From: an uncultured Lachnospira sp.
GTDB taxonomy: Bacteria > Bacillota > Clostridia > Lachnospirales > Lachnospiraceae
Length of the DNA stretch: 64,000 nucleotides
Direction of reading: 5' to 3'
Assembly: GCA_944381165.1 (NCBI GenBank)
Contig: CALWKC010000006.1
Span: 31,367-95,366 of the forward strand
Positions 1 through 64,000 of the stretch are shown in pieces (position 1 is the stretch's first letter; every line of letters begins with the position of its first letter). A program made the translations under genes and the position numbers. The notes beneath the pieces were generated by a model that had not been told where the DNA came from, did no database searches, and was given only the letters and a program-made list of their open reading frames with translations.

Positions 1-1
1 A

Positions 2-181
2 TATAATCTTCGTAAAATGCTGGGCGCTGACTACAAAATAAATTTAGAAGATGGTAATGTGTGTTTTGTTAATGAAATAGAGCAATTTGAAGCCCAATAT
101 CCTGCTAGCATTTTGTTGGAAATGAATAAGTTGGGTTTGTTAGAGCAAATGTTTGTTGGTCCAGCAATTGTACCAAATTAG
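2..181 (+). CDS. C-terminal fragment of an unidentified protein, cut by the window edge
   Basis: An open frame runs from the window edge to a TAG at 179-181, giving 59 visible residues ending in VGPAIVPN. The start lies outside the window. Codon use is AT-rich, unlike the genes after 969. I recognise no motif and assign no function. The next 236 bases (182-417) are also AT-rich, with stops in all frames, and I see no gene there. Together with the truncated methyltransferase that follows, this looks like the edge of an acquired, partly degraded segment. Confidence 0.5.
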   Translation, partial: YNLRKMLGADYKINLEDGNVCFVNEIEQFEAQYPASILLEMNKLGLLEQMFVGPAIVPN

Positions 182-417
182 TCAGATGAGGTTGAAAATG
201 GATTATAATAAAATACCATATTGTGAATAGGAAAATATTATGGTTAATTATATAAATCAATGTAGCATCTTATGAATATGATAGTTGAATATTTAAATGA
301 AAATCATAGTATTTCAGTACATGTTATTAAAGGATGATATGCAGTGCTAAAGAATGAATTGTGTGAAGATGCGAAAGAAATATTGTTGGTAAGAAATGAT
401 AGAGAAATGAAGTTTAT

Positions 418-873
418 ATGGGAGTTTTTTCGCTAAGCATTCAAGAAGAAGGTTTGTTTGGATTTACTGTTCATACCAATAGTGCAGTGAATCATACGAC
501 ATATGCCGAAATTACACGCCGTGAAAAAGACGGGACATTGACCAACAAGGGTAAAAAAACAGTTAATGAATTCGGAATAAGGACAAATATATGGCGTTAT
601 GCAAACGGAAAAGGGTTTTCTACTAAAGATAAAATGGCATATCAGCATCCTGCTATTTTTCCGGAAAAGCTCGCGGAGGACCATATAAGGTCGTGGTCTA
701 ATCCAGGCGACATTATACTGGACCCGTTTCTTGGCAGCGGAACGTCTTTGATTTCCGCCTTAAATTGCGGGCGGAACTTTATCGGCTATGAATATAACGA
801 GGGCTTCAGGGAACTTATGCAGTCGCGGTTTGACGCAGAACTGGACGTTAACGCCGATATAATGTTTATATAG
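418..873 (+). pseudogene. 5'-truncated DNA methyltransferase (N4/N6-type), C-terminal half
   Basis: The product (151 aa) resembles the C-terminal half of a site-specific DNA methyltransferase. It has HPAIFPEKLAEDHIRSWS followed by the SAM-binding motif DPFLGSGTS and the strand IGYEYNE after it. In beta-class amino-methyltransferases the catalytic DPPY-type motif lies upstream of this block, and it is absent here. Family members are usually about twice this length. The frame is open only from codon 403 and the ATG at 418 has no clear Shine-Dalgarno, so the 5' half seems to have been lost. Base composition becomes less AT-rich within the gene. No restriction enzyme gene is visible. It is probably inactive and a remnant of a restriction-modification or phage methylase. 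Family call is firm; pseudogene status is inferred from the missing motif. Confidence 0.75.
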
Positions 874-881
874 CGTATTGT

Positions 882-930
882 AAAAAGTATCGCCTGTATT
901 ATAATTTATAATACAGGCGATACTTTTTTT
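882..930 (+). terminator. Rho-independent terminator after the methyltransferase remnant
   Basis: A perfect hairpin of about 19 bp has arms AAAGTATCGCCTGTATTAT and its reverse complement around a short AT loop, and ends in a run of T. It isolates the left-edge remnant from the genes after 969. Confidence 0.9.
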
Positions 931-968
931 GGGCGTGAAATGTATTTTGTCGGGAATGGAGGAGTATT

Positions 969-2363
969 ATGGGAATAGCAATGTTTGTTATATTTTTGAT
1001 GAGTGATTTATTTACGGTACTGATATGCAGATACGCTATGTCGGATACTTACGAATATAAAAACGGAATTATACTCGGCGTTCATATTCCGCAGAGTGCG
1101 CTTGAAAGCGACGAGGTTGAGACGTTTTTAACCTCGGCAAGAAAGCGTTATAAATATTTTCAGAATATAAATATACTGTTTGCAGTAGTTGTGTACATAC
1201 CTATACTGTTTAATCTGGCTGCGGGTATTTTTGTATGGATTTTTTGGCTTGTGATATACATTGCAGGCTATACATTCTCCACAAACAGTGCTCACAGAAA
1301 AATGTACAGAATTAAAATTAAAAACGGCTGGATTAATGAGAGCAGCAGAAGGGTTTATGCCGATACAGGGCTGTCGTCTGTGCAGCAGGGCAAACCCGTA
1401 AGTCTGAAATGTCATATATTTATTATGATATTTGAAGTTATCCTTTTTGTACCATTTCTGTGGAGGATAAGGGAAATATATTTTGGGGAAATTGCCGTAT
1501 ATTTTGCTGCCGCTGCTGCGGTATCGCTGGCAGCTTTCCTGCTTCATATATTCATTGACCGCAGGTTAGATACCGTGTACAGCGAAGATGCGCGGATTAA
1601 CCAAACGGTGAATTATGCAGTAAAAAAATATTGGGGAATCGGGCTTGTTTTGCTCAGTGCTGTAAACTGCATGGCATATATGTTTGTTGATATTGGCATG
1701 CTGATTAACGGGGAATTAAATTTTGTATGGTTTATAATTTACATAATTATACAGATGTTTTCCGTGGCAGCTATATTTATTACGTTAATGATGTTAAGAA
1801 AAGAAAAAAATCTAATTCTTGCAGATGAAAATCCGCCTGTATATGTCGATGATGACGAGTACTGGAAAACAGGCTATTACTTCAATCCGGACGACAGACA
1901 CCTTCTTGTTCAAAATCGTCTGTGTGATACAAATTATGCGTTTAATTACGCAAGACCCGCAGCAAGGGTTATAGTAGGGGCGATAACGGTTTTTATTGCG
2001 GCAGCCATAATAATAACGGCTGTGCTGCTGATACCTTTTATGAATGTTACGGTTAATATAGAGCTGGACGATAATTATTTAAAGGTTAAAGCGGCCGGTT
2101 ATAAATGTGAGATTTCTCTCGATGATATAAAAAATGTCGAATTGCTGGAAAAAATGCCGGAGGATAATTTTACAAGAACAAACGGCGGCTCAACAGACGA
2201 GTATAGTATAGGGTATTTCAGCGGCAGAACTGCCGGAAAGTGTATGCTGTTTATATTTAATGACTGTTCGCCTGTGCTTAAAATAGAAACCGGTGATAAG
2301 ACAGTATTTGTAAATAATAAAGACAGCAGCAGTATTATTGATTTATATAATGAGTTAAAGTAA
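969..2363 (+). CDS. Polytopic membrane protein, DUF5808-like with C-terminal PH-like domain
   Basis: The 464 aa product has about eight hydrophobic segments (near residues 1-20, two between 65 and 105, then about 145-165, 173-197, 220-240, 250-273 and 330-355). The stretch DDDEYWKTGYYFNPDDRHLL followed by NYAFNYARP (about 290-330) matches the W-G-YYNP-D ... N-ARP pattern of DUF5808 proteins. After the last membrane segment, NIELDDNYLKVKAAGY and the region following look like a bacterial PH-type domain. The start follows GGAGG at a good distance. The function of this family is not known to me. It is the first gene after the terminator and lies 74 bp before the Hsp70 gene on the same strand, so co-transcription is possible. 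Confidence 0.7.
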   Translation: MGIAMFVIFLMSDLFTVLICRYAMSDTYEYKNGIILGVHIPQSALESDEVETFLTSARKRYKYFQNINILFAVVVYIPILFNLAAGIFVWIFWLVIYIAGYTFSTNSAHRKMYRIKIKNGWINESSRRVYADTGLSSVQQGKPVSLKCHIFIMIFEVILFVPFLWRIREIYFGEIAVYFAAAAAVSLAAFLLHIFIDRRLDTVYSEDARINQTVNYAVKKYWGIGLVLLSAVNCMAYMFVDIGMLINGELNFVWFIIYIIIQMFSVAAIFITLMMLRKEKNLILADENPPVYVDDDEYWKTGYYFNPDDRHLLVQNRLCDTNYAFNYARPAARVIVGAITVFIAAAIIITAVLLIPFMNVTVNIELDDNYLKVKAAGYKCEISLDDIKNVELLEKMPEDNFTRTNGGSTDEYSIGYFSGRTAGKCMLFIFNDCSPVLKIETGDKTVFVNNKDSSSIIDLYNELK

Positions 2364-2437
2364 AATAGTATAAGAAGCATTATAAAAACAGTGGTAAGTA
2401 CAAAAAATACAAAAAAATATGAGAGGGGTACAAAAAT

Positions 2438-4159
2438 ATGGCTATTATCGGAATTGATCTGGGGACTACTAACAGTTTGGTGAGCGTGTGGAAAGGAGGG
2501 CGTGTGCAGTTGATTCCCAATGTGTTTGGGGAATATCTGACGCCCTCCGTAGTCAGCTTTGGTGAAGATGACGAGGTGTTTGTCGGGAAAATTGCGCAGG
2601 AAATGCTTGTCACACATCCGTACAGTACATTTTGTGAGTTCAAGAGAAATATGGGTACAAATTACAGGTATCACTCGGGAAAGAAGAGTTATCGCGCAGA
2701 AGAGCTGTCGGCATTTGTGCTGAGAAGGCTGAGAGAGGACGCGGAAAAATTCCTGGGCGAGCCGGTGACAGAGGCAATTATAAGTGTTCCGGCGTATTTT
2801 GACGACAATAAGCGCTGCGCGACTAAAAATGCGGGAAGGCTTGCAGGACTTAATGTTGCCCGTCTGGTTAATGAGCCGTCGGCAGTAGCGTTAAAGCACC
2901 ACACACAGTCACAGGAGCCGGAGAAGTTTATGGTTTTTGATTTCGGCGGAGGCACTCTTGATGTGTCTCTGGTGGAGGCATTTGAAAATGTGGTGGAAAT
3001 ACAGGCTGTTGCGGGCGACAATTATCTTGGAGGAAAAGATTTTAATGAGATAATTGCTGACAATTTTTATGAGGAAAATAATATCATAAAATCCACACTT
3101 ACAAAGGAAGAGCAGGAGATTATTTTAAAGGAAGCCGAAAAACTAAAAATTGCCCTGTCTGAAAGTAACGAGGCAGAGGGGAGTGTGCGCATAAATGACT
3201 GTGAATACAAGATGTATATGACTAATCAGAAGCTTATACATATATCGTCGGAGCTGTTTTCAAGGATGCTTCAACCGATAAAAAAGGTAATCAATGCCGC
3301 AGAGCTTGATTTGTATGAGCTGGATAAGGTTATACTTGTCGGCGGCTCGTCTAAAATGCCGGTAGTGCGTAAATATATTCAGAGTATTTTTGAGGATAAA
3401 GCGGAGGTTGTTTTAGAGCAAAATCCGGATGAAAGCGTGGCACTGGGCGTTGGAACGGCGGCTGCGATTAAGGAGAGAGCGGGAGAAATTAAGGATATGG
3501 TTTTAACGGATATTTGTCCGTTTTCTCTTGGGACTGCCACATACGACGGGCTGTTTTCGCCGATTATTGAGCGCAATGAAACCCTGCCGTGCCGGAGAAC
3601 AAGGACTTATGTGACAGTACAAAATAATCAGACACAGATGACGTTTCCTATATATCAGGGGGATAACCTTGTTGCTGATGACAATCTGAAGCTTGGAGAG
3701 CTGACAGTGACGAAAATTCCGCGAGCCGCTAAGGGCGAGCAGGGAGTTGACGTTACATTTTTGTATGATATTAACGGAATACTGGACATTAAGCTCGAGA
3801 GCAGCAATCAGACACTGCATAAAGTAATTGTAAATAAAAATATAGGAATGTCGGAAAAAGAGGTTGAGAAAAGGCTTGAAGAGCTGAGAAAAATGACAAT
3901 TCATCCTATCGAAAAAGAAGAAAACAGACTGCTGATAGAGAAAGCCGAGCGCTTATACAGAGAGGTAAACCATGAAAAGCAGAGACTGATTACAGCGTTT
4001 TTAAACAATTTCAAGGAGACGCTGATGCACGGAAAAGATAAGGCGATAAGAGAAGAATATGTGCGCTTTGCGGTTGTGCTTGAGGAAATAGACAGAGGCC
4101 AGTTCGATTTTGACAGCTTTGACGAGAACTTCTGGTCGGAGGAGGATTCCGATGAGTGA
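2438..4159 (+). CDS. Hsp70-family (DnaK-like) chaperone, accessory paralogue
   Basis: This is an ATP-dependent Hsp70-family protein of 573 aa, somewhat shorter than classical DnaK. The nucleotide-binding domain shows the phosphate-1 motif IGIDLGTTNS (about residue 4), the phosphate-2 motif FDFGGGTLDVSL (about 167) and the adenosine motif VILVGGSSKMPVVR (about 300). The substrate-binding domain follows (about 355-500). The helical lid is short and acidic, ending FWSEEDSDE. The start follows GAGAGGGG. The last 8 bases overlap the start of a J-domain gene, so the two are translationally coupled and probably work as a pair. There is no GrpE, HrcA or CIRCE element nearby, so this is not the main dnaK locus. 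By analogy with other Hsp70-J pairs it may serve a membrane-linked client; that is inference. Confidence 0.9.
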   Translation: MAIIGIDLGTTNSLVSVWKGGRVQLIPNVFGEYLTPSVVSFGEDDEVFVGKIAQEMLVTHPYSTFCEFKRNMGTNYRYHSGKKSYRAEELSAFVLRRLREDAEKFLGEPVTEAIISVPAYFDDNKRCATKNAGRLAGLNVARLVNEPSAVALKHHTQSQEPEKFMVFDFGGGTLDVSLVEAFENVVEIQAVAGDNYLGGKDFNEIIADNFYEENNIIKSTLTKEEQEIILKEAEKLKIALSESNEAEGSVRINDCEYKMYMTNQKLIHISSELFSRMLQPIKKVINAAELDLYELDKVILVGGSSKMPVVRKYIQSIFEDKAEVVLEQNPDESVALGVGTAAAIKERAGEIKDMVLTDICPFSLGTATYDGLFSPIIERNETLPCRRTRTYVTVQNNQTQMTFPIYQGDNLVADDNLKLGELTVTKIPRAAKGEQGVDVTFLYDINGILDIKLESSNQTLHKVIVNKNIGMSEKEVEKRLEELRKMTIHPIEKEENRLLIEKAERLYREVNHEKQRLITAFLNNFKETLMHGKDKAIREEYVRFAVVLEEIDRGQFDFDSFDENFWSEEDSDE

Positions 4160-5189
4160 GAAAAATATTTGGGAGTGGCTGAACATTGAGCCTACGACAG
4201 AAACCGCTGTTATTAAATCGGCGTACGCCTCTCAGTTAAAGCTATATCATCCGGAGGAACATCCCGATGAATTTCAGGAGCTTCAAATGGCATATAAAAG
4301 CGCGCTGAAATATGCGAAGCTTGCGGGCAAAATTTATGGTGCTGATTTGAGCGCAGATAATAAAGCATTAAATTTATATGAAAAATCTGAGCCTGAGCCG
4401 GTCAAACAACCAGAGCCTGAGCCGGTCAGATTGATTGAGCCTGAGCCTGCAAAAACGGCATGGCAGGAGCCCGAGGGGAAATCTGCACAGGAACTTTTAA
4501 AGGAAACGATACCCGAGAAGCCTCAGACAGCCGAGCAGTCCGATATATTTGATTACCGGAAAATCATGGAGGATGAGCTGTGCAGACAATACATGAAGGA
4601 TTTTTCATATTTTGTCATGAATCCGTATCTTCGTAATAATATAGGGGCATGGGAGATTTTTCTGGACCTTGAGAAATACAGTAAGCTCTATAAAGACGAA
4701 AGTTTTTATGCAAAAATTATGGAAAAAATATGCAGCATGTGGGGCTTTAAAATAAAGACTCTTGATTTCTTTGAAAAATGGTTTACAGAGCAAGGGGCAC
4801 AGGAGCTGGTTAAATCTTCAGTCTGGCGCCGTAAAAAATCAGTGTTTAAGAACATGTTCGCATGGGGAAAAGGCTGGAAAACCGTAAAACAGAAGAGTCT
4901 TGAAAAAATTATACGCAGAAAGGCGGAGACAGACAGCGAATATATTCAGATTTATCTCAAATATGCTTCTGAGAATGAAGAGCTGATTGTTAAAAATTAC
5001 AAGGAAAACCGTGGACGGAAAAGAGAAATTATTGTATTTTTGCTTGTCTTAATTATTTTCAGATGTTTGTCGTGTATGGCAGACGACACTATGGAAAAAA
5101 AGAGAAGGGCGGAGCGTGAGCAGCGTTATCAGCAGGAGAGAATAGAGAATTTAAGAGAAAATTTGGAAAGGCAGCAGACAGAAGAATAA
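4152..5189 (+). CDS. Membrane-anchored J-domain protein with degenerate HPD motif
   Basis: The ATG at 4152 follows GGAGGATTCCG and overlaps the Hsp70 stop (ATGAGTGA), giving 345 aa. Residues 1-60 resemble a J domain: IWEWLNIEPTTETAVIKSAY, then LKLYHPEEHPDEFQELQ. The loop has HPE where J proteins have HPD. A Pro/Glu-rich linker with repeated EPEPV follows (about 75-120). A predicted transmembrane segment, IIVFLLVLIIFRCLSCM, lies near residue 300, and the protein ends in a charged, Gln/Glu/Arg-rich coiled-coil tail. So the J domain would sit in the cytoplasm and recruit the Hsp70 to the membrane. The weak motif may mean altered stimulation of ATPase activity. The fold call rests on local similarity and on the overlap with the Hsp70 gene. 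Confidence 0.75.
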   Translation: MSEKNIWEWLNIEPTTETAVIKSAYASQLKLYHPEEHPDEFQELQMAYKSALKYAKLAGKIYGADLSADNKALNLYEKSEPEPVKQPEPEPVRLIEPEPAKTAWQEPEGKSAQELLKETIPEKPQTAEQSDIFDYRKIMEDELCRQYMKDFSYFVMNPYLRNNIGAWEIFLDLEKYSKLYKDESFYAKIMEKICSMWGFKIKTLDFFEKWFTEQGAQELVKSSVWRRKKSVFKNMFAWGKGWKTVKQKSLEKIIRRKAETDSEYIQIYLKYASENEELIVKNYKENRGRKREIIVFLLVLIIFRCLSCMADDTMEKKRRAEREQRYQQERIENLRENLERQQTEE

Positions 5190-5231
5190 AATTATTTAAT
5201 TGCCGGGTGGCAGCGGCATGGAAGGAGAATA

Positions 5232-5927
5232 ATGAAGCTTATTATAAAAAATCTCAAAAAGAATTTTGAGCAGAAACAGGTGCTTAAGGATATTAATTAC
5301 GAGTTTGAGCGCGGAAAAATCTACGGGCTGCTGGGCAGAAACGGAGCCGGAAAAACCACGCTGTTTAACTGTCTTAACGAGGACCTTGAAATCGACGGAG
5401 GAGAGTTCTATATTGACGACGGCGGCGTCAGAAAGCTGTGTGCAGAGGACTTGGGATATGTATTGTCGACTCCGAATGTGCCTGAATTTCTGACGGGAAG
5501 AGAATTTCTGAAGTTTTTTATTGATATAAACAGAAAAAGGATAACTGATTTAAAATCCGTGGACGAATATTTTGATTTTATGAAAATTGAAGTTGAGGAC
5601 AGAGATAAGCTGTTAAAGGACTATTCTCACGGAATGAAAAATAAAATGCAGATGCTTGTAAATATAATATCAAATCCCGATGTGCTGCTGCTTGACGAGC
5701 CTTTGACCTCATTTGACGTAGTCGTGGCGGAAGAGATGAAGCAGATGCTCAAGGAAATAAAAAATAACCATATAATAATTTTTTCTACACATATAATGGA
5801 GCTTGCTCTTGATTTGTGCGACGAGATTGTGGTTTTGAATAATGGCGTTCTCACGGAGATTGACAGAAAAGGCGTTGACAATGAACAACTGAAAGAGAAA
5901 ATTATTGAGGAATTGAAGGAGGATTAG
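5232..5927 (+). CDS. ABC transporter ATP-binding protein
   Basis: This 231 aa nucleotide-binding subunit has Walker A GRNGAGKTTLF (about residue 34), a diverged signature DYSHGMKNKM in place of LSGGQ, Walker B VLLLDEPLTSFD and the switch His in STHIMELALDLCDE. The start follows GGAAGGAG. The gene ends at a TAG embedded in GGAGGATTAGT, and the following permease begins about 145 bp later, after an inserted palindromic element. The single-domain layout and a following polytopic protein suggest an ABC-2-type exporter or membrane-remodelling transporter. Substrate unknown. Confidence 0.9.
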   Translation: MKLIIKNLKKNFEQKQVLKDINYEFERGKIYGLLGRNGAGKTTLFNCLNEDLEIDGGEFYIDDGGVRKLCAEDLGYVLSTPNVPEFLTGREFLKFFIDINRKRITDLKSVDEYFDFMKIEVEDRDKLLKDYSHGMKNKMQMLVNIISNPDVLLLDEPLTSFDVVVAEEMKQMLKEIKNNHIIIFSTHIMELALDLCDEIVVLNNGVLTEIDRKGVDNEQLKEKIIEELKED

Positions 5928-6073
5928 TATGAAAAATCACGCTGATGCGCTGATTTTTCATACCGCTGTTTGTGCAGGAGCGTCACAAACAGCGTTTATC
6001 GCAGAAGAAAAATCGCCTGCGCGAATTTTTCTTCGCGTTCCTTCGCGTAAACGCTCCGGAATGGAGGATTAGT
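5916..6073 (+). repeat. Nested-palindrome / pseudoknot leader element, copy 1
   Basis: This lies between the ABC ATPase and its permease. Hairpin A is TATGAAAAATCA (5928-5939) with TGATTTTTCATA (5951-5962). Hairpin B is CGCTGTTTGTG (5964-5974) with CACAAACAGCG (5984-5994). The loop of B contains GGAGCGT (5977-5983), complementary to ACGCTCC at 6051-6057, which gives an H-type pseudoknot with a 2-nt first loop and no second loop. Between them is hairpin C (6005-6016 with 6021-6033, one bulge). The Shine-Dalgarno GGAGG at 6063 starts 5 nt after the pseudoknot strand. Both ends carry GGAGGATTAGT, so the element sits between direct repeats of an RBS-like sequence. Pairings are read directly; the regulatory role is inferred. 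Confidence 0.8.
5929..6072 (+). CDS. Possible 47-codon leader ORF inside repeat copy 1
   Basis: An ATG at 5929 follows GGAGG (5918-5922) at 6 nt and opens 47 codons, ending at the TAG 6070-6072, one base before the TTG start of the permease. The peptide begins MKNHADALIF, contains VCAGASQ and has PSRKRSGMED at its end. A second element copy at 31132 encodes a peptide with the same MKN start, a CAGASQ core and a PSR near the end. The start codon is inside the 5' arm of hairpin A. Translation of this ORF would disrupt the pseudoknot, so it may be a leader peptide. It could also be a by-product of the repeat sequence. Confidence 0.35.
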   Translation: MKNHADALIFHTAVCAGASQTAFIAEEKSPARIFLRVPSRKRSGMED

Positions 6074-7651
6074 TTGACAGAGACATTTATAATTTCCTTT
6101 AAATTAAGAAATACATATAGGGTCAACAGTATAATTTATTCTATTAAACAGCTTCCGCTTATTAAAAAAGTGTTGTCTGACAGCCTGTATGAAAGTTCAG
6201 GGCTGAAAACCCTTGCGAATATAATCAGTATAATGACGGAAATAGTAAACACGTTCATAGGAAAATTTATATATATGGTGCTTATGGTATATATGGCGTC
6301 AATACTTTACAGCTCGGACAATGCTGATATTTTTATTCATATTTTTATTTTCCTTACCCTGTGCGGAGGGCTTTTAAACACATATATGTTCAATCCCACG
6401 AAAGATAAATATTACGCGATTATAATTATGAATATTGATGCGAAAAAATATACGCTCTCAAACTATTATTATCAGCTCATAAAGGTTTTTATCGGATTTC
6501 TGCCGTTTACGTTATTATTCGGTATATTGGCGGGGGTATCCGTATGGATTGCGCTTATTATGCCTTTGTATGTTGTTTCGGTAAAAATTATAGTAAGCAG
6601 CTACGCAATATGGGATTTTAAGAGGACAAAAAAGGCAAAAAACGAAAATGTTCCTTCAGCAGTTTTATGGACGCTTGTGGCGCTGTTTCTGCTTGCTGCC
6701 TACGTGCTTCCTCTGTTGGATATAATAATAAGACCTGCAGTTTTTGTTGTTTTGTCCGTACTTTGCGCGGCTGCTGCAATATACGGCTTCTTAAAAATAA
6801 ACAGCTTTGAAGATTACAGGAAAATGTATAAGCAGCTCCTGACACAGACAAATGTATACAGAGGTGATAAGCAGAATACTGCGGAGGCCGTGAAGAAGGC
6901 AAGCTTAAACCGCATAGAGCTGGATAAAAATTATGTGAGCAATAAATCGGGCTTTGCGTATTTTCATGAGCTTTTTGTACAGCGCCACAGAAAAATTCTC
7001 ACAAAATCCGCAAGATTTCAGGCGGCGGTTTGCCTTGTCATGCTCGCGGGGGCTCTTGCAGGAACGTTTCTGGATGCGGAATTTAAGCAGACAACAAACA
7101 GACTTTTGCTTACGTATATACCGTATTTTGTGTTTATTATGTACTGTATGAACAGAGGAACAACGGTCACTCAGGCGATGTTTATGAACTGTGACCACAG
7201 TATGCTTACATACAGAATATACAGAACTCCTAAAGTAATATTGGGAATTTTTAGGGAACGCTTAAAGACGCTTATAAAAATAAATCTGCTTCCGGCTTCG
7301 GTTATAGCGGCAGGGCTTATGCTTTTGCTGTATATATCGGGCGGAACTGACAATGTGTGGAATTATCCGGCATTGTTTATGTCGATAGAGGCGATGAGCA
7401 TATTTTTCTCAGTGCATTACCTTGTTATGTACTATCTGCTTCAGCCATACAACGCGGACACGGAGATTAAGAGCAGCACGTATAAGGTTGTACAGATATT
7501 GACATACGTTGTGAGCTATATATGTATAGAGGTAGAGCTTCCGACGGTTATATTCGGCATGGCTATGGTTTTGTTCTGTGCCGTATATTGTATTGTCTCT
7601 CTTTTTCTGGCATATAAATATGCGCCTAAGACATTCAGGATAAGAAGATAA
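6074..7651 (+). CDS. ABC transporter permease
   Basis: I place the start at TTG 6074, 6 nt after GGAGG; the frame is open further upstream, but that part runs through the palindromic repeat. The product is 525 aa, starting TETFIISFKLRNTYRVNS. It has many hydrophobic segments: a group at about residues 70-210 (for example FIYMVLMVYMASILY), two near 225-265, and a C-terminal group after residue 340. The central hydrophilic region contains the charged stretch ELFVQRHRKILTKSARFQ. It is the likely membrane partner of the ATPase at 5232. The pair is cytoplasmic-membrane located; substrate unknown. Translation is probably affected by the structured leader just upstream. Confidence 0.8.
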   Translation: MTETFIISFKLRNTYRVNSIIYSIKQLPLIKKVLSDSLYESSGLKTLANIISIMTEIVNTFIGKFIYMVLMVYMASILYSSDNADIFIHIFIFLTLCGGLLNTYMFNPTKDKYYAIIIMNIDAKKYTLSNYYYQLIKVFIGFLPFTLLFGILAGVSVWIALIMPLYVVSVKIIVSSYAIWDFKRTKKAKNENVPSAVLWTLVALFLLAAYVLPLLDIIIRPAVFVVLSVLCAAAAIYGFLKINSFEDYRKMYKQLLTQTNVYRGDKQNTAEAVKKASLNRIELDKNYVSNKSGFAYFHELFVQRHRKILTKSARFQAAVCLVMLAGALAGTFLDAEFKQTTNRLLLTYIPYFVFIMYCMNRGTTVTQAMFMNCDHSMLTYRIYRTPKVILGIFRERLKTLIKINLLPASVIAAGLMLLLYISGGTDNVWNYPALFMSIEAMSIFFSVHYLVMYYLLQPYNADTEIKSSTYKVVQILTYVVSYICIEVELPTVIFGMAMVLFCAVYCIVSLFLAYKYAPKTFRIRR

Positions 7652-7660
7652 TCAGTGCGT

Positions 7661-7690
7661 AAAAATCCCCGGAATGAAGATTAATATGTC
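7661..7690 (+). repeat. Decayed 3' end of the leader repeat
   Basis: The sequence GCGTAAAAATCCCCGGAATG followed by AAGATTAATATG closely resembles the 3' end of repeat copies 1 and 2 (CGTAAACGCTCCGGAATG followed by GAGGATTAGTTTG). It keeps the RBS-like tail, but no gene starts here and the 5' partner strands are missing. It looks like a remnant. Confidence 0.4.
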
Positions 7691-7803
7691 TTTTAAGCAT
7701 AAATGTAAATTAAATATAAGCATTAGAAATAAATGATACTAAAATATATAATAATTTATGCAGAAACGGCAGTTAATAAAATAAAATGGAAGAAGGTATA
7801 GTT

Positions 7804-8490
7804 ATGAATTTGTATGAGACAGACGGCGAGTTTATGGAACGCTTTGACGAGTTCCGGTACAATGAGGTTGTGAATGAGCCGGGAGTCAAGCTTGACGAAA
7901 AGACGAGATATATGGCGATTTTGGCGTCGCTGCTCGGCTGCCAGGGGCTTGACGAGTGCAGAGAGGTTTTAAGAAAGGCTCTCTGTGAGGCTGTTACTCC
8001 TGTGGAGGCAAAAGAAATAGTATATCAGGCTATAGATTATCTGGGGATAGGAAGAGTCAGAGGCTTTTTAAATGTCACAAATGAAGTCATGAAAGAGCTT
8101 GGGATAGCTTTGCCTCTGCCAAATCAGTCTACAACAACTATGGATACGCGTCTTGAAAAAGGCGTGCAGACACAGGTAGATATTTTCGGCGACGGAATGA
8201 AGGAATTTTACAAGGGAGGTCATATAAACCGCTGGCTTGCAGGAAATTGCTTTGGAGATGTATATACCAGAAATGGTCTGGATTTGAAGCAGCGCGAAAT
8301 GATTACGTTTTGTTATATTGCCGCTCAGGGAGGGTGCGAGCCACAGCTTATAAGCCATGCGGGAGGCAATATGAGAATAGGAAACGACAAGCAGTTTCTT
8401 ATAAGCGTTGTGTCGCAGTGTGTTCCTTATATCGGCTATCCGCGCAGTTTAAATGCGCTCAGATGTATCGAAGAGGCGGCAAAACAGTAA
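7804..8490 (+). CDS. Carboxymuconolactone decarboxylase (AhpD-like) family protein
   Basis: I choose ATG 7804, 7 nt after AGAAGG, over an ATG at 7786 that lacks an RBS. The 228 aa product contains two helical CMD-type units. The first is LDEKTRYMAILASLLGCQG (about 30-50) with VTPVEAKEIVYQAIDYLGIG. The second is LDLKQREMITFCYIAAQGGC with PQLISHAGGNMRIG near the C terminus. A CxxC peroxidase-type active site like that of AhpD is not seen. The gene is followed by a cupin and a hydroxyacyl-CoA dehydrogenase on the same strand; CMD-cupin neighbours are common in clostridia. The true substrate is unknown. A TATAAT-like sequence lies at 7747-7752. Confidence 0.85.
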   Translation: MNLYETDGEFMERFDEFRYNEVVNEPGVKLDEKTRYMAILASLLGCQGLDECREVLRKALCEAVTPVEAKEIVYQAIDYLGIGRVRGFLNVTNEVMKELGIALPLPNQSTTTMDTRLEKGVQTQVDIFGDGMKEFYKGGHINRWLAGNCFGDVYTRNGLDLKQREMITFCYIAAQGGCEPQLISHAGGNMRIGNDKQFLISVVSQCVPYIGYPRSLNALRCIEEAAKQ

Positions 8491-8539
8491 AAGTACATGT
8501 AAAATCATAATAAAAATAAAAAACTAAATGGAGGCTGCT

Positions 8540-8980
8540 ATGAAATATTCAGATAAAAAAGAATTTGAAAAGGCAAATAAGTTTGGCTTGGGTGCGCCTA
8601 ACGAGGCGTTTGCAAAATACTTTGTGGGAAATTCGTTCTTAAATCCGCTGACCGAAGCCGGAAAGGCACCGATTTTTATTGCCAATGTGACCTTTGAGCC
8701 GGGCTGCCGCAATAACTGGCATATTCATCACGCTTCAAATGGAGGCGGACAGATGCTTATCTGTACATGCGGCGAGGGCTGGTATGTAGAGGAGGGCAAG
8801 GAGCCTGTCAGTTTAAGCGAGGGCTCGTTTGTGTATATTAAGCCTGAGGTTAAACACTGGCACGGCGCCAAAGCGGACAGTTGGTTTTCACATATTGCGA
8901 TAGAAGTTCCGGGCGAGAACTGCTCAAATGAGTGGCTGGAGGCTGTTACAGACGAGGAGTACTCAAAGCTTGAAGGCTGA
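8540..8980 (+). CDS. Cupin-domain protein
   Basis: The start is ATG 8540, 5 nt after GGAGG; an ATG at 8528 would place the RBS inside the gene. The 146 aa product is a single small beta-barrel cupin. Cupin motif 1 includes NNWHIHHASNGGGQMLICTC with the metal-type His pair, and motif 2 includes GSFVYIKPEVKHWHGA. Together these give a plausible metal site. It lies 49 bp after the CMD-family gene, so the two are probably co-expressed and may act on the same small molecule. Neither sequence shows the substrate. Confidence 0.88.
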   Translation: MKYSDKKEFEKANKFGLGAPNEAFAKYFVGNSFLNPLTEAGKAPIFIANVTFEPGCRNNWHIHHASNGGGQMLICTCGEGWYVEEGKEPVSLSEGSFVYIKPEVKHWHGAKADSWFSHIAIEVPGENCSNEWLEAVTDEEYSKLEG

Positions 8981-8983
8981 CGG

Positions 8984-9036
8984 TAAAACGGCGGTATGCT
9001 GCCGATGATGACAGCATACTGGCGGACAACCGTTAA
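8984..9036 (+). other. Stable hairpin after the cupin gene
   Basis: The arms GTATGCTG (8994-9001) and CAGCATAC (9012-9019) pair perfectly, flanked by a further outer match of AACGG with CCGTT. No T-run follows, so it is not a classical terminator. It may protect the 3' end of the upstream mRNA. Confidence 0.4.
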
Positions 9037-9130
9037 GGCTCATTAGCAATCGATAACAGAAATGTTTTTGTTGTATATTTTCCTGTACAATGTTAAAATT
9101 CAGATATATAAGGCATTGGAGGAAATGTAA

Positions 9131-10081
9131 ATGAAAATAAAAAATGTGGTTGTGATAGGAGGCGGAGTTCTGGGAAGCCAGATTGCGTTTCAGTCTGCTT
9201 ACTGCGGCTTTAATGTGACGATATGGCTCAGAAGCGAGAGCAGTATAACGCGCACTCAGCCTAAACTCGACCATTTAAAGGAAGTTTACACGGATACAAT
9301 AAATTTAATGGCCTTGCCTGAGGGACAGACGCCGTCGACATGGGCAAGAGGAATTGCCGAGTATGATACGTTTGATAAGGATGAGTGCCTTAAAAATGTT
9401 GAGGCTGCATATAATAATGTTAAGCTTGAGCTTGATTTGGCAAGAGCGGTCAAGGATGCCGATTTGGTTATAGAGTCTATGGCTGAAAATGCTGATGAGA
9501 AAATAGCGTTTTACAGGAAGGTCTCACAGCTTCTGCCTGAAAAAACGGTTATTGTCACTAACTCTTCAACACTGCTTCCATCAAAGTTTGCAAAGTATAC
9601 GGGAAGACCTGAAAAGTATCTCTCGCTGCATTTTGCGAATTCTATCTGGAAAAATAATACAGCTGAGATTATGGCTCAGAAGCAGACGGATAACAGTTGT
9701 TTTGATTTGATTATGGATTTCGCAGAGCAGATCAGAATGATTCCGCTGCCGGTGCGCAAGGAAAAATCAGGATATTTATTGAATTCAATGCTTATTCCGC
9801 TGCTTTTTTCCGGTTTGGATTTATATGTAAACGGAGTATCAGACCCGGAGAGCATTGATAAGGCATGGACACTGGGAACAGGCGCACCTAAAGGGCCTTT
9901 TCAGATTCTGGACACCGTGGGACTAAACACAGCTTACAATATTGTGCTTATGTATGTAAAAGTTCCTTCTTTTCTGGCTCCTTATAATTTTAAAGGAATG
10001 GAAAAGCTGCTCAAAAAGTATATAGATGAAGGAAAACTGGGAAAGTCGTCAGGCGAGGGATTTTATAAGTATGATAAATAA
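9131..10081 (+). CDS. 3-hydroxyacyl-CoA dehydrogenase family protein
   Basis: This 316 aa NAD-dependent oxidoreductase begins with a Rossmann fold: VVVIGGGVLGSQIAFQSA gives the GxGxxG loop at about residues 10-15. DADLVIESMAENADEKIAFY and TVIVTNSSTLLPSKFAKY follow, as in 3-hydroxybutyryl-CoA dehydrogenases. The usual GxHFFNP motif is replaced by SLHFANSIW, keeping the His. The C-terminal helical domain contains DKAWTLGTGAPKGPFQILDT. The start follows GGAGG. It is probably a branch of the small CMD-cupin group rather than the main butyrate pathway enzyme, since no thiolase, crotonase or acyl-CoA dehydrogenase lies nearby. Substrate is open. Confidence 0.88.
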   Translation: MKIKNVVVIGGGVLGSQIAFQSAYCGFNVTIWLRSESSITRTQPKLDHLKEVYTDTINLMALPEGQTPSTWARGIAEYDTFDKDECLKNVEAAYNNVKLELDLARAVKDADLVIESMAENADEKIAFYRKVSQLLPEKTVIVTNSSTLLPSKFAKYTGRPEKYLSLHFANSIWKNNTAEIMAQKQTDNSCFDLIMDFAEQIRMIPLPVRKEKSGYLLNSMLIPLLFSGLDLYVNGVSDPESIDKAWTLGTGAPKGPFQILDTVGLNTAYNIVLMYVKVPSFLAPYNFKGMEKLLKKYIDEGKLGKSSGEGFYKYDK

Positions 10082-10129
10082 TGTATGCTGTTTTGTGACA
10101 GTGAAAAATTATAATTAAAATAATTAAGA

Positions 10130-10175
10130 AGACACATTTGCCGTGTATAAAATACATGGTGAATGTGTCTTTGTG
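10130..10175 (+). terminator. Likely terminator after the hydroxyacyl-CoA dehydrogenase
   Basis: The arms AGACACATT (10130-10138) and AATGTGTCT (10162-10170) enclose an inner pairing of CCGTGTAT with ATACATGG. A short T-rich tail follows. Confidence 0.65.
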
Positions 10176-10209
10176 CTATAAAATAAATTACAAATGAGGA
10201 GATTTTACA

Positions 10210-11028
10210 ATGGAAGTGTTTCAGGAAAATAATAAAAAGCATAATCATGGGACGGGAAAAGTAATCGGCATTGTACTGAGATGTATTTTAATGCTGCTTG
10301 GAATTACGGGAATTGTGTGTTTTATAATGCCGCTGCTGTCATACGGGATTATGAATATATGGAATATATCCGGACTTGCTGTAAGCATAGTATTGCTGCT
10401 TGTTTCAATATTTTTCAGCTTCGTCTTAAAGCAGTTAAAAGCATTATGTAAGAGTCTGGCGGGGAGAATTATATGCTGTGCGGCTGCTGTATTATTGTGT
10501 ACGGCAATAATTCTTGCGGCTGTAATAAGCGGCTTTATGATTAAGTCTGCGCTCAACTCGCCTGAAAATGATGTAACACTTGTCGTTCTTGGCTGCCGGG
10601 TCATAGGCGAAGAGCCGAGCCTTATGCTTGAGGAACGGCTGTCGGCAGCATATGAGTATCTTTCTGAAAACGAAGGCTGCTGTGCTGTTTTGTCAGGCGG
10701 TCAGGGCAGCGGAGAGGATATTTCGGAGGCTGAGTGTATGTATCGCTATCTGACCGGAAGAGGTATCTCGGCGGACAGGCTGTATATTGAGGATAAGTCT
10801 GTATCTACGAGAGAAAATTTAATGTTTTCCGGCAAAATCATTGAAGCGGAGAACTTAAACAGTGATATTGCAGTTGTAACAAATGAATTTCATGTGTACA
10901 GAGCGTCAATGGCGGCAGATGACTTGGGAATGAATTCATATGCAGTACCAGCGAAAACAACATGGAAGCTGTTTCCAACATATTATTTCAGAGAGCTTTT
11001 CGGCGTTATGTATGAGTGGGTGTTTTGA
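10210..11028 (+). CDS. YdcF/SanA-like (DUF218) membrane protein
   Basis: The 272 aa product has three N-terminal membrane segments (about residues 17-37, 52-75 and 88-112). A cytoplasmic or extracellular DUF218 domain follows, with VTLVVLGCRV, LSGGQGSGEDISEAECMYRY, IEDKSVSTRENLMFS and VVTNEFHVYRASMAA. These match the conserved G-G-G, E-S-x-xT-x-EN and T-x-x-H-x-xR pattern of the family. Roles proposed for relatives are in envelope metabolism, but the reaction is not established. The start follows GAGGAG. The gene stands alone, between a terminator and the pectate lyase gene. Confidence 0.88.
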   Translation: MEVFQENNKKHNHGTGKVIGIVLRCILMLLGITGIVCFIMPLLSYGIMNIWNISGLAVSIVLLLVSIFFSFVLKQLKALCKSLAGRIICCAAAVLLCTAIILAAVISGFMIKSALNSPENDVTLVVLGCRVIGEEPSLMLEERLSAAYEYLSENEGCCAVLSGGQGSGEDISEAECMYRYLTGRGISADRLYIEDKSVSTRENLMFSGKIIEAENLNSDIAVVTNEFHVYRASMAADDLGMNSYAVPAKTTWKLFPTYYFRELFGVMYEWVF

Positions 11029-11128
11029 AAATGGGTACCAAAGTACTATATATTTTAAACCGTTAGTATGTTAATTTTCATTTTGGGAAGGTTAGCAAAT
11101 AATAACATTTATTAAGGAGGTATTTATT

Positions 11129-12625
11129 TTGTATTGTAAGGTAAGAAGGGCAATATCATATTTGATGCTGATATGCCTGTTCGTTGGGGTTATGTCAGCG
11201 GCAGATTTACAGAGCGTATCTGCTGCAACGTCAAAGTCGTGGAACTTTAAAAATTCGGGGTTTAATAATTTAGGTACAATTTCTTCGACTAAGACAGTAG
11301 ACGGGCTGTCGCTTATTGCAACAAGCTCAAAAACAATGACAGTAAAACAGGAAAAAGTCACAGTGAGCGGGACAGAATATACACATACGCTTGCTCTTGG
11401 AGGTTCAGGCACGACATCTTACAGGTCTGTAAAAGTTCCTGTTTCAGGTGTGGATACAATTAAGGTTGTGCTCAGAAGCTCGGGAAGCTCGTCAAGAACG
11501 CTTGTGGTTGCTGATTCAAACGGCAAAAAACTTGGCACAATTACGGCAAACAGTACGGCGTCACTTGGAACATACAGCTATTCGGGAGCAGCAGGATATA
11601 TATACCTGTATTCCTCAAACAGCGGAATTAACTTATATAAAATCCAGGTAGATTCCTATGGCTCAGGCAGCGGCTCTTCAGGCGGAAGCTCATCCGGCAG
11701 CGGTTCTTCGGGCGGAAATCAGATAACTGTAAAAAACGGCGGAACATCGCTTTCAGATGCTGTTAAAAAAGCATCATCAGGAACGACAATAGTTATTGAC
11801 GGAACTGTAAAATCAGGCGCCGTATCATTGCCGGCAGGCGTTAATATTTCAGGAAAAAATAATGCCACAATAGATTTCTCACAGACTTCAGGAAGTTCCG
11901 GCAGAGGTATAACAATTTCAGGGAACGGAAGTACAGTTGAAAATATCACTGTAAAAAATGCTTCTGATAACGGAATTTACATAACCGGGTCAAACAATAC
12001 ATTTAAGTATGTAACCTGCTGCTATAATGATGATGCAGGTTTCCAGGTTTCAAACGGAGGCGCATACAACAGCTTTTATAATTGTTATTCTCATCACAAT
12101 GCCGATGCTAAGGGAGAAAATGCAGACGGATTTGCAGTGAAGCTTCATTCAGGAGAGGGAAATTATTTTGAAAACTGTAAGGCTGAGTATAACAGTGATG
12201 ACGGCTGGGATTGCTATGCGGCACACGGAGCAGTAAAGCTTGTGAACTGCGAGGCAAATTATAACGGTTATTGTGACGGAATTTATGGCGATGGCAACGG
12301 CTTTAAAATGGGCGGAGTTGACAATAAGACAAGCGGCGTAGCTGCTCATCTTGACCCACTGAATCATGTTTTAATCGGGTGCAGCGCAAAAGGAAATTAT
12401 GCAAACGGTTTTGACAGAAATAATCAGAGCGGTGTAGTTACAATGCAGAACTGCGTAGCAGATTCAAATAAAGGCAAGAACTATAACTGGCCGTTAAAGG
12501 GAACGCCGTCAGCGCTCGGATATCAGGTTACTTTCGGAAAAGCAATTATCCAGGACTGCACGTCTATAAACGGAAATAATAATATTTCAGGTGCGACATT
12601 AAAAGGAAACTGTGTAGGCTTTTAA
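11129..12625 (+). CDS. Secreted pectate lyase, polysaccharide lyase family 9
   Basis: The start is TTG 11129, 8 nt after AAGGAGG. The 498 aa product has a signal peptide (ISYLMLICLFVGVMSA, cleavage probably after about residue 34). An N-terminal beta-rich module (about 37-175) resembles a carbohydrate-binding or accessory domain. A Ser/Gly linker follows (about 178-198), then a right-handed beta-helix. The helix contains NADGFAVK, the calcium-site stretch AEYNSDDGWDCY, GDGNGFKMGG and NYANGFDRNNQSG, in the order seen in PL9 pectate lyases, which cleave polygalacturonate by beta-elimination outside the cell. No cell-wall anchor is visible, so the enzyme should be released. It links the organism to pectin breakdown. 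Confidence 0.9.
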   Translation: MYCKVRRAISYLMLICLFVGVMSAADLQSVSAATSKSWNFKNSGFNNLGTISSTKTVDGLSLIATSSKTMTVKQEKVTVSGTEYTHTLALGGSGTTSYRSVKVPVSGVDTIKVVLRSSGSSSRTLVVADSNGKKLGTITANSTASLGTYSYSGAAGYIYLYSSNSGINLYKIQVDSYGSGSGSSGGSSSGSGSSGGNQITVKNGGTSLSDAVKKASSGTTIVIDGTVKSGAVSLPAGVNISGKNNATIDFSQTSGSSGRGITISGNGSTVENITVKNASDNGIYITGSNNTFKYVTCCYNDDAGFQVSNGGAYNSFYNCYSHHNADAKGENADGFAVKLHSGEGNYFENCKAEYNSDDGWDCYAAHGAVKLVNCEANYNGYCDGIYGDGNGFKMGGVDNKTSGVAAHLDPLNHVLIGCSAKGNYANGFDRNNQSGVVTMQNCVADSNKGKNYNWPLKGTPSALGYQVTFGKAIIQDCTSINGNNNISGATLKGNCVGF

Positions 12626-12760
12626 CAGGCACAGATTTTATAATCTGAAATATAATCTTTTCTGTAAATAATTAAAAACAGTTTATGATTTGCTGCCTTC
12701 CCAAAGTCAAAAAATATAATGTGCTGCGGGAAAATATATAATTGACGGCACAAAATGAAA

Positions 12761-12808
12761 AACAGGTCCGTAACAAGATATTAAAATCTGTTACAGACCT
12801 GTTTTTTA
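12761..12808. terminator. Bidirectional terminator between pectate lyase and aldo/keto reductase genes
   Basis: The arms AACAGGTC and GACCTGTT, with inner GTAAC and GTTAC pairs, form a long stem. T-runs lie on both strands (GTTTTTTATT to the right, A-rich to the left), which suits the convergent genes on either side. Confidence 0.85.
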
Positions 12809-12818
12809 TTCTTACGAA

Positions 12819-12854
12819 TCCGCGTCTCGCGGAAGAGTTCGCTTGCGAACTCTT
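12819..12854. repeat. Two short palindromes at the 3' end of the aldo/keto reductase gene
   Basis: CCGCG-TCT-CGCGG is followed by AAGAGTTCGC-TT-GCGAACTCTT (12833-12854), a perfect 10-bp hairpin with a 2-nt loop, ending just beyond the stop codon of the minus-strand gene. They differ from the terminator next to them and may be a small palindromic repeat. Confidence 0.5.
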
Positions 12855-12856
12855 TG

Positions 12857-13957
12857 TTACTGCTCAAAACCCGCTATTTTTTTAAGATGCTCAGGAATTG
12901 CAATATGCTGAGGACAGTTGTGCTCACAGCGGTGACAGTTCAGACAGTCAGAAGCCTTTCCTCGGTTATATGTAATTCTGTCGTGGTACATTCTCGAAAA
13001 ATTCCCATTAATTTTATAGTTATTGTACAGCCCGAAGAGCTGCGGTATAGAGATGTTTTTCGGACAGACCTCCATGCAGTATCCGCATGAAGTACAGGGA
13101 ATTTCGGTACATTTTTCAATTATATTAACAACCTTAGAGAGAAGCTGTTTTTCAGCTTCGCTTATAGGCTCAAAGTTATCAAAAATATTTGTGTTTTCAA
13201 TAATTTGCTCCATAGTGTTCATACCGCTTAAAACCATTATTACATTGTCAAGCGACGCGGCAAAACGCAGAGCATACGAAGCAGCAGACGCTCCGGGTTT
13301 AAAATTTTTCAGCAAATCATCCGCCTCAGGAGGGAGATTGGCAAGAGTTCCGCCCTTTACAGGCTCCATAACGATAACCGGTTTGTTGTGGCTGACCGCT
13401 GTTTCATAGCATTTGCGCGACTGGATAATATTGTTGTTCCAGTCAAGATAATTAATCTGAAGCTGTACAAAATCAACCTCAGGGTGTTCCGTTAAAATCC
13501 GGTCGAGCATTTCCGCGTCATCGTGAAAGGAAAAACCGAAATTTTTAATCTTTCCTTCAGCCTTCATGCGCTCCGCAAATTCAAAACCGCCGAAGGCCTG
13601 AGTTTTAGCGTAACGGTCTTTGCCCATATTGTGCATGAGATAATAATCGAAATAGCCCACGCCAGTGCGCTCAAGCTGCTGCTTAAAATAAACAGGATAT
13701 TCTTCGCCTGATTTGACAAGAACAGTAGGCATTTTATCGGCAAAAATATAGCTTGAGCGGTCATATCTGTCCGCAAGCGCAGCCTTCATAGCGGGCTCTG
13801 ATTTCTGGTCGTGATAAGGGTATGCGGTATCAAAATAAGTAAAGCCTGCTGCGATAAATTTATCCACAAGTTCATTTAAAAGCGCCTGATTAATGGAAGT
13901 TTTATCCTCAGGATTTTGCAGCGGAAGCCGCATTGCGCCGAAACCTAATTTTTTCAT
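12857..13957 (-). CDS. Aldo/keto reductase with C-terminal 4Fe-4S ferredoxin domain
   Basis: The 366 aa product begins MKKLGFGAMRLPL. Residues up to about 270 form the AKR barrel, with TYFDTAYPYHDQKSE carrying the catalytic Asp and Tyr, and FDYYLMHN with the catalytic His. The C-terminal part holds Cys clusters of ferredoxin type, CTSCGYCMEVCP and CLNCHRCEHNCP. This fusion is common in anaerobes and suggests electron exchange with ferredoxin instead of, or beside, NADPH. The start follows GAGAGG. It converges with the pectate lyase gene and is transcribed alone. The substrate is unknown. Confidence 0.9.
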   Translation of the reverse strand: MKKLGFGAMRLPLQNPEDKTSINQALLNELVDKFIAAGFTYFDTAYPYHDQKSEPAMKAALADRYDRSSYIFADKMPTVLVKSGEEYPVYFKQQLERTGVGYFDYYLMHNMGKDRYAKTQAFGGFEFAERMKAEGKIKNFGFSFHDDAEMLDRILTEHPEVDFVQLQINYLDWNNNIIQSRKCYETAVSHNKPVIVMEPVKGGTLANLPPEADDLLKNFKPGASAASYALRFAASLDNVIMVLSGMNTMEQIIENTNIFDNFEPISEAEKQLLSKVVNIIEKCTEIPCTSCGYCMEVCPKNISIPQLFGLYNNYKINGNFSRMYHDRITYNRGKASDCLNCHRCEHNCPQHIAIPEHLKKIAGFEQ

Positions 13958-14181
13958 AAAATACCTCTCTTTCTTAAGCTGTGTTATGTATTAAAGTAAT
14001 AATATAATGAGATGTTTTTTGTGAAATCCTATTTCAAAATATATATGTAAATATTTAATTATATAATAAAATTTTTCGGGACTCTAAACAAGGGGAAATT
14101 TTATTAAAATAAAGAAAAAAGTATAATATTTTGCTATAATAACATGAGATACAAAACTGTTGTTCAGAAACGGAGATTAAA

Positions 14182-15135
14182 ATGATTATTATAACTACGG
14201 CCCTGTACTGTGAGGCGAAAGCCCTGATAGAAAAATTTGGACTGAAAAAAGACACCTCAAATACAAGGTTTCAGGTTTTTATGGACAGAGAAAAAGAGAT
14301 GCTTCTTGTGATTACGGGAGTCGGGAGCATAGCTGCGGCAGCGGCTGTCTCAGGTGTATGCGCCCGGTATGAAGACGCTCAGGGAGCGTTATCAGGATAC
14401 AAATCAGGAAAGGCGGATTTTCTGGTAAATATAGGCACATGCAGCGGGCAGCAGGCGGAGGGAACAATTTATATATGCAATAAAATTACCGAGCTTGCGA
14501 CGGGGAGAACATTTTATCCCGACATGTTGTATCGCCATCCGTTTCGTGAAACGCAAATCACAACCGTAATGAAGGTGCTTAAAAGCGGCGAACTGCCATG
14601 CTGCGGCAAAGACTCCCTTTTTGACATGGAGGCTGCCGCCGTATATCAGGCTGGAGCGTATTTTTTCGGCCCGCATCAGATGAGTTTTATAAAAGTTATC
14701 TCGGACAACGCATCGCCCTCGTCCGTGACAGAAAAAAAGCTTGAGGCATTGATTGAAAAAAATATTTACAAGATAGCCGAGTATATAGATACTCTGAAAA
14801 AAGCATCTTTTGAGCTGCATAATAAAGATATTCTTGATACGGACGGAAACAGGGAGTGGGTAGACATGCTGTGCAGCGATATGCATTGTTCGGCGACAAT
14901 GAAAGCGGCTGTTGAGCAGCATATAAGATACAGTATTTTGGAGGAGAGGTACGAAAGCCTTAATGGCGGCAGCCGCGATATAGCTCAAAAGGATGCGCAG
15001 CCTGACGAAAAGCGGAAATTTAAGCCGCACTGCCGTGAAATCGCCGAAAAAATGTACACAGAAAAAATTTTGCCGTGTGCTGATAAGAGAGAAGGGAAGC
15101 GCTGTTTTGAAGAACTTAAACGACAGTTATCATAG
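14182..15135 (+). CDS. Nucleoside phosphorylase / MTA-SAH nucleosidase-like protein
   Basis: The 317 aa product starts MIIITTALYCEAKALIEKFG, placing a Glu as in the MTA/SAH nucleosidase active site. VITGVGSIAAAAAVSG, FLVNIGTCSGQ, the motif LFDMEAAAVYQA (catalytic Glu after DM) and VISDNASPS follow, the last with the purine-binding Asp. About 110 C-terminal residues are outside the usual nucleosidase fold. Its end overlaps the next gene, a spore photoproduct lyase, by 29 nt, so the pair is translationally linked. A purine-nucleoside cleaving role next to a SAM-using enzyme would fit removal of SAM by-products, but that is inference. The start follows CGGAG. Confidence 0.75.
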   Translation: MIIITTALYCEAKALIEKFGLKKDTSNTRFQVFMDREKEMLLVITGVGSIAAAAAVSGVCARYEDAQGALSGYKSGKADFLVNIGTCSGQQAEGTIYICNKITELATGRTFYPDMLYRHPFRETQITTVMKVLKSGELPCCGKDSLFDMEAAAVYQAGAYFFGPHQMSFIKVISDNASPSSVTEKKLEALIEKNIYKIAEYIDTLKKASFELHNKDILDTDGNREWVDMLCSDMHCSATMKAAVEQHIRYSILEERYESLNGGSRDIAQKDAQPDEKRKFKPHCREIAEKMYTEKILPCADKREGKRCFEELKRQLS

Positions 15136-16135
15136 CTATTATAATAGTTTTTTTTCACATATATATGTTGAAAAATCTGTAATTAATCATCCGAGAACAA
15201 AACAACTTATGGAAAAATTTCCGGAAGCTGAGATAATAGAGATAGACCACTATAAGGATGTGTTTTGCAGAAGCCGCCAATACACGGCAGGGCAGCACAG
15301 AGCGCAGCAGCTTATACTCGCGGCAAAAAAAAATAATTTTATTTATGAGGGCGCTCCTGTATGTCAGAGCTTCGGAAATGATTATTTTTATTATACCTCA
15401 TGTATGATGAACTGTGTTTTTGACTGCGAGTACTGCTATTTAAAGGGAATGTATCCGTCAGGAAATGTTGTGATATTTGTAAATCTGGAGGATTTTTTTG
15501 CGCAGGTCGAAAAAATACTTGAGAAGCATGAGGTCTATCTGTGTGTATCATATGATACTGATTTGATGGCTGTTGAAAATATCGCTGGCTATACAGAGGA
15601 ATGGGTTGACTTTGCAAAAAGGCACAGCGGGTTAAAAATAGAAATACGCACTAAGAGCGCAAATAAATCCTTTATTTCAAGAATTGACGCCGCAGAAAAT
15701 GTTATTTACGCGTTTACGCTCTCTCCGCAGCCGGTGATTGAAAGCTTTGAACACAGAACGGCTCCGTTAAAGTCAAGGCTTGAGTGCGCGGCTCTCGCGA
15801 TTTCACGCAAAATGAAAGTGCGTCTTGCGTTTGACCCTATGATTTACTGCAAAGACTGGCGTGAGGCTTACAGAGAGATGTTTGAGCAGGTATGCGAAAG
15901 CATTGATTTTGACAGTCTGTTGGATGTGAGCGTGGGTACATTCCGCGTATCAGCCGAATATCTGAAAAAAATGAAAAAACAGGAGCCGTATTCTCCTGCG
16001 GTACAGTTTCCATTTGAAAATGACAGCGGTTTTTATCATTATCCCCGTGAACTGATGCTCGAAATGGAAAATGAAATGGTCAGTCTTTTAAAACAGAAAA
16101 TTCCCGAAAATAAGATATTTTTGTGGGAAAATTAA
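15107..16135 (+). CDS. splB: Spore photoproduct lyase (radical SAM)
   Basis: I place the start at TTG 15107, which gives 342 aa, the usual SplB length; GAAGGG lies upstream. The enzyme repairs the thymine dimer 5-thyminyl-5,6-dihydrothymine formed in spore DNA, using a 4Fe-4S cluster and SAM. The cluster motif is CVFDCEYC (Cx3Cx2C) within SCMMNCVFDCEYCYLKGMY. The stretch YLCVSYDTDLMA carries a further Cys, as in SplB, where a conserved Cys donates hydrogen. FAKRHSGLKIEIRTKSAN and VRLAFDPMIYC follow. It implies that the organism sporulates or descends from a spore former. It overlaps the preceding nucleosidase-like gene. Confidence 0.92.
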   Translation: MKNLNDSYHSYYNSFFSHIYVEKSVINHPRTKQLMEKFPEAEIIEIDHYKDVFCRSRQYTAGQHRAQQLILAAKKNNFIYEGAPVCQSFGNDYFYYTSCMMNCVFDCEYCYLKGMYPSGNVVIFVNLEDFFAQVEKILEKHEVYLCVSYDTDLMAVENIAGYTEEWVDFAKRHSGLKIEIRTKSANKSFISRIDAAENVIYAFTLSPQPVIESFEHRTAPLKSRLECAALAISRKMKVRLAFDPMIYCKDWREAYREMFEQVCESIDFDSLLDVSVGTFRVSAEYLKKMKKQEPYSPAVQFPFENDSGFYHYPRELMLEMENEMVSLLKQKIPENKIFLWEN

Positions 16136-16178
16136 GCGCATCATCATGCGTAATAAAATATTCGGAAAGGAAATTATT

Positions 16179-16877
16179 ATGAAACGCTCAGCTATTGTCA
16201 CAGGAGCTTCATCTGGCATTGGGCTTGCAGTCAGCAGTATGCTTGTAAAGAACGGGTACAGCGTATACGGTATTGCGAGACATTTCTCCGACAACGACAT
16301 TTTTAACAGCGAACTTTTTTATCCAATCGAGTGTGATATTACAGAAACACAGCATTTATGCAGTATAGTAAAGAAAATAATGTCTGAGACGCAGCTTTTT
16401 ATACTTGTAAACAACGCGGGAGTTGGTTATTACGGGCTTCATGAGGAATTGAATCCGGAAAAGATACAGCAAATGGTGCGCATAAACCTTGAAGCGCCTT
16501 TGATTTTGGCACAGCAGACGCTTCGTCAACTGAAAAAAAATAAGGGATTTATAATAAATATTTCATCGGTTACGGCTAATCAGTCAAATCCCCACGGCTG
16601 CGCATACGGTGCTGCAAAAGCCGGACTGTCCGGGTTTTCGCGCAGTCTGTTTGACGAAGTAAGAAAATACGGCGTGCGTGTCGCATTAATTCATCCGGAC
16701 ATGACAAAGACAAATTTATACAGAAATGCTGATTTTTGCGAGGCTGAGGAGGAAGAGGCGCGGCTTCTTCCCGAGGAGGTGGCGGAGGCTGTGGAATATA
16801 TAATAAGCCGCCGCAGCGGGCTTGCCGTACAGGAAATTACTTTAAAGCCTCAGCTTCACAGAATAAGGCGAAAATAG
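16179..16877 (+). CDS. Short-chain dehydrogenase/reductase (SDR)
   Basis: The start is ATG 16179 after GGAAAGG, giving 232 aa. It is a classical SDR: cofactor loop TGASSGIG (about residues 8-15), NNAGVG, the catalytic Ser in INISSV, and the active-site pair YGAAK. The C terminus is short. It is probably NADP(H)-dependent. It lies 43 bp after splB and before a Gfo/Idh oxidoreductase. The substrate cannot be read from the sequence. Confidence 0.9.
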   Translation: MKRSAIVTGASSGIGLAVSSMLVKNGYSVYGIARHFSDNDIFNSELFYPIECDITETQHLCSIVKKIMSETQLFILVNNAGVGYYGLHEELNPEKIQQMVRINLEAPLILAQQTLRQLKKNKGFIINISSVTANQSNPHGCAYGAAKAGLSGFSRSLFDEVRKYGVRVALIHPDMTKTNLYRNADFCEAEEEEARLLPEEVAEAVEYIISRRSGLAVQEITLKPQLHRIRRK

Positions 16878-16882
16878 CTCGT

Positions 16883-16947
16883 CAGGTTTGTGGCTGCGCT
16901 GCCGACACAAACCTGCAATGCGCAAAGGGCAGCGCAGAATTTAGGAG
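16883..16947 (+). repeat. Pseudoknot leader element, copy 3 (short form)
   Basis: The hairpin CAGGTTTGTG (16883-16892) pairs with CACAAACCTG (16906-16915). Its loop holds CTGCGCTGCC (16894-16903), fully complementary to GGCAGCGCAG at 16928-16937. The Shine-Dalgarno AGGAG begins at 16943, 5 nt after this strand, the same spacing as in copies 1 and 2. Only the TTTGTG/CACAAA core is shared; outer stem and pseudoknot strands differ but still pair. No leader ORF with an RBS is evident here. Confidence 0.75.
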
Positions 16948-16956
16948 AGAAAAAAT

Positions 16957-18021
16957 ATGATACGCTTTGGAATTATAGGATCAGGCTGGAGGGCGATGTT
17001 TTATCTAAGGGCGGCAAAGGCGCTTCCGGAGCAGTTTGATTTGTGCATGGTTTTGTGCCGCAGAGAGGAGGAAGCGCGCAGGATAAGAGAGCAGTATGAT
17101 GTTCCGGCATGCTGTGACGAAAAGGCTATGCTGAAGGCAAATCCGGATTTTGTTGTGTCGTGCGTGAGCAAAGCCGCTATGTGCGATACGGTAATAAAGT
17201 GGCTTGGGCTTGGAGTCCCGGTACTTTCCGAGACGCCTGTCTCGCTTGAAAGGGGGAGGCTTGAACAGATATGGGAGCTTTGCAGCGGAGGTAAACTTTC
17301 CTGCACAAAGCTTCAGGTTGCGGAGCAGTATGCATATTATCCTGTACATGATGCCAGAATAAAAATTATAAAATCGGGGCTTATAGGCGAGCCGGTTTCA
17401 ATGACCTTGTCTTATATGCATGATTATCACGCCGCAAGTATTATACGCAAAATGCTTGATACAGGGCTTGAGGATGTGCATATAGCAGGAAAAACGTTTA
17501 TGATGCCGGTCACAGACACAAGGACGCGCTATGAAATCCTCACCAAAGGGGAGGTCGTCAAAAAGGAAGAGAAGCATCTTGTAATGGAGTATGAGAGTCA
17601 AAAAACAGCGTTTTATGATTTTATGTCAGATCAGTACAGGAGCGGCATACGAAACAGATTTATGAATGTTCGGGGAACGCGGGGCGAGTTAATGGAGGAT
17701 ACCTTTTATTTCCTCAGGGACGATAATCTTGCCGCATCTGCGAAAATGGATATTTACCGGGACGAGGACAGCGGCGAGGTTTTGTCGGTTAAATTTATGG
17801 GCAAAACGGTATATATTCCTCCTTTTGGAATATGCGGATTAGGTGAGGATGAGACGGCAGTCGCGAGAATGCTTGCAGGCATGAAAAAGTATGTTGACGG
17901 TGGGGATGAGGTATATCCTCTGCGGGAAGCATTGGAGGATGCCTATATTGCCGAAATGATGACGCGCGCCGCAGAAAATCCGTGGGAGGTTGTGAACTCT
18001 GAAAAGCGTCCGTGGAAATAG
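16957..18021 (+). CDS. Gfo/Idh/MocA-family oxidoreductase
   Basis: The 354 aa product has an N-terminal Rossmann fold: IRFGIIGSGWRAMFYLRAA gives GxGxxG-like GSGWRA. PDFVVSCVSKAAMCD and VPVLSETPVSLE follow, where EKP of most relatives is ETP, so the usual Lys is missing. The C-terminal alpha/beta domain contains VAEQYAYYPVHDARIKII and a long beta region. Such enzymes usually oxidise or reduce sugars or inositols with NAD(P). The loss of the Lys may mean an altered reaction. The start follows AGGAG at the end of repeat copy 3. The MGMT-like gene follows 18 bp later. Confidence 0.85.
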   Translation: MIRFGIIGSGWRAMFYLRAAKALPEQFDLCMVLCRREEEARRIREQYDVPACCDEKAMLKANPDFVVSCVSKAAMCDTVIKWLGLGVPVLSETPVSLERGRLEQIWELCSGGKLSCTKLQVAEQYAYYPVHDARIKIIKSGLIGEPVSMTLSYMHDYHAASIIRKMLDTGLEDVHIAGKTFMMPVTDTRTRYEILTKGEVVKKEEKHLVMEYESQKTAFYDFMSDQYRSGIRNRFMNVRGTRGELMEDTFYFLRDDNLAASAKMDIYRDEDSGEVLSVKFMGKTVYIPPFGICGLGEDETAVARMLAGMKKYVDGGDEVYPLREALEDAYIAEMMTRAAENPWEVVNSEKRPWK

Positions 18022-18039
18022 AGCGTGGAGGAAAAGATT

Positions 18040-18360
18040 ATGGCAGACGGTGAAGTGTTTTCAAAGATTTATGATGTAGTAAGACAAATTCCTTACGGAA
18101 AGGTTGCGACATACGGACAGGTGGCAGAGCTTGCCGGAAACAAAAGGTGGGCGAGAGTAGTTGGATACGCGCTGCACTTAAACCCCGACCCCGAAGGCAT
18201 TCCCTGTTACAGAGTCGTAAATAAGGCAGGGAATGCCTCGAGTGCGTTTGCCTTTGGTGGAATAAACAGGCAGATAGAGCTGCTTAAGGCCGAGGGCGTA
18301 CAGTTTATTGACGGACATGTCGATATGGAACATTTCCGTTGGAACCGACATATATTTTAG
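18040..18360 (+). CDS. MGMT-family (alkyltransferase-like) DNA-binding protein
   Basis: The start is ATG 18040, 8 nt after GGAGG, giving 106 aa; a GTG at 18025 would bury the RBS. It is the C-terminal domain only of O6-alkylguanine-DNA alkyltransferase: IPYGKVATYGQVAELAG forms the helix-turn-helix region. The active-site motif reads IPCYRVV. The reactive Cys is present, but the conserved His of PCHR is Tyr. Alkyltransferase-like proteins that flag damage for nucleotide excision repair usually lose the Cys instead. It may therefore be a weak transferase or a damage sensor. The stop overlaps the end of the convergent symporter gene by 4 bp. Confidence 0.85.
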   Translation: MADGEVFSKIYDVVRQIPYGKVATYGQVAELAGNKRWARVVGYALHLNPDPEGIPCYRVVNKAGNASSAFAFGGINRQIELLKAEGVQFIDGHVDMEHFRWNRHIF

Positions 18361-19727
18361 AAAAATTTATCTTTGATTCCAATGAGGAACATAAACAGTA
18401 TAATAACCGGAAGGATATATGTCATATAAAAACGCAGCTTGCCGGAAATTTTAAGCCCCGTTCCCGTATTAGCTTCTTCGGTAAAGTTCTTCCAGCCCCA
18501 GCCTCTTTTTGAAACACAGAACAGAAGGTAAATGAGAGAGCCGATTGGAAGAATAATATTGCTGACAAGAAAATCCTCAAGGTCCATGATTGTAGAGCCG
18601 GCTCCAAAAGGCTGAATGTCAGACAGAACATTAAAGCCGAGCGCACACGGCAGTGACAGTAATATCATTATGACAATATTTATAAGCGCGGCTTTTTTTC
18701 TTGACGCTCCGGTTAAATCCATAGAGCAGGATATAATGTTTTCAAAAACTGCAATTATGGTTGAAAACGCTGCAAATGCCATAAAAATGAAGAACAGGCT
18801 TCCCCATAATCTTCCTCCTGCCATGTGGTTAAAAATATTCGGAAGTGTTATAAAAATAAGATTAGGACCGCTGTCGGCAGCCACTCCGAAAGATGAGCAT
18901 GCAGGGAAAATTATAAGGCCTGAAAATATCGCAACGAACGTATCAAGTACGCATACACGCACTGATTCGCCAAACAGAGCGCGCTTTTTGTTTATGTAGC
19001 TTCCGAATATAGCCATTGCGCCTATTCCGAGGCTCAGTGTAAAAAACGCCTGATTCATCGCCGCGACAATGGTTTCGCCGATTCCTATTTCTGCCATTCT
19101 CTCAAAATCAGGAAGAAGGTAGAATTTTAAGCCTTCAATTCCGTTTTCGAGTGTGAGGCTGTGTACTGCGAGAACGACTATAAGCAGAAAGAGCGCAATC
19201 ATCATAATTTTTGTTATTCTCTCAACGCCCTTCTGAACGCCCATAGAGCATACAAGAAATCCCAATATAACTGTTATAATCATGAAAATAACCATAACTG
19301 ACGGATTTGACGTCATCTCCGGAAATGCCGCTGTCACCTGAGCTGTGTCGGCATTTTCAAACCGTCCTAAAGCGCTTTGGATAAAGTAATACAGCATCCA
19401 TCCCGTTACAGATGTATAAAACATCATCAGCAAATAGTTGCCTGCCATAGCCATGTAGCCGTGAAAATGCCATTTCTGCCCCGGTTTTTCTAATACCTTG
19501 CAGGAGAGCAGCGGGCTTTTGCGGCTTGCCCGTCCTATTGCAAATTCCATAGTCATAATCGGTGCACCCATTATGATTAAAAAAAATAAATAAATTAATA
19601 CGAAAGCGCCGCCTCCGTATTGCCCCGTGATATAGGGAAATTTCCATACGTTTCCGATGCCTATGGCACATCCGGCGGAAAGCAGGATAAAACCCATACG
19701 TGAGCCAAGAGTTTCTCGTTGTTCCAT
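18357..19727 (-). CDS. Sodium-dependent (SNF/NSS family) transporter
   Basis: The 456 aa polytopic protein belongs to the neurotransmitter:sodium symporter family. The unwound first membrane helix is clear: GFILLSAGCAIGIGNVWKFP, followed by QYGGGAFVLIYL. The length and about eleven membrane helices fit the bacterial branch, which takes up amino acids with sodium. Other membrane spans include IVLAVHSLTL and VIILFMFLIGI at the end. The start follows GAGGAG. It is transcribed alone and diverges from the gene at 19947. The substrate, probably an amino acid, is not identifiable. Confidence 0.93.
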   Translation of the reverse strand: MEQRETLGSRMGFILLSAGCAIGIGNVWKFPYITGQYGGGAFVLIYLFFLIIMGAPIMTMEFAIGRASRKSPLLSCKVLEKPGQKWHFHGYMAMAGNYLLMMFYTSVTGWMLYYFIQSALGRFENADTAQVTAAFPEMTSNPSVMVIFMIITVILGFLVCSMGVQKGVERITKIMMIALFLLIVVLAVHSLTLENGIEGLKFYLLPDFERMAEIGIGETIVAAMNQAFFTLSLGIGAMAIFGSYINKKRALFGESVRVCVLDTFVAIFSGLIIFPACSSFGVAADSGPNLIFITLPNIFNHMAGGRLWGSLFFIFMAFAAFSTIIAVFENIISCSMDLTGASRKKAALINIVIMILLSLPCALGFNVLSDIQPFGAGSTIMDLEDFLVSNIILPIGSLIYLLFCVSKRGWGWKNFTEEANTGTGLKISGKLRFYMTYILPVIILFMFLIGIKDKFF

Positions 19728-19761
19728 TGATTTCTCCTCGTTTTATAATAATAGTATTTAT

Positions 19762-19790
19762 ATGATAACCCGTTTTGTAAATTAGTGCAA
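19762..19790 (-). promoter_or_regulatory. Promoter of the sodium symporter gene
   Basis: On the minus strand, TTGCAC (19785-19790) and TATCAT (19762-19767) are 17 bp apart, upstream of the start codon at 19727. Confidence 0.55.
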
Positions 19791-19882
19791 CAGAATATAA
19801 AGCGTAAAATTCAAGTAAGTTAAATTTGTCAGTATTGTATGTCTAATGACGGCATAAAATAATATATGTACAGTAAAAATAC

Positions 19883-19911
19883 TTGACATAAAATAATTTA
19901 TAATGTATTGT
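19883..19911 (+). promoter_or_regulatory. Promoter of the small protein gene at 19947
   Basis: A perfect TTGACA (19883-19888) is 17 bp from TATTGT (19906-19911), 35 bp before the start codon. Confidence 0.7.
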
Positions 19912-19946
19912 ATAAAAAAAGATTTTAATCGGAGGGATAATATAGT

Positions 19947-20324
19947 ATGATGAACTATGAGAAACCGGTTGTCATCGGATGCGATGATGTGGCAGAGGGT
20001 GTTTATGCTGCAAGCGGCTGTTATACCGTTTCGACGACGATGCATCAAAATCCTGAGCTTGGACGTCAGACATATGTAATTCAGGTTAATGCAAAACATT
20101 CTGCCGATCATACGTGCAGCGAGCAGCTTTTGACGCTGGGATTTAATCAGCCGGTGCAGTATGAGAGTTCCGGAGGCACTCCTGTCGTAACTTCGGGCAG
20201 CGAGATAAAGATTGCATATTCATATTGGAACAACCCGAGCGATAATATAGGACTTGGAGACGTAAGCGTAAGCTCCGAGAGCGGACTTCAGGTTGTATAT
20301 GCGTATATGACGGATAACGGCTGA
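19947..20324 (+). CDS. Small uncharacterised protein with AEGVYAASG motif
   Basis: The 125 aa product begins MMNYEKPVV and carries DVAEGVYAASGCYTVST close to its N terminus. The remainder is polar and beta-prone, including HQNPELGRQTYVIQVNAK, LTLGFNQPVQYESSGG and IGLGDVSVSSESGLQV. No signal peptide or membrane segment is present. Short clostridial proteins that start with a KP-x-AEGVYAASG stretch are often found beside exporters and peptide-modifying genes, and here an ABC exporter and a PqqD/kinase-like fusion lie on the opposite strand just downstream. It could be a peptide precursor or substrate of that system, but it is long for a typical precursor. It has its own strong promoter and terminator. 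Confidence 0.6.
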   Translation: MMNYEKPVVIGCDDVAEGVYAASGCYTVSTTMHQNPELGRQTYVIQVNAKHSADHTCSEQLLTLGFNQPVQYESSGGTPVVTSGSEIKIAYSYWNNPSDNIGLGDVSVSSESGLQVVYAYMTDNG

Positions 20325-20359
20325 GATATTTTATGATATAATTTAAAGATTTCACGACA

Positions 20360-20398
20360 AAACGGGATACTCCATGAACATCATGGGGTATCCCGTTT
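20360..20398. terminator. Bidirectional terminator between the small protein and the ABC exporter
   Basis: AAACGGGATA pairs with TATCCCGTTT, with an inner CCATGA/TCATGG pairing. T-rich sequence flanks both sides, suiting the convergent genes. Confidence 0.85.
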
Positions 20399-20434
20399 CT
20401 TTTCTTTCACCGCGTAAATATGAGAAAAACACTA

Positions 20435-22204
20435 TTAAAAATCATCTATTAATTTCTGCACGTCATTATCGTCTAAAACGCGGCACTGTCTTTCCTTTAT
20501 TGAATAGATGCGGCTGCACATGCCGAGCACTGTGGGGCGGTGTGTGGTCAGAATGCAGGTGCGCGGGTAGTCGTCACGCATAATATTTTTCAGCACATTT
20601 CTTTCCGTTGCAACATCGAGAGCCGAGGTTGCCTCGTCCAGAAGTAGAATCGGCGCTTTTCTTAAAACCGCCCGGGCAATGGAAAGACGCTGTGACTGCC
20701 CCTCAGAGAAGCCGCCTCCGCGCTCTTTTATAGAGCTGTCTATGCCTTCGGGAAGTTTGCTCACAAAACCCCATGCGCAGGACAGCTTGAGGGCGTTTAT
20801 AATTTCATCGTCGGTTGCGTCAGGCTTTACGCTGCGCATATTTTCGGCAATAGTTCCGGAAAACATGGTATTTCCCTGCGGCACATAGGAAAAAAGCGCG
20901 CGGGTTGCCGGTGTGAGCTGCAATGACATTTCAGAAATTCCGTATTTGGTGCTCACGGTGCATTCACCGGACTGCGGCCGCAGCAGTGAGAGCAGTATGC
21001 GAAGCATAGTTGTTTTCCCCTCCCCGGAAGGACCGACGAGAGCTACTATTTCATGAGGCTTGGCGGTAAAAGACGCATTTTTGAAAACCTGTGTTCCGTT
21101 GGCGTAAGTGTATGACATATTATGAATTTCAACAGTTATTCCGTTTTTAACTGCATGTTCCTTAAGGCGTGCGACATCGTCGGAAAGCGAGTAATCTTCG
21201 CGCGGCATATTCAGTATATCCATGAGACGTCCCGCAGAGGTGGTGAGATTGATTGCCGTCGGAACAAGAGAAATAAGAGCGTTCAGCGTACTTGTGAGCT
21301 GACCCGACAGGGACAGAAAAAGAGTCATTGTGCCGTAGCTTATTGCTCCGCTCCAGACGCGGTAAATTCCCCAGCCGTAGCAGCTGTAAGATACTGCCAT
21401 TCCGACGACGGACATAATAAACGAAGTGACCATTGACATTTTGTTAAACTCAAGCTTCATTGTGAGATATTTCTGCTGCAAATCGCGCAGACGCCTGCAA
21501 TATAAGCGTATAAGGTCAAATGCCTTTATAGTCTGTATATTTGAAAATGATTCCTGGTTAAAACCGGACATTTCTGCATTCAGGGCTGCGCTCCGCTTAT
21601 TGTTGTTTACCATGCGTCTCATAAGTGTTCTTGACATTATGACGCTCACAGGCATTCCGATCAGAGCGAATATTGCAAAGGTAGCGTCATGGTATATTAC
21701 TATTGACAAAGCCATAATAAATTTAAAAAGATATATTATGAGATTTGGGATAAAACTTAAAACACCCTCTGAGATATTCGATGCGTCGGTGCTCCAGCGT
21801 ACCAGCAGGTCTCCCGTGTGATACTGAGTTATTGCCTCCCATTCTGTCGACAGCATTTTTTCGTAGATGTCAGCCTTGATTTCATTGTCTACTCTTATGC
21901 TTATCCAGTTTGAGAGATAGGAGGTAAAAAGAGATATTGCCTGACTGCCTAAATTAAAGCCTATCATCATGCAGAAGGTTTTTATGAGCTCCCCTGTGTG
22001 ATGCCCGGTGATAATATCGACGAGGTCCTTTGAGATGACGCTTGCGGCAAGTCCTACGGCAGTACCGGTCAGTCCTGAAATCGTATAAAAAATCATTGAT
22101 TTCCAGTAGCGGCGGGCGTACCCGTAAATCCAGCGCGTCTGCCGTGCCATGTCTTTTAACATGCCCTCTTTAATTTTTTTTGCGGTATGTTTTACAATAT
22201 TCAT
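20435..22204 (-). CDS. ABC exporter with fused membrane and ATPase domains
   Basis: The 589 aa half-transporter has an N-terminal six-helix domain (residues about 30-320). The ATPase domain follows, with Walker A LVGPSGEGKTTMLRIL, signature GFSEGQSQRLSIARAVL, and Walker B ILLLDEATSALD with the H-loop in ILTTHRPT. There is no C39 peptidase domain at the N terminus, so it would not cleave a leader itself. Its ATG overlaps the stop of the PqqD/kinase-like gene by 4 bp (ATGA), so the two form an operon on the minus strand. It probably exports a peptide or lipid made or modified by that partner. The first residues, MNIVKHTAKKIKEGMLKDM, are basic and cytoplasmic. Confidence 0.9.
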   Translation of the reverse strand: MNIVKHTAKKIKEGMLKDMARQTRWIYGYARRYWKSMIFYTISGLTGTAVGLAASVISKDLVDIITGHHTGELIKTFCMMIGFNLGSQAISLFTSYLSNWISIRVDNEIKADIYEKMLSTEWEAITQYHTGDLLVRWSTDASNISEGVLSFIPNLIIYLFKFIMALSIVIYHDATFAIFALIGMPVSVIMSRTLMRRMVNNNKRSAALNAEMSGFNQESFSNIQTIKAFDLIRLYCRRLRDLQQKYLTMKLEFNKMSMVTSFIMSVVGMAVSYSCYGWGIYRVWSGAISYGTMTLFLSLSGQLTSTLNALISLVPTAINLTTSAGRLMDILNMPREDYSLSDDVARLKEHAVKNGITVEIHNMSYTYANGTQVFKNASFTAKPHEIVALVGPSGEGKTTMLRILLSLLRPQSGECTVSTKYGISEMSLQLTPATRALFSYVPQGNTMFSGTIAENMRSVKPDATDDEIINALKLSCAWGFVSKLPEGIDSSIKERGGGFSEGQSQRLSIARAVLRKAPILLLDEATSALDVATERNVLKNIMRDDYPRTCILTTHRPTVLGMCSRIYSIKERQCRVLDDNDVQKLIDDF

Positions 22205-23400
22205 AGTCTGTCTATCGCTTCCTTCATTATATATGCGGCAGCAGGATTTTTGGTGCAGTTCAGTTCAAAAACGGGTATTTTTCGGGTTATAAGCTGTGAG
22301 GCTGAAATATTTAAATCAAGCATTTTATCCGTCCAGCACGGTGAAATCATGCGCTGCATTATTTTAAGCGCAGCTTTTTCGCCGCTTAATTTTGAGACAG
22401 AATCCCGGCTGCTCTGTTTTATCATTATTATTCCGCCGACAGGATACGTATTTTCGGTAAAAATACCTGATGTTCCGCACCACGGAATTCCGGCAGCGTA
22501 AAGCTCGTTTTTGTCAGTTCCTATAAGATTTAAGTCTCCGTTGATAACAGGAGTATTAAACATATCCTGCCATAACCGTGTGTGTGTCGATTTTCCGGCG
22601 CCCGAATGTCCGGAAAAAAGCCAGGCCTTGCCTCCGTACAAAACCGACGCCGAGTGTAATGCAAAGAGTCCTCTCTTCTGGGCAGTAAAAAGAAAAATCA
22701 TTCTCACGGCGTGAAAAATAAAGCCGCCTGACTCGGGCTTAAAGCCGGAACTTTCTGTTTTTGCATTTATGTGCTGAAATTCGGGAGATTGATTGTTTTT
22801 TTTGTAATATATGACGCACCTGCTGCCGTCCTTTGACATATGCCATTCCATGGGCTGTGCTGATCCGGTATAAGCGCAGATATAAAAATAGTCGTCCTCC
22901 ATAAGAATTAATTCGTCGCTGCGAAGAATTACCTTTCCCGCCCTGTGGTACGCCGGGATAAAATGAGTGATATTTATTGTTATGTCAGGATTTTGAGTTT
23001 CATTTGTCTCAAAAGCTTTAAATTCTTCGGGAAATATTACGGGCTCTGTGTGAAAGCAGATGTTAATTCCGGCAATGCTGATATGTTTTGTGACATAATT
23101 AGGAGGAAGCGTCATAACGTCCTCCTCGCGCTCAAAGATATGAAATGCTTTCAGCTCATTGAGAAATCGGGTCAAATCGCTTTTAAGCGTATTAATTTCG
23201 GTTTTATTTTCAGGCATGTATTTATCGCACATCATGGACAGCAGCTTATGTTCATTGTCAGTCTCTCTCAGACAATTCCACAAAAAGACGCCTGTCTCGT
23301 TAAGCTCAATGCCTTTTTTCAAATCTGCCGCCGCCTGACCGAATGGAAGCAGATACGGCTTCTGACAAATATATTTCAGAGAGTAATTTGCAGTTTTCAA
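22201..23400 (-). CDS. PqqD-like plus HPr-kinase-like fusion protein
   Basis: The 399 aa product has two parts. The first (about 1-95) resembles a PqqD/RRE peptide-binding domain: FGQAAADLKKGIELNETGVF, then LWNCLRETDNEHKLL and FLNELKAFHIFE. The second resembles the HPr serine kinase P-loop domain: LHSASVLYGGKAWLFSG, then HSGAGKSTHTRLW (Walker A from about residue 264), VINGDLNLI and AAGIPWCGTSG. Such kinase-like proteins phosphorylate precursor peptides in some lasso-peptide clusters, and PqqD-type domains bind leaders. It is cytoplasmic and is translationally coupled to the ABC exporter. The domain calls are by motif; the substrate is unknown. Confidence 0.75.
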   Translation of the reverse strand: MKTANYSLKYICQKPYLLPFGQAAADLKKGIELNETGVFLWNCLRETDNEHKLLSMMCDKYMPENKTEINTLKSDLTRFLNELKAFHIFEREEDVMTLPPNYVTKHISIAGINICFHTEPVIFPEEFKAFETNETQNPDITINITHFIPAYHRAGKVILRSDELILMEDDYFYICAYTGSAQPMEWHMSKDGSRCVIYYKKNNQSPEFQHINAKTESSGFKPESGGFIFHAVRMIFLFTAQKRGLFALHSASVLYGGKAWLFSGHSGAGKSTHTRLWQDMFNTPVINGDLNLIGTDKNELYAAGIPWCGTSGIFTENTYPVGGIIMIKQSSRDSVSKLSGEKAALKIMQRMISPCWTDKMLDLNISASQLITRKIPVFELNCTKNPAAAYIMKEAIDRL

Positions 23401-23547
23401 ACAGTTCCCGCCCTTTCTGTTTATAGTAAATAGATTTTATCACGGAAACGGTATATAAATCAATGCGGGGCAGGTAAATGATACCTCTTTCTTTATAATA
23501 AAAATTATGTTATTATATTCGCGAAACAGTTTTATGGAGGTTTATTA

Positions 23548-25449
23548 ATGGAGAAAAAAGAATTTAAGCCGTATATACCGGCTGAAAAGATTACGCCTGA
23601 ATTTACCGTAACTTCAGTTGTGATGGGCGTTATTCTTGCCGTTATATTTGGAGCGGCTAATGCATATCTCGGTCTGCGTGTAGGTATGACCGTGTCTGCC
23701 TCAATTCCTGCGGCAGTAATTTCTATGGGTGTTATCAGAGTTCTGTTGAAAAAGGACTCTGTTCTGGAGAGCAATATGGTGCAGACTATCGGCTCTGCGG
23801 GTGAGTCGCTGGCAGCGGGTGCTATTTTTACCCTGCCTGTATTGTTTTTGTGGGCAAAGGACGGAATGACAGAGACTCCGAGTCTTATTGCCATTACGCT
23901 GATTGCGCTGTTTGGCGGCGTGCTTGGCGTATTGTTTATGGTTCCTTTGAGAAATGCGCTGATTGTAAAAGAGCACGGAGTGCTTCCTTATCCTGAGGGA
24001 ACGGCATGCGCCGAGGTACTTCTCGCCGGAGAAGAGGGCGGGACAAGCGCTAAGATGGTATTTGCCGGAATGGGGCTTTCAGCTCTGTTTAAGTTTGTGG
24101 TGGACGGGCTTAAGATAGTTCCGGGAGTAATAACAGCTCCTATAAAGGCGTTTAAGACGGAATTTTCTGCACAGGTATATCCGGCGCTTTTGAGCGTTGG
24201 CTATATATGCGGAATTAAAATTTCTTCATTTATGTTTGCCGGAGGTCTTATCGGCTGGTTTGTTTTAATCCCTGCGATTATTACTTTCGGCGGCAATACA
24301 ATACTTTATCCGGGAACAGATACTATTGCTAATCTTTACGCTGAAGGCGGAGCCAGTGTAATTTGGTATAATTACATAAAATATATCGGTGCCGGCGCGG
24401 TGGCGGCAGGCGGTATTATAAGCCTGATTAAGTCTATGCCTCTTATTGTGACTACCTTCAGGGACGCCATAAAGGGCATAAAGGGAGGCAGCGGCAGTAC
24501 TGAGCTCAGAACAAACAAAAATCTTGATATGAGATTTATCGGTATAGCTATTCTTGTAATTACAATCGCAATCTGGCTTCTGCCTGAGATTCCTGTATCT
24601 CCGCTGGGGGCTTTGCTGATTGTTGTGTTCGGATTCTTCTTTGCGACAGTTTCATCGAGAATGGTTGGTCTTGTCGGAAGCAGCAACAATCCGGTATCCG
24701 GAATGGCAATCGCTACGCTTTTATTTTCTACGCTTGTGCTTAAGATTTCCGGCGATACGGGCGTTCACGGAATGACGGGAGCAATCGGAATTGCCTCTGT
24801 AATATGTATAGTTGCTGCTATTGCAGGAGATACATCGCAGGATTTAAAGACAGGTTATATTCTCGGCGCTACGCCTAAGAAACAGCAGATTGGAGAGCTT
24901 ATAGGTGTGGTTGCGGCAGCATTTACAATAGGAGGAGTTCTCATTCTTCTGAACACTGCATGGGGATTTGGCACAACAGACCTCTCAGCGCCTCAGGCTA
25001 CACTGATGCGTATGATTACAGAGGGCGTAATGGACGGAAATCTTCCGTGGGCTCTTGTGTTTATCGGTGTATTTATCGCTGTTATCATTGAGATTTTGAG
25101 AATTCCTGTGCTTCCTGTGGCAATCGGACTTTACCTGCCGCTTGAGCTTTCATCTACAATTATGATCGGCGGTATTATACGCTGGTTTGTTGACCGCAAA
25201 AAGGCAAATGACAAGGACAAAGACAGCGAGGCAAACAGCGGTATTTTGTTCTGCTCCGGCCTTATCGCCGGCGAAGGGCTTGTAGGTATTATTCTTGCAG
25301 TGGTTGCCGTAGCTAAGTTTACTGATGTTATAGATTTGTCTGAGCATGTCAATACTGGAGTTATCGGTTCTTTGGTGCTCATGGTTATAATGGTGTTGTG
25401 CATATTAAAATTTGCGGTTTGGAGTAAGAAAAAGACAGATGCCAAGTAA
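23548..25449 (+). CDS. OPT-family oligopeptide transporter
   Basis: The 633 aa, highly hydrophobic product has about 14-16 membrane helices. It begins with FTVTSVVMGVILAVIFGAAN and AYLGLRVGMTVSASIPAAV, then SNMVQTIGSAGESLAAG, LPYPEGTACAEVL and SNNPVSGMAIATLLF. These are typical of the bacterial OPT family, which imports short peptides or metal-chelate complexes with protons. The start follows GGAGG. The stop overlaps the ATG of a PqqD-like gene by 11 bp, so the two proteins are made together. The stretch is divergent from the PqqD/kinase operon. Confidence 0.95.
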   Translation: MEKKEFKPYIPAEKITPEFTVTSVVMGVILAVIFGAANAYLGLRVGMTVSASIPAAVISMGVIRVLLKKDSVLESNMVQTIGSAGESLAAGAIFTLPVLFLWAKDGMTETPSLIAITLIALFGGVLGVLFMVPLRNALIVKEHGVLPYPEGTACAEVLLAGEEGGTSAKMVFAGMGLSALFKFVVDGLKIVPGVITAPIKAFKTEFSAQVYPALLSVGYICGIKISSFMFAGGLIGWFVLIPAIITFGGNTILYPGTDTIANLYAEGGASVIWYNYIKYIGAGAVAAGGIISLIKSMPLIVTTFRDAIKGIKGGSGSTELRTNKNLDMRFIGIAILVITIAIWLLPEIPVSPLGALLIVVFGFFFATVSSRMVGLVGSSNNPVSGMAIATLLFSTLVLKISGDTGVHGMTGAIGIASVICIVAAIAGDTSQDLKTGYILGATPKKQQIGELIGVVAAAFTIGGVLILLNTAWGFGTTDLSAPQATLMRMITEGVMDGNLPWALVFIGVFIAVIIEILRIPVLPVAIGLYLPLELSSTIMIGGIIRWFVDRKKANDKDKDSEANSGILFCSGLIAGEGLVGIILAVVAVAKFTDVIDLSEHVNTGVIGSLVLMVIMVLCILKFAVWSKKKTDAK

Positions 25450-25807
25450 AAAGAAACAGAAAAAATCCGAAAATTATCTCGATTATATACCTGTTCACAA
25501 TGAAAAGTATCGCTTCGAGACAGGAAAAAATCAGGAGATTACAATTTTTGTCGAGAACAGAGGCGTGTTTAACAGGATTGCACAGTTTTTGTTTAAAAAG
25601 CCGAAGGTTTCCCAAATTCATCTCGATGAGATGGGCAATTTTATATGGCCGCTTATGGACGGAAAGAGAACAGTCTATGATATAGCGGTTATTGTAAAGG
25701 AAAGCTTCGGGGAGAAGGCGGAGCCGCTTTACAACAGACTTGTAACGTATATTCGGACTTTGGAGAGCTATAATTTTATAATTATCTCAAATAAAAACAT
25801 CTCATAG
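25439..25807 (+). CDS. PqqD-like protein coupled to the OPT transporter
   Basis: The start is ATG 25439, overlapping the end of the OPT gene by 11 bp, giving 123 aa. The N terminus is basic (MPSKKKQKKSENYL). The later part, from about residue 60, matches the PqqD fold: SQIHLDEMGNFIWPLMDG, RTVYDIAVIVKESFG and YIRTLESYNFIII. PqqD-like domains bind peptides. Its coupling to a peptide transporter suggests binding of an imported peptide on the cytoplasmic side; that is inference. No radical SAM enzyme lies next to it. A terminator follows. Confidence 0.8.
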   Translation: MPSKKKQKKSENYLDYIPVHNEKYRFETGKNQEITIFVENRGVFNRIAQFLFKKPKVSQIHLDEMGNFIWPLMDGKRTVYDIAVIVKESFGEKAEPLYNRLVTYIRTLESYNFIIISNKNIS

Positions 25808-25824
25808 AGTATTAAGAACTAAGA

Positions 25825-25878
25825 TCCCGGTGATTTTGTGCAGATTTACTAATCAACACAAAATTACCGGGACTTTGT
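25825..25878 (+). terminator. Terminator after the OPT-PqqD operon
   Basis: TCCCGGTGATTTTGTG (25825-25840) pairs with CACAAAATTACCGGGA (25857-25872), with one G-U pair, and is followed by CTTTGTTG. Confidence 0.75.
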
Positions 25879-25906
25879 TGATTTTTTAACAATAAAATTG
25901 TATAAT
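25878..25906 (+). promoter_or_regulatory. Promoter of the Fe-S/FAD oxidoreductase and hyp genes
   Basis: TTGATT (25878-25883) and a perfect TATAAT (25901-25906) are separated by 17 bp, 37 bp before the start codon. The -35 box abuts the preceding terminator. Confidence 0.65.
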
Positions 25907-25942
25907 AATAAAAACAATTTCGTATAGAAACGGAGGTGTTTT

Positions 25943-28639
25943 ATGGCGAAAGAAAGAGAACTGATTCTTAAGCTTGGTCAGAAGATTACAGACAGAATCG
26001 GCGTTAAGGTTACTGTTGATGACCCTGAGTACTGGGGGCTTGCTGGGGTTGTCACTGACGAGATGGCAGAGGTTGCATTGTCGATGAAGGTACGTGTTCC
26101 GGCAACAGCGGAGCAGATTGCCAAAAAGTGCGGAAAGAGTCTTGAGCGCACAGAAGAGCTTTTGCGTGAGATGAGCGTTGTAGGATTAATAGAGTACAAC
26201 TGGGAGAACAAAGAGCGCGTAAAGCAGTATGTACTTCCTATGTTTGTTCCCGGCTGCGCGGAATTTATGATGATGAACGAAAAGCAGGTGGAGGAACATC
26301 CGGAGCTTGCGGATTTCTTTGAAAATATGTCAAGACTTCCGCTTGAGAAGATTACTCCTATGGTGCCGCCGGGAGGTGCAGGAATAGGTATGCATGTAAT
26401 TCCGGTTGAGCAGGCAATTCCGGCGGAACAGAAGTCGGTGAGCGTGGAGCATATCTCCTACTGGTTAAAAAAATATGAGAACAAATATGCGGTCGGAGCC
26501 TGTTCATGCAGACGCCAGCAGAGAATCCGGGGCGAGGGAACCGGAGAGATAGAGGGAGAACTCTGTATCGGTGTCGGCGATATGGCAGACTATCTTGTAG
26601 AGACCGGAAAAGGACGCTATATAGAAATTGATGAGGTTATGGAAATTCTTCAGAGAGCTGAAGACAATGGTTTTGTACACCAGATTACAAATATTGACGG
26701 TGAGGAGAAGATATTTGCAATCTGCAACTGCGCACCGGGTGTGTGCAACGCGCTGCGTACTTCGCAGCTTTTTAATACGCCTAATTTATCGCGCTCCGCA
26801 TACCGTGCCAGCGTGACTCCTGACAAGTGTGTTGCTTGCGGCAGATGTGTTGAGTTCTGTCCGACAGGTGCGGCTAAGCTGGGGCAGAAGCTTTGCACAA
26901 AAGAGGGGCCTGTGGTTTATCCGCAGGCAGAGCTTCCGGATAAGGTAAAGTGGGGCAGAGAAAAGTGGGATTTAAACTACAGGGACAGCGCAAAGATTAA
27001 CTGTTATGATACCGGGACGTCACCGTGCAAAACGGCCTGTCCGGCGCACCTTCCGGTGCAGGGATACATAAAAATGGCGTCACAGGGAAGATACATGGAG
27101 GCGTTAAAGCTTATAAAGAATGAAAATCCTTTTCCTGCCGTCTGCGGTGCCGTATGCAACAGAAGGTGCGAGGATGCATGTACGAGGGGAACTGTCGATG
27201 AGCCTATTGCCATAGATGAGATTAAAAAGTTCATAGCGGCAAAGGAACTCAACGAGTCGGAAAGATACATTCCAAAGACTGAAAATCATGAGGGAAAGCA
27301 GTTTGAGGAGCGTATTGCCGTGATAGGCGCTGGACCGGCGGGAATGTCGGCTGCCTATTATTTAAGGTGTAAGGGTTATCCGGTCACGGTTTTTGAAAAA
27401 GAGAAGAGAGCCGGAGGTATGCTTCTCTACGGAATACCTTCTTTCCGTCTTGAAAAAGATGTGATTGCTGCTGAGATTTCAGTTCTTGAGGCTATGGGAA
27501 TCGAATTCAAATTCGGTGTCGAGGTTGGAAAGGACACTACAATACAGAAGCTGCGAGATGAGGGCTATAAGGCGTTTTATGTCGCAATCGGGGCGCAGGG
27601 CGGAAGAAAGCCGGGCGTTCCGGGTGAGGACGCTGAGGGAGTCATGAGCGGTATAGATTTTCTGCGGCAGGTAAACCGTGATGAGGAGAGTATGAAGCTG
27701 AAAGGAAAAACAGTTGTCATAGGCGGCGGAAATGTTGCTGCGGACGTTGCGAGAACGGCGCTCAGAGCCGGCTCTTCAGACGTGACAATGTTCTGTCTCG
27801 AAAAGCGGGAAGAGATGCCGGCGGCTAAAGATGAGATTGAGGAGGCGCTTGAGGAAAATATTGATATTGAAAACGGCTGGGGTCCAAAGGAAATTTTAAC
27901 TGAGGACGGTCATGTGACAGGCGTTGTATTTAAAAAATGTGTTTCAGTATTTGGCAGTGACGGAAGGTTTGCGCCTGCCTACGATGAGAATGATACTGTT
28001 ACCGTATCGTGCAGCAACGTGCTTTTGTCGATAGGCCAGTCCATTATCTGGGGCAGTCTGCTTGAGGGAACGGAGGTTGAGCTTAACCCGAATAAAACGG
28101 CAAAGGCTGACCCGGTTACATATCAGACGGCTGAGCCGGATATATTTGTGGGCGGTGACGTTTACACGGGGCCTAAATTTGCGATTGACGCGATTGCGGC
28201 AGGAAAAGAGGGCTGCGTTTCAATTCACAGATTTGTACACAAGGGACACAGTCTGACGCTTGCAAGAGATTTAAGGCATTTTATAGAGCTTGACAAAAAC
28301 AATCTGGATATTGAGGAATATGACAATGCCAAGAGGCAGAGACCCGGCAGAAAGGCAGGCAATGCGGCGTCAACCTTCCGTGATTTGAGGGAGATTTTCA
28401 CTGAGGAGCAGCTGAAGACCGAGGCTGCGAGATGTCTGGGCTGCGGAGCTACGATTGTCGACCCTAACAAATGTATAGGCTGCGGTCTGTGTACGACAAA
28501 GTGCGAGTTTGATGCAATTCATCTCTCAAGAGATTTGCCTGAGGCGAGCCGCATGACAAAGTCTGAGGATAAGCTGAAGAAAATTCTGCCTTATATGCTT
28601 AAACGTGAGATTAAAATTAAATTTAACAGGAATAAGTAG
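25943..28639 (+). CDS. Multi-domain Fe-S/FAD pyridine-nucleotide oxidoreductase (GltD-like)
   Basis: The 898 aa product has several parts. Residues 1-280 include a winged-helix-like stretch (TAEQIAKKCGKSLERTEELL) and Cys motifs GACSCRRQQR and CNCAPGVC. A ferredoxin motif, CVACGRCVEFCP, lies at about 293. A GltD-type Fe-S region follows (CKTACPAHLPVQGYIKMA, CGAVCNRRCEDAC) at about 361. The FAD site IAVIGAGPAGMSAAYY is at about 457, the NAD(P) site VVIGGGNVAADVARTAL at about 592, and a terminal ferredoxin motif, CIGCGLCTTKCEFDAIHL, at about 850. It probably moves electrons between NAD(P)H and ferredoxin-like partners. It is followed by hypA, a membrane protein and hypB. Its physiological acceptor is unknown. 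Confidence 0.88.
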   Translation: MAKERELILKLGQKITDRIGVKVTVDDPEYWGLAGVVTDEMAEVALSMKVRVPATAEQIAKKCGKSLERTEELLREMSVVGLIEYNWENKERVKQYVLPMFVPGCAEFMMMNEKQVEEHPELADFFENMSRLPLEKITPMVPPGGAGIGMHVIPVEQAIPAEQKSVSVEHISYWLKKYENKYAVGACSCRRQQRIRGEGTGEIEGELCIGVGDMADYLVETGKGRYIEIDEVMEILQRAEDNGFVHQITNIDGEEKIFAICNCAPGVCNALRTSQLFNTPNLSRSAYRASVTPDKCVACGRCVEFCPTGAAKLGQKLCTKEGPVVYPQAELPDKVKWGREKWDLNYRDSAKINCYDTGTSPCKTACPAHLPVQGYIKMASQGRYMEALKLIKNENPFPAVCGAVCNRRCEDACTRGTVDEPIAIDEIKKFIAAKELNESERYIPKTENHEGKQFEERIAVIGAGPAGMSAAYYLRCKGYPVTVFEKEKRAGGMLLYGIPSFRLEKDVIAAEISVLEAMGIEFKFGVEVGKDTTIQKLRDEGYKAFYVAIGAQGGRKPGVPGEDAEGVMSGIDFLRQVNRDEESMKLKGKTVVIGGGNVAADVARTALRAGSSDVTMFCLEKREEMPAAKDEIEEALEENIDIENGWGPKEILTEDGHVTGVVFKKCVSVFGSDGRFAPAYDENDTVTVSCSNVLLSIGQSIIWGSLLEGTEVELNPNKTAKADPVTYQTAEPDIFVGGDVYTGPKFAIDAIAAGKEGCVSIHRFVHKGHSLTLARDLRHFIELDKNNLDIEEYDNAKRQRPGRKAGNAASTFRDLREIFTEEQLKTEAARCLGCGATIVDPNKCIGCGLCTTKCEFDAIHLSRDLPEASRMTKSEDKLKKILPYMLKREIKIKFNRNK

Positions 28640-28673
28640 CAGAGTTTTCCGCCTGCGGGAAATGAGGATTATT

Positions 28674-29018
28674 ATGCACGAGTTGGGAATTATTGTTCAT
28701 GTTGCAAAGACGCTTAAGAATGTTGCACAGCAGAATAATGTCAGCAAAATAGGCAGTGTGACGCTGGAAATCGGAGAAGTGTCAGGCGTTGTCGAGAGTT
28801 ATCTGACTGACTGCTGGCAGTATTATCGAAAGAAGGATTCTCTTATTGAAAATTCGGAGCTCAAAATCGAGAAGCTTGAGGCGGTAACATTTTGTGACGA
28901 CTGCGAAGAGCTTTATCCGACTGTGCGCTACGGCAGGCAGTGTCCGTACTGCGGAGGGTACAACACATGGCTTGCCGTTGGCAGCGAGTGCAACATTAAG
29001 GAAATTGAGGCGTGCTAG
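28674..29018 (+). CDS. hypA: HypA, nickel-insertion accessory protein
   Basis: The start is ATG 28674 after GAGG, giving 114 aa. The N-terminal MHELG carries the His that binds nickel. The zinc site is formed by CDDC and CPYC in TFCDDCEELYP and QCPYCGGYN. HypA delivers nickel to [NiFe]-hydrogenase precursors with HypB. It lies 34 bp after the oxidoreductase gene. No hydrogenase or other hyp genes are in the window, so its target is elsewhere or is a different nickel enzyme. A small hairpin (TTTCC/GGAAA) precedes the RBS. Confidence 0.92.
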   Translation: MHELGIIVHVAKTLKNVAQQNNVSKIGSVTLEIGEVSGVVESYLTDCWQYYRKKDSLIENSELKIEKLEAVTFCDDCEELYPTVRYGRQCPYCGGYNTWLAVGSECNIKEIEAC

Positions 29019-29098
29019 GCAGAGCAAAATTATAAAAGTAAGATGCTTGAATAAATTGGAACACATGATAAATTTCTAAATAGGAAGGGAGAGATTTT

Positions 29099-30148
29099 AT
29101 GTTATTTCATGTTTATGGGGGAAACGCTGTATATCAGTGGCTGGCAATGCTTTTAGTGCTTTTGGGGCTCATTCTTCTGAATGAGGTTGCAAGGCGGACA
29201 AAAACGGGCGGCTTAATAATATTCGGGGCAGTTCCGGTTGTGCTTACGGTCTATTTTATTGCTATTGCGGTATGTGCGGCGAACGGGCAGAGCTGGGCTC
29301 TCGAAAATCAGACGCATGTTTATATGAACGGCTGGTTTCATTATATGAAGCTGTACGCTTCTCTTGCCGGCTGTATCGGTTTCATGATGATTAAGTATGA
29401 GTGGGGTATAGGAAAAACACATTGGTTTAAGGCATATCCGTTTGTGATTGTGGCAATTAATATTCTTATAGCTGTTGTGAGTGATTTTGAATCGGCAATC
29501 AACGGTTGGTACAAGTGGTGGCTGTCATCAGAGGACGTTTGGCTCTACGGCGGCTGGCACAACGTAATGAACGGAATAGCGGGGCTTATAAATATTTTAT
29601 GTATGACAGGCTGGTGGGCAGTTTACTCATCAAAGGACAAAAAAGACATGATTTGGCCTGATATGATTTGGGTATACATAATTGTGTATGATGTATGGAA
29701 TTTTGCGTACACATACAACTGTCTGCCGACTCATGCATGGTTCTGCGGTGTTGCTCTTCTGCTCGCTCCTACAATCGCCGCGCTTATATGGAATAAGGGC
29801 GGCTGGATTATGAACAGGGCAAACACACTGTGTATCTGGTGTATGTTTGCGCAGGTTTTCCCGCTGTTTCAGGAGACGATGTCAGACGGCACACAGATTT
29901 ATCCGTGGGCGACTCTTCCTGTACAGTATGCTGACGGAACACTGAACGGAATTACTGCCGGAAGTTCGGTTAATGCTGACCCCACAGCCATGACGGTAGT
30001 ATCTGCGCTTGCGCTTATTTTAAATGCGGCTGCATTGATTTATATTATTTACAGAGCGGTAAAGACAAAGACAAATCCTTACAAGGGCGAGATATTTACC
30101 TCGTTCAGATATTACAAGGAGGCTGCTGAAAGGGCTGATATTAAGTGA
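29099..30148 (+). CDS. Polytopic membrane protein (DUF5692-like)
   Basis: The 349 aa product has about nine to ten membrane segments, starting with AVYQWLAMLLVLLGLILL. It is rich in Trp, often in pairs or clusters such as NGWYKWWLSSEDVWLYGGWH. I recall this pattern for DUF5692 proteins of clostridia, but the match is from memory and the family has no known function to me. It lies between hypA and hypB on the same strand, so it may belong to the same nickel or redox process, for example as a metal transporter or a membrane partner of the oxidoreductase. The start follows GGAAGGGAG. Confidence 0.65.
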   Translation: MLFHVYGGNAVYQWLAMLLVLLGLILLNEVARRTKTGGLIIFGAVPVVLTVYFIAIAVCAANGQSWALENQTHVYMNGWFHYMKLYASLAGCIGFMMIKYEWGIGKTHWFKAYPFVIVAINILIAVVSDFESAINGWYKWWLSSEDVWLYGGWHNVMNGIAGLINILCMTGWWAVYSSKDKKDMIWPDMIWVYIIVYDVWNFAYTYNCLPTHAWFCGVALLLAPTIAALIWNKGGWIMNRANTLCIWCMFAQVFPLFQETMSDGTQIYPWATLPVQYADGTLNGITAGSSVNADPTAMTVVSALALILNAAALIYIIYRAVKTKTNPYKGEIFTSFRYYKEAAERADIK

Positions 30149-30232
30149 TATACCGCTGCCCCGGCGATAAGACCGCAGGCTGACAGTGAAGATTAACGGG
30201 ATAATACATTAAACAACAGGAGTATTGAAGAA

Positions 30233-30907
30233 ATGACAGACAAAATGAAAATTATAGAGGTGAAGCAGAGTGTTTTTGCCGATAATGATGCAGATGCGGA
30301 AAAATTGAGACAGCAGTTAAAGGGTGAAAAGACATTTTTGCTGAATCTGATGTCTGCACCCGGAAGCGGTAAGACCAGTGTTCTTGTTCAGACTATTGAC
30401 AGGCTGAAGGACGACATAAAAATCGGAGTAATGGAGGCTGATTTAGATTCGGACGTTGACGCGCGGACAATCGCAGAGCGGACGGGAGTAAAGACAATTC
30501 AGCTCCATACAGGCGGAATGTGTCATCTGGACGCGGATATGACCAGACAGGGAGTTAAAGAGCTGGAAACGGGGGAGCTTGATTTGGCTGTCCTTGAGAA
30601 TGTGGGAAATCTGGTGTGTCCGGCTGAGTTTGATACGGGCGCGTCAATGAATGTGTGTATTCTGTCTGTGCCGGAGGGGCATGATAAACCGCTTAAATAT
30701 CCGCTGATGTTTACAGTCTGCGATGCAATGATAATCAATAAAATTGATGTTTTGGACTACTTTGATTTTGACCTGGATAAGGTGCGCGAGTATGCATATA
30801 AACGCAATCCTGATATAAAGATTTTTCCTGTATCCGCTAAGAACGGAGAGGGAATGGATGAGTGGTGTAAATGGCTTAAAGAACAGGTTTGCAAATGGAA
30901 TTCGTAA
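30233..30907 (+). CDS. hypB: HypB, GTPase for nickel insertion
   Basis: The 224 aa SIMIBI-class GTPase has a P-loop in LMSAPGSGKTSVL (about residue 43), EADLDSDVDARTIAERTG, the metal-site stretch LHTGGMCHLDADM and the base-specific NKID. It lacks the His-rich nickel-storage N terminus seen in some HypB proteins. It would act with HypA, 1.2 kb upstream, to load nickel into an enzyme by GTP hydrolysis. The start follows AGGAG. A terminator follows. Confidence 0.94.
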   Translation: MTDKMKIIEVKQSVFADNDADAEKLRQQLKGEKTFLLNLMSAPGSGKTSVLVQTIDRLKDDIKIGVMEADLDSDVDARTIAERTGVKTIQLHTGGMCHLDADMTRQGVKELETGELDLAVLENVGNLVCPAEFDTGASMNVCILSVPEGHDKPLKYPLMFTVCDAMIINKIDVLDYFDFDLDKVREYAYKRNPDIKIFPVSAKNGEGMDEWCKWLKEQVCKWNS

Positions 30908-30936
30908 TTATATAAATTATGTTTAAAGGGCTGTAT

Positions 30937-30982
30937 AAGACTGCCGTATCTGACTGAAAAAGCGGGTGCGGCAGTTTTGTGT
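30937..30982 (+). terminator. Terminator after hypB
   Basis: ACTGCCG (30940-30946) pairs with CGGCAGT (30969-30975), followed by TTTGTGTTTTG. Beyond it, up to 31121, I see no gene or clear site. Confidence 0.6.
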
Positions 30983-31121
30983 TTTGTGCGGTATTTCTTA
31001 CGGGTATACGGCTTGTGCAAAGCATATTTATTCCGGTTGTATTTTATGTCCCGTCATGCTAAACTTGAAATGCCTGAATAATATAAAAAAATTTGTTCTA
31101 CCGGGATAAATCTCTCGGAAC

Positions 31122-31279
31122 GGAGGATAGTGTGAAAAATAAGCTCGATAGCTTATTTTTCACAAGCCATGCATGGCTGGCTATTTGTGCCGGAGCGTCA
31201 CAAATAAGCCATGATGGCAGACGCAAATTTGATATTTGCGTCGCCCCGTCGCGATAAACGCTCCGGAATGGAGATTAGT
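31122..31279 (+). repeat. Nested-palindrome / pseudoknot leader element, copy 2
   Basis: Hairpin A is TGTGAAAAATAAGCT (31131-31145) with AGCTTATTTTTCACA (31150-31164), 15 bp perfect. A palindrome AGCCATGCATGGCT follows (31165-31178). Hairpin B is GGCTATTTGTG (31179-31189) with CACAAATAAGCC (31199-31210, one bulge). Its loop strand GGAGCGT (31192-31198) is complementary to ACGCTCC (31258-31264). Hairpin C is GACGCAAAT (31220-31228) with ATTTGCGTC (31234-31242). The RBS GGAG at 31270 is 5 nt after the pseudoknot strand. Compared with copy 1 (5916-6073), stem sequences differ but pairing is kept, while the pseudoknot strands and the tail CGCTCCGGAATGGA are identical. Confidence 0.8.
31132..31257 (+). 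CDS. Possible 41-codon leader ORF inside repeat copy 2
   Basis: A GTG at 31132 follows GGAGG at 5 nt and opens 41 codons to TAA 31255-31257, ending one base before the pseudoknot 3' strand. The peptide starts MKNKLDSLFF, contains AICAGASQ and ends VAPSR. The peptide from copy 1 shares MKN, D-x-L-x-F, CAGASQ and PSR. Ribosome transit would open the pseudoknot. It may be a leader peptide or merely the reading of a repeat. Confidence 0.35.
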   Translation: MKNKLDSLFFTSHAWLAICAGASQISHDGRRKFDICVAPSR

Positions 31280-31927
31280 ATGACGAAAAAGCAGCTTGCA
31301 CTTGAAGTTATAGACAGATTAAAGAAAGAATATCCAGATGCGGGATGTACGCTTGAGTATGACGACGCGTGGAAGCTTCTGGTCAGTGTAAGACTTGCTG
31401 CGCAGTGTACAGATGCGAGGGTAAATATTGTGGTTGAGGGCTTATTTGAGAAATATACTTCGGTTGCAGCGCTGGCTGAGGCAGACGTCGATGATATAGA
31501 AAGAATTGTACACCCGTGCGGGCTGGGAAGGAGCAAGGCGAGGGATATAAGCGCCTGTATGAAGATGCTGCATGAGGAATACAATGACTGTGTGCCGGAC
31601 GATTTTGACGCTCTGCTTAAGCTTCCGGGAGTGGGAAGGAAGAGCGCAAATCTGATTATGGGAGACGTGTTCGGAAAGCCGGCTATTGTCACTGATACGC
31701 ACTGTATCAGACTTTCTAACAGAATAGGGCTTGTAAAAGATATAAAAGAGCCTAAAAAGGTTGAAATGGAGCTGTGGAAAATTATTCCGCCTGAGGAGGG
31801 AAGCGATTTGTGCCACAGGCTGGTTTATCACGGAAGAGACGTCTGTACGGCACGCACAAAACCACATTGCAGCAAATGCTGCCTTTTTGATATATGCAAA
31901 AGGAACGGGGTAAAAGAGTATGATTAG
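31280..31927 (+). CDS. nth: Endonuclease III (DNA glycosylase/AP lyase)
   Basis: The start is ATG 31280 after GGAG at the end of repeat copy 2, giving 215 aa. The enzyme removes oxidised pyrimidines and cuts the abasic site. The helix-hairpin-helix LLKLPGVGRKSANLIMGD and the catalytic Asp in VTDTHCIRLSNR are present, with the Lys in the expected position (GVGRKSA). The C-terminal 4Fe-4S loop reads C-TARTKPH-C-SK-C-CLFDI-C, so the first spacing is seven residues rather than the six of the E. coli enzyme. The stop overlaps the next gene by 8 bp. Activity is expected. Confidence 0.94.
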   Translation: MTKKQLALEVIDRLKKEYPDAGCTLEYDDAWKLLVSVRLAAQCTDARVNIVVEGLFEKYTSVAALAEADVDDIERIVHPCGLGRSKARDISACMKMLHEEYNDCVPDDFDALLKLPGVGRKSANLIMGDVFGKPAIVTDTHCIRLSNRIGLVKDIKEPKKVEMELWKIIPPEEGSDLCHRLVYHGRDVCTARTKPHCSKCCLFDICKRNGVKEYD

Positions 31928-32678
31928 AGAGGAGAGCCTTTCGGAAATTTCTGACGGCAGACTATACACCGAAAATGATATGGTGCGGGCAGATACAGGA
32001 AACTGTGCAGGGTGCACGCAGGTCTGCTGCAGGGGAATGGAGTCGTCCATTGTGCTCGACCCATATGATGTGTACAGGCTTACAAGAAGGCTTCAGACTA
32101 CGTTTGATAAGCTTCTGGATGATAAAAAAATAGAAATAAATATTGTCGACGGAATAATGCTTCCGAATATGAAAATGGCACCGGACACTAACGCCTGCGG
32201 TTTTCTGGGTAAGGATGACAGATGTCTTATACATGACGCCAGACCGGGAGTGTGCAGGCTTTTTCCTCTTGGGCGTTATTGGGAGAACGAGAGCAGCTAC
32301 AAGTATATATTGCAGAAAGACCAGTGCCATAAGCCGGGGCTTTCAAAGATAAAGGTGAAAAAGTGGATTGACATGCACGAGGGAAGCGCTTACGAGCATT
32401 TTATAGTGTCATGGCATAAGTATCTTAAAAGAACGGAAGCTGCGGTGCGAGAGCTTGCGGCAGAGTGTGCGTCAGAACAGACGGAGAACACATTGGAGGA
32501 GAGCCGGACGCAGACTTCAGGATCTTCGATGACTCCGGAGCAGCAGATACGTGTTATATGTCTTTATACGCTTAAGACATTTTACGCAGCTGGGTATAAA
32601 GCCTCTGATGAAAATGATTTTTTCAGTGAAATTGAGGACAGAATAAGCAAGGCATACACGGATTTGGGCATGGAATGA
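31920..32678 (+). CDS. YkgJ-family cysteine-cluster protein
   Basis: The 252 aa product has the Cys-rich N-terminal part of this family: CAGCTQVCCRG (about residues 28-38), then NACGFLGKDDRCLIHDARPG, VCRLFPLGRY and DQCHKPG. These Cys positions probably bind zinc or an Fe-S cluster. The C-terminal half is helical and unrelated to anything I recognise. It overlaps nth by 8 bp, so both may be made together; a role in metal or Fe-S handling would be consistent with that, but is inference. Confidence 0.85.
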   Translation: MIREESLSEISDGRLYTENDMVRADTGNCAGCTQVCCRGMESSIVLDPYDVYRLTRRLQTTFDKLLDDKKIEINIVDGIMLPNMKMAPDTNACGFLGKDDRCLIHDARPGVCRLFPLGRYWENESSYKYILQKDQCHKPGLSKIKVKKWIDMHEGSAYEHFIVSWHKYLKRTEAAVRELAAECASEQTENTLEESRTQTSGSSMTPEQQIRVICLYTLKTFYAAGYKASDENDFFSEIEDRISKAYTDLGME

Positions 32679-32696
32679 AAAGGGAGAATATAAAAA

Positions 32697-33560
32697 ATGA
32701 AAATGGAACTGTTTAAAATAGGAAGCCTGTCCGTTCACGGATATGGATTTATGATTGGAATTGGATTTATAATAGCGCTGTTTCTGGGAGAGTTCAGGGC
32801 AAAAAGAAAAAATATGAAGGATGAGGCAGTTATAGATTTAGCGATAATTGCCGGAGTTACAGGCTTTATCGGCGCTAAAATCCTCTATATTATCGTGAGC
32901 TTTAAGGAATTTATGGTTAATCCTCTTGCTGTAATCGGCTCTGAGGGCTTTGTTGTATACGGAGGAATTATTTCGGGAGTTTTGTGCTGCTATTTGTATT
33001 GCAGGGTTAAAAAATTAAGTTTTATGGAATATTTTGATTTGGTTATGCCTGAGGTTGCGGTTGCACAGGGATTCGGAAGAATAGGATGCTTTCTTGCGGG
33101 GTGCTGCTACGGAAGGGAGACAGACTCGGTTTTCGGTGTTGTTTTTCCTGAAAACAGTCTTGCGCCTGCCGGAGTCAAGCTTATACCCACACAGCTTATA
33201 TCTGCCGCAGGTAATTTTATAATAGCATTTGTGTTGATAATTCTTGCAGATGTAGTATTCAAAAAAAGAAACGAGGCAGAAGCACGAATAAATGTGAGCG
33301 GAAATGATGAAATAAGTCAAAATGCAGGAAACGGCAGAAGATTAAGATACGGAAGTGTGCCGGGAGATATTGGCTGCACATATATGCTTTTATACGGTAT
33401 AGGAAGATTTTTGGTCGAATTCATAAGAAATGACTACCGCGGTGAGATAGGTTTTATGTCAACATCTCAGTTTATATCAGTATTTATTGTTATCGGAAGC
33501 GCGGTGCTGTACGTGATTAATCATAAGAACACAAAAGCAGCAGTAATGACAAGGGCATAG
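32697..33560 (+). CDS. lgt: Prolipoprotein diacylglyceryl transferase
   Basis: The 287 aa membrane enzyme transfers diacylglycerol from phosphatidylglycerol to the lipobox Cys of lipoproteins. HGYGFMIGIGFIIALFLG gives the first helix with the conserved HG, and FVVYGGIISGVLC the next conserved block. The Lgt signature is GRIGCFLAGCCYGRETD, with the conserved Arg, and a second motif near the end is GIGRFLVEFIRND. A hydrophilic insertion (about residues 190-220) precedes GDIGCTYMLLYG. It lies 18 bp after the YkgJ-like gene. One substrate candidate in the window is the lipoprotein-type ABC protein at 36784. Confidence 0.94.
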   Translation: MKMELFKIGSLSVHGYGFMIGIGFIIALFLGEFRAKRKNMKDEAVIDLAIIAGVTGFIGAKILYIIVSFKEFMVNPLAVIGSEGFVVYGGIISGVLCCYLYCRVKKLSFMEYFDLVMPEVAVAQGFGRIGCFLAGCCYGRETDSVFGVVFPENSLAPAGVKLIPTQLISAAGNFIIAFVLIILADVVFKKRNEAEARINVSGNDEISQNAGNGRRLRYGSVPGDIGCTYMLLYGIGRFLVEFIRNDYRGEIGFMSTSQFISVFIVIGSAVLYVINHKNTKAAVMTRA

Positions 33561-33583
33561 GAGCGTAAGTCACATGACTTACC

Positions 33584-34054
33584 TCAAAAATATAAAAACT
33601 GGTTTTTGAAAAGTCCGATAAAGAAATTTATCAGATTCTGTTCTGAATATGTCATTGGCTCTGTGTGCGGAAAAAGCAATATCATACGGATTATATATAT
33701 AATAATTGTCAGTATGCCTGTTATAATCAATAGTATTGTAAATATTTTATTTGTTTTGCAAAAAAAGTAGCGGTTTAAAAATCCGTAGACAAGAACCGGA
33801 AACCATAGAAATATTGTCGGATTCATGAGCATCGCCTCATGCCAGTGAAGAGTTATCAGACATGCAAAGGCTCTCGTTATTCCGCAGCCGGGGCACGGAT
33901 AGCCTGAAACTATTGAAAAAAAACATATTTTGTGAAATAATATGTTAAAAAGAATAAAGACAGCACAGAAAGATAAAATAAATATGCGAAGTCTGTAAAT
34001 ATCACTTAAAAGCCTTTTGATACCGTTAATATACATATTATTTTTCTCAGGCAT
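33584..34054 (-). CDS. DUF2752 membrane protein
   Basis: The 156 aa product has three to four membrane segments and the DUF2752 signature YPCPGCGITRAFACLITLHW followed by EAMLMNPTIF. The conserved Cys pair and TR motif may bind a metal or cofactor; the family has no settled function. The start follows GGAGAACAGC. It is convergent with lgt, with 23 bp between, and divergent from the small membrane protein at 34156. Confidence 0.88.
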   Translation of the reverse strand: MPEKNNMYINGIKRLLSDIYRLRIFILSFCAVFILFNILFHKICFFSIVSGYPCPGCGITRAFACLITLHWHEAMLMNPTIFLWFPVLVYGFLNRYFFCKTNKIFTILLIITGILTIIIYIIRMILLFPHTEPMTYSEQNLINFFIGLFKNQFLYF

Positions 34055-34155
34055 GCTGTTCTCCGTTCTTTAATGTGATGATTTTTGAAGCTGCGGAAAT
34101 TATCCATAAAGCATAATACAATAAATTAAAAAAAAATGAAAGTGGGTTAGTCATT

Positions 34156-34635
34156 ATGAAAAATTCAAAAAATGAACTGCTGCAGTTTGTAGGCGGCGCA
34201 GCTATGCTTGCGGTGGGGCTGTTTATCTTTTCACAGAAAGTAATTGTGCGTTCAAGCTGGTTTGGCTTTGGGGGATTTTCAATCGGAGGCTTTCGCATAA
34301 GCTCGGGGCTTGTTATAGTTCCTCTTATAATAGGAATTGTGTGGATGTTTGCTACAAATTCCTTTGCATCAAAGGTATTCAGTGCGTTTGCTGTTCTGTT
34401 AATCCTTGCCTCGATTATCATGGGAACAGATATAAGGCTTACATCGATGACATTATATGAGTGGATAATAATTCTTGTTTTGATTTTCGGAGGAGCGGGT
34501 TTTGTGGCAAAGGTGCTTTTTGCGTCGAATGGCAGCCAGAAGGGCGGCAGGAAAAATAAATCCGAGGAAGATTTTAAAGGTCAGGCAAAAAGCATAGACG
34601 ACCAGCTTGAAGAGATAAAGAAAAATATGAAGTAA
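34156..34635 (+). CDS. Small membrane protein of unknown function
   Basis: The 159 aa product has about four membrane segments: VGGAAMLAVGLFIF, SGLVIVPLIIGIVWMF, VFSAFAVLLILASIIMG and EWIIILVLIFGGAGFVAKV. A Gly/Phe-rich loop, WFGFGGFSIGGFRISSG, lies between the first two. The C-terminal tail is charged and helical (EEDFKGQAKSIDDQLEEIKK) and probably cytoplasmic. I do not recognise the family. It stands alone before a bidirectional terminator. Confidence 0.7.
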   Translation: MKNSKNELLQFVGGAAMLAVGLFIFSQKVIVRSSWFGFGGFSIGGFRISSGLVIVPLIIGIVWMFATNSFASKVFSAFAVLLILASIIMGTDIRLTSMTLYEWIIILVLIFGGAGFVAKVLFASNGSQKGGRKNKSEEDFKGQAKSIDDQLEEIKKNMK

Positions 34636-34658
34636 AAATAAAAAATAAGGTTTTGTAA

Positions 34659-34699
34659 AGCCCCCGAATATCAGGAAATTCATTCTGATATTCGGGGCT
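34659..34699. terminator. Bidirectional terminator
   Basis: AGCCCCCGAATATCAG pairs with CTGATATTCGGGGCT around a short loop. It separates the convergent genes ending at 34635 and 34702. Confidence 0.85.
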
Positions 34700-34701
34700 G
34701 A

Positions 34702-36048
34702 TTATTTAACAAGTATATTCTTTTTCCAGTTTCCGGTGCGGTACCAGAAAAGAGATATGAGATAATTGACAGCCCATCCCATCGGAACGGCATACCATAC
34801 AAATTCTATTCCCCAGACAGGAGAGCACAGCTGTGCAACGGCGACACGTATTGTAAGATTGATGAGATTTGCAAGCATATATACCTTTACGTCTCCTGAG
34901 CCTCTTAAAATACCGTCCGTTATGGCTTTAAATCCCAGAAATGAAAAGAATAAGCCTGTAAATCTGAAATACGACACACCTGTCTCAAATGCCTGCAGCG
35001 AGCTTTTCTTGTCGACAAACGCTGATATTACAGGCTCGTAGAAAAGCTGCGAAATAAGAATTAACGCTGCGCCGAAGGCTGTTATAATAATGTATGCCGA
35101 CCTGTAGCCCTTCTTTATACGCTCGGTCTGACCTGCGCCGAGATTCTGCGCGGTGAAGGTTGACATAGCGTTTCCGGTGGCAATCATCGGAACAATACAA
35201 AGCGATTCAAGACGGCTTCCTGCTGAAAATCCCGCCAGCGCAGAGGAGCCGAAACGGTTTACAGCCGACTGTGTCAGAAGCATTCCGATGCTGACAATAG
35301 ACTGCTGTATGATAGAAGGAATGGCGATTTTTGTTCCGGTCAGAAACATATTTCTGTTAAATATCTGAATTTTTTCGGTAGTTTTGTATGACCTTAACAG
35401 TCTCAGCAGCAAAAAAAGTGAAATCAGAGCAGAGATGCCCTGTGCTATTACAGTGGCGAGCGCGGCTCCTGCAACCCCGAGACCAAGAGGCCCCACCATC
35501 CATATGTCGAGTACAATATTGAGTATCGAAGAAAAAATCAGCAGAGCAAGAGGAATGCTTGATTTTCCCAGTGCATTGAAATCTGATGACAGAATGTTGT
35601 ACATAAACATAAACGGCAGTCCGACAAAATAAATCTGCAGATATAACAGGGCGTCAGACATTATATTTTCAGGCGTTTTCAAAAGCCTTAACACGAAAGG
35701 ATTTACAATCAGGCCGAGAGTTGCAAGCAGGGTGCTTAGTACCGCAAAGGTTATAAGAAATGTGTATACAGACGATTTCATTTCTTTAAGTTTTCCGGCA
35801 CCCAAATACTGGCTTGTGAGAACGGACGCGCCAATTCCTCCTCCTATGGCAATCATTATAAATACTGTCGTGAATGAATATGATGCTCCGACAGCAGCCA
35901 GAGCATCTTCGCCGACAAGCTGCCCCACGATAATGGAATCTGCCATATTGTAAAACTGCTGGAACATATTTCCGATAATCATGGGAAGCGCAAACATAAA
36001 CAGAGCTTTTCCCGGCTTTTGTGTAATTAAATCAGAACGGGTTTTCAT
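34702..36048 (-). CDS. MATE-family efflux transporter
   Basis: The 448 aa product has twelve membrane helices in two halves. It begins ALFMFALPMIIGNMFQQFYN and MADSIIVGQLVGEDALAAVG, the usual MATE opening, and the second half repeats the pattern with AIPSIIQQSIVSIGMLL and RFGSSALAGFSAGSRLES. Such proteins expel drugs or metabolites against sodium or proton gradients. Its ATG overlaps the stop of the upstream amino-acid ABC ATPase gene (TAATG), so it is the last gene of that operon. The substrate is not predictable. Confidence 0.93.
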   Translation of the reverse strand: MKTRSDLITQKPGKALFMFALPMIIGNMFQQFYNMADSIIVGQLVGEDALAAVGASYSFTTVFIMIAIGGGIGASVLTSQYLGAGKLKEMKSSVYTFLITFAVLSTLLATLGLIVNPFVLRLLKTPENIMSDALLYLQIYFVGLPFMFMYNILSSDFNALGKSSIPLALLIFSSILNIVLDIWMVGPLGLGVAGAALATVIAQGISALISLFLLLRLLRSYKTTEKIQIFNRNMFLTGTKIAIPSIIQQSIVSIGMLLTQSAVNRFGSSALAGFSAGSRLESLCIVPMIATGNAMSTFTAQNLGAGQTERIKKGYRSAYIIITAFGAALILISQLFYEPVISAFVDKKSSLQAFETGVSYFRFTGLFFSFLGFKAITDGILRGSGDVKVYMLANLINLTIRVAVAQLCSPVWGIEFVWYAVPMGWAVNYLISLFWYRTGNWKKNILVK

Positions 36049-36800
36049 TACAGTACTTTAGATAAGAAATCCTTTAATCTTGGAGTCTGAGGATTTTCAA
36101 ACAGCTCCTTAGGATTATTTTCCTCCATAATTTTTGTGTCGGCGAAAAACATACAGCGGTTTGCGACTTCTCTCGCAAAGCCCATTTCATGAGTGACAAT
36201 AATCATTGTCATTCCGGATTCAGCCAGCTCCTTCATGATATTTAAAACCTCGCCCACCATTTCAGGGTCAAGCGCCGATGTGGGCTCATCAAAAAGCATA
36301 ACATCAGGATTCATCGCCATTGCGCGGGCTATTGCAACACGCTGTTTCTGACCGCCTGAGAGCATGTCCGGATACGCATTTGCTTTCTCTGCAAGACCTA
36401 CGCGCTCAAGAAGCTCGACAGCTCTCTTTTCGGCTTCGCTCTCACTCATCAGCTTTAACTGAACAGGGGCGAGCATAATGTTTTTCTTGACGGTCATGTT
36501 GGGAAAGAGGTTAAAATGCTGAAATACCATACCGATTTTTTCCCGAAGCTGGTTGATATTTACATTTTTGTCCGTAATGTCTGTTCCGTGAAAATATATG
36601 TGCCCCTCGGTAGGCGTCTCAAGAAGGTTAAGAGACCTTAAAAAGGTGGATTTGCCGCAGCCTGACGGGCCGATTATTGCTATTACCTCGCCTTTTTTAA
36701 CGGTGGTGTTAATATTTTCAAGAACTACATGGTCGCCGAAGGCTTTTTTTAAGCCTTCGACTCTTAAAATAACATCGCTGTCATTATAATCTGCGCTCAT
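36048..36800 (-). CDS. glnQ: Polar amino-acid ABC transporter ATP-binding protein
   Basis: The 250 aa ATPase shows Walker [17 protein letters not shown], the Q-loop in [17 protein letters not shown], signature [18 protein letters not shown], and Walker [15 protein letters not shown] with the His in [12 protein letters not shown]. These are diagnostic of the GlnQ/HisP polar amino-acid branch. The start overlaps the end of the fused binding-protein/permease gene by 17 bp, with which it forms one importer. The symbol describes the subfamily; the amino acid is not determined. Confidence 0.92.
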
Positions 36801-38289
36801 TGCTTCTCAGTCTCCTTTCCAGTTTCTTGACAAGTGCTGAGAGAATTACTACCAGCACAAGATAAATTAATGCTACGACAAAGAGAGGCAGCATTGCGTC
36901 ATAGGTATTGCTTCGTATAATATCGCCGCCGCGGGTAAGGTCGGTAAGACCAATATAACCGCTTATGGAAGTCTCTTTTAAGAGAACAATAAACTCATTC
37001 GCGAGAGCGGGAAGTACGTTTTTAAAAGCTTGCGGAAGAATTACATATATAAATGTTTTTTTGTAGGTAAGACCAAGACTTCTCGCAGCTTCAAACTGAC
37101 CGTTGTCAATAGACATAATTCCCGAGCGGAATATTTCGGCAACGTAAGCGCCGGAATTTATTCCGAAAGCAAGTATTGCCACTGCAAGCTTATTGATATC
37201 TACCGAGCCGAAAATAATGTAGTAAATAATCAGGAGCTGTACCATAGTTGGAGTTCCTCTGATTACAGTCAGATATATATTGCAAATGAAATTGGCAATC
37301 GTAAGCCCGCCTGTCTTGTCATGTGTCGAGCGGATAACCGCCACAAAAAAACCGATTAAAATACCCATTAAGGCAGCACAGACAGCAATTATTATGGTAT
37401 TTCTGAGACCTGTGAGAAGAAATTCATATCTGTTGTCTGTCAGGAAGTCATTCTTAAACTTTTCAATTATATTAGAATTAGCGCCGATTGCATCGTTATC
37501 GCGGACAACAATTACCTGCTGAGACGTGGTATAGGTGTCAGAGAAATCGATATTTTTAAGACGCTCAGGTGTCACAGTCATTCCAGCAGCGCCAAAATCT
37601 GCTTTTCCCGACTGAACGGCCGTAATGATGGAATCAAATTCCATATCTTCTATTTTTAAATTCATACCGAGATAGTCTGCTATCGCGGTTGCCATATCAA
37701 CGTCAATGCCGACAATTTCGCCGCCCTCGTAATATTCGTAAGGCTTGAAATAAGCGTTTGTCGCCATAACCAGTGTACCGTTTGAGTGCTCTGTACCTTC
37801 TGGCGTGACATAAGGTGTTTTGCCTGCGTCCTCGCCTATATAATTTTTCAGAATATTGTCAAGAGTTCCGTTTTCCTTAAGCGCCCTTATAGCTTCATTG
37901 ATAGAAGCTTTAAGCTCCGGCCGGCTCTTTGAAATACACAGTGCGTAGTCCTCGTTGACAAATTCTTCTTCGAGAATGGTAAGGTCCGAATTTGCCTCAG
38001 TAAAGGCTTTGGCAGGCTGTATGTCGATGACAACCGCGTCAACCTTTCCCTGCTTAAGCGCCTGTATTGCGTCATTGCCTTTGTTATAGCGCTCGACAAC
38101 GGTGCCTGAGCCATCCTCCTCATATTCAGAGACAAGAGTATCGCCTGTTGTGCCAAGCTGGACTCCGATTTTTTTGCCTGATAGGTCATCTACGGAAAAT
38201 ACGGTGTTTTCCGGGACAGATGACTTGCAGCCTGCCAGTGCGAACAGCGATAAAAGACAGCATAGAGCTGCAATTACGTATTTACGCAT
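36784..38289 (-). CDS. Amino-acid ABC transporter: binding protein fused to permease
   Basis: The 501 aa product begins with a lipoprotein signal ([15 protein letters not shown], lipobox LAGC). The first binding region, [18 protein letters not shown] to [16 protein letters not shown] (about 32-150), is the part that usually comes second in such proteins. It is followed by [20 protein letters not shown] to [19 protein letters not shown] (about 170-250), which usually comes first. So the two halves are in swapped order. The permease follows: [17 protein letters not shown] and the EAA-loop [20 protein letters not shown], ending RLRSNERRL. It is a complete polar amino-acid importer with the downstream ATPase. 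Lgt and a signal peptidase would process it. Confidence 0.9.
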
Positions 38290-38343
38290 TTTTTCCTCCT
38301 TTTGTATTGCTATATTCTTCTGCTCATATTACATTATTATATA

Positions 38344-38371
38344 TTGTAAATCAAGCGGCGTACAGTATAAT
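38344..38371 (+). promoter_or_regulatory. Promoter of the flagellin methylase gene
   Basis: TTGTAA (38344-38349) and TATAAT (38366-38371) are 16 bp apart, 46 bp upstream of the start codon, in the region shared with the divergent ABC operon. Confidence 0.5.
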
Positions 38372-38417
38372 TTGTATTAGAAAATTACTGCTATATCCGG
38401 AAGAGAGGTTAAGACTG

Positions 38418-39572
38418 ATGAAAATAATAACACCACATTACTATAAGGATTTTAAGTGTATTGCAGGGGCGTGTACAGATACGTGCTGTGCCGGCTGGGA
38501 TGTAGATGTGGACGAGGCTTCGTATAAATTTTACAAGAGTGTCGGAGGGGAGTTCGGAAAGAGGCTTAAACACGTTATGGTGCCGGAAAAGGGCGGCGGA
38601 TGTACCTTTACGCTTCAGGACGGAAGATGTCCTTTTTTAAATGAGAAAAATTTGTGTGATTTGTATACTGAGCTGGGAGAGGACAGGCTGTGCGATACAT
38701 GCGCGGAATTTCCGAGATTTATAAACGAGTACGGAAATGTGCGTGAGATTGGAATTGCTCCGTCCTGCAAGACTGCTGGAGAGCTGATTTTTAATTATCG
38801 CGGCAGACTTATATTTGACGAGGAGGACGACAAAAAACCGGTTACTTCCTATAATGATATAGATGCGTTTCTCTATATGCAGCTTAAAGCTGTCAGAAGC
38901 TGTGCATATGATATAATTCAGAATGAACGCTTTACGCCTGATGAGGTATGCGTTCTTCTGCTGGATTTTGCGGTAAGGATACAGCGCCATATGGACAGGG
39001 AGAGAGATGATTTGATAGCCAATGCAGTAAATAAATTCAGGGATGAGGAGGAGCTTGAAAAAATACTGGAGAGGAGCAAAGCCTCAGAGCGTGATATGGG
39101 CTTTAAGGCTGTCGGAGAGTTTTTTAAAGAGTTTCCGGGAATGGAGGTTATAAATTCAGACTGGCTTAAGTACTGCCGTATTCAGAAAAAATTTTTGGAG
39201 GACTGTTCAGTCAGTGCGGAGTATATTGAAAGGCTTGAGAGCTTTAAAGAATATTACAGAGACAGAGAGTTTGAATACCGTCAGCTTTTGATGTATTATG
39301 TTTACAGATATTTTCTTGATGCAGTTTATGACATCAATATAGTTCTCAAAGTAAAAAATGCGGTAATAGGATATCTGGTGCTTCGTCATCTTGATGCTGC
39401 CGTGTGGCATGAAAACGGCGGAACGCTTTCAAAGACAGAGCAGGTTGACATAGCGCATCTTTATTCAAGGCAGTTTGAGCACTCATATACAAATTTTGAG
39501 AAATACAGTGAATTTTTCATGAGCAAAAGGTGTTACAGCTTAAGCAGCCTCAGGCGGTTTCTTAAACCGTAA
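38418..39572 (+). CDS. fliB: Flagellin lysine-N-methylase
   Basis: The start is ATG 38418 after AGAGAGG, giving 384 aa; the longer upstream frame lacks an RBS. The N-terminal region has the Cys-rich signature of FliB: CIAGACTDTCCAGWDVDV, then CTFTLQDGRCPFLN, CDLYTELGEDRLCDTCAEFP and IAPSCKTAGELI. FliB methylates lysines of flagellin and is thought to use an Fe-S cluster. No flagellar genes are near, so the target flagellin is encoded elsewhere. The gene is followed by the dNTPase gene, 27 bp later, on the same strand. Confidence 0.9.
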   Translation: MKIITPHYYKDFKCIAGACTDTCCAGWDVDVDEASYKFYKSVGGEFGKRLKHVMVPEKGGGCTFTLQDGRCPFLNEKNLCDLYTELGEDRLCDTCAEFPRFINEYGNVREIGIAPSCKTAGELIFNYRGRLIFDEEDDKKPVTSYNDIDAFLYMQLKAVRSCAYDIIQNERFTPDEVCVLLLDFAVRIQRHMDRERDDLIANAVNKFRDEEELEKILERSKASERDMGFKAVGEFFKEFPGMEVINSDWLKYCRIQKKFLEDCSVSAEYIERLESFKEYYRDREFEYRQLLMYYVYRYFLDAVYDINIVLKVKNAVIGYLVLRHLDAAVWHENGGTLSKTEQVDIAHLYSRQFEHSYTNFEKYSEFFMSKRCYSLSSLRRFLKP

Positions 39573-39599
39573 TTTTTTAAAGCTGTAAAGGGAGGGGTT

Positions 39600-40826
39600 A
39601 TGAACAAATACAATAAACTTTCGGAGGAGCTTCAGGATAGGATAAGAGAGGACAGAGAAAAGCATGTTGTCAATCCGTATGCTTTTAAGGACGAGGACAT
39701 AGTAAGACGCAATCCGAATTGGGACAGGGCAAATCTGTGGAGACCCGCGTTTGTGCGTGATACTCAGAAGATTATGAATGTTCCTTATTACAACAGGTAT
39801 GCCGATAAGACGCAGGTGTTTTCATTTTATAAAAATGACGACATAAGCAGGCGTTCATCGCATGTCCAGCTTGTCTCAAGGATAGCGAGAAGCATAGGCG
39901 GGGTGTTGAATTTAAACAATGACCTGATTGAAGCGATTGCGCTAGGACACGACATCGGTCATACGCCCTTCGGACATGAGGGCGAGCGCCAGCTGAACGC
40001 TCTCTATCATGGAAGGACAGGCAAGTATTTTAACCACAATGTTCACAGCGTCAGAGTGCTGGATAAAATGATACATATGAATTTAAGTCTTCAGACATTG
40101 GACGGGATTTTATGCCATAACGGAGAAATGGAGCAGCAGGAATACCGCCCGTGCAGAATGACTGAATTTGAGGAATTTGATAAAAAGTATGAGGCATGCT
40201 GTCTTGACAGCAATAAAATTAAGTCGCTCACGCCATGTACGCTTGAGGGATGCGTAATGCGCATATGCGATATTATCGCGTATCTCGGAAAGGACAGGCA
40301 GGACGCTGTGAAGCTCGGACTTATAGAGGACGACAGCAGCTTTTCGGGCGGCGTGCTTGGAAACAGCAATGCGCAGATTATCAATAATCTCACGGTCAAT
40401 ATTATCGAGAACAGCTACGGCAAGCCTTTTATTTCGATGGATAAGGAATATTTTGATATGCTCGTAATGGCTAAGGACGACAACGCGCGGAATATATATA
40501 AAAATTCTGACGTAAATAATATGTATACACAAAGCGTCAAGCCAATGCTGGAACAGGTTTATGATAAGCTGCTTGAGGACGCACGCGCGCATGACAAAAA
40601 TTCGGTGCTTTACAGGCATCATGTATCGTTTGTAAATAATTTAATTAGTTTTACTTATGATAAAGATGATTATGTTTATGAGGAGACGGAGCCGAATCAG
40701 ATAGTGGTGGATTATATAGCAAGCATGACGGACGATTATTTTGTTGATTTGTACGCGTATCTGTTTCCGAAGAGCAGTCTCAGGGTAAAATATATAGGCT
40801 ATTTTGACAGTGAGCCGTCAGTTTAG
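39600..40826 (+). CDS. HD-domain deoxynucleoside triphosphohydrolase (dGTPase-like)
   Basis: The 408 aa product carries the HD metal site: RRSSHVQLVSRIARSIGG provides the first His, and AIALGHDIGHTPFGHEGERQ (about residue 115) the HD pair. A second conserved block, CRICDIIAYLGKDRQDA-like (MRICDIIAYLGKDRQDA), supplies the last Asp. These enzymes hydrolyse dNTPs to nucleosides and triphosphate and control nucleotide pools. The start follows GGGAGGGG. It sits between fliB and an ABC operon, all co-directional with small gaps. Confidence 0.88.
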   Translation: MNKYNKLSEELQDRIREDREKHVVNPYAFKDEDIVRRNPNWDRANLWRPAFVRDTQKIMNVPYYNRYADKTQVFSFYKNDDISRRSSHVQLVSRIARSIGGVLNLNNDLIEAIALGHDIGHTPFGHEGERQLNALYHGRTGKYFNHNVHSVRVLDKMIHMNLSLQTLDGILCHNGEMEQQEYRPCRMTEFEEFDKKYEACCLDSNKIKSLTPCTLEGCVMRICDIIAYLGKDRQDAVKLGLIEDDSSFSGGVLGNSNAQIINNLTVNIIENSYGKPFISMDKEYFDMLVMAKDDNARNIYKNSDVNNMYTQSVKPMLEQVYDKLLEDARAHDKNSVLYRHHVSFVNNLISFTYDKDDYVYEETEPNQIVVDYIASMTDDYFVDLYAYLFPKSSLRVKYIGYFDSEPSV

Positions 40827-40840
40827 AAAAGGAGATACAG

Positions 40841-41527
40841 GTGAGTCTTATTGAGGTTAAGTCTGTCGCGAAAAAATACGGCAGACATGAGGTGCTTAAA
40901 GATGTGAGCTTTTATGCGAATACGGGTGAATGCGTAGGGATTGTAGGCGCAAACGGCTGCGGAAAGTCCACGCTTTTAAAAATACTCTCAGGCAGCATAA
41001 AGCCTGACAGCGGGAGTCTTGTCTATGACGGGGCTGACCCTTTAAAAAATGTAAAGATATTTGAGAGGCTAATTGGCTATGTTCCGCAGGAAAATCCGCT
41101 TATGACTCAGCTTTCTGTTATGGATAATCTTAAATTCTGGTACTGTGACAGCTCAAGAAGTTTAAAAAATGATTTAATAAACGGTGCGCCTGCGATGCTT
41201 GGAATTTCCACATATGCTGATAAGCGTGTCGACAGGCTTTCGGGAGGGCAGAAGAAGCGCTTAAGCATTGCCTGTGCGCTTGCCAAGCAGCCTCCGGTGC
41301 TTATAATGGATGAGCCCGGCGCATCGCTTGATATTGTTTGTAAGGAAGATATAAAAAATTATCTGCAGCGGTATATGCAGAGCGGCGGTACGGTTATTCT
41401 TACAAGTCATGAACAGACGGAGCTTGAACTGTGCAGCAGGATGTATCTTTTGAAGAACGGGACAATGCACGAGCTTGACGGGCATCCCGGCGCAGCAGAG
41501 CTTAAGTCTGTAATAATGGGGCTGTGA
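40841..41527 (+). CDS. ABC transporter ATP-binding protein
   Basis: The start is GTG 40841 after AAAAGGAG, giving 228 aa. Walker A is VGANGCGKSTLLKILSG, the signature LSGGQKKRLSIACAL, and Walker B VLIMDEPGASLD, with the His in VILTSHEQTELE. Its stop lies 3 bp before the start of a permease gene. It probably energises the two permeases at 41531 and 44589, which an insertion sequence now separates. Substrate unknown. Confidence 0.93.
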   Translation: MSLIEVKSVAKKYGRHEVLKDVSFYANTGECVGIVGANGCGKSTLLKILSGSIKPDSGSLVYDGADPLKNVKIFERLIGYVPQENPLMTQLSVMDNLKFWYCDSSRSLKNDLINGAPAMLGISTYADKRVDRLSGGQKKRLSIACALAKQPPVLIMDEPGASLDIVCKEDIKNYLQRYMQSGGTVILTSHEQTELELCSRMYLLKNGTMHELDGHPGAAELKSVIMGL

Positions 41528-41530
41528 GTT

Positions 41531-42895
41531 ATGAAAAAATATTTTTGTTTATTGAAGCTTCAGATAAAAAATGCCTTTTTGACACTTCCGAAAATTTTTG
41601 CCGGGACACTGATTTTTTCTGTTGTTTTGTGTGCTGTCGCGCTTGGCGCCCAGGCAGCGGATAAGAGCAGCGGCGCGCCAAAAATGCAGGTGGCTGTCGT
41701 TCTGCCTGACGATAAGTATCAGAATATGCGTGATGAGGACAAATATGTGCGCAATGCGTTTGAGTATCTGGGACAGATAGATAGTGTGAAAAATGTCTGT
41801 GAGTTTGTATTTGAGGCAGATGAGGTTAAGGCTCTTGAAGATTTAAAGAATGAGATATACACTGCTGTGGTCGTAATTCCCGAGAGATTTATAAGCAGTA
41901 TTATGAACGGGGAAAATATTCCGGCGCGTGTTATTTTTAAGGAGAGCGGCGTCAATGTTACCTCGTCTGTTTTTCAGGAAATGCTCAGGGCGGGTGCGTC
42001 TGATTTAAGTACTGCTCAGGCCGGAATATATGCTGTTGACGATGTGGTGAGAGCTTTGATTAATCAGAACGGAGCGCTTGAAAAATCAAATGCCCATATG
42101 AATTCAATGTATATGTCGTTTTGCCTTGACAGAAATATATATTTTGAAAATATAAGCGCACAGGACCGTGGGCAGCCGACTGCTTTGCAGTTTTATACGG
42201 CTGCCGGATTTGTGGCTGTTATGCTCCTTACAACGCTTGTGTGCGCGTCGCTGCTTGCGCCCGATGAGCAGGCGCTCGCGGATGCATTCTGGAGACGCGG
42301 AATTTCAGGAGGTCTGAGTCAGTGTATGAAAATTCTGGGTGTGACGCTTGTGTTTTATTCGGTTTACGCCGTGATGTTTGTGCTTGCGTCACTGTCAGTT
42401 ATGCGTTTTCCGGAAGCGGCGGATATAGTGTCGGCGGCTGACGGCTTCAGGACGGCTGACTTATCCAAAGCAGCCGCTTCGTTTAAAAATATAGGCATCG
42501 GGCTGGTAGCGCTCTTTGTTCTGCTGCTTGCCGTAATATCAATGGCAGGCATGGCATACAGACTGCTGGGTGGTTTTAGTATGGTCTCGGGAGTGCTTTT
42601 CTTATTTTTTATTTCGGTTGTAATGATGTTTGCTTCCGGGTTATTTATACCATCGGAAATGCTGCCGCCGGCGGTTGTTAAAATTGCTGCGTTTTTGCCG
42701 ACGACATGGTTTTTCAGACTTTGCGCGCAGATACTTACAGGTACGGTGCAGGCGGCGTGTGTGCTGGCAAATGCGGCATATGCGGTGTTTTTTATGGCTG
42801 TTTCATCTGTGGTTTCCCGTGCCCTGCATTACAGGAACGGCGGAGGACATAGCACTTATGCTAAGTCTAATGGTGTGATGTCAATAGACGAATGA
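41531..42895 (+). CDS. ABC-2-type transporter permease, first subunit
   Basis: The 454 aa product has the ABC-2 layout: one N-terminal membrane helix (IFAGTLIFSVVLCAVALG), a large external domain (about 45-215), then five to six C-terminal helices such as AAGFVAVMLLTTLVCASLLA, FVLLLAVISMAGMAY and MVSGVLFLFFISVVMM. Conserved GLFIPSEMLPPAVVKIAAF precedes the last helices, as in export permeases of this type. It is 3 bp after the ATPase gene. The gene is intact; the IS110-family element begins about 10 bp after its stop. Confidence 0.88.
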   Translation: MKKYFCLLKLQIKNAFLTLPKIFAGTLIFSVVLCAVALGAQAADKSSGAPKMQVAVVLPDDKYQNMRDEDKYVRNAFEYLGQIDSVKNVCEFVFEADEVKALEDLKNEIYTAVVVIPERFISSIMNGENIPARVIFKESGVNVTSSVFQEMLRAGASDLSTAQAGIYAVDDVVRALINQNGALEKSNAHMNSMYMSFCLDRNIYFENISAQDRGQPTALQFYTAAGFVAVMLLTTLVCASLLAPDEQALADAFWRRGISGGLSQCMKILGVTLVFYSVYAVMFVLASLSVMRFPEAADIVSAADGFRTADLSKAAASFKNIGIGLVALFVLLLAVISMAGMAYRLLGGFSMVSGVLFLFFISVVMMFASGLFIPSEMLPPAVVKIAAFLPTTWFFRLCAQILTGTVQAACVLANAAYAVFFMAVSSVVSRALHYRNGGGHSTYAKSNGVMSIDE

Positions 42896-43020
42896 AAAGA
42901 ATTTTTCAATAGTTAGTGTCCCAAACCGGCCAGGATTGGCAAAAATGCGCACACCGACCTAAGCCCTGCTTACTGCAATTTTTCAACAGGGCCTGTTGTC
43001 ACCGGGAGAAGCTGCTGCAA

Positions 43021-44247
43021 TCAGCCCTCCGGCACGATATACAGGCGGTTGTCCTTCAGCAGTCGAAAGACAACACGAACCAGTTTTCTGGCAGTTAAAG
43101 CGAGTGCGCGTTTGTGCTGGAACTTATTAACCTCATGGAACTTGAGGTCATAGTAGCGCCGGAACTCGGAGTCGCATCTTCTCACGGAGTTGGCGGCTTC
43201 CAGCAGGTAGTAGCGAAGGTAGCGGTTGCCGGATTTAATCATGCGTGTATTCTGTGCTTCAAAGTCGCCGGACTGGTGCTGTGTCCAGACCAGTCCTGCG
43301 TACTTGGCAACAGAAGCCTGAGATTCAAAGCGGTGGATATCGCCAATTTCAGCGATGATACCGGCAGAGTAGACCGGACCGATACCTGGGATAGAGGTCA
43401 GGGTGTTGGGGATGATTTCAAATTGCTGCGCAATAGCCTTCTCCAACATCTTGATCTGACTCTCCAAAGCTCTCATAGAGGTCATGGAGACTGACATTGC
43501 TTGGTTAATTGAGTCATTGACAGTCTTGGGAAGTCTGTAGGAACCTCTGGCCGCAGCTTGTAAAGTCTTAGCTGTTGCTTCCGGGTCAGCAAACCGACCA
43601 CGCCCTGCCGCAGAGACAAAAGCAGTCAAGGTCTCAAGGTCACAGTTTGCCAGATCATCTACGGATTCAAAGGCTTCCATTAAAGCCAGTGTAGTAGCAC
43701 TGGTATTGGATATGTCCTTATCCTGTGCAATACCGGAGCACTTGAGAAACAGATAGTTCGCAAAACGCTGTTTCTCTCTGGTTAAGTTTTGGACAGCGTC
43801 AAATCTGGCTCTGGTCAGTGTTTGGAGAGAACGGTAACGGTAGTCATCCATGTAGACCTCCGAAGCAATTCTGCCGAATCTGAGATGGTCAGCAATGACG
43901 AAGGCATCCACATAGTCATTCTTAGGCAGATCCGAATAGGCATCCTTGAACTTGCGAACCTGCTTAGGATTGAGCACATGAATATGACGCTGATAATGGC
44001 CCAGCTTGCCATCCTCCCGGAGGGCATAGACCAGGCTGTCACCATAGATGGATGTGGCCTCCAAACCGATCTTTACTTCGCTAAGTTGGAGCTTGTCCAT
44101 TGCCGACACAATTTTCTCTGAGAGTATTTTAGCACCGCCCAGGTTGTTTTGTACAGAGAATGTACTGAATTTGGTTCCGTCCGGCTTCATGAGACAGACA
44201 ACATTATTCTTGCTGCTCACATCGATGCCAACAAAAAGTGGATTCAT
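43021..44247 (-). CDS. IS110-family transposase (DEDD recombinase)
   Basis: The start is ATG 44247, about 8 nt after GGGGAGG, giving 408 aa. The N-terminal RuvC-like domain has FVGIDVSSKNNVVCL (first Asp), IGLEATSIYG (Glu) and KNDYVDAFVIADHLRFG (the last Asp residues). A helical linker follows. The C-terminal domain carries IPGIGPVYSAGIIAEIGDI and the catalytic-Ser block KYAGLVWTQHQSGDFE, then IKSGNRYLRYYLLEAA. It appears full-length and intact, so recent activity is possible. Confidence 0.94.
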   Translation of the reverse strand: MNPLFVGIDVSSKNNVVCLMKPDGTKFSTFSVQNNLGGAKILSEKIVSAMDKLQLSEVKIGLEATSIYGDSLVYALREDGKLGHYQRHIHVLNPKQVRKFKDAYSDLPKNDYVDAFVIADHLRFGRIASEVYMDDYRYRSLQTLTRARFDAVQNLTREKQRFANYLFLKCSGIAQDKDISNTSATTLALMEAFESVDDLANCDLETLTAFVSAAGRGRFADPEATAKTLQAAARGSYRLPKTVNDSINQAMSVSMTSMRALESQIKMLEKAIAQQFEIIPNTLTSIPGIGPVYSAGIIAEIGDIHRFESQASVAKYAGLVWTQHQSGDFEAQNTRMIKSGNRYLRYYLLEAANSVRRCDSEFRRYYDLKFHEVNKFQHKRALALTARKLVRVVFRLLKDNRLYIVPEG

Positions 44248-44270
44248 AGTTTTCACCTCCCCGTGTGGTG

Positions 44271-44552
44271 ATTTTCAGGTCAGCAGGCTTTGAGATACCC
44301 ATGATAACCGGAGCATCCGCTACCTCGCTATTAGAATCTCTCCGGGGCGAATCAATGCGACATCCCCCACTGCTAAGAGGGCGATCCGACATCCCGGCAA
44401 ACAGCTAATGAGTATGCAGCTAACTTCCGGCTCAGGGGAACGGACTTAGATAGAAGTAACCTTTCGGTTCAACTGGAGGACTTAGAACTTGACCCTGCTG
44501 TCCTACAGCTATTGTATCACGGGCATCTCAAAGCCTGCTGATATCTGAAAAT
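44271..44552. repeat. Long inverted repeat flanking the non-coding segment of the IS110-family element
   Basis: The left arm (44271-44306) and the reverse complement of the right arm (44515-44552) match over about 36-38 bp with few differences. They share a perfect 17-bp core, TCAGCAGGCTTTGAGAT at 44280-44296 and its complement at 44525-44541. The 200 bp between are non-coding and hold short stems. The arms lie near the transposase start and at the outer end of the element. This is the likely place for a guide RNA, or for transcription of it. Confidence 0.75.
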
Positions 44553-44588
44553 ATTAACTTGAAACTTATTATACGAGGAGGATTTGCA

Positions 44589-45731
44589 GTGAGAAGATTT
44601 TTTCTGTGGCTCGGACTGCTCTTTAAAAGGCAGCTTAAATCGACTGCTATGATATGTTTTTTGGCAGGAATTGTGCTTTTCGGAATAATTTTTGTAAAAT
44701 TTCCCGCATTCAGGGAGGCGGGCGAAAATACAGTGGGACTTGTTGTTCAGGGCGATGATGAAACCGCGAGAAAAACAGCGGACAGACTGCTGAGCGGTCA
44801 GTATTCGGCGTCATTCTACGAATATGAGAATGCCGGGGAGCTGTTAGCTGCCATCGAGTCGGGAGATGCGTCATACGGCTATGTTTTTGATGCAAACTTT
44901 ACGCGCAGGCTTGACGCCGGAAACTATAAGGGCTGTATTAAACTGTATCAGGGCGGCTCAGGTGTGATGTCGTATATGACAAATGAGATTGTATTTGCTG
45001 AGATGTTTCGCGTGTATGGTCTTAATATGGCTGAAAATTATATAATGCAGGAGGAGATGTTTTCGCGTGTGCGCAGTGAGGCGGTTGAACAGGTGAGACT
45101 GCGCTATGAGCGCTACGGCGAGGGCAGCGATACGTTTCATATTGATTTTGAGACGCTGGAGGGCTCTATAAATACTGCTTCTGATAATGTGCAGGGCGAT
45201 GCGTTAAATACGCAGGAAAATTTGACGGACGGTGCTGAGGCTGACATCGGAGCGGATGACGGCAGTGCGTCAGAAAAGGTCCGCTCGTCAGGAATGGTTT
45301 TTCCGCTGAGAGGGGTGCTGTCAGTTTTGGTGTTTCTGGCAGGCCTATACGGGGGAGTATGGTGGCTTCAGGACAGGAATAACGGCGTGTTTCTTGTGCT
45401 TCCGCGAAGAATGAGAAATGCGGGAAGATTTCTGTATGCGTTTGTGCCGACATTTCTTTTTGCGGCTGCTGCAGAGCTTACAATGTCAATTACTCAGACA
45501 GCTGTGTATCCGTTTGAAATTGTAAAAATGCTGCTGTACGTTTTGGCGGTTACGGTGTTTGCGGGTATTCTTACCGTGATAGTTCCAGATGAAAAGATAA
45601 TGGTTTCGTCAATTCCGGTATTTGCCGCGGCAAGTCTGTTATTCTGCCCTGTGTTTGTCAATCTGACGCAGGCAGTGCCGTTTGTCGGATATTTCGCGAG
45701 ACTGCTGCTGCCGTATTATTATTTGGTGTAG
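44589..45731 (+). CDS. ABC-2-type transporter permease, second subunit
   Basis: The start is GTG 44589, 7 nt after GAGGAGG, giving 380 aa; an in-frame TTG at 44559 has no RBS. The layout repeats that of the first permease: one N-terminal helix (MICFLAGIVLFGIIFV), a large external domain (about 45-235), then C-terminal helices such as VLSVLVFLAGLYGGVWW, LLYVLAVTVFAGILTVIV and VFAAASLLFCPVFVN. It lacks its own promoter that I can see, so its expression after the IS insertion may depend on read-through or on a promoter within the element. Confidence 0.85.
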   Translation: MRRFFLWLGLLFKRQLKSTAMICFLAGIVLFGIIFVKFPAFREAGENTVGLVVQGDDETARKTADRLLSGQYSASFYEYENAGELLAAIESGDASYGYVFDANFTRRLDAGNYKGCIKLYQGGSGVMSYMTNEIVFAEMFRVYGLNMAENYIMQEEMFSRVRSEAVEQVRLRYERYGEGSDTFHIDFETLEGSINTASDNVQGDALNTQENLTDGAEADIGADDGSASEKVRSSGMVFPLRGVLSVLVFLAGLYGGVWWLQDRNNGVFLVLPRRMRNAGRFLYAFVPTFLFAAAAELTMSITQTAVYPFEIVKMLLYVLAVTVFAGILTVIVPDEKIMVSSIPVFAAASLLFCPVFVNLTQAVPFVGYFARLLLPYYYLV

Positions 45732-45756
45732 AGAGCGCTCAGGAATGGAGAACATA

Positions 45757-46530
45757 ATGGTAGATAAATCGTCTGATTACAACTTGAAAAGTCCGGTTAT
45801 ATATATGGCTTCTGTTGAGCAGCTCAGAGATGAAAAGTTTTTTGGAACGGCGTATAAAGCGGTCAGCGGTGAGCGCAGAACAAAAGCTGATAAGCTTAAA
45901 TTCTTCGATGATAAATGCAGGTGTATAGCTGCCGGACTTTTGCTGAATTATGGACTGAGAATGAGACATACAGACCGGCTGAACACTGAAAATTCTTTGG
46001 GCAAACATAACAGAAGGCATGAGGAAGTCATTGCGGTTGATTTGAAAGAGGCAGTCCGAGATTATGACAGCTCATACGATTACAAGGTTTCAGCGACGGA
46101 AAAAGGTAAGCCTTACTTTACTGATTATCCCGATATTCATTATAGTGTTACCCATTCAAAATCTTCTGCTGCATGTGCTCTGTTTGATAAGCCTGTCGGA
46201 ATAGATATGGAAGGGCGTAGAGCTAATTCCGGCTCCGTTGCAAAGAGATTTTTTTCTGACCATGAGAATATATGGATAGAGGATGGGGCTTCGCAGGAGG
46301 AGCGTGACAGAAGATTTCTGAGGCTGTGGACGCTTAAGGAGGCATATTCAAAGATGACAGGAGAGGGAATTGCCGCTTGTCTTAACAAAATATATTTCAA
46401 GCCGGAAGGCAATTCACTTGTCGTTGACTGTGATACAGTAAAATTAATTCCTATGGATAATTTGAGGCTGGGGATTATAGAGTATGAAACTGATGGCGAA
46501 CAGATTTCGGTGATTTACAAAAAATATTAA
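45757..46530 (+). CDS. 4'-phosphopantetheinyl transferase superfamily protein
   Basis: The start is ATG 45757, 7 nt after GGAG, giving 257 aa. The enzyme attaches phosphopantetheine from CoA to carrier proteins. The magnesium and CoA motifs are clear: GKPYFTDYPDIHYSVTHSK, VGIDMEGRR and LRLWTLKEAYSKMTGEG. Size and motifs fit the Sfp type, which serves non-ribosomal peptide or polyketide carriers, rather than the small AcpS. No carrier protein or synthase is in the window. The RBS region AGGAATGGAG resembles the tail of the leader repeat. It lies 26 bp after the ABC permease gene. Confidence 0.9.
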   Translation: MVDKSSDYNLKSPVIYMASVEQLRDEKFFGTAYKAVSGERRTKADKLKFFDDKCRCIAAGLLLNYGLRMRHTDRLNTENSLGKHNRRHEEVIAVDLKEAVRDYDSSYDYKVSATEKGKPYFTDYPDIHYSVTHSKSSAACALFDKPVGIDMEGRRANSGSVAKRFFSDHENIWIEDGASQEERDRRFLRLWTLKEAYSKMTGEGIAACLNKIYFKPEGNSLVVDCDTVKLIPMDNLRLGIIEYETDGEQISVIYKKY

Positions 46531-46561
46531 GATAAATTATTTGACATAATAATAGAGAAAC

Positions 46562-46618
46562 AAACGGCGCGCCGCTTGCAGATACTTTTTAGATATGCTG
46601 CAAGCGGCGCGCCGTTTT
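46562..46618. terminator. Strong bidirectional terminator
   Basis: ACGGCGCGCCGCTTGCAG pairs perfectly over 18 bp with its complement around a 17-nt loop, and A- and T-runs flank it on both sides. It ends both the phosphopantetheinyl transferase gene and, on the minus strand, pyrG. Both arms contain the palindrome GGCGCGCC. Confidence 0.93.
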
Positions 46619-46671
46619 TGTCAGTTAATTAATTATTCAGATAAAATTGTTATAATCATATCAACAGGCAA

Positions 46672-48285
46672 TTATCTGTGGCTTTCCTGATAATCTAAAG
46701 ATGCGCTTATAAATCCTCTGAAAAGAGGGTGTGGTCTGTTAGGACGCGATTTCAGCTCAGGGTGAGCCTGTGTTGCTATAAACCACGGATGCGAAGGAAT
46801 TTCAATCATCTCAACAATTCTTCCGTCAGGCGATATTCCGGAGAGCTTCATTCCGTTTTCAATAAGCGCCTTTCTGTAATCATTGTTTACCTCATAGCGG
46901 TGGCGATGGCGTTCATGAATTAACTCTTCGCCGTAAAGCTCGTATGCTTTGCTGGTCTTGTCCAAAACACATGGATATGAGCCGAGTCTCAATGTTCCGC
47001 CGATGTCGTCAATACCCTCCTGGTCAGGCATAAGGTGAATTACAGGGTGTGTTGTGTCAGGCTTAAGCTCGACACTGTGGGCATCAGTGTATCCGATAAC
47101 ATCTCTTGCAAATTCAACAATGGATAACTGCATTCCGAGGCAGAGCCCAAGAAACGGAACATTATTTTCACGAGCGTAGCGGATTGCCTGAATTTTACCT
47201 TCAATACCTCTGTCGCCGAAACCTCCGGGAACAAGTATACCGGAGACGTCTTTCAGAACTTCGGCTGCATTCTCGGCTGTTACAGTCTCAGAATCAACCC
47301 ATTTTATATTCACGTCGGCAGAATTAAATACTCCGCCGTGTTTAAGAGCCTCCACAACGCTTATATAAGCGTCATGAAGCTGTATATATTTTCCTACGAG
47401 CGCAATAGTAACTTGCTTGGTAGGATTTTTCCATGCCTTGCACATTGCGCGCCATTCCTCCAGATCCGGCTCAGGGCAGTCAAGATGCAGACATTCGCAG
47501 GCAACCTGAGCAAGTCGCTCCTCCTCCATAGCGAGAGGCGCATCATACAGAATTTCAACGTCAAGGTTCTGCAAAACATGAGATTTCGGAACATTACAGA
47601 ATAATGCAATCTTATCTTTTATACCCGGCTCGAGAGGGTGCTCTGTACGGCAGACAAGAATATCCGGCTGGATACCCATTCCCTGAAGCTCCTTGACACT
47701 TGCCTGTGTAGGCTTTGTCTTCATCTCGCCGGATGCCTTAAGGTAAGGAATCAGCGTAACGTGGCAAAGTATTGCGTTCTCGCGTCCGACCTCATGCTGG
47801 AACTGACGTATAGCTTCGAGGAAAGGCTGGCTTTCAATATCTCCGACAGTGCCGCCGACTTCAATAATTGCAATTTTTGTTTCATCAGAAGAGTAATCTC
47901 TGAAAAATCTGCTCTTGATTTCATTAGTTATATGAGGTATAACCTGGACAGTGCCGCCTCCAAAGTCACCGCGCCGCTCTTTCTGGAGTACAGTCCAGTA
48001 AACCTTTCCTGTTGTCACATTTGAATTTTTGTTAAGGCTTTCGTCTATAAATCTCTCATAATGTCCGAGGTCTAAGTCTGTCTCGGCGCCGTCATCAGTT
48101 ACAAAAACCTCGCCGTGCTGGATAGGATTCATGGTGCCGGGATCAATGTTGATATATGGATCAAACTTCTGCATTGTTACTGAAAAACCGCGGGCTTTCA
48201 GCAGGCGTCCAAGAGACGCGGCAGTTATTCCTTTTCCAAGTCCTGAAACGACACCGCCGGTGACGAATACATATTTAACGGGCAT
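46672..48285 (-). CDS. pyrG: CTP synthase
   Basis: The start is ATG 48285, 5 nt after GGAGG, giving 537 aa, the usual length. The enzyme makes CTP from UTP, ATP and glutamine. The synthetase domain begins [18 protein letters not shown], followed by [20 protein letters not shown]. The glutaminase domain has the nucleophile Cys in [12 protein letters not shown], the oxyanion loop GGFGDRG, and the His and Glu in [12 protein letters not shown]. It is transcribed alone, divergent from ftsH. Confidence 0.97.
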
Positions 48286-48405
48286 TATTTCCTCCATTCT
48301 GCCGCAGTGCGGCTGTAAAAATTAAAAATAAAAAAAATACATTAAAAATAAATATCCGGCAGCACAAAAATATCACTACCGGTCTGAATCATTAATATTT
48401 ACACT

Positions 48406-48434
48406 ATTATACAACGAGTCTCTATTAATTTCCA
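48406..48434 (-). promoter_or_regulatory. Possible pyrG promoter
   Basis: On the minus strand, TGGAAA lies 17 bp upstream of a perfect TATAAT (48406-48411), about 120 bp before the pyrG start. The 120-bp leader has no clear attenuator. The remainder of the gap up to 48530 shows nothing else that I can name. Confidence 0.45.
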
Positions 48435-48530
48435 CAAGTTTTTTAAAAAATAAATAGATAAATATATGTCAGGTGGATAACATAAAATTATTAAGATAGT
48501 ATAAAATTCACTAAAAATAAGTGTTTTTCA

Positions 48531-48559
48531 TTGATTTATATTTTTTTAATCTATATAAT
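48531..48559 (+). promoter_or_regulatory. Promoter of ftsH
   Basis: TTGATT (48531-48536) and TATAAT (48554-48559) are 17 bp apart, 79 bp before the start codon, in the gap shared with pyrG. Confidence 0.6.
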
Positions 48560-48638
48560 TAAAATGCAATTTGGCTGAAAATCTGTTGAAGCCAATAGTA
48601 GATATATAATCAATTTATTTTTTGGAAATGGAGAATAT

Positions 48639-50987
48639 ATGGGAAACTGGGAAAACGATGAGAAAAATACCGGTAAAGCCGGAGGCAGCAACCCTTCAGA
48701 TAGTGGCGGACAAGGCGGATATAATCCACAGGACGGTTATAATGCGCGCGGCGGATATAATCCGCAGGGCGGCTACGGCGGACAGGGAGGATACAATCCG
48801 CAGAACGGTTATAACGGTGCGCCTAACGGTTACGGAAACCGCGGAAATAATTACAACAATTATAACAATGATAATTACAATAATTATAATAACGGCAACA
48901 ACGGAAATAACCGCGGAAACAGGGGCGGCGGAGGCGAAAAAAAGCCAAAGAACTGGAATACGATTATCCTGCTCGCCATAGCGTGCGTGCTGACTTTTAT
49001 AGGGATTACTTTTCTTAACGGAATGTTGAGAAATGCAACATACAAAGAGATTTCATATTCTGAATTTCTCAAAATGATTGATGAAGACAAGATTTCAGAA
49101 GTTAAGTTTGAGCAGGACAGAATTATAATAACTCCGACGGAAAATACCGAAGAAGACAGTGCAATGGGTAAAATCAAATACACCTATTACACTGCCTATG
49201 TAAACGACGATGAGCTGGTTTCAACGCTCAAAGATCACCCAAATATTACTATATCGGGTTATATTCCGGATTCAAGTACTTCGATTATAGATTTTCTTCT
49301 GGCATATGTTATACCTATACTTCTTATGATATTTATGTTCTCATTCATTTATAAGAAGATCGCTAAAGGCAGCGGTATGATGGGCGGAATGGGCGTCGGA
49401 AAAAATACCGCTAAGGTCTATGTTCAGAAGAAGACAGGTGTTACGTTTAAGGATGTTGCCGGGCAGGATGAGGCTAAGGAGTCGCTTACAGAGATAGTTG
49501 ACTTCCTGCACAATCCTGATAAATATGCGAGTATAGGTGCAAAGCTTCCTAAGGGTGCTCTGCTTGTCGGACCTCCGGGAACTGGTAAGACTCTTCTTGC
49601 CAAGGCGGTTGCAGGTGAGGCAAATGTACCGTTCTTCTCTCTTGCAGGCTCGGATTTCGTGGAAATGTTTGTCGGCGTAGGAGCTTCGCGAGTGCGTGAT
49701 TTGTTCAAGGAAGCTCAGAAGCTTGCGCCGTGTATTATTTTTATCGACGAGATTGATGCTATCGGAAAGAGCCGTGATTCGAGATACGGCGGAGGAAATG
49801 ATGAGCGTGAGCAGACACTTAATCAGCTGCTCGCTGAGATGGACGGATTTGATTCTTCAAAGGGACTTTTTATTCTTGCGGCGACAAACCGCCCTGAGGT
49901 GCTTGACAAGGCGCTGTTAAGACCGGGACGTCTCGACAGAAGAATTATTGTTGATAAGCCTGACTTAAAGGGAAGAATTGATACGCTTAAAGTACATTCA
50001 AAAGATGTACTCATGGACGATACCGTTGACCTTGAGGCTATAGGTCTTGCTACAAGCGGAGCAGTCGGCTCTGACCTCGCAAATATGATTAACGAGGCTG
50101 CTATTGCTGCAGTTAAGGACGGCAGAAGAGTTGTATCACAGAAGGATTTGTTTGAGGCTGTTGAGGTTGTAATAGCGGGTAAAGAGAAGAAGGACAGAAT
50201 TTTAAGCAGGGAAGAGAAGCGCACCGTGGCTTATCACGAGGTCGGTCACGCTCTCATAACGGCTCTCAAAAAGGATGCCGAGCCTGTTCAGAAGATTACT
50301 ATTGTTCCAAGAACAATGGGCTCTCTCGGATATGTAATGCAGGTGCCTGAGGAAGAGAAGTATCTCATGACTAAGGATGAGCTTATGGCAAGGCTTGTGA
50401 CGCTGCTTGGCGGGCGCGCTGCCGAGGAGATAGTGTTTGACACTGTTACAACAGGAGCGTCAAATGATATAGAGAAAGCTACACAGATGGCGAGAGCGAT
50501 GATTACCCAGTACGGCATGTCAGAAAAATTCGGTCTTATGAGTCTTGAGACTGTCGAGAGCAAGTATCTTGACGGAAGTGCGAGACTTAACTGCTCCGAC
50601 GAGACGGCTGCCATTATTGACGAAGAGGTTAAGAAGCTTCTCAAAGAGTGTTTTGATGAGGCAAAGAAGCTGCTTTCGGAAAACAGAGATGTGCTCGATG
50701 AAATAGCAAAATTCCTCTATGAGAAGGAGACAATCACAGGAAAGGAATTTATGCAGATTTTCAGAAAGGTTAAAGGTATTCCGGAGCCTGTTGACACAAG
50801 CTCAATGACCAGAACTGAGAGAGTTGCTGAGAGTGTCACATTTGCAGAGGACGGAAGCTATTCGTCAACCGTAAGCGGACCTGTGGATGATTTCTGGGAC
50901 AACATCGGAAAGAAAAAAGAAATACAAGCCGCACAGGAAGAAAAAGATAAGGCTGACGGCAATGAGAGCGATAATTCACATGAATAA
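48639..50987 (+). CDS. ftsH: FtsH membrane AAA+ metalloprotease with low-complexity N-terminal extension
   Basis: The 782 aa product degrades misfolded membrane and some soluble proteins. The first 105 residues are an unusual Gly/Asn/Tyr/Gln-rich tract with repeated GGYNPQ and NNYN units, ahead of the first membrane helix ([20 protein letters not shown]). An external domain and a second helix ([20 protein letters not shown]) follow. The AAA domain has Walker A GPPGTGKT (about residue 310), Walker [12 protein letters not shown] and SRH residues in [20 protein letters not shown]. The protease zinc site is HEVGH (about 532). The tail is acidic. FtsH of other bacteria normally begins a few residues before the first helix. 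Confidence 0.95.
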
Positions 50988-51032
50988 TAATTAAAACACA
51001 GGTTAATATACACATTTAGAAAAGGGGTAGGG

Positions 51033-54000
51033 ATGAAATTCACACATTTACATGTCCATACGGAGTATTCGCTTCTGGACGGCTCAAGTAAGATAAAGGA
51101 AATAACTGCGCGGGCGAAAGAGCTCGGAATGGACAGTCTGGCGATAACGGACCACGGCGTTATGTACGGTGTGATTGACTTTTACAAAGCGGCAAAAGAG
51201 GTCGGCATTAAGCCGATTCTTGGCTGCGAGGTATATGTTGCCCCTGGCTCAAGATTTGACAAACAGCCGGGAGAATCAGAGGAGCGATACTATCATCTGG
51301 TGCTTCTGGCTGAGAATAACACAGGCTACGGAAATCTTATGAAAATTGTTTCAAGAGGGTTTACCGAAGGGTTTTATTATAAGCCGCGTGTGGACTATGA
51401 AATTCTTGAGCAGTTCCACGAGGGCATAATAGCTCTGAGCGCGTGTCTTGCAGGAGAGGTTCAGAGGTATCTTGCCAGAGGTATGTACGAAATGGGATGC
51501 GAGGCCGCCCGCAGATACGAAAAGATTTTCGGAAAAGGCAATTTCTTTCTGGAACTTCAGGATCATGGTATTCCTGAGCAGAAGTATGTAAATCCCCAGT
51601 TGCTGCGAATGTCGCAGGAGCTGGGGATTGATGTGGTGTGCACGAATGACGTTCACTATACGTATGCAGGTGATGCGGATGCACACGATATTCTTTTGTG
51701 TATACAGACCGGTAAGAAGGTAACTGACGAGAACAGAATGCGCTATGAGGGCGGCCAGTATTACTTAAAGTCGCCTGAGGAAATGGCGGAATTGTTTCCG
51801 TATGCGCCGCAGGCTTTGGAAAATACATGCAGAATTGCCGAGAGATGCAATGTCGAGATTGAGTTCGGCGTTACGAAGCTTCCTCACTATGAAGTGCCTG
51901 AAGGATATGATTCGTGGTCTTATCTTAATTATCTGTGCAGCGAGGGGTTAAAGAAAAGATACCCTGACGCTGATGATGAGATAAAGAGCCGTATGGACTA
52001 TGAGCTTTCTGTTATTCACAGTATGGGATATGTGGATTACTTCCTTATTGTATGGGACTATATAAACTTTGCCAAGACACACGGTATCGCGGTTGGACCG
52101 GGAAGAGGCTCCGCTGCGGGAAGTATCGTGTCTTATTGTCTTGGTATCACTGATATTGACCCTATAAAATACAGTCTCATTTTTGAGCGCTTCCTTAATC
52201 CGGAGCGTGTTTCAATGCCAGATATAGACGTCGATTTCTGCTACGAGAGGCGTCAGGAGGTTATAGATTACGTAGTAGATAAATACGGAAAGGACTGTGT
52301 TGTTCAGATTGTTACTTTCGGAACAATGGCGGCGAGGGCGGTTATCAAGGACGTAGGTCGTGTGCTGGATTTGCCGTACGCTATGGTTGACAATATTGCC
52401 AAAATGGTGCCGAGAGAGATTGGAATAACGATTGACAAGGCTTTAAAGGAAAATCCTGACTTGCGCTCAGCATACGAAAATGATGCGCAGATTCATGATT
52501 TGATAGATAAGAGCAAGCGTCTTGAAGGACTTCCGAGACACGCGTCAATGCACGCCGCAGGCGTTCTCATCAGCCAGAAAGCTGTCGAGGAGTATGTGCC
52601 TGTCGCAACGGGAGCCGACGGAGCTGTTGTCGCGCAGTTTGTAATGACAACGCTTGAGGAGCTCGGACTTCTCAAAATGGACTTTCTGGGACTCCGCACG
52701 CTTACGGTTATCCGTGACGCAGAGGAGCTTGCAAAGAAAAAAAATCCTGATTTTTCCATTGATAAAATTGATTATGAAGATAAAAATGTATACGACCTGA
52801 TTAGCACGGGAAAATGCGAGGGTATTTTCCAGCTTGAGAGTGCGGGAATGAAAAACTTCATGAAGGAATTAAAGCCGCGCAATATAGAGGATTTGATTGC
52901 GGGTATTTCACTTTACAGACCGGGTCCTATGGATTTCATTCCTCAGTATATAGAGGGAAAAAATAATCCTGATAAGGTTGTCTATTACTGTCCGCAGCTT
53001 GAAGCTATTTTGAAACCGACTTACGGCTGTATCGTTTATCAGGAGCAGGTAATGCAGATTGTGCGTGACCTTGCGGGATATTCTCTGGGGCGAAGCGATT
53101 TGCTGCGCCGTGCCATGTCAAAGAAAAAGGCGTCGGTGATGGAGAAGGAGCGCAAAAATTTTATCTACGGAAATCCTGAGGAGAATGTTCCGGGATGTAT
53201 AAAAAACGGAATTGACGAAAAGGTTGCGGGAAAGATATATGATGATATGATTGATTTCGCAAAGTATGCCTTCAACAAATCACATGCGGCATGCTATGCG
53301 GTTGTATCATACCAGACTGCATTTTTAAAGACGTATTATCCGGTTGAATTTATGGCGGCGCTTATGACCTCTGTTGTCGATAACACTGACAAGGTGGCGG
53401 GGTATATCTATGCCTGCCGCCAGATGAATATTAAAATTCTGCCTCCCGATGTAAACCAGTCCGATATGGGATTTTCGGTTGACAACGGAGCAATAAGGTT
53501 TGGGCTTTCCGCGATAAAGGCGCTTGGCAGACCTACGATAAAGGCAATTCTCGACAACAGGAAAAACGGAAAATTCCTGAGCATGCAGGATTTTATCAGC
53601 AGAATGTATACGGAGCTTAATAAGAGGACAGTTGAAAATCTTATAAAGTCGGGTGCATTCGATACCTTTGGAAATAAGCGGCGTCAGATGATGAGTGTTT
53701 ATGCGCAGATGATGGACGATGAGGCAAGGCAGGGAAAAGACGCAATTTCAGGGCAGATGTCGCTTTTTGATTTGGTTGATGACAGCCAGAAGGCACAGTT
53801 TGAAATAAAAATGCCCGACATAGGCGAGTATACGAAAAATGATTTGCTTAATTTCGAAAGGGAAGTTCTCGGAGTTTATGTAAGCGGACATCCGCTTGAC
53901 GAGTATGCTTCTATGTGGAAAAAACATGTATCCGCAATGACTACGGATTTTGAAATTGACGATGAGACAGGAGAGCCCCGGGTAAAGGACGGAACAAAAG

Positions 54001-54473
54001 AGACTGTCGGCGGAATGATTATGGGAAAGACCGTCAAGCCGACAAAAAACGGTCAGCTTATGGCGTTTCTCACGATAGAGGATTTAGTTGGGACTGTCGA
54101 GGTTATTGTATTTCCGAGGGATTTTTCCGCATACAGGAATATAATAGAAGGAACGGATAAGATTTTTATTACCGGAAGGGTGACTGCCAACGCCGATGAA
54201 AATGCAAAACTGATCTGCGAGCGTGTTGTATCGTTTGACAGTATTCCGAGAAAGCTCTGGATTAGATTTGAAAGCGAGGCTGCTTATAAAAATCAGGAGG
54301 CTTCTCTCGCGGAAAAATTTAAGTATCTTGACGGAATTGACCAGATAATTATTTACTGTACAGCTGAAAATAAACGCATTCCGCTTCCTCCGAGCAGAAA
54401 TATTAAGATTACTCCGGAGCTGCTTGCTGACTTAAGAGCTGTTTACGGTGATAAAAATGTAGAGACTACGTAA
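51033..54473 (+). CDS. dnaE: DNA polymerase III alpha subunit
   Basis: The 1146 aa replicative polymerase has an N-terminal PHP domain (FTHLHVHTEYSLLDGSSKI). The catalytic block includes GRGSAAGSIVSYCLGITDID and the aspartates of MPDIDVDFCYERR (about residue 396). The thumb and fingers regions contain LPRHASMHAAGV and YQEQVMQIVRDLAGYSLG. Near the end is an OB-fold stretch (MAFLTIEDLVGTVEVIVFPR). It is the DnaE type, not PolC. It follows ftsH by 45 bp; the start follows AAAAGGGG. Confidence 0.97.
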   Translation: MKFTHLHVHTEYSLLDGSSKIKEITARAKELGMDSLAITDHGVMYGVIDFYKAAKEVGIKPILGCEVYVAPGSRFDKQPGESEERYYHLVLLAENNTGYGNLMKIVSRGFTEGFYYKPRVDYEILEQFHEGIIALSACLAGEVQRYLARGMYEMGCEAARRYEKIFGKGNFFLELQDHGIPEQKYVNPQLLRMSQELGIDVVCTNDVHYTYAGDADAHDILLCIQTGKKVTDENRMRYEGGQYYLKSPEEMAELFPYAPQALENTCRIAERCNVEIEFGVTKLPHYEVPEGYDSWSYLNYLCSEGLKKRYPDADDEIKSRMDYELSVIHSMGYVDYFLIVWDYINFAKTHGIAVGPGRGSAAGSIVSYCLGITDIDPIKYSLIFERFLNPERVSMPDIDVDFCYERRQEVIDYVVDKYGKDCVVQIVTFGTMAARAVIKDVGRVLDLPYAMVDNIAKMVPREIGITIDKALKENPDLRSAYENDAQIHDLIDKSKRLEGLPRHASMHAAGVLISQKAVEEYVPVATGADGAVVAQFVMTTLEELGLLKMDFLGLRTLTVIRDAEELAKKKNPDFSIDKIDYEDKNVYDLISTGKCEGIFQLESAGMKNFMKELKPRNIEDLIAGISLYRPGPMDFIPQYIEGKNNPDKVVYYCPQLEAILKPTYGCIVYQEQVMQIVRDLAGYSLGRSDLLRRAMSKKKASVMEKERKNFIYGNPEENVPGCIKNGIDEKVAGKIYDDMIDFAKYAFNKSHAACYAVVSYQTAFLKTYYPVEFMAALMTSVVDNTDKVAGYIYACRQMNIKILPPDVNQSDMGFSVDNGAIRFGLSAIKALGRPTIKAILDNRKNGKFLSMQDFISRMYTELNKRTVENLIKSGAFDTFGNKRRQMMSVYAQMMDDEARQGKDAISGQMSLFDLVDDSQKAQFEIKMPDIGEYTKNDLLNFEREVLGVYVSGHPLDEYASMWKKHVSAMTTDFEIDDETGEPRVKDGTKETVGGMIMGKTVKPTKNGQLMAFLTIEDLVGTVEVIVFPRDFSAYRNIIEGTDKIFITGRVTANADENAKLICERVVSFDSIPRKLWIRFESEAAYKNQEASLAEKFKYLDGIDQIIIYCTAENKRIPLPPSRNIKITPELLADLRAVYGDKNVETT

Positions 54474-54488
54474 TGTATGACAAAAATG

Positions 54489-54517
54489 TTGAAATACCGT
54501 GCGGATTGAGGTAATAT
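54489..54517 (+). promoter_or_regulatory. Promoter of pfkA
   Basis: TTGAAA (54489-54494) and TAATAT (54512-54517) are 17 bp apart, 44 bp before the start codon. Confidence 0.55.
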
Positions 54518-54561
54518 TATCTTAATCGTTCAGAGAAAATGAGCAGGAGGAAAGAGTAGTT

Positions 54562-55536
54562 ATGGCAAAGGAAATAAAAACTATCGGAGTTTTAACGAGC
54601 GGCGGCGATGCGCCGGGCATGAACGCGGCTATCAGAGCGGTTGTCAGAACTGCGCTGAACAAAGGGCTTAAAGTAAAGGGTATACAGAAGGGCTACAATG
54701 GCCTTATTAATGACGAAGTTATAGATATGGATAAGAGGAGTGTATCCGATATTATCCAGAGAGGCGGCACAATTCTTTATACTGCCAGATGTCTTGAATT
54801 TATGACGCCTGAGGGGCAGAAAAGGGGTGCTGAGGTTTGCAGGAAGCACGGGATTGACGGTATAGTGGTAATAGGCGGCGACGGGTCGTTTCGAGGAGCG
54901 CAGAAGCTCGCTGAGAATGGCGTTAATACTATAGGTCTCCCGGGCACTATAGACTTAGATATTGCATGTACAGATTATACCATCGGTTTTGACACGGCGG
55001 TCAATACTGCGATGCAGGCTATTGATAAGATACGTGATACGTCTACGTCTCACGAGCGCTGCAGCATTATTGAAGTTATGGGAAGAAATGCGGGGTATAT
55101 AGCGCTGTGGTGCGGTATTGCCAACGGGGCAGAGGATATTCTTCTGCCGGAAAGATATGATAATGACGAACAGACATTAATCAACCATATAATTGAGGGA
55201 CGCAAAAACGGAAAGAAGCATCACCTTATTATAAATGCCGAGGGAATCGGTCATTCGACCGGAATGGCTAGAAGAATTGAGGCTGCCACAGGAATTGAGA
55301 CCAGAGCGACAATTTTGGGATATATGCAGCGCGGCGGCTCGCCTACCTGCAAGGACAGGATGTATGCGTCTGTCATGGGCTCGTATGCGGTGGATTTGCT
55401 GGCGGAAGGAAAGAGTAATCGTCTTGTTGCTTACAAGCACGGCAAATTTGTTGATTATGATATTGACGAGGCGCTCGCTATGGAAAAGGATATAGATGAG
55501 TATGAATTTAACATAAGCTCACTGCTTTCAAGGTAG
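54562..55536 (+). CDS. pfkA: ATP-dependent 6-phosphofructokinase
   Basis: The 324 aa glycolytic enzyme phosphorylates fructose 6-phosphate. The nucleotide loop IGVLTSGGDAPGMNAAIRA starts the protein, and IGGDGSFRGAQ has the Gly typical of ATP-using rather than PPi-using forms. The catalytic loop reads LPGTIDLDIACTDYTIGFDT: both Asp residues are kept, but the Asn of the common TIDND is Leu. EVMGRNAGYIALW and GYMQRGGSPTCKDR follow. It has its own promoter and terminator. The start follows GGAGG. Confidence 0.95.
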   Translation: MAKEIKTIGVLTSGGDAPGMNAAIRAVVRTALNKGLKVKGIQKGYNGLINDEVIDMDKRSVSDIIQRGGTILYTARCLEFMTPEGQKRGAEVCRKHGIDGIVVIGGDGSFRGAQKLAENGVNTIGLPGTIDLDIACTDYTIGFDTAVNTAMQAIDKIRDTSTSHERCSIIEVMGRNAGYIALWCGIANGAEDILLPERYDNDEQTLINHIIEGRKNGKKHHLIINAEGIGHSTGMARRIEAATGIETRATILGYMQRGGSPTCKDRMYASVMGSYAVDLLAEGKSNRLVAYKHGKFVDYDIDEALAMEKDIDEYEFNISSLLSR

Positions 55537-55571
55537 TGTGAGGCGTGTCAGGATATGCACGCTTAATTGTG

Positions 55572-55606
55572 ACGGCGCACGAGAGAATGTATCGGGCGCC
55601 GTTTTT
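55572..55606 (+). terminator. Terminator after pfkA, next to the RBS of the following gene
   Basis: ACGGCGC (55572-55578) pairs with GCGCCGT (55596-55602), followed by TTTTT. The T-run is directly followed by the GGAGG of the RNA methyltransferase gene, so some transcripts must read through, or that gene has another promoter. Confidence 0.75.
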
Positions 55607-55618
55607 GGAGGCTGAAAA

Positions 55619-56440
55619 ATGATTACAAGTACAGGAAGCGCGCAGGTAAAGCGTGTTATACAGTTAGAGAAAAAATCGAAGGCCAGAAGAGAGAGCGGGC
55701 TTTTTGTGGTTGAGGGCGTTAAAATGGTTACAGAAGCGCCGGCAGAGCGGCTTGAGCGGTTATATATGTCAGAGCGTTTTGCTTCGGATAATATGGATTT
55801 TATTCAAAGACTGGGGATAAATAAAAATACTGCTGAGATTGTGAGTGACACAGTGTTTGACCATATGTCTGATACGCAGACGCCCCAGGGAGTTATGGCG
55901 CTGGTGCGAATGAGAGAATACAGCCTTGATGATATTCTGGTACAGCCTTCGGACAGTGCAGGGGGACGCAGGCCTCTGATTATAGGTGTGGAGAATCTTC
56001 AGGATCCGGGAAATCTGGGAACGATTGTCAGAATGGCGGAAGGAGCCGGAGTAACCGGAATTGTGATAAGCTCAAACGCAGTTGATATTTATAATCCAAA
56101 GACGATACGCTCTACAATGGGCTCAATTTACAGAGTTCCGTTTGTGTATGTAAATGATTTTACCGGAGCTGTAAAATCCATGAAGGCAGCGGGAGTGAAC
56201 GTTTATGCTGCGCACTTGGACGGAGAGTTTGAGTATACTGAGCCTGACTACACGAAAGCGAGCGCTTTTCTTATAGGAAACGAGGGAAACGGTCTTACGC
56301 AGAAGGCATGTGATGCGGCGTCACAGCTGGTCAAAATCCCTATGGAGGGAAATGTAGAATCATTAAATGCAGCCGTAGCATGCACTGTTTTGACATATGA
56401 GGCGATGCGCCAGCGGCGGTATTCTAATCTTCTAAAATAG
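55619..56440 (+). CDS. TrmH/SpoU-family RNA 2'-O-methyltransferase
   Basis: The 273 aa product has an N-terminal substrate-binding domain (SAQVKRVIQLEKKSKARRES, then LFVVEGVKMV) and a C-terminal knotted SPOUT domain. Motif 1 is VENLQDPGNLGTIVRMAEG, motif 2 AFLIGNEGNGLTQ and motif 3 IPMEGNVESLNAAVA, which bind SAM. It methylates the ribose of an rRNA or tRNA nucleotide; the exact target is not clear. The start follows GGAGG. Confidence 0.93.
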   Translation: MITSTGSAQVKRVIQLEKKSKARRESGLFVVEGVKMVTEAPAERLERLYMSERFASDNMDFIQRLGINKNTAEIVSDTVFDHMSDTQTPQGVMALVRMREYSLDDILVQPSDSAGGRRPLIIGVENLQDPGNLGTIVRMAEGAGVTGIVISSNAVDIYNPKTIRSTMGSIYRVPFVYVNDFTGAVKSMKAAGVNVYAAHLDGEFEYTEPDYTKASAFLIGNEGNGLTQKACDAASQLVKIPMEGNVESLNAAVACTVLTYEAMRQRRYSNLLK

Positions 56441-56496
56441 AGTATTTTGTAAAAAAATGACGAACACTTTTTACAATAAAATAATAAAAATTTTTT

Positions 56497-56532
56497 AAGG
56501 ACTTTCCGTAAAATGCCGGAAAGTCCTTATTT
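56497..56532 (+). terminator. Terminator after the RNA methyltransferase gene
   Basis: AAGGACTTTCCG (56497-56508) pairs perfectly with CGGAAAGTCCTT (56517-56528), with an A/T-rich flank on both sides. Confidence 0.75.
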
Positions 56533-56551
56533 TAAGCGGTTTTTAACAGAT

Positions 56552-56580
56552 TTGACAAAATTGCGTAACTTTGCTACAAT
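56552..56580 (+). promoter_or_regulatory. Promoter of the cell-wall hydrolase gene
   Basis: A perfect TTGACA (56552-56557) and TACAAT (56575-56580) are separated by 17 bp. One GTAAC lies in the spacer at 56565-56569. Confidence 0.85.
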
Positions 56581-56585
56581 ACATC

Positions 56586-56620
56586 CGTAACAAAATGTAA
56601 CATTTTTGTAACATTTTGTT
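56586..56620 (+). promoter_or_regulatory. WalR-type (YycF) operator repeats
   Basis: TGTAAC (56596-56601), five bases, then TGTAAC (56607-56612) exactly fit the WalR consensus TGTWAH-N5-TGTWAH. A further CGTAAC lies at 56586-56591, and a GTAAC at 56565-56569 in the promoter spacer, so four GTAAC units are spaced 22, 10 and 11 bp, on one face of the helix. An overlapping inverted repeat, AACAAAATG with CATTTTGTT, is also present. The sites lie just after the -10 box, a position that more often gives repression. WalR controls cell-wall hydrolases in Firmicutes, and the next gene is one. Confidence 0.7.
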
Positions 56621-56653
56621 TAGGCATAACAAATGCCGGAAAGGGAAAACTTT

Positions 56654-57826
56654 ATGAAACTTAGAAGTAGCAAAGCGGCGCTTTGTATGGGAACAGCAGT
56701 TGTGATGTTCCTTATGCCGGTTGTACCGGAGGTGGCTGTCGCAAAAACTACCTATGAGCAACAGGAAAGTACAGTACAATTCGAGACAGAACTAAGACAG
56801 GCGTCCTACACGGAAAATGTGTCGGACATCGTTGCTACAGGTTATGTTGAGGAAAAAGAAACCGGAATGTATGCGGGCATGGCAATAGCCGTGGCAGAGC
56901 CTTATACAGAGGTGTATGCACAGGCCGATGAGGCGTCGGAGATTGTCGGCAGGATGAATCAGAACAGCATTGCATCAGCAGAAGAGATTGTTGGAGCATG
57001 GACAAAAATCAGCTCCGGAAATCTTACGGGATTTGTTAAGACAAGCGCATTATGTTTCGATGAGGAAGCACAGGTGATTGGAAACCGTAACGGAGCGGTT
57101 ACCGTGGTTGTAACATCAGAAACAGCAGCCATATATTCATCTGAGAAGACATCTGAAGAAATCGGAAGCGCCGACAACGGAACAGAGTTTACGGCAGTCG
57201 GAAAAAAAGGTGATATGATTGCAATCGAGTACGGCGATTCTAAGGCATATGTCTTTGCAGACCAGGTAAATGTTCAATACGCTTTAGAGAGCGGATACAC
57301 AAACGAAGAGATTGCAGCTCAGGAAGCGGCTGCTCAGGCGGCGGCAGAAGCAGCGGCAGAGGCAGCAAGAAAAGCTGAGGAGGAAAAGGCAGCGAGAATC
57401 GCAGCAGCGATGACAGAAGTCGGAATTTCATATAATCCGACTATGGAGGCGACTGAGGAAGAGGTATGGATTCTTGCGTGTCTTGTCGACTGGGAAGCAG
57501 GCTGGGAACCATATGAGGGCAAGCTTGCAGTTGCAAACATAGTTCTGAACAGAGTTCGCAATCCAAGATATGACAATACAATAAAGGGTGTTATATATGC
57601 CAGAAATCAGTTCTCGGGAGTATCTGACGGATACGGAAACGCGAGCTCGACATTTCAGGCAAGGCTTGAGGCCGGTCCTCGAACAGAGGAGTGTTTGAGA
57701 GCAGCTATGGAAGCGCTTTCGGGAGTAAATAATATCGGCTCCTACACTTCTTTCAGAGCGCTCTGGATGGCAAATTATGAAGCCTACTCAAGCTACACTG
57801 TTATAGGAAATCATTGTTTCTTCTAA
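56654..57826 (+). CDS. Secreted SH3-domain cell-wall hydrolase (SleB-like)
   Basis: The start is ATG 56654 after GGAAAGGG, giving 390 aa. A signal peptide (ALCMGTAVVMFLMPVVPEVA) is followed by two bacterial SH3-type repeats (about 75-130 and 145-205; for example AWTKISSGNLTGFVKTSAL). An Ala/Glu-rich helical linker follows (about 225-260). The C-terminal hydrolase domain (about 270-390) resembles SleB/CwlJ: VWILACLVDWEAGWEPYEG carries the likely catalytic Glu, then LAVANIVLNRVRNPRY and RNQFSGVSDG. It probably cleaves peptidoglycan during growth or spore germination. It has its own promoter with WalR-type boxes, and a terminator. Confidence 0.9.
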   Translation: MKLRSSKAALCMGTAVVMFLMPVVPEVAVAKTTYEQQESTVQFETELRQASYTENVSDIVATGYVEEKETGMYAGMAIAVAEPYTEVYAQADEASEIVGRMNQNSIASAEEIVGAWTKISSGNLTGFVKTSALCFDEEAQVIGNRNGAVTVVVTSETAAIYSSEKTSEEIGSADNGTEFTAVGKKGDMIAIEYGDSKAYVFADQVNVQYALESGYTNEEIAAQEAAAQAAAEAAAEAARKAEEEKAARIAAAMTEVGISYNPTMEATEEEVWILACLVDWEAGWEPYEGKLAVANIVLNRVRNPRYDNTIKGVIYARNQFSGVSDGYGNASSTFQARLEAGPRTEECLRAAMEALSGVNNIGSYTSFRALWMANYEAYSSYTVIGNHCFF

Positions 57827-57860
57827 AATGATTTCAAAAATTAAAAAATATAATCTAAAG

Positions 57861-57897
57861 CGGCACGCATCTGATAAATCGGAGGCGTGCCGTTTTT
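57861..57897 (+). terminator. Terminator of the cell-wall hydrolase gene
   Basis: CGGCACGC (57861-57868) pairs with GCGTGCCG (57885-57892), followed by TTTTT. Confidence 0.9.
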
Positions 57898-57910
57898 CGT
57901 ACTGTGTTCC

Positions 57911-58090
57911 GGCAGATTATTTGCGCCGGAGCGGCGGGGTTGTCATCTTGCGCAGGCGCGGTATTTGTGCTACACTATACCATGTCCGCAAGGCGAACAT
58001 GGTGCCTCCGGCGGATTTCAAGCGCTCTAATTTTTGCGGTGAACGCAAAAATTAATGCGCAGTATAATGTGCACTCTGTGCACATTATAC
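57911..58090 (+). repeat. Composite palindrome tract related to the leader repeat
   Basis: The sequence TATTTGCGCCGGAGCG (57918-57933) differs by one base from the core of repeat copy 2 (TATTTGTGCCGGAGCG). Downstream, ACCATGT (57979-57985) pairs with ACATGGT (57997-58003), and its loop CCGCAAGGC (57986-57994) is complementary to GCCTCCGGCGG just after it (58004-58014), apart from a bulge. Two perfect hairpins follow: TAATTTTTGCG/CGCAAAAATTA (58028-58054) and GTATAATGTGCAC/GTGCACATTATAC (58062-58090). Frames open across it, but their length seems a by-product of the repeats. It fills most of the gap before argF; the remaining 58091-58188 shows nothing clear. Confidence 0.65.
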
Positions 58091-58203
58091 CATATTTGCG
58101 GGCATGGAGCCCCGGCACTTTTTTTGTCATACAGGATTTGGAACGCAGGGATTATGCGGTTTTTGGCAAATATAAAATGTACTGATTGAGGAGGCTGGAT
58201 AGC

Positions 58204-59199
58204 ATGGATTTAACAGGACGCGATTTTTTGACATTAAAAGATTATACGCCTGCTGAGATTGAGTTTTTAATTGATTTGGCGGCAGAGTTAAAGGATAAGA
58301 AAAAGAGAGGCATAGTGGAGCAGCCGCTTATAGGAAAGAATGTGGCTCTTATTTTTGAGAAGACCAGCACAAGAACACGCTGCTCGTTTGAGGTGGCGGC
58401 TCATGATTTAGGCATGGGTACCACATATCTTGACCCTAAGGGCTCACAGATAGGAAAGAAAGAGAGCATAGCAGACACCGCGAGAGTTCTTGCCGGTATG
58501 TATGACGGAATTGAATACCGCGGCTTCGGACAGGAAATAGTTGAGGATCTGGCAAAATATTCAAAGGTGCCTGTGTGGAACGGATTGACAAACGAATATC
58601 ATCCTACACAGATGCTTGCGGATATGCTTACGGTGCGTGAGAAGCTCGGAAAGTTAAAGGGCGTAAAGTTTGTATATATGGGCGACGCCCGCTACAATAT
58701 GGGAAATTCACTTATGATAGCTTGTTCAAAGCTTGGGCTGCATTTTACGGCGTGCACTTCAAAGGAATATTTTCCGGCAGCGGAGCTTGTTGCTCAGTGT
58801 GAGCAGTGGGCAAAGGAGAGCGGCGGCTCGGTGACGCTCAGCGAGGATGTAAATACAGCTACAAAAGACGCAGATGTTATCTACACTGATGTGTGGGTTT
58901 CAATGGGAGAGCCGGACGAGGTATGGGAGGAGCGTATCAAGGCGCTCTCACCTTATCAGGTAAACAGCGCCGTTATGAAAAATGCATCCGAAAATGCTAT
59001 TTTCATGCACTGTCTGCCGGCGTTCCATGATTTAAAGACGACTATTGGAGCGCAGATTCATGAGAAGTTCGGACTTGACGAGATGGAAGTTACGGACGAG
59101 GTATTTGAGTCTGAGCAGTCGGTTGTTTTTGATGAGGCAGAAAACAGAATGCATACAATTAAGGCTGTTATGGCAGCCACACTCGGAGCATATAAATAA
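58204..59199 (+). CDS. argF: Ornithine carbamoyltransferase
   Basis: The start is ATG 58204, 8 nt after GAGGAGG, giving 331 aa. The enzyme makes citrulline from ornithine and carbamoyl phosphate. The carbamoyl-phosphate site is [15 protein letters not shown], then [13 protein letters not shown] and [19 protein letters not shown]; the ornithine site includes [13 protein letters not shown] and the HCLP motif in MHCLPAFHD. The trimeric OTCase type is clear. It could serve arginine synthesis or degradation; no other arg genes are here, so which one is open. Confidence 0.95.
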
Positions 59200-59219
59200 G
59201 CCTGAAAGGAAGCGGAGCT

Positions 59220-59504
59220 ATGTATTATACAACCAGCGGTGCATACAGAAAATCTAAAATGTTTATAGATTACGCAAATGTTTTTCTGACTGCGTGCGTG
59301 GGAGTCATGTTTATTTTGATTTTGTTTTTGAGGAGCAAAAGCGGAATTATTTTTCCTCTGATTTTTCTTGCAGGGGGACTGGTAAATGCGCTTACCGGCG
59401 CAAAGCGTTTTATGGAAAAGAATAAGGTTGCAGGAAGCGTTCTGTGTGCAGTTGCATTTGTGCTTTTGATTATGTCGGTGATGTGTTTTGCAATCGTTCT
59501 GTAA
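59220..59504 (+). CDS. Small membrane protein of unknown function
   Basis: The 94 aa product has three predicted membrane helices: VFLTACVGVMFILILFLRS, GIIFPLIFLAGGLVNAL and VAGSVLCAVAFVLLIMSVM, with a basic loop (GAKRFMEKNK) between the second and third. It starts after GGAAGCGGAG, 20 bp after argF, and is followed 22 bp later by birA, so it lies within an apparent operon. I cannot assign a family with confidence. Confidence 0.75.
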   Translation: MYYTTSGAYRKSKMFIDYANVFLTACVGVMFILILFLRSKSGIIFPLIFLAGGLVNALTGAKRFMEKNKVAGSVLCAVAFVLLIMSVMCFAIVL

Positions 59505-59526
59505 ATCGCTTCAAATGAGGAGTAGT

Positions 59527-60549
59527 ATGAAGACGCGTATTTTGAAAATATTGAGAAATGCGGAAGGCTATGTGTCGGGGCAGGCGATTTGTGAGCAGCT
59601 CGGCGTATCCAGGACCGCTGTTTGGAAGGTAATTAATCAGTTAAAAGAAGAGGGCTATGAATTTGATGCGGTATCCAACAAAGGATACCGCATTGTAAAA
59701 TATCCTGATATTTTGACGCAGTCTGAGATAGAAAGCCAGCTCTATGGCGGAGAAATTGTTAAAAAGGTTGTTTATTATGATAAGACCGATTCTACAAATA
59801 ACAGGGCAAAACAGGCTGCTGAGGAGGGGGCTTCATCGGGAACACTGTTTATAACGGAGTGTCAGACAGGAGGACGCGGGCGCAGGGGCAGAAGCTGGGT
59901 ATCTCCACAGGGAAACGGTATATGGATGACTCTGCTTTTAAGACCGGATATAAGACCTGACGCGGCCTCAATGCTCACGATAGTTGCAGCCATGGCTGTT
60001 GCCGGAGCGGTTTCCGGCGTGATTGGCAAAAATGCCGGATATGCGGGAGCAGTCAGTTTGGAGGAACAGAAAAAATGTCTTATAAAATGGCCGAATGACA
60101 TTGTGCTCGGAGAGAAAAAAATATGCGGCATATTGACAGAGATGAGTGCGGAGCCCGAAATGATTAATTATGTCGCAGTAGGCATAGGTATCAATGTAAA
60201 CACGGAGAATTTTGACGAGGCAATACGCGATACTGCTTCATCAATTTTTGTCCAGACAGGAGTTCGCGTAAAGCGAAGCGAAATTGTGGCTCTGTTTGCG
60301 CGCGAGTTTACACGGTATTATGAGAGCTTCATAAGCACGGGTGACCTGAGCCTTGTCATGGACGATTATAATAAAATGCTTATAAATGCAGGCAGAACTG
60401 TGCGAATAGAAAATGGCGGAAATGTTTACACGGCAAAAGCAGTCGGTATTGACAGATGCGGAAGGCTTGAGGTAAAGGATGAAAACGGCGCCGAGTCAAA
60501 AGTTATTGCGGGCGAGGTTTCGGTGAGAGGATTATATGGATATGTTTGA
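59527..60549 (+). CDS. birA: Biotin-protein ligase / biotin operon repressor
   Basis: The start is ATG 59527 after GAGGAG, giving 340 aa. The N-terminal winged helix (SGQAICEQLGVSRTAVWKVI, then NQLKEEGYEF) indicates that it also acts as a repressor. The ligase domain has YDKTDSTNNRAKQAAEEGA, the biotinyl-adenylate loop GGRGRRGRSWVSPQGNG, KWPNDIVLGEKKICGIL and GIGINVNTENF. The short C-terminal SH3-like domain completes it. It attaches biotin to carboxylases. The stop lies inside the next gene, overlapping by 14 bp. Confidence 0.95.
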   Translation: MKTRILKILRNAEGYVSGQAICEQLGVSRTAVWKVINQLKEEGYEFDAVSNKGYRIVKYPDILTQSEIESQLYGGEIVKKVVYYDKTDSTNNRAKQAAEEGASSGTLFITECQTGGRGRRGRSWVSPQGNGIWMTLLLRPDIRPDAASMLTIVAAMAVAGAVSGVIGKNAGYAGAVSLEEQKKCLIKWPNDIVLGEKKICGILTEMSAEPEMINYVAVGIGINVNTENFDEAIRDTASSIFVQTGVRVKRSEIVALFAREFTRYYESFISTGDLSLVMDDYNKMLINAGRTVRIENGGNVYTAKAVGIDRCGRLEVKDENGAESKVIAGEVSVRGLYGYV

Positions 60550-60871
60550 TGAGGAAATAGTTTTGTGCGCGGCGAGCGCGTATGAGAAAAAATTTTATTT
60601 GAATGAGGATTTTTCGAAGCTTCCTGAGGAAATAAAGAATGAGCTGAAAATTATGTGTGTGCTTTTTACCGAGGAGGTGGGAGGTATTATCACGCTTGTG
60701 TTCGACGAGGACGGAAATCTTCTGTTTAAGACGCAGGCAGACGAGGACGATTTGCTTTATGATGACATAGCATGCGGAATGCTGATAAAAAAACTGCGCT
60801 ATGAAAAGAGGGAGCTGCTCGAATCTCTCGAAATGTTTTACAAAGTATTTTTTCTCGGCGAGGACGCATAA
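60536..60871 (+). CDS. Small acidic protein of unknown function (DUF6145-like)
   Basis: The 111 aa product is acidic and has no membrane segment. It contains [20 protein letters not shown], then [20 protein letters not shown] and [21 protein letters not shown] recall this type as DUF6145 in Lachnospiraceae, where it lies between birA and dus as it does here; the name is from memory. It overlaps birA by 14 bp and its TAA overlaps the ATG of dusB by one base (TAATG), so it is translated in step with both. Its function is unknown. Confidence 0.75.
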
Positions 60872-61848
60872 TGATAACGGAAAACACACTTAATGTAAAA
60901 ATCGGTAATGTAGAAATAAAAAACAGAGTCTTTCTGGCGCCGATGGCGGGGGTTACAGATTTGCCCTTCAGGCAGATTTGCAGGAAAATGGGCTGCGGAC
61001 TTCTTTACACGGAAATGGTCAGCGCGAAAGCGATTTTATATAACAATAAAAATACAGAGTCACTGCTTCGTGTAACTGAGGAGGAAAATCCGATAGCAGT
61101 TCAGCTTTTTGGCTCGGAGCCCGATATTATGGCGGATATTGCAAAGCGAATGGAGGAGAGGGCGTTTGACGTCATTGACGTAAATATGGGCTGTCCCGTT
61201 CCGAAGGTTGTAAATAACGGAGAGGGCTCTGCGCTTATGAAAAATCCAAAGCTGGTAGGACAAATTGTCGAGGCTATGGCAAAGGCGGTCAAAAAGCCTG
61301 TGACGGTAAAAATACGCGCGGGTTTTAACGAGAACAGTATCAACGCTCCCGAGATTGCACATGTTATACAGGAGTCGGGAGGCGCCGCGGTGGCGGTGCA
61401 CGCCAGAACACGCGAGCAGTATTATTCGGGACATGCCGACTGGAGTATTATAAGAAAGGTCAAGGAGAAGGTATCAATTCCGGTAATAGGCAACGGCGAT
61501 ATTCTTACCGGAGAAGACGCGATACGAATGTTCAGCGAGACGGGCTGTGACGCCGTAATGATTGGCAGGGAAGCAAGAGGAAATCCGTGGATATTCTCGC
61601 AGATAAACGAATATCTTAAAAATAAGACAATTATTCCGCCTCCAACGAAGGAAGAACTCCGCGAAATGATTCTTCATCATGCGTCGATGCTTATTGAAGA
61701 AAAGGGCGAATTTACCGGAATAAGGGAAATGAGAAAGCATTTTGCATGGTATACTGCCGGTATTAAACATGCCTCAGTTCTGCGAGATGAGGTCAATCAT
61801 GTGGAGAGCTTTGAGGAGCTTGAAAGATTATGTGAGCGTCTGAATTAA
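60871..61848 (+). CDS. dusB: tRNA-dihydrouridine synthase
   Basis: The 325 aa FMN enzyme reduces uridine in t[22 protein letters not shown] starts the barrel, then [10 protein letters not shown] and [29 protein letters not shown] contains the catalytic Cys region as in Dus proteins, and [31 protein letters not shown] and [12 protein letters not shown] supply the FMN site. The order and the GSEP stretch fit the DusB branch. It is the last gene of the argF-birA group; the next gene, greA, has its own promoter. Confidence 0.93.
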
Positions 61849-61851
61849 TAT

Positions 61852-61880
61852 TTGACATAAGAAAATGCATAGTATATAAT
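61852..61880 (+). promoter_or_regulatory. Strong promoter of greA-lysS
   Basis: A perfect TTGACA (61852-61857) and a perfect TATAAT (61875-61880) are separated by 17 bp. The start of greA is 63 bp downstream. Confidence 0.92.
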
Positions 61881-61943
61881 ATTGTGACTGGTTTTAGTAC
61901 ACAAATAAAAATATGATTATAAATAATGAAAGGTGACAGTAAC

Positions 61944-62420
61944 ATGGCAGAGAAGCAGTTTCTTACAAAAAAAGGTTATGAGGAAAGAGTAGCATTACTT
62001 GAGAATCTCAAGGTTGTCAGAAGAAAGGAAGTTGCTCAGAAGCTTAAAGAAGCGAGAGAGCAGGGGGATTTATCAGAGAATGCAGAGTATGATGCTGCAA
62101 AGGACGAACAGCGCGACATTGAGGCACAGATTGTTGAACTTGAGAATATCCTGAAAAATGCAGAGATTATTCAGGACAATGACAAGAGCAAGGACAAAAT
62201 CAAAATGGAAAGCGTTGTCAAACTGCACGATGTCGAGTATGACGAGGACATAGAGTATACTATTGTAGGCTCGTCAGAGGCGGACAGCCTTAACAATAAG
62301 ATTTCTAACGAATCTCCGCTTGGGGCTGCGCTTATCGGCAAAAAGGTCGGTGATACTGTTAAAATTGAGGCACCTGTAGGCGAAATTGAATATAAAATCA
62401 TTTCTGTAAATAATGACTGA
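61944..62420 (+). CDS. greA: Transcription elongation factor GreA
   Basis: The start is ATG 61944 after AAAGGTG, giving 158 aa, the usual GreA length. The factor enters the RNA polymerase secondary channel and stimulates transcript cleavage in stalled complexes. The N-terminal coiled coil has LKEAREQGDLSENAEYDAAK with the acidic tip residues. The C-terminal FKBP-like domain has ISNESPLGAALIGKKVGDTV. It is followed by lysS 36 bp later and shares its strong promoter. Confidence 0.97.
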   Translation: MAEKQFLTKKGYEERVALLENLKVVRRKEVAQKLKEAREQGDLSENAEYDAAKDEQRDIEAQIVELENILKNAEIIQDNDKSKDKIKMESVVKLHDVEYDEDIEYTIVGSSEADSLNNKISNESPLGAALIGKKVGDTVKIEAPVGEIEYKIISVNND

Positions 62421-62456
62421 TAATTGAGTTGTTTTGTAAAAAGGAGAGAAATCAAG

Positions 62457-63944
62457 TTGGCAGATAATAAGAATACACAGAATACGGATGTTAATGAGCA
62501 GATCAGAAACCGTATGGAAAAGCTGAAGGTGCTTCAGGAGAACGGAAAGGACCCGTTTGAGATTACAAAGTACGAGGTTACTCATCACACACAGGATATT
62601 AAGGATAATTTTGACGAGCTCGAGGGCAAAGAGGTTTCAGTGGCAGGCAGACTTATGCAGAAGCGTGTCATGGGAAAGGCCTCATTCTGCAATATTGCTG
62701 ACCTCAAGGGCAATATTCAGCTTTATGTGGCAAGAGACGCTGTCGGTGAAGAGCCGTACGCAGCATTCAAAAAGTTTGATATAGGCGATATTGTAGGCGT
62801 TAAGGGTGAGGTATTCCGCACACAGAAGGGTGAGATTTCAGTTCATGTGTCGCAGATTACTCTTCTTACAAAGAGCCTTCAGGTGCTGCCTGAGAAGTAT
62901 CACGGCCTCACAAACACAGACCAGAGATACAGACAGAGATATGTGGATCTTATCGTAAACCCTGAGGTAAGGGACACTTTTATAAAGCGCTCTCAGATTA
63001 TAAAGGAAATACGTAATTTCCTGGACGGAAGAGACTTTATGGAGGTTGAGACTCCTATGCTCGTCTCAAATGCGGGCGGCGCTGCGGCAAGACCGTTCGA
63101 GACCCATTACAACGCGTTGGACGAGGATGTCAAGCTTCGCATTTCGCTTGAGCTGTATTTGAAGAGACTTATAGTCGGCGGCATGGAGAGGGTATATGAA
63201 ATAGGCAGAGTGTTCAGAAATGAGGGCGTGGATACAAGACATAACCCTGAGTTTACTCTTATGGAGCTTTATCAGGCATATACCGACTATTACGGTATGA
63301 TGGAGCTTGCCGAATCTATGTACAGAACTGTCTGCGAGAAGGTAAACGGGACGACAAAGATAAAGTACGGCGAGTATGAGATTGATTTATCAAAGCCGTT
63401 TGAGAGAATTACTATGCTTGACGCCGTGAAGAAATATTCAGGTGTGGATTTCGCGGAGATAAAGACAGATGAGGAGGCTAAGGCTCTCGCGAAGGAGAGA
63501 GGCATTGAGTTTGAGGAGAGACACAAGAAGGGCGACATTCTCAATCTGTTCTTTGAGGAGTATGTCGAGGAGCATTTAATCCAGCCTACATTTGTGATGG
63601 ATCATCCTATTGAGATTTCTCCGCTCACAAAGAAAAAGCCTGACGCTCCTGATTATGTTGAGCGTTTTGAGCTCTTTATCAACGGCTGGGAAATGGCAAA
63701 TGCGTATTCTGAGCTTAACGACCCGATCGACCAGAGAGAGAGATTTGCGGCGCAGGAGGAAGCTCTTGCGGCGGGCGACGAGGAAGCAAACCACACAGAC
63801 GAGGATTTCCTCAATGCTCTCGCATACGGAATGCCTCCGACGGGAGGAATCGGCTTCGGAATTGACAGAATGGTAATGCTGCTTACAGATTCCGCTGCGA
63901 TAAGGGATGTGCTGCTGTTCCCGACAATGAAGCCTCTGGACTAA
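62457..63944 (+). CDS. lysS: Lysyl-tRNA synthetase, class II
   Basis: The start is TTG 62457 after AAGGAG, giving 495 aa. The N-terminal OB-fold includes [20 protein letters not shown]. Class II motif 1 lies in [11 protein letters not shown], motif 2 in [20 protein letters not shown] and motif 3 in [19 protein letters not shown] and [11 protein letters not shown] are typical lysyl-type. It charges tRNA-Lys. There is no T-box leader, since it is the second gene after greA with only 36 bp between. The rest of the window (63945-64000) has no gene. Confidence 0.97.
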
Positions 63945-64000
63945 AAAATCCAGTAAAATCAAGGGTTTTCGGCATCTCAAATCCGAGTTGACAACAAATT

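Follow-up and report, generated by a model that had tools for sequence, protein, structure and literature searches.

The window, a 64,000-nt stretch of a Lachnospira sp. contig (GenBank CALWKC010000006.1), carries at 5918–6076 a palindromic element between two Shine–Dalgarno sequences (SDs), ahead of a gene that starts with TTG. The features of this copy (copy 1), all on the forward strand, are:

5918..5922, +, left SD GGAGG (then ATTAG), corresponding to the right SD
5928..5962, +, hairpin A, with which the element begins on the left; ATG at 5929–5931 lies in the 5′ arm
5929..6072, +, leader ORF of 47 codons spanning the element; its TAG is directly ahead of the TTG start
5964..5994, +, hairpin B (P2), with loop strand GGAGCGT at 5977–5983 (from sequence and co-variation)
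6000..6037, +, hairpin C (P3), inside the third pseudoknot loop (from sequence)
6051..6057, +, 3′ pseudoknot strand ACGCTCC (from sequence and co-variation)
6058..6062, +, GGAAT, conserved; 3′ terminus of the element, or else belonging to the target rule
6063..6067, +, right SD GGAGG; start of the downstream gene, TTG, at 6074–6076

The P2 of copy 1 consists of the arms CGCTGTTTGTG (5964–5974) and CACAAACAGCG (5984–5994), 11 bp, around the loop CAGGAGCGT (5975–5983), and the strand within this loop is complementary to ACGCTCC, as the first-pass annotation had claimed. The H-type layout that it had proposed is also present (loop 1 of 2 nt, loop 2 of 0 nt and a long loop 3 with the hairpin at 6000–6037), and GGAGG indeed lies 5 nt past the knot strand, serving the TTG start, with GGAAT in between. 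The per-base conservation of GGAAT is 92–99%, save for the second G (77%), in our alignment A2, values which lean high because the anchoring pattern (with up to two mismatches) included those bases. The left flank matches the right flank over 11 nt (GGAGGATTAGT). The position of the leader ORF makes translational coupling with the TTG-start gene possible, if the ORF is used.

Three further sites in the window are related to copy 1:

31122..31126, +, left SD GGAGG of copy 2 (from sequence)
31131..31164, +, hairpin A of copy 2 (from sequence)
31179..31210, +, P2 of copy 2, with loop strand GGAGCGT at 31192–31198
31258..31264, +, 3′ pseudoknot strand ACGCTCC of copy 2, followed by GGAAT
31270..31273, +, right SD GGAG of copy 2; start ATG at 31280 of a HhH-GPD DNA repair glycosylase gene
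16883..16915, +, P2 of a type II copy, CAGGTTTGTG/CACAAACCTG (arms 16883–16892 and 16906–16915), with loop strand CTGCGCTGCC at 16894–16903
16928..16937, +, 3′ pseudoknot strand GGCAGCGCAG of the type II copy (from sequence, scan and co-variation)
16943..16947, +, SD AGGAG past the type II copy; ATG at 16957 of a GFO/IDH/MocA oxidoreductase gene
45735..45750, +, 3′-end-like sequence GCGCTCAGGAATGGAG with the element body absent, a possible relic (from pattern searches)

The second copy of the copy 1 type (type I), at 31179–31264, has P2 arms at 31179–31189 and 31199–31210 with a single bulged A. The site at 16883–16937 belongs to a second type (type II), related and compact: it shares the layout, as had been claimed for all three sites, but its knot sequence differs from that of type I and it lacks an internal hairpin. 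The common spacing of 5 nt, also claimed, holds at this site when counted to AGGAG and becomes 6 nt when counted to GGAG.

In the 2.57 Mb of the own genome, GGAGCGTCACAAA occurs 19 times against 0 for the reversed pattern, and ACGCTCCGGAATGGAG, with up to two mismatches, 55 times against 0 for the control. Set against these controls, the copies are not a chance occurrence. The search for type I gave 54 own-genome matches at E < 1e-4 among the 75 matches listed. Among those listed for type II, 20 have E ≤ 1e-8 and none of them overlaps type I, while the 35 matches of the type II model at E ≤ 1e-3 overstate this type because at least one type I copy (L284) is found among the weaker matches; the type II counts of other genomes may be likewise overstated. 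We have also scanned blindly 1911 SD-preceded starts (about 0.86 Mb of the own genome) for a stem of at least eight perfect pairs whose loop can pair, over at least 7 nt, with the 20 nt that extend into the SD. This yielded 11 sites (nine type I copies, the one at 16883, and L304, left unassigned), against 0, 0, 3, 1 and 2 when the 3′ piece was swapped from another gene; the scan is strict, since a loop search of the same stretches lists 22 type I copies. Across the family, 39 of the 299 Lachnospiraceae genomes sampled carry type I (own included), with copy numbers that are lower bounds as 13 candidates were scored per genome; within the genus 13 of 22 genomes do (again counting the own one), the range being 0 to 50 copies per genome. 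A loop-based search found at least 116 stretches with a type I element. The further copies predicted for this genome thus exist, by the dozen.

The element lies at SDs in one orientation, usually with an SD on each side. In a sample chosen by loop, 84 of 93 copies have the SD 5 nt past the knot strand, 67 of 93 have ATG at +15, and an open frame of at least 60 amino acids follows in 81 of 90 (295 of 1000 random places). Both types hold the knot at 4–6 nt from the SD.

The seven pairs of the type I knot are 94.4% paired, with changes between GC (48) and UA (14), GC (53) and AU (6), and UA (36) and AU (16); the whole type I structure is 93.4% paired, against 38–51% when slid. None of 500 shuffles matched the co-variation score of this knot; pairs with a two-sided change number 15 versus 11.8 in shuffled data (reached by 5/500), and 18 of 71 cells fail at the outermost pair. 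For type II, the duplex of a strand with its own partner has a mean energy of −14.99 kcal/mol versus −12.42 ± 0.34 for permuted partners (0/1000), and strand swaps give −14.06 within and −11.51 across genome groups. Nine type II copies showed no co-variation above shuffles, while a larger set did, and in both types the knot co-variation stems from a few lineages. The annotation was to fall if a genome search found no further copies with co-varying pairs; since there are dozens of copies and their knot strands co-vary, in both types, the computational half of this refutation failed. In type I, the probable RNA fold is a pseudoknot whose end lies 5 nt ahead of the SD.

One could read all this as purely selfish DNA, whose palindromes serve transposition, whose insertions at SDs survive since an SD remains, and whose knot has no role as RNA. 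Hairpin A would fit, as it has no RNA-type bias (11 G-U and 22 A-C in 89 hairpins) and can be lost later (it is missing in L017 and present in the orthologue L260). Moreover, two hairpin A forms, searched over 2.07 Mb of loci, gave 115 matches, 30 of which have no P2 downstream; by eye, 29 of them are the palindrome on the opposite strand and one (L067) is a copy lacking P2. The knot behaves otherwise: its one-sided departures comprise 47 G-U and 9 A-C (A2 and A3 together; 29:3 in A3 and 18:6 in A2, which was chosen several ways), a ratio that is inflated because the sample L066–L181 was picked by loop sequence, which makes loop variation invisible. The corresponding lean is not significant in P2 and P3, helices that lean to structure because A2 and A3 were fitted to them, the knot being outside the model. 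After insertion, P2, knot and 3′ end have jointly changed at 8 of 450 sites versus 48 of 662 in P3 and the rest (10 orthologous pairs, p = 2e-5); a second such test used rounded denominators and gives p = 0.001 with mean ones. Taken alone, the knot positions (5/140 diverged) are not below the downstream coding DNA (59/2200; eleven pairs), as selfish DNA would have it. In view of the G-U preference, the joint conservation and the constant distance to the SD in both types, we consider the purely selfish reading unlikely; co-variation and in-place conservation suggest a role in translation.

That role could be a translational switch, in which the SD is free when the knot is formed and the gene is shut when CUCC pairs with the SD (CUCC[GGAAU]GGAG), a balance that would be set by a factor, by leader translation or by temperature. 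The CUCC is only 5 nt from GGAG, and for the GGAG of copy 2 the predicted openness is 0.00–0.04 (closed) without the knot and 0.45–0.99 (mostly open) when the knot strands are held out. Furthermore, in A2 the copies with CTCA use GAGG as SD in 8 of 17 GGAG/GAGG cases versus 2 of 43 for the others (p = 3e-4), although seven of these eight share the loop CTGAGCGA and therefore are mostly one lineage. Barring the knot strands from other pairing raises the mean predicted openness of the SD from 0.30 to 0.44 (169 of 184 copies scored), yet only 53 of the 169 gain more than 0.3, 18 drop, and in copy 1 the openness falls; a uniform SD switch is not seen across the scored copies. The genes following the copies include one for a protein without Pfam match adjoining an ABC ATPase gene, an oxidoreductase and a DNA glycosylase gene, as well as genes that we take from their own sequences to be uvrA, tlyA and def. 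The few genes examined show no consistent pathway of the kind found downstream of riboswitches, and a shared regulon is unlikely because the named genes are unrelated and presence varies from site to site. The switch is, in our judgement, a doubtful reading.

An SD-like tetramer occurs within 16 nt upstream of the hairpin-A leader in 85 of 96 copies. In 45 rows, the leader is variously about 20 codons long, closes near the start of the downstream gene or reads on into that gene; a conserved leader peptide was rejected as its frame differs between subfamilies.

Comparison of orthologous sites between the own genome and its nearest relative (G021), drawn from 49 and 25 copies, respectively, and covering those with flanks inside the fetched stretches, found 11 of 16 occupied in both and five of 16 in one only, which implies that the repeat moves. 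At what are presumably the uvrB and uvrA genes, the empty site reads GTGGAATGGAGATAAAATGG and the occupied one GTGGAATGGAGATA-element-AATGGAGATAAAATGG. With such paired sites and varying copy numbers, the suggestion of a mobile palindromic element that targets ribosome-binding sites is borne out. Flank duplication is clear in the own genome and G021 (7.41 of 9 positions matching versus 6.11 ± 0.14 permuted), marginal in other genomes (6.07 versus 5.80 ± 0.11) and absent in type II (5.90 versus 5.77 ± 0.13). Terminal inverted repeats are lacking in 96 copies (best match of the left 25-nt end to the right reverse complement, on average 8.79/25; shuffled, 8.88), and no transposase-like gene occurs in the copies read. 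A search with two hairpin A forms found no autonomous copy in the 2.07 Mb of loci, which include about a third of the own genome; one form, searched with up to three mismatches over the whole own genome, occurs in 11 places, none autonomous (nine belong to known copies, one is a relic and one lies at a contig end).

Insertion by target-primed reverse transcription, SINE-like, was our first guess from the constant 3′ end and the many copies without hairpin A, in searches that themselves selected on the loop or the 3′ end. We dropped it, and hold it to be very improbable, as the two richest genomes (G021 being 85% complete) have no RVT_1 (PF00078) match at E ≤ 0.001, five of the six genomes with PF00078 among the 22 lack a type I copy at E ≤ 1e-6, and at least one absence of hairpin A (L017 versus L260) looks like later loss. 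A non-mobile cis-regulatory RNA family passed on vertically, with which the 11 shared sites would agree, is scarcely credible given empty sites, tandem copies and 0–50 copies inside one genus.

The explanation that we favour, at a probability of about 0.6 for the whole, is a mobile, SD-inserting repeat of two related types whose knot-forming leader would insulate the downstream gene; our name for it is an SD-seeking, non-autonomous palindromic repeat bearing an RNA pseudoknot. The repeat, of about 105–150 bp, would insert at SDs of Lachnospiraceae in one orientation, moved by an enzyme acting in trans or copied via SD microhomology. In the host-gene transcript, hairpin B and the 3′ end of the element would form an H-type pseudoknot, in type I 5 nt before the downstream SD. 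A leader ORF, possibly translated, would begin at the hairpin A start codon, served by the left SD. Insulation would be the most likely effect, though the modest mean rise in predicted SD openness and its fall in copy 1 support it weakly: the knot would occupy the element's own CUCC, otherwise free to pair with the nearby GGAG (5 nt), and close the inserted RNA as a compact unit beside a usable SD, so that the gene would stay translatable and the insertion be tolerated. A more speculative and rather improbable extension is homing by pairing, whereby the 3′ CTCC (or CTCA) would recognise the GGAG or TGAG of an SD, be it on single-stranded DNA or on nascent mRNA, and then be locked in the pseudoknot, keeping the new SD usable; since the same strand would act in both pairing and knot, one sequence would serve targeting and insertion tolerance.

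An SD-landing repeat that leaves the gene unsilenced would spread ready-made 5′ leader RNAs through gut bacterial genomes. What it does to translation could be measured gene by gene, given that sister species range from 0 to 50 type I copies and that occupied sites have empty counterparts. It also raises the question of target choice, i.e., how the element finds SD sequences.

Rfam has no match in the window at gathering scores and, at E ≤ 1 in eight loci, three matches, none overlapping a copy. We found no description of such a repeat or RNA family in a literature search largely of open-access journal papers. In H-type pseudoknot riboswitches, preQ1 among them, the pseudoknot adjoins or includes the SD; unlike these, the element is mobile and has dozens of copies, and no ligand-gene logic was seen. 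REP/REPIN palindromes with RAYT (TnpA-REP), which are short, occur in tens to hundreds of intergenic copies, are thought to be non-autonomous and are preceded by GTAG (PMC8266576), resemble it as short multi-copy palindromes, and TAG is often directly ahead of our hairpin A (by eye, often NTAG, with other letters too). They differ from the element, which is one-oriented at SDs and has a second hairpin and an RNA pseudoknot; a cognate RAYT (Y1) is absent from the own genome, where the sole PF01797 match is IS200-like with other ends, unrelated by eye, and IS200-type transposition was rejected on this ground. Like MITEs, the element is small and non-autonomous, and its flanks may be partly duplicated (PMC10969869), but it lacks terminal inverted repeats and no parental insertion sequence was seen in the loci searched; the main text of that MITE review contains none of the terms "ribosome", "Shine-Dalgarno" and "start codon" (PMC10969869). 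Rickettsia palindromic elements are likewise palindromic, of about 150 bp and found in many unrelated genes; they are described as in-frame insertions into genes (PMC10969869), whereas our copies lie at SDs. TAACTGA repeats of marine Beggiatoaceae lie, as our element does, directly upstream of start codons, and a translational role and possible mobility have been suggested for them (PMC4679880); they are heptamer direct repeats, about 10% with an SD, for which no particular RNA structure was predicted (PMC4679880), whereas the element described here has hairpins and a probable knot.

Two copies of one and the same element (type I) and a compact relative (type II) lie in the window:

5916-6076: type I element, copy 1
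16883-16937: type II element
31122-31279: type I element, copy 2

From 5′ to 3′, a type I copy reads Shine-Dalgarno (SD), hairpin A, hairpin B (P2), hairpin C (P3), ACGCTCC and GGAAT, after which the downstream gene begins with its own SD and start codon. The arms of hairpin A are GTGTGAAAAAT..ATTTTTCACAC or forms altered on both arms, e.g., TATG../..CATA or GATTG../..CAATC. The core of P2 is TTTGTG/CACAAA, and ACGCTCC is the complement of its loop; the predicted pseudoknot (“knot”) ends 5 nt upstream of the SD. The coordinates, loop lengths and 5-nt spacing described in the first-pass annotation proved correct at copies 1 and 2 when the sequence was re-read. At the third place it had named (16883), the layout is shared but the sequence differs, with a spacing of 5 nt if counted to AGGAG and 6 nt if counted to GGAG. 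The left SD and a start codon inside hairpin A define a leader ORF, which in copy 1 spans 47 codons and stops one base upstream of the TTG start.

The further copies predicted for the source genome (G000) do exist. The genome has 19 occurrences of the 13-mer from loop and stem, and 55 sites match the 3′-end 16-mer (≤2 mismatches), both reversed controls giving 0; by eye, some of the 55 have the 3′ end alone, or both ends without the middle. When the genome was searched with R1, a covariance model for P2 and P3 built from 61 sequences, own copies among them, 75 matches were listed at E ≤ 0.1; tightening the cut-off leaves 54 at E < 1e-4 and 50 at E ≤ 1e-6. The copies L012, L013, L040, L041, L044 and L187, which lack a complete hairpin A, lie downstream of promoter-like sequences (by eye). 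Also by eye, contig C31 starts (L025, G000:C31:1-128) with ~125 nt closely resembling the flank and hairpin A of copy 2 (window about 31010-31160), followed by a different gene, and the end of contig C24 falls within a copy; these are either assembly breaks at the repeat or rearrangements through it.

Co-variation in the knot was assessed on 73 distinct rows from G000 and its nearest relative searched (G021), in an alignment of type I copies chosen several ways (A2), with the knot left out of the alignment step. Over the whole structure, 93.4% of cells pair, versus 38-51% when slid. The co-variation score was equalled by no shuffle and the count of pairs changed on both sides by 5 of 500, where the changes stem from few lineages and the shuffles ignore relatedness. 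At three knot pairs both partners are changed (14, 6 and 16 sequences, respectively); the outermost knot pair is unpaired in 18 of 71. Thirteen own rows have another loop, CTGAGCGA, and mostly TCGCTCA as the 3′ strand, so the knot is preserved though both strands differ. One-sided departures in the knot are G-U rather than A-C at 18:6 in A2 and at 29:3 in a second sample (A3), inflated by its loop-based choice; the ratio is 21:10 in P2 and 50:37 in P3, neither significant, and 11:22 in hairpin A.

Over ten orthologous pairs, the changed sites number 2/200 in P2, 5/140 in the knot, 1/110 in the 3′ end, 38/502 in P3 and 10/160 in the rest; the first three together differ from the last two with p = 2e-5 (p = 0.001 when the two most diverged pairs are removed). 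Downstream coding DNA of eleven pairs has 59/2200 sites changed. The eleventh pair, kept out of the element counts, is L035 (G000) and L248 (G021), which occupy one site with a shared right half and strongly different hairpin A and P2: the left half was apparently replaced, possibly through gene conversion with another copy.

A blind scan retrieved nine type I copies and 16883. Relatives of the latter read GTTTGTG-CTGCGCTGCC-CACAAAC, then GGCAGCGCAG, AAAT and GAGG, and the knot is therefore 4 nt from GAGG. The type II model (R2) has 35 matches in G000, 32 in G021, 110 in G019, 107 in G007 and 26 in G005 (the last without a type I match), the weak tail including at least one type I copy. In 47 type II copies (two more fetched copies were left out, a part being unrecognised), the duplex of loop and own strand is at −14.99 kcal/mol versus −12.42 ± 0.34 permuted (0/1000), a preference chiefly between genome groups. 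Many of 33 copies from G019 and G007 have a hairpin A as in type I (GTGTGAAAA..TTTTCACAC) ahead of P2, and L154 combines a type II knot with hairpin A remains; because of this hairpin and the mixture in L154, both types would belong to one superfamily.

A 17-base loop pattern matched at least 116 stretches (one genome per species) and no viral contig. Most of the 80 titles listed name Lachnospiraceae or a genus of that family, or bear other Eubacteriales/Clostridium labels; the exceptions are L069 and L134 (“bacterium”), L103 and L119 (“Bacillus sp.”), L081 (Citricoccus) and L125 (Nocardia). Among the loop matches listed, 109 of 118 have 170 nt of downstream sequence, and 93 of these include the complementary strand (reversed control, 4); in the remaining 16, L069, L081, L125 and L149 resemble chance matches, the rest of the element being absent, and several have a near complement outside what the search pattern permitted. 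Among 299 genomes sampled across the family, which represent 298 genera and include the own one, 39 carry the element at E ≤ 1e-8. Within the genus, it occurs in 13 of 22 genomes (own included) at E ≤ 1e-6, the highest copy numbers being 50, 49, 25, 15, 12 and 10; the other nine, several of them 99% complete, have no type I match at that threshold.

Comparison of stretches of G000 and G021 revealed five orthologous sites occupied in one genome and empty in the other (four recovered again in a second comparison) and 11 occupied in both. The clearest one-sided site lies between genes we take to be uvrB and uvrA, where G021 has the empty site GAGTGGAATGGAGATAAAATGG and G000 has GTGGAATGGAGATA, the element, and AATGGAGATAAAATGG. 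At L253/L267 the empty site is diverged, at L261/L301 hairpin A and the left SD are absent, and L263/L305 could be a loss through recombination between flanking repeats. Tandem copies (L100, L166) share the intervening SD.

Left and right flanks were compared in 96 of 172 copies, those with a recognised hairpin A. Their longest common stretch is 9.5 versus 6.37 ± 0.37 permuted in 26 own copies, and 7.41 of 9 positions match versus 6.11 ± 0.14 in 37 copies from G000 and G021, the pairs being partly non-independent because some are orthologues (L022 and L252). Odd spellings stand on both sides in L022, L184 and L189. The resemblance is marginal in other genomes, and type II copies have none beyond permuted; target-site duplication and copying via SD microhomology are both possible origins. 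GGAAT, part of the element or of the target rule, shows 95-99% conservation per base in A2 (77% at the second base) and 92-97% in A3, values leaning high because the anchoring pattern contained these bases. Where the SD in A2 is either GGAG or GAGG, it is GAGG for 8 of 17 CTCA copies versus 2 of 43 others (p = 3e-4), which fits pairing of strand and SD, at insertion or later; 7 of the 8 have one loop, hence mostly one lineage. Terminal inverted repeats were not apparent in 96 copies (ends matching 8.79 of 25 versus 8.88 shuffled).

No reverse transcriptase match was found in G000 or G021, nor an autonomous copy, with a gene inside the element, in the sequence read. The single Y1 transposase match in G000 is IS200-like (L202, G000:C28:36307-36663), a gene with hairpin ends of its own. 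Comparison with Rfam at gathering scores gave nothing for the window, and no match at E ≤ 1 in eight loci overlaps a copy; a sub-threshold Clostridiales-1 RNA match (L009:642-800, +; 40 bits versus gathering 48) lies outside the element.

The repeat moves, sits at SDs and retains a knot whose strands co-vary; the copies read contain no transposase-like gene. This knot might keep the element's CUCC away from the SD, leaving the gene translatable. Computed SD openness agrees with such insulation for copy 2 and disagrees for copy 1, and of 169 copies, 53 are in favour and 18 opposite; given this split, insulation taken alone is less likely than not. In the literature searched we found no described repeat or RNA family of this kind, and a mobile, SD-seated repeat with an insulating knot is the best explanation as a whole, with a probability of about 0.6 that applies mainly to the identity and mobility of the repeat.
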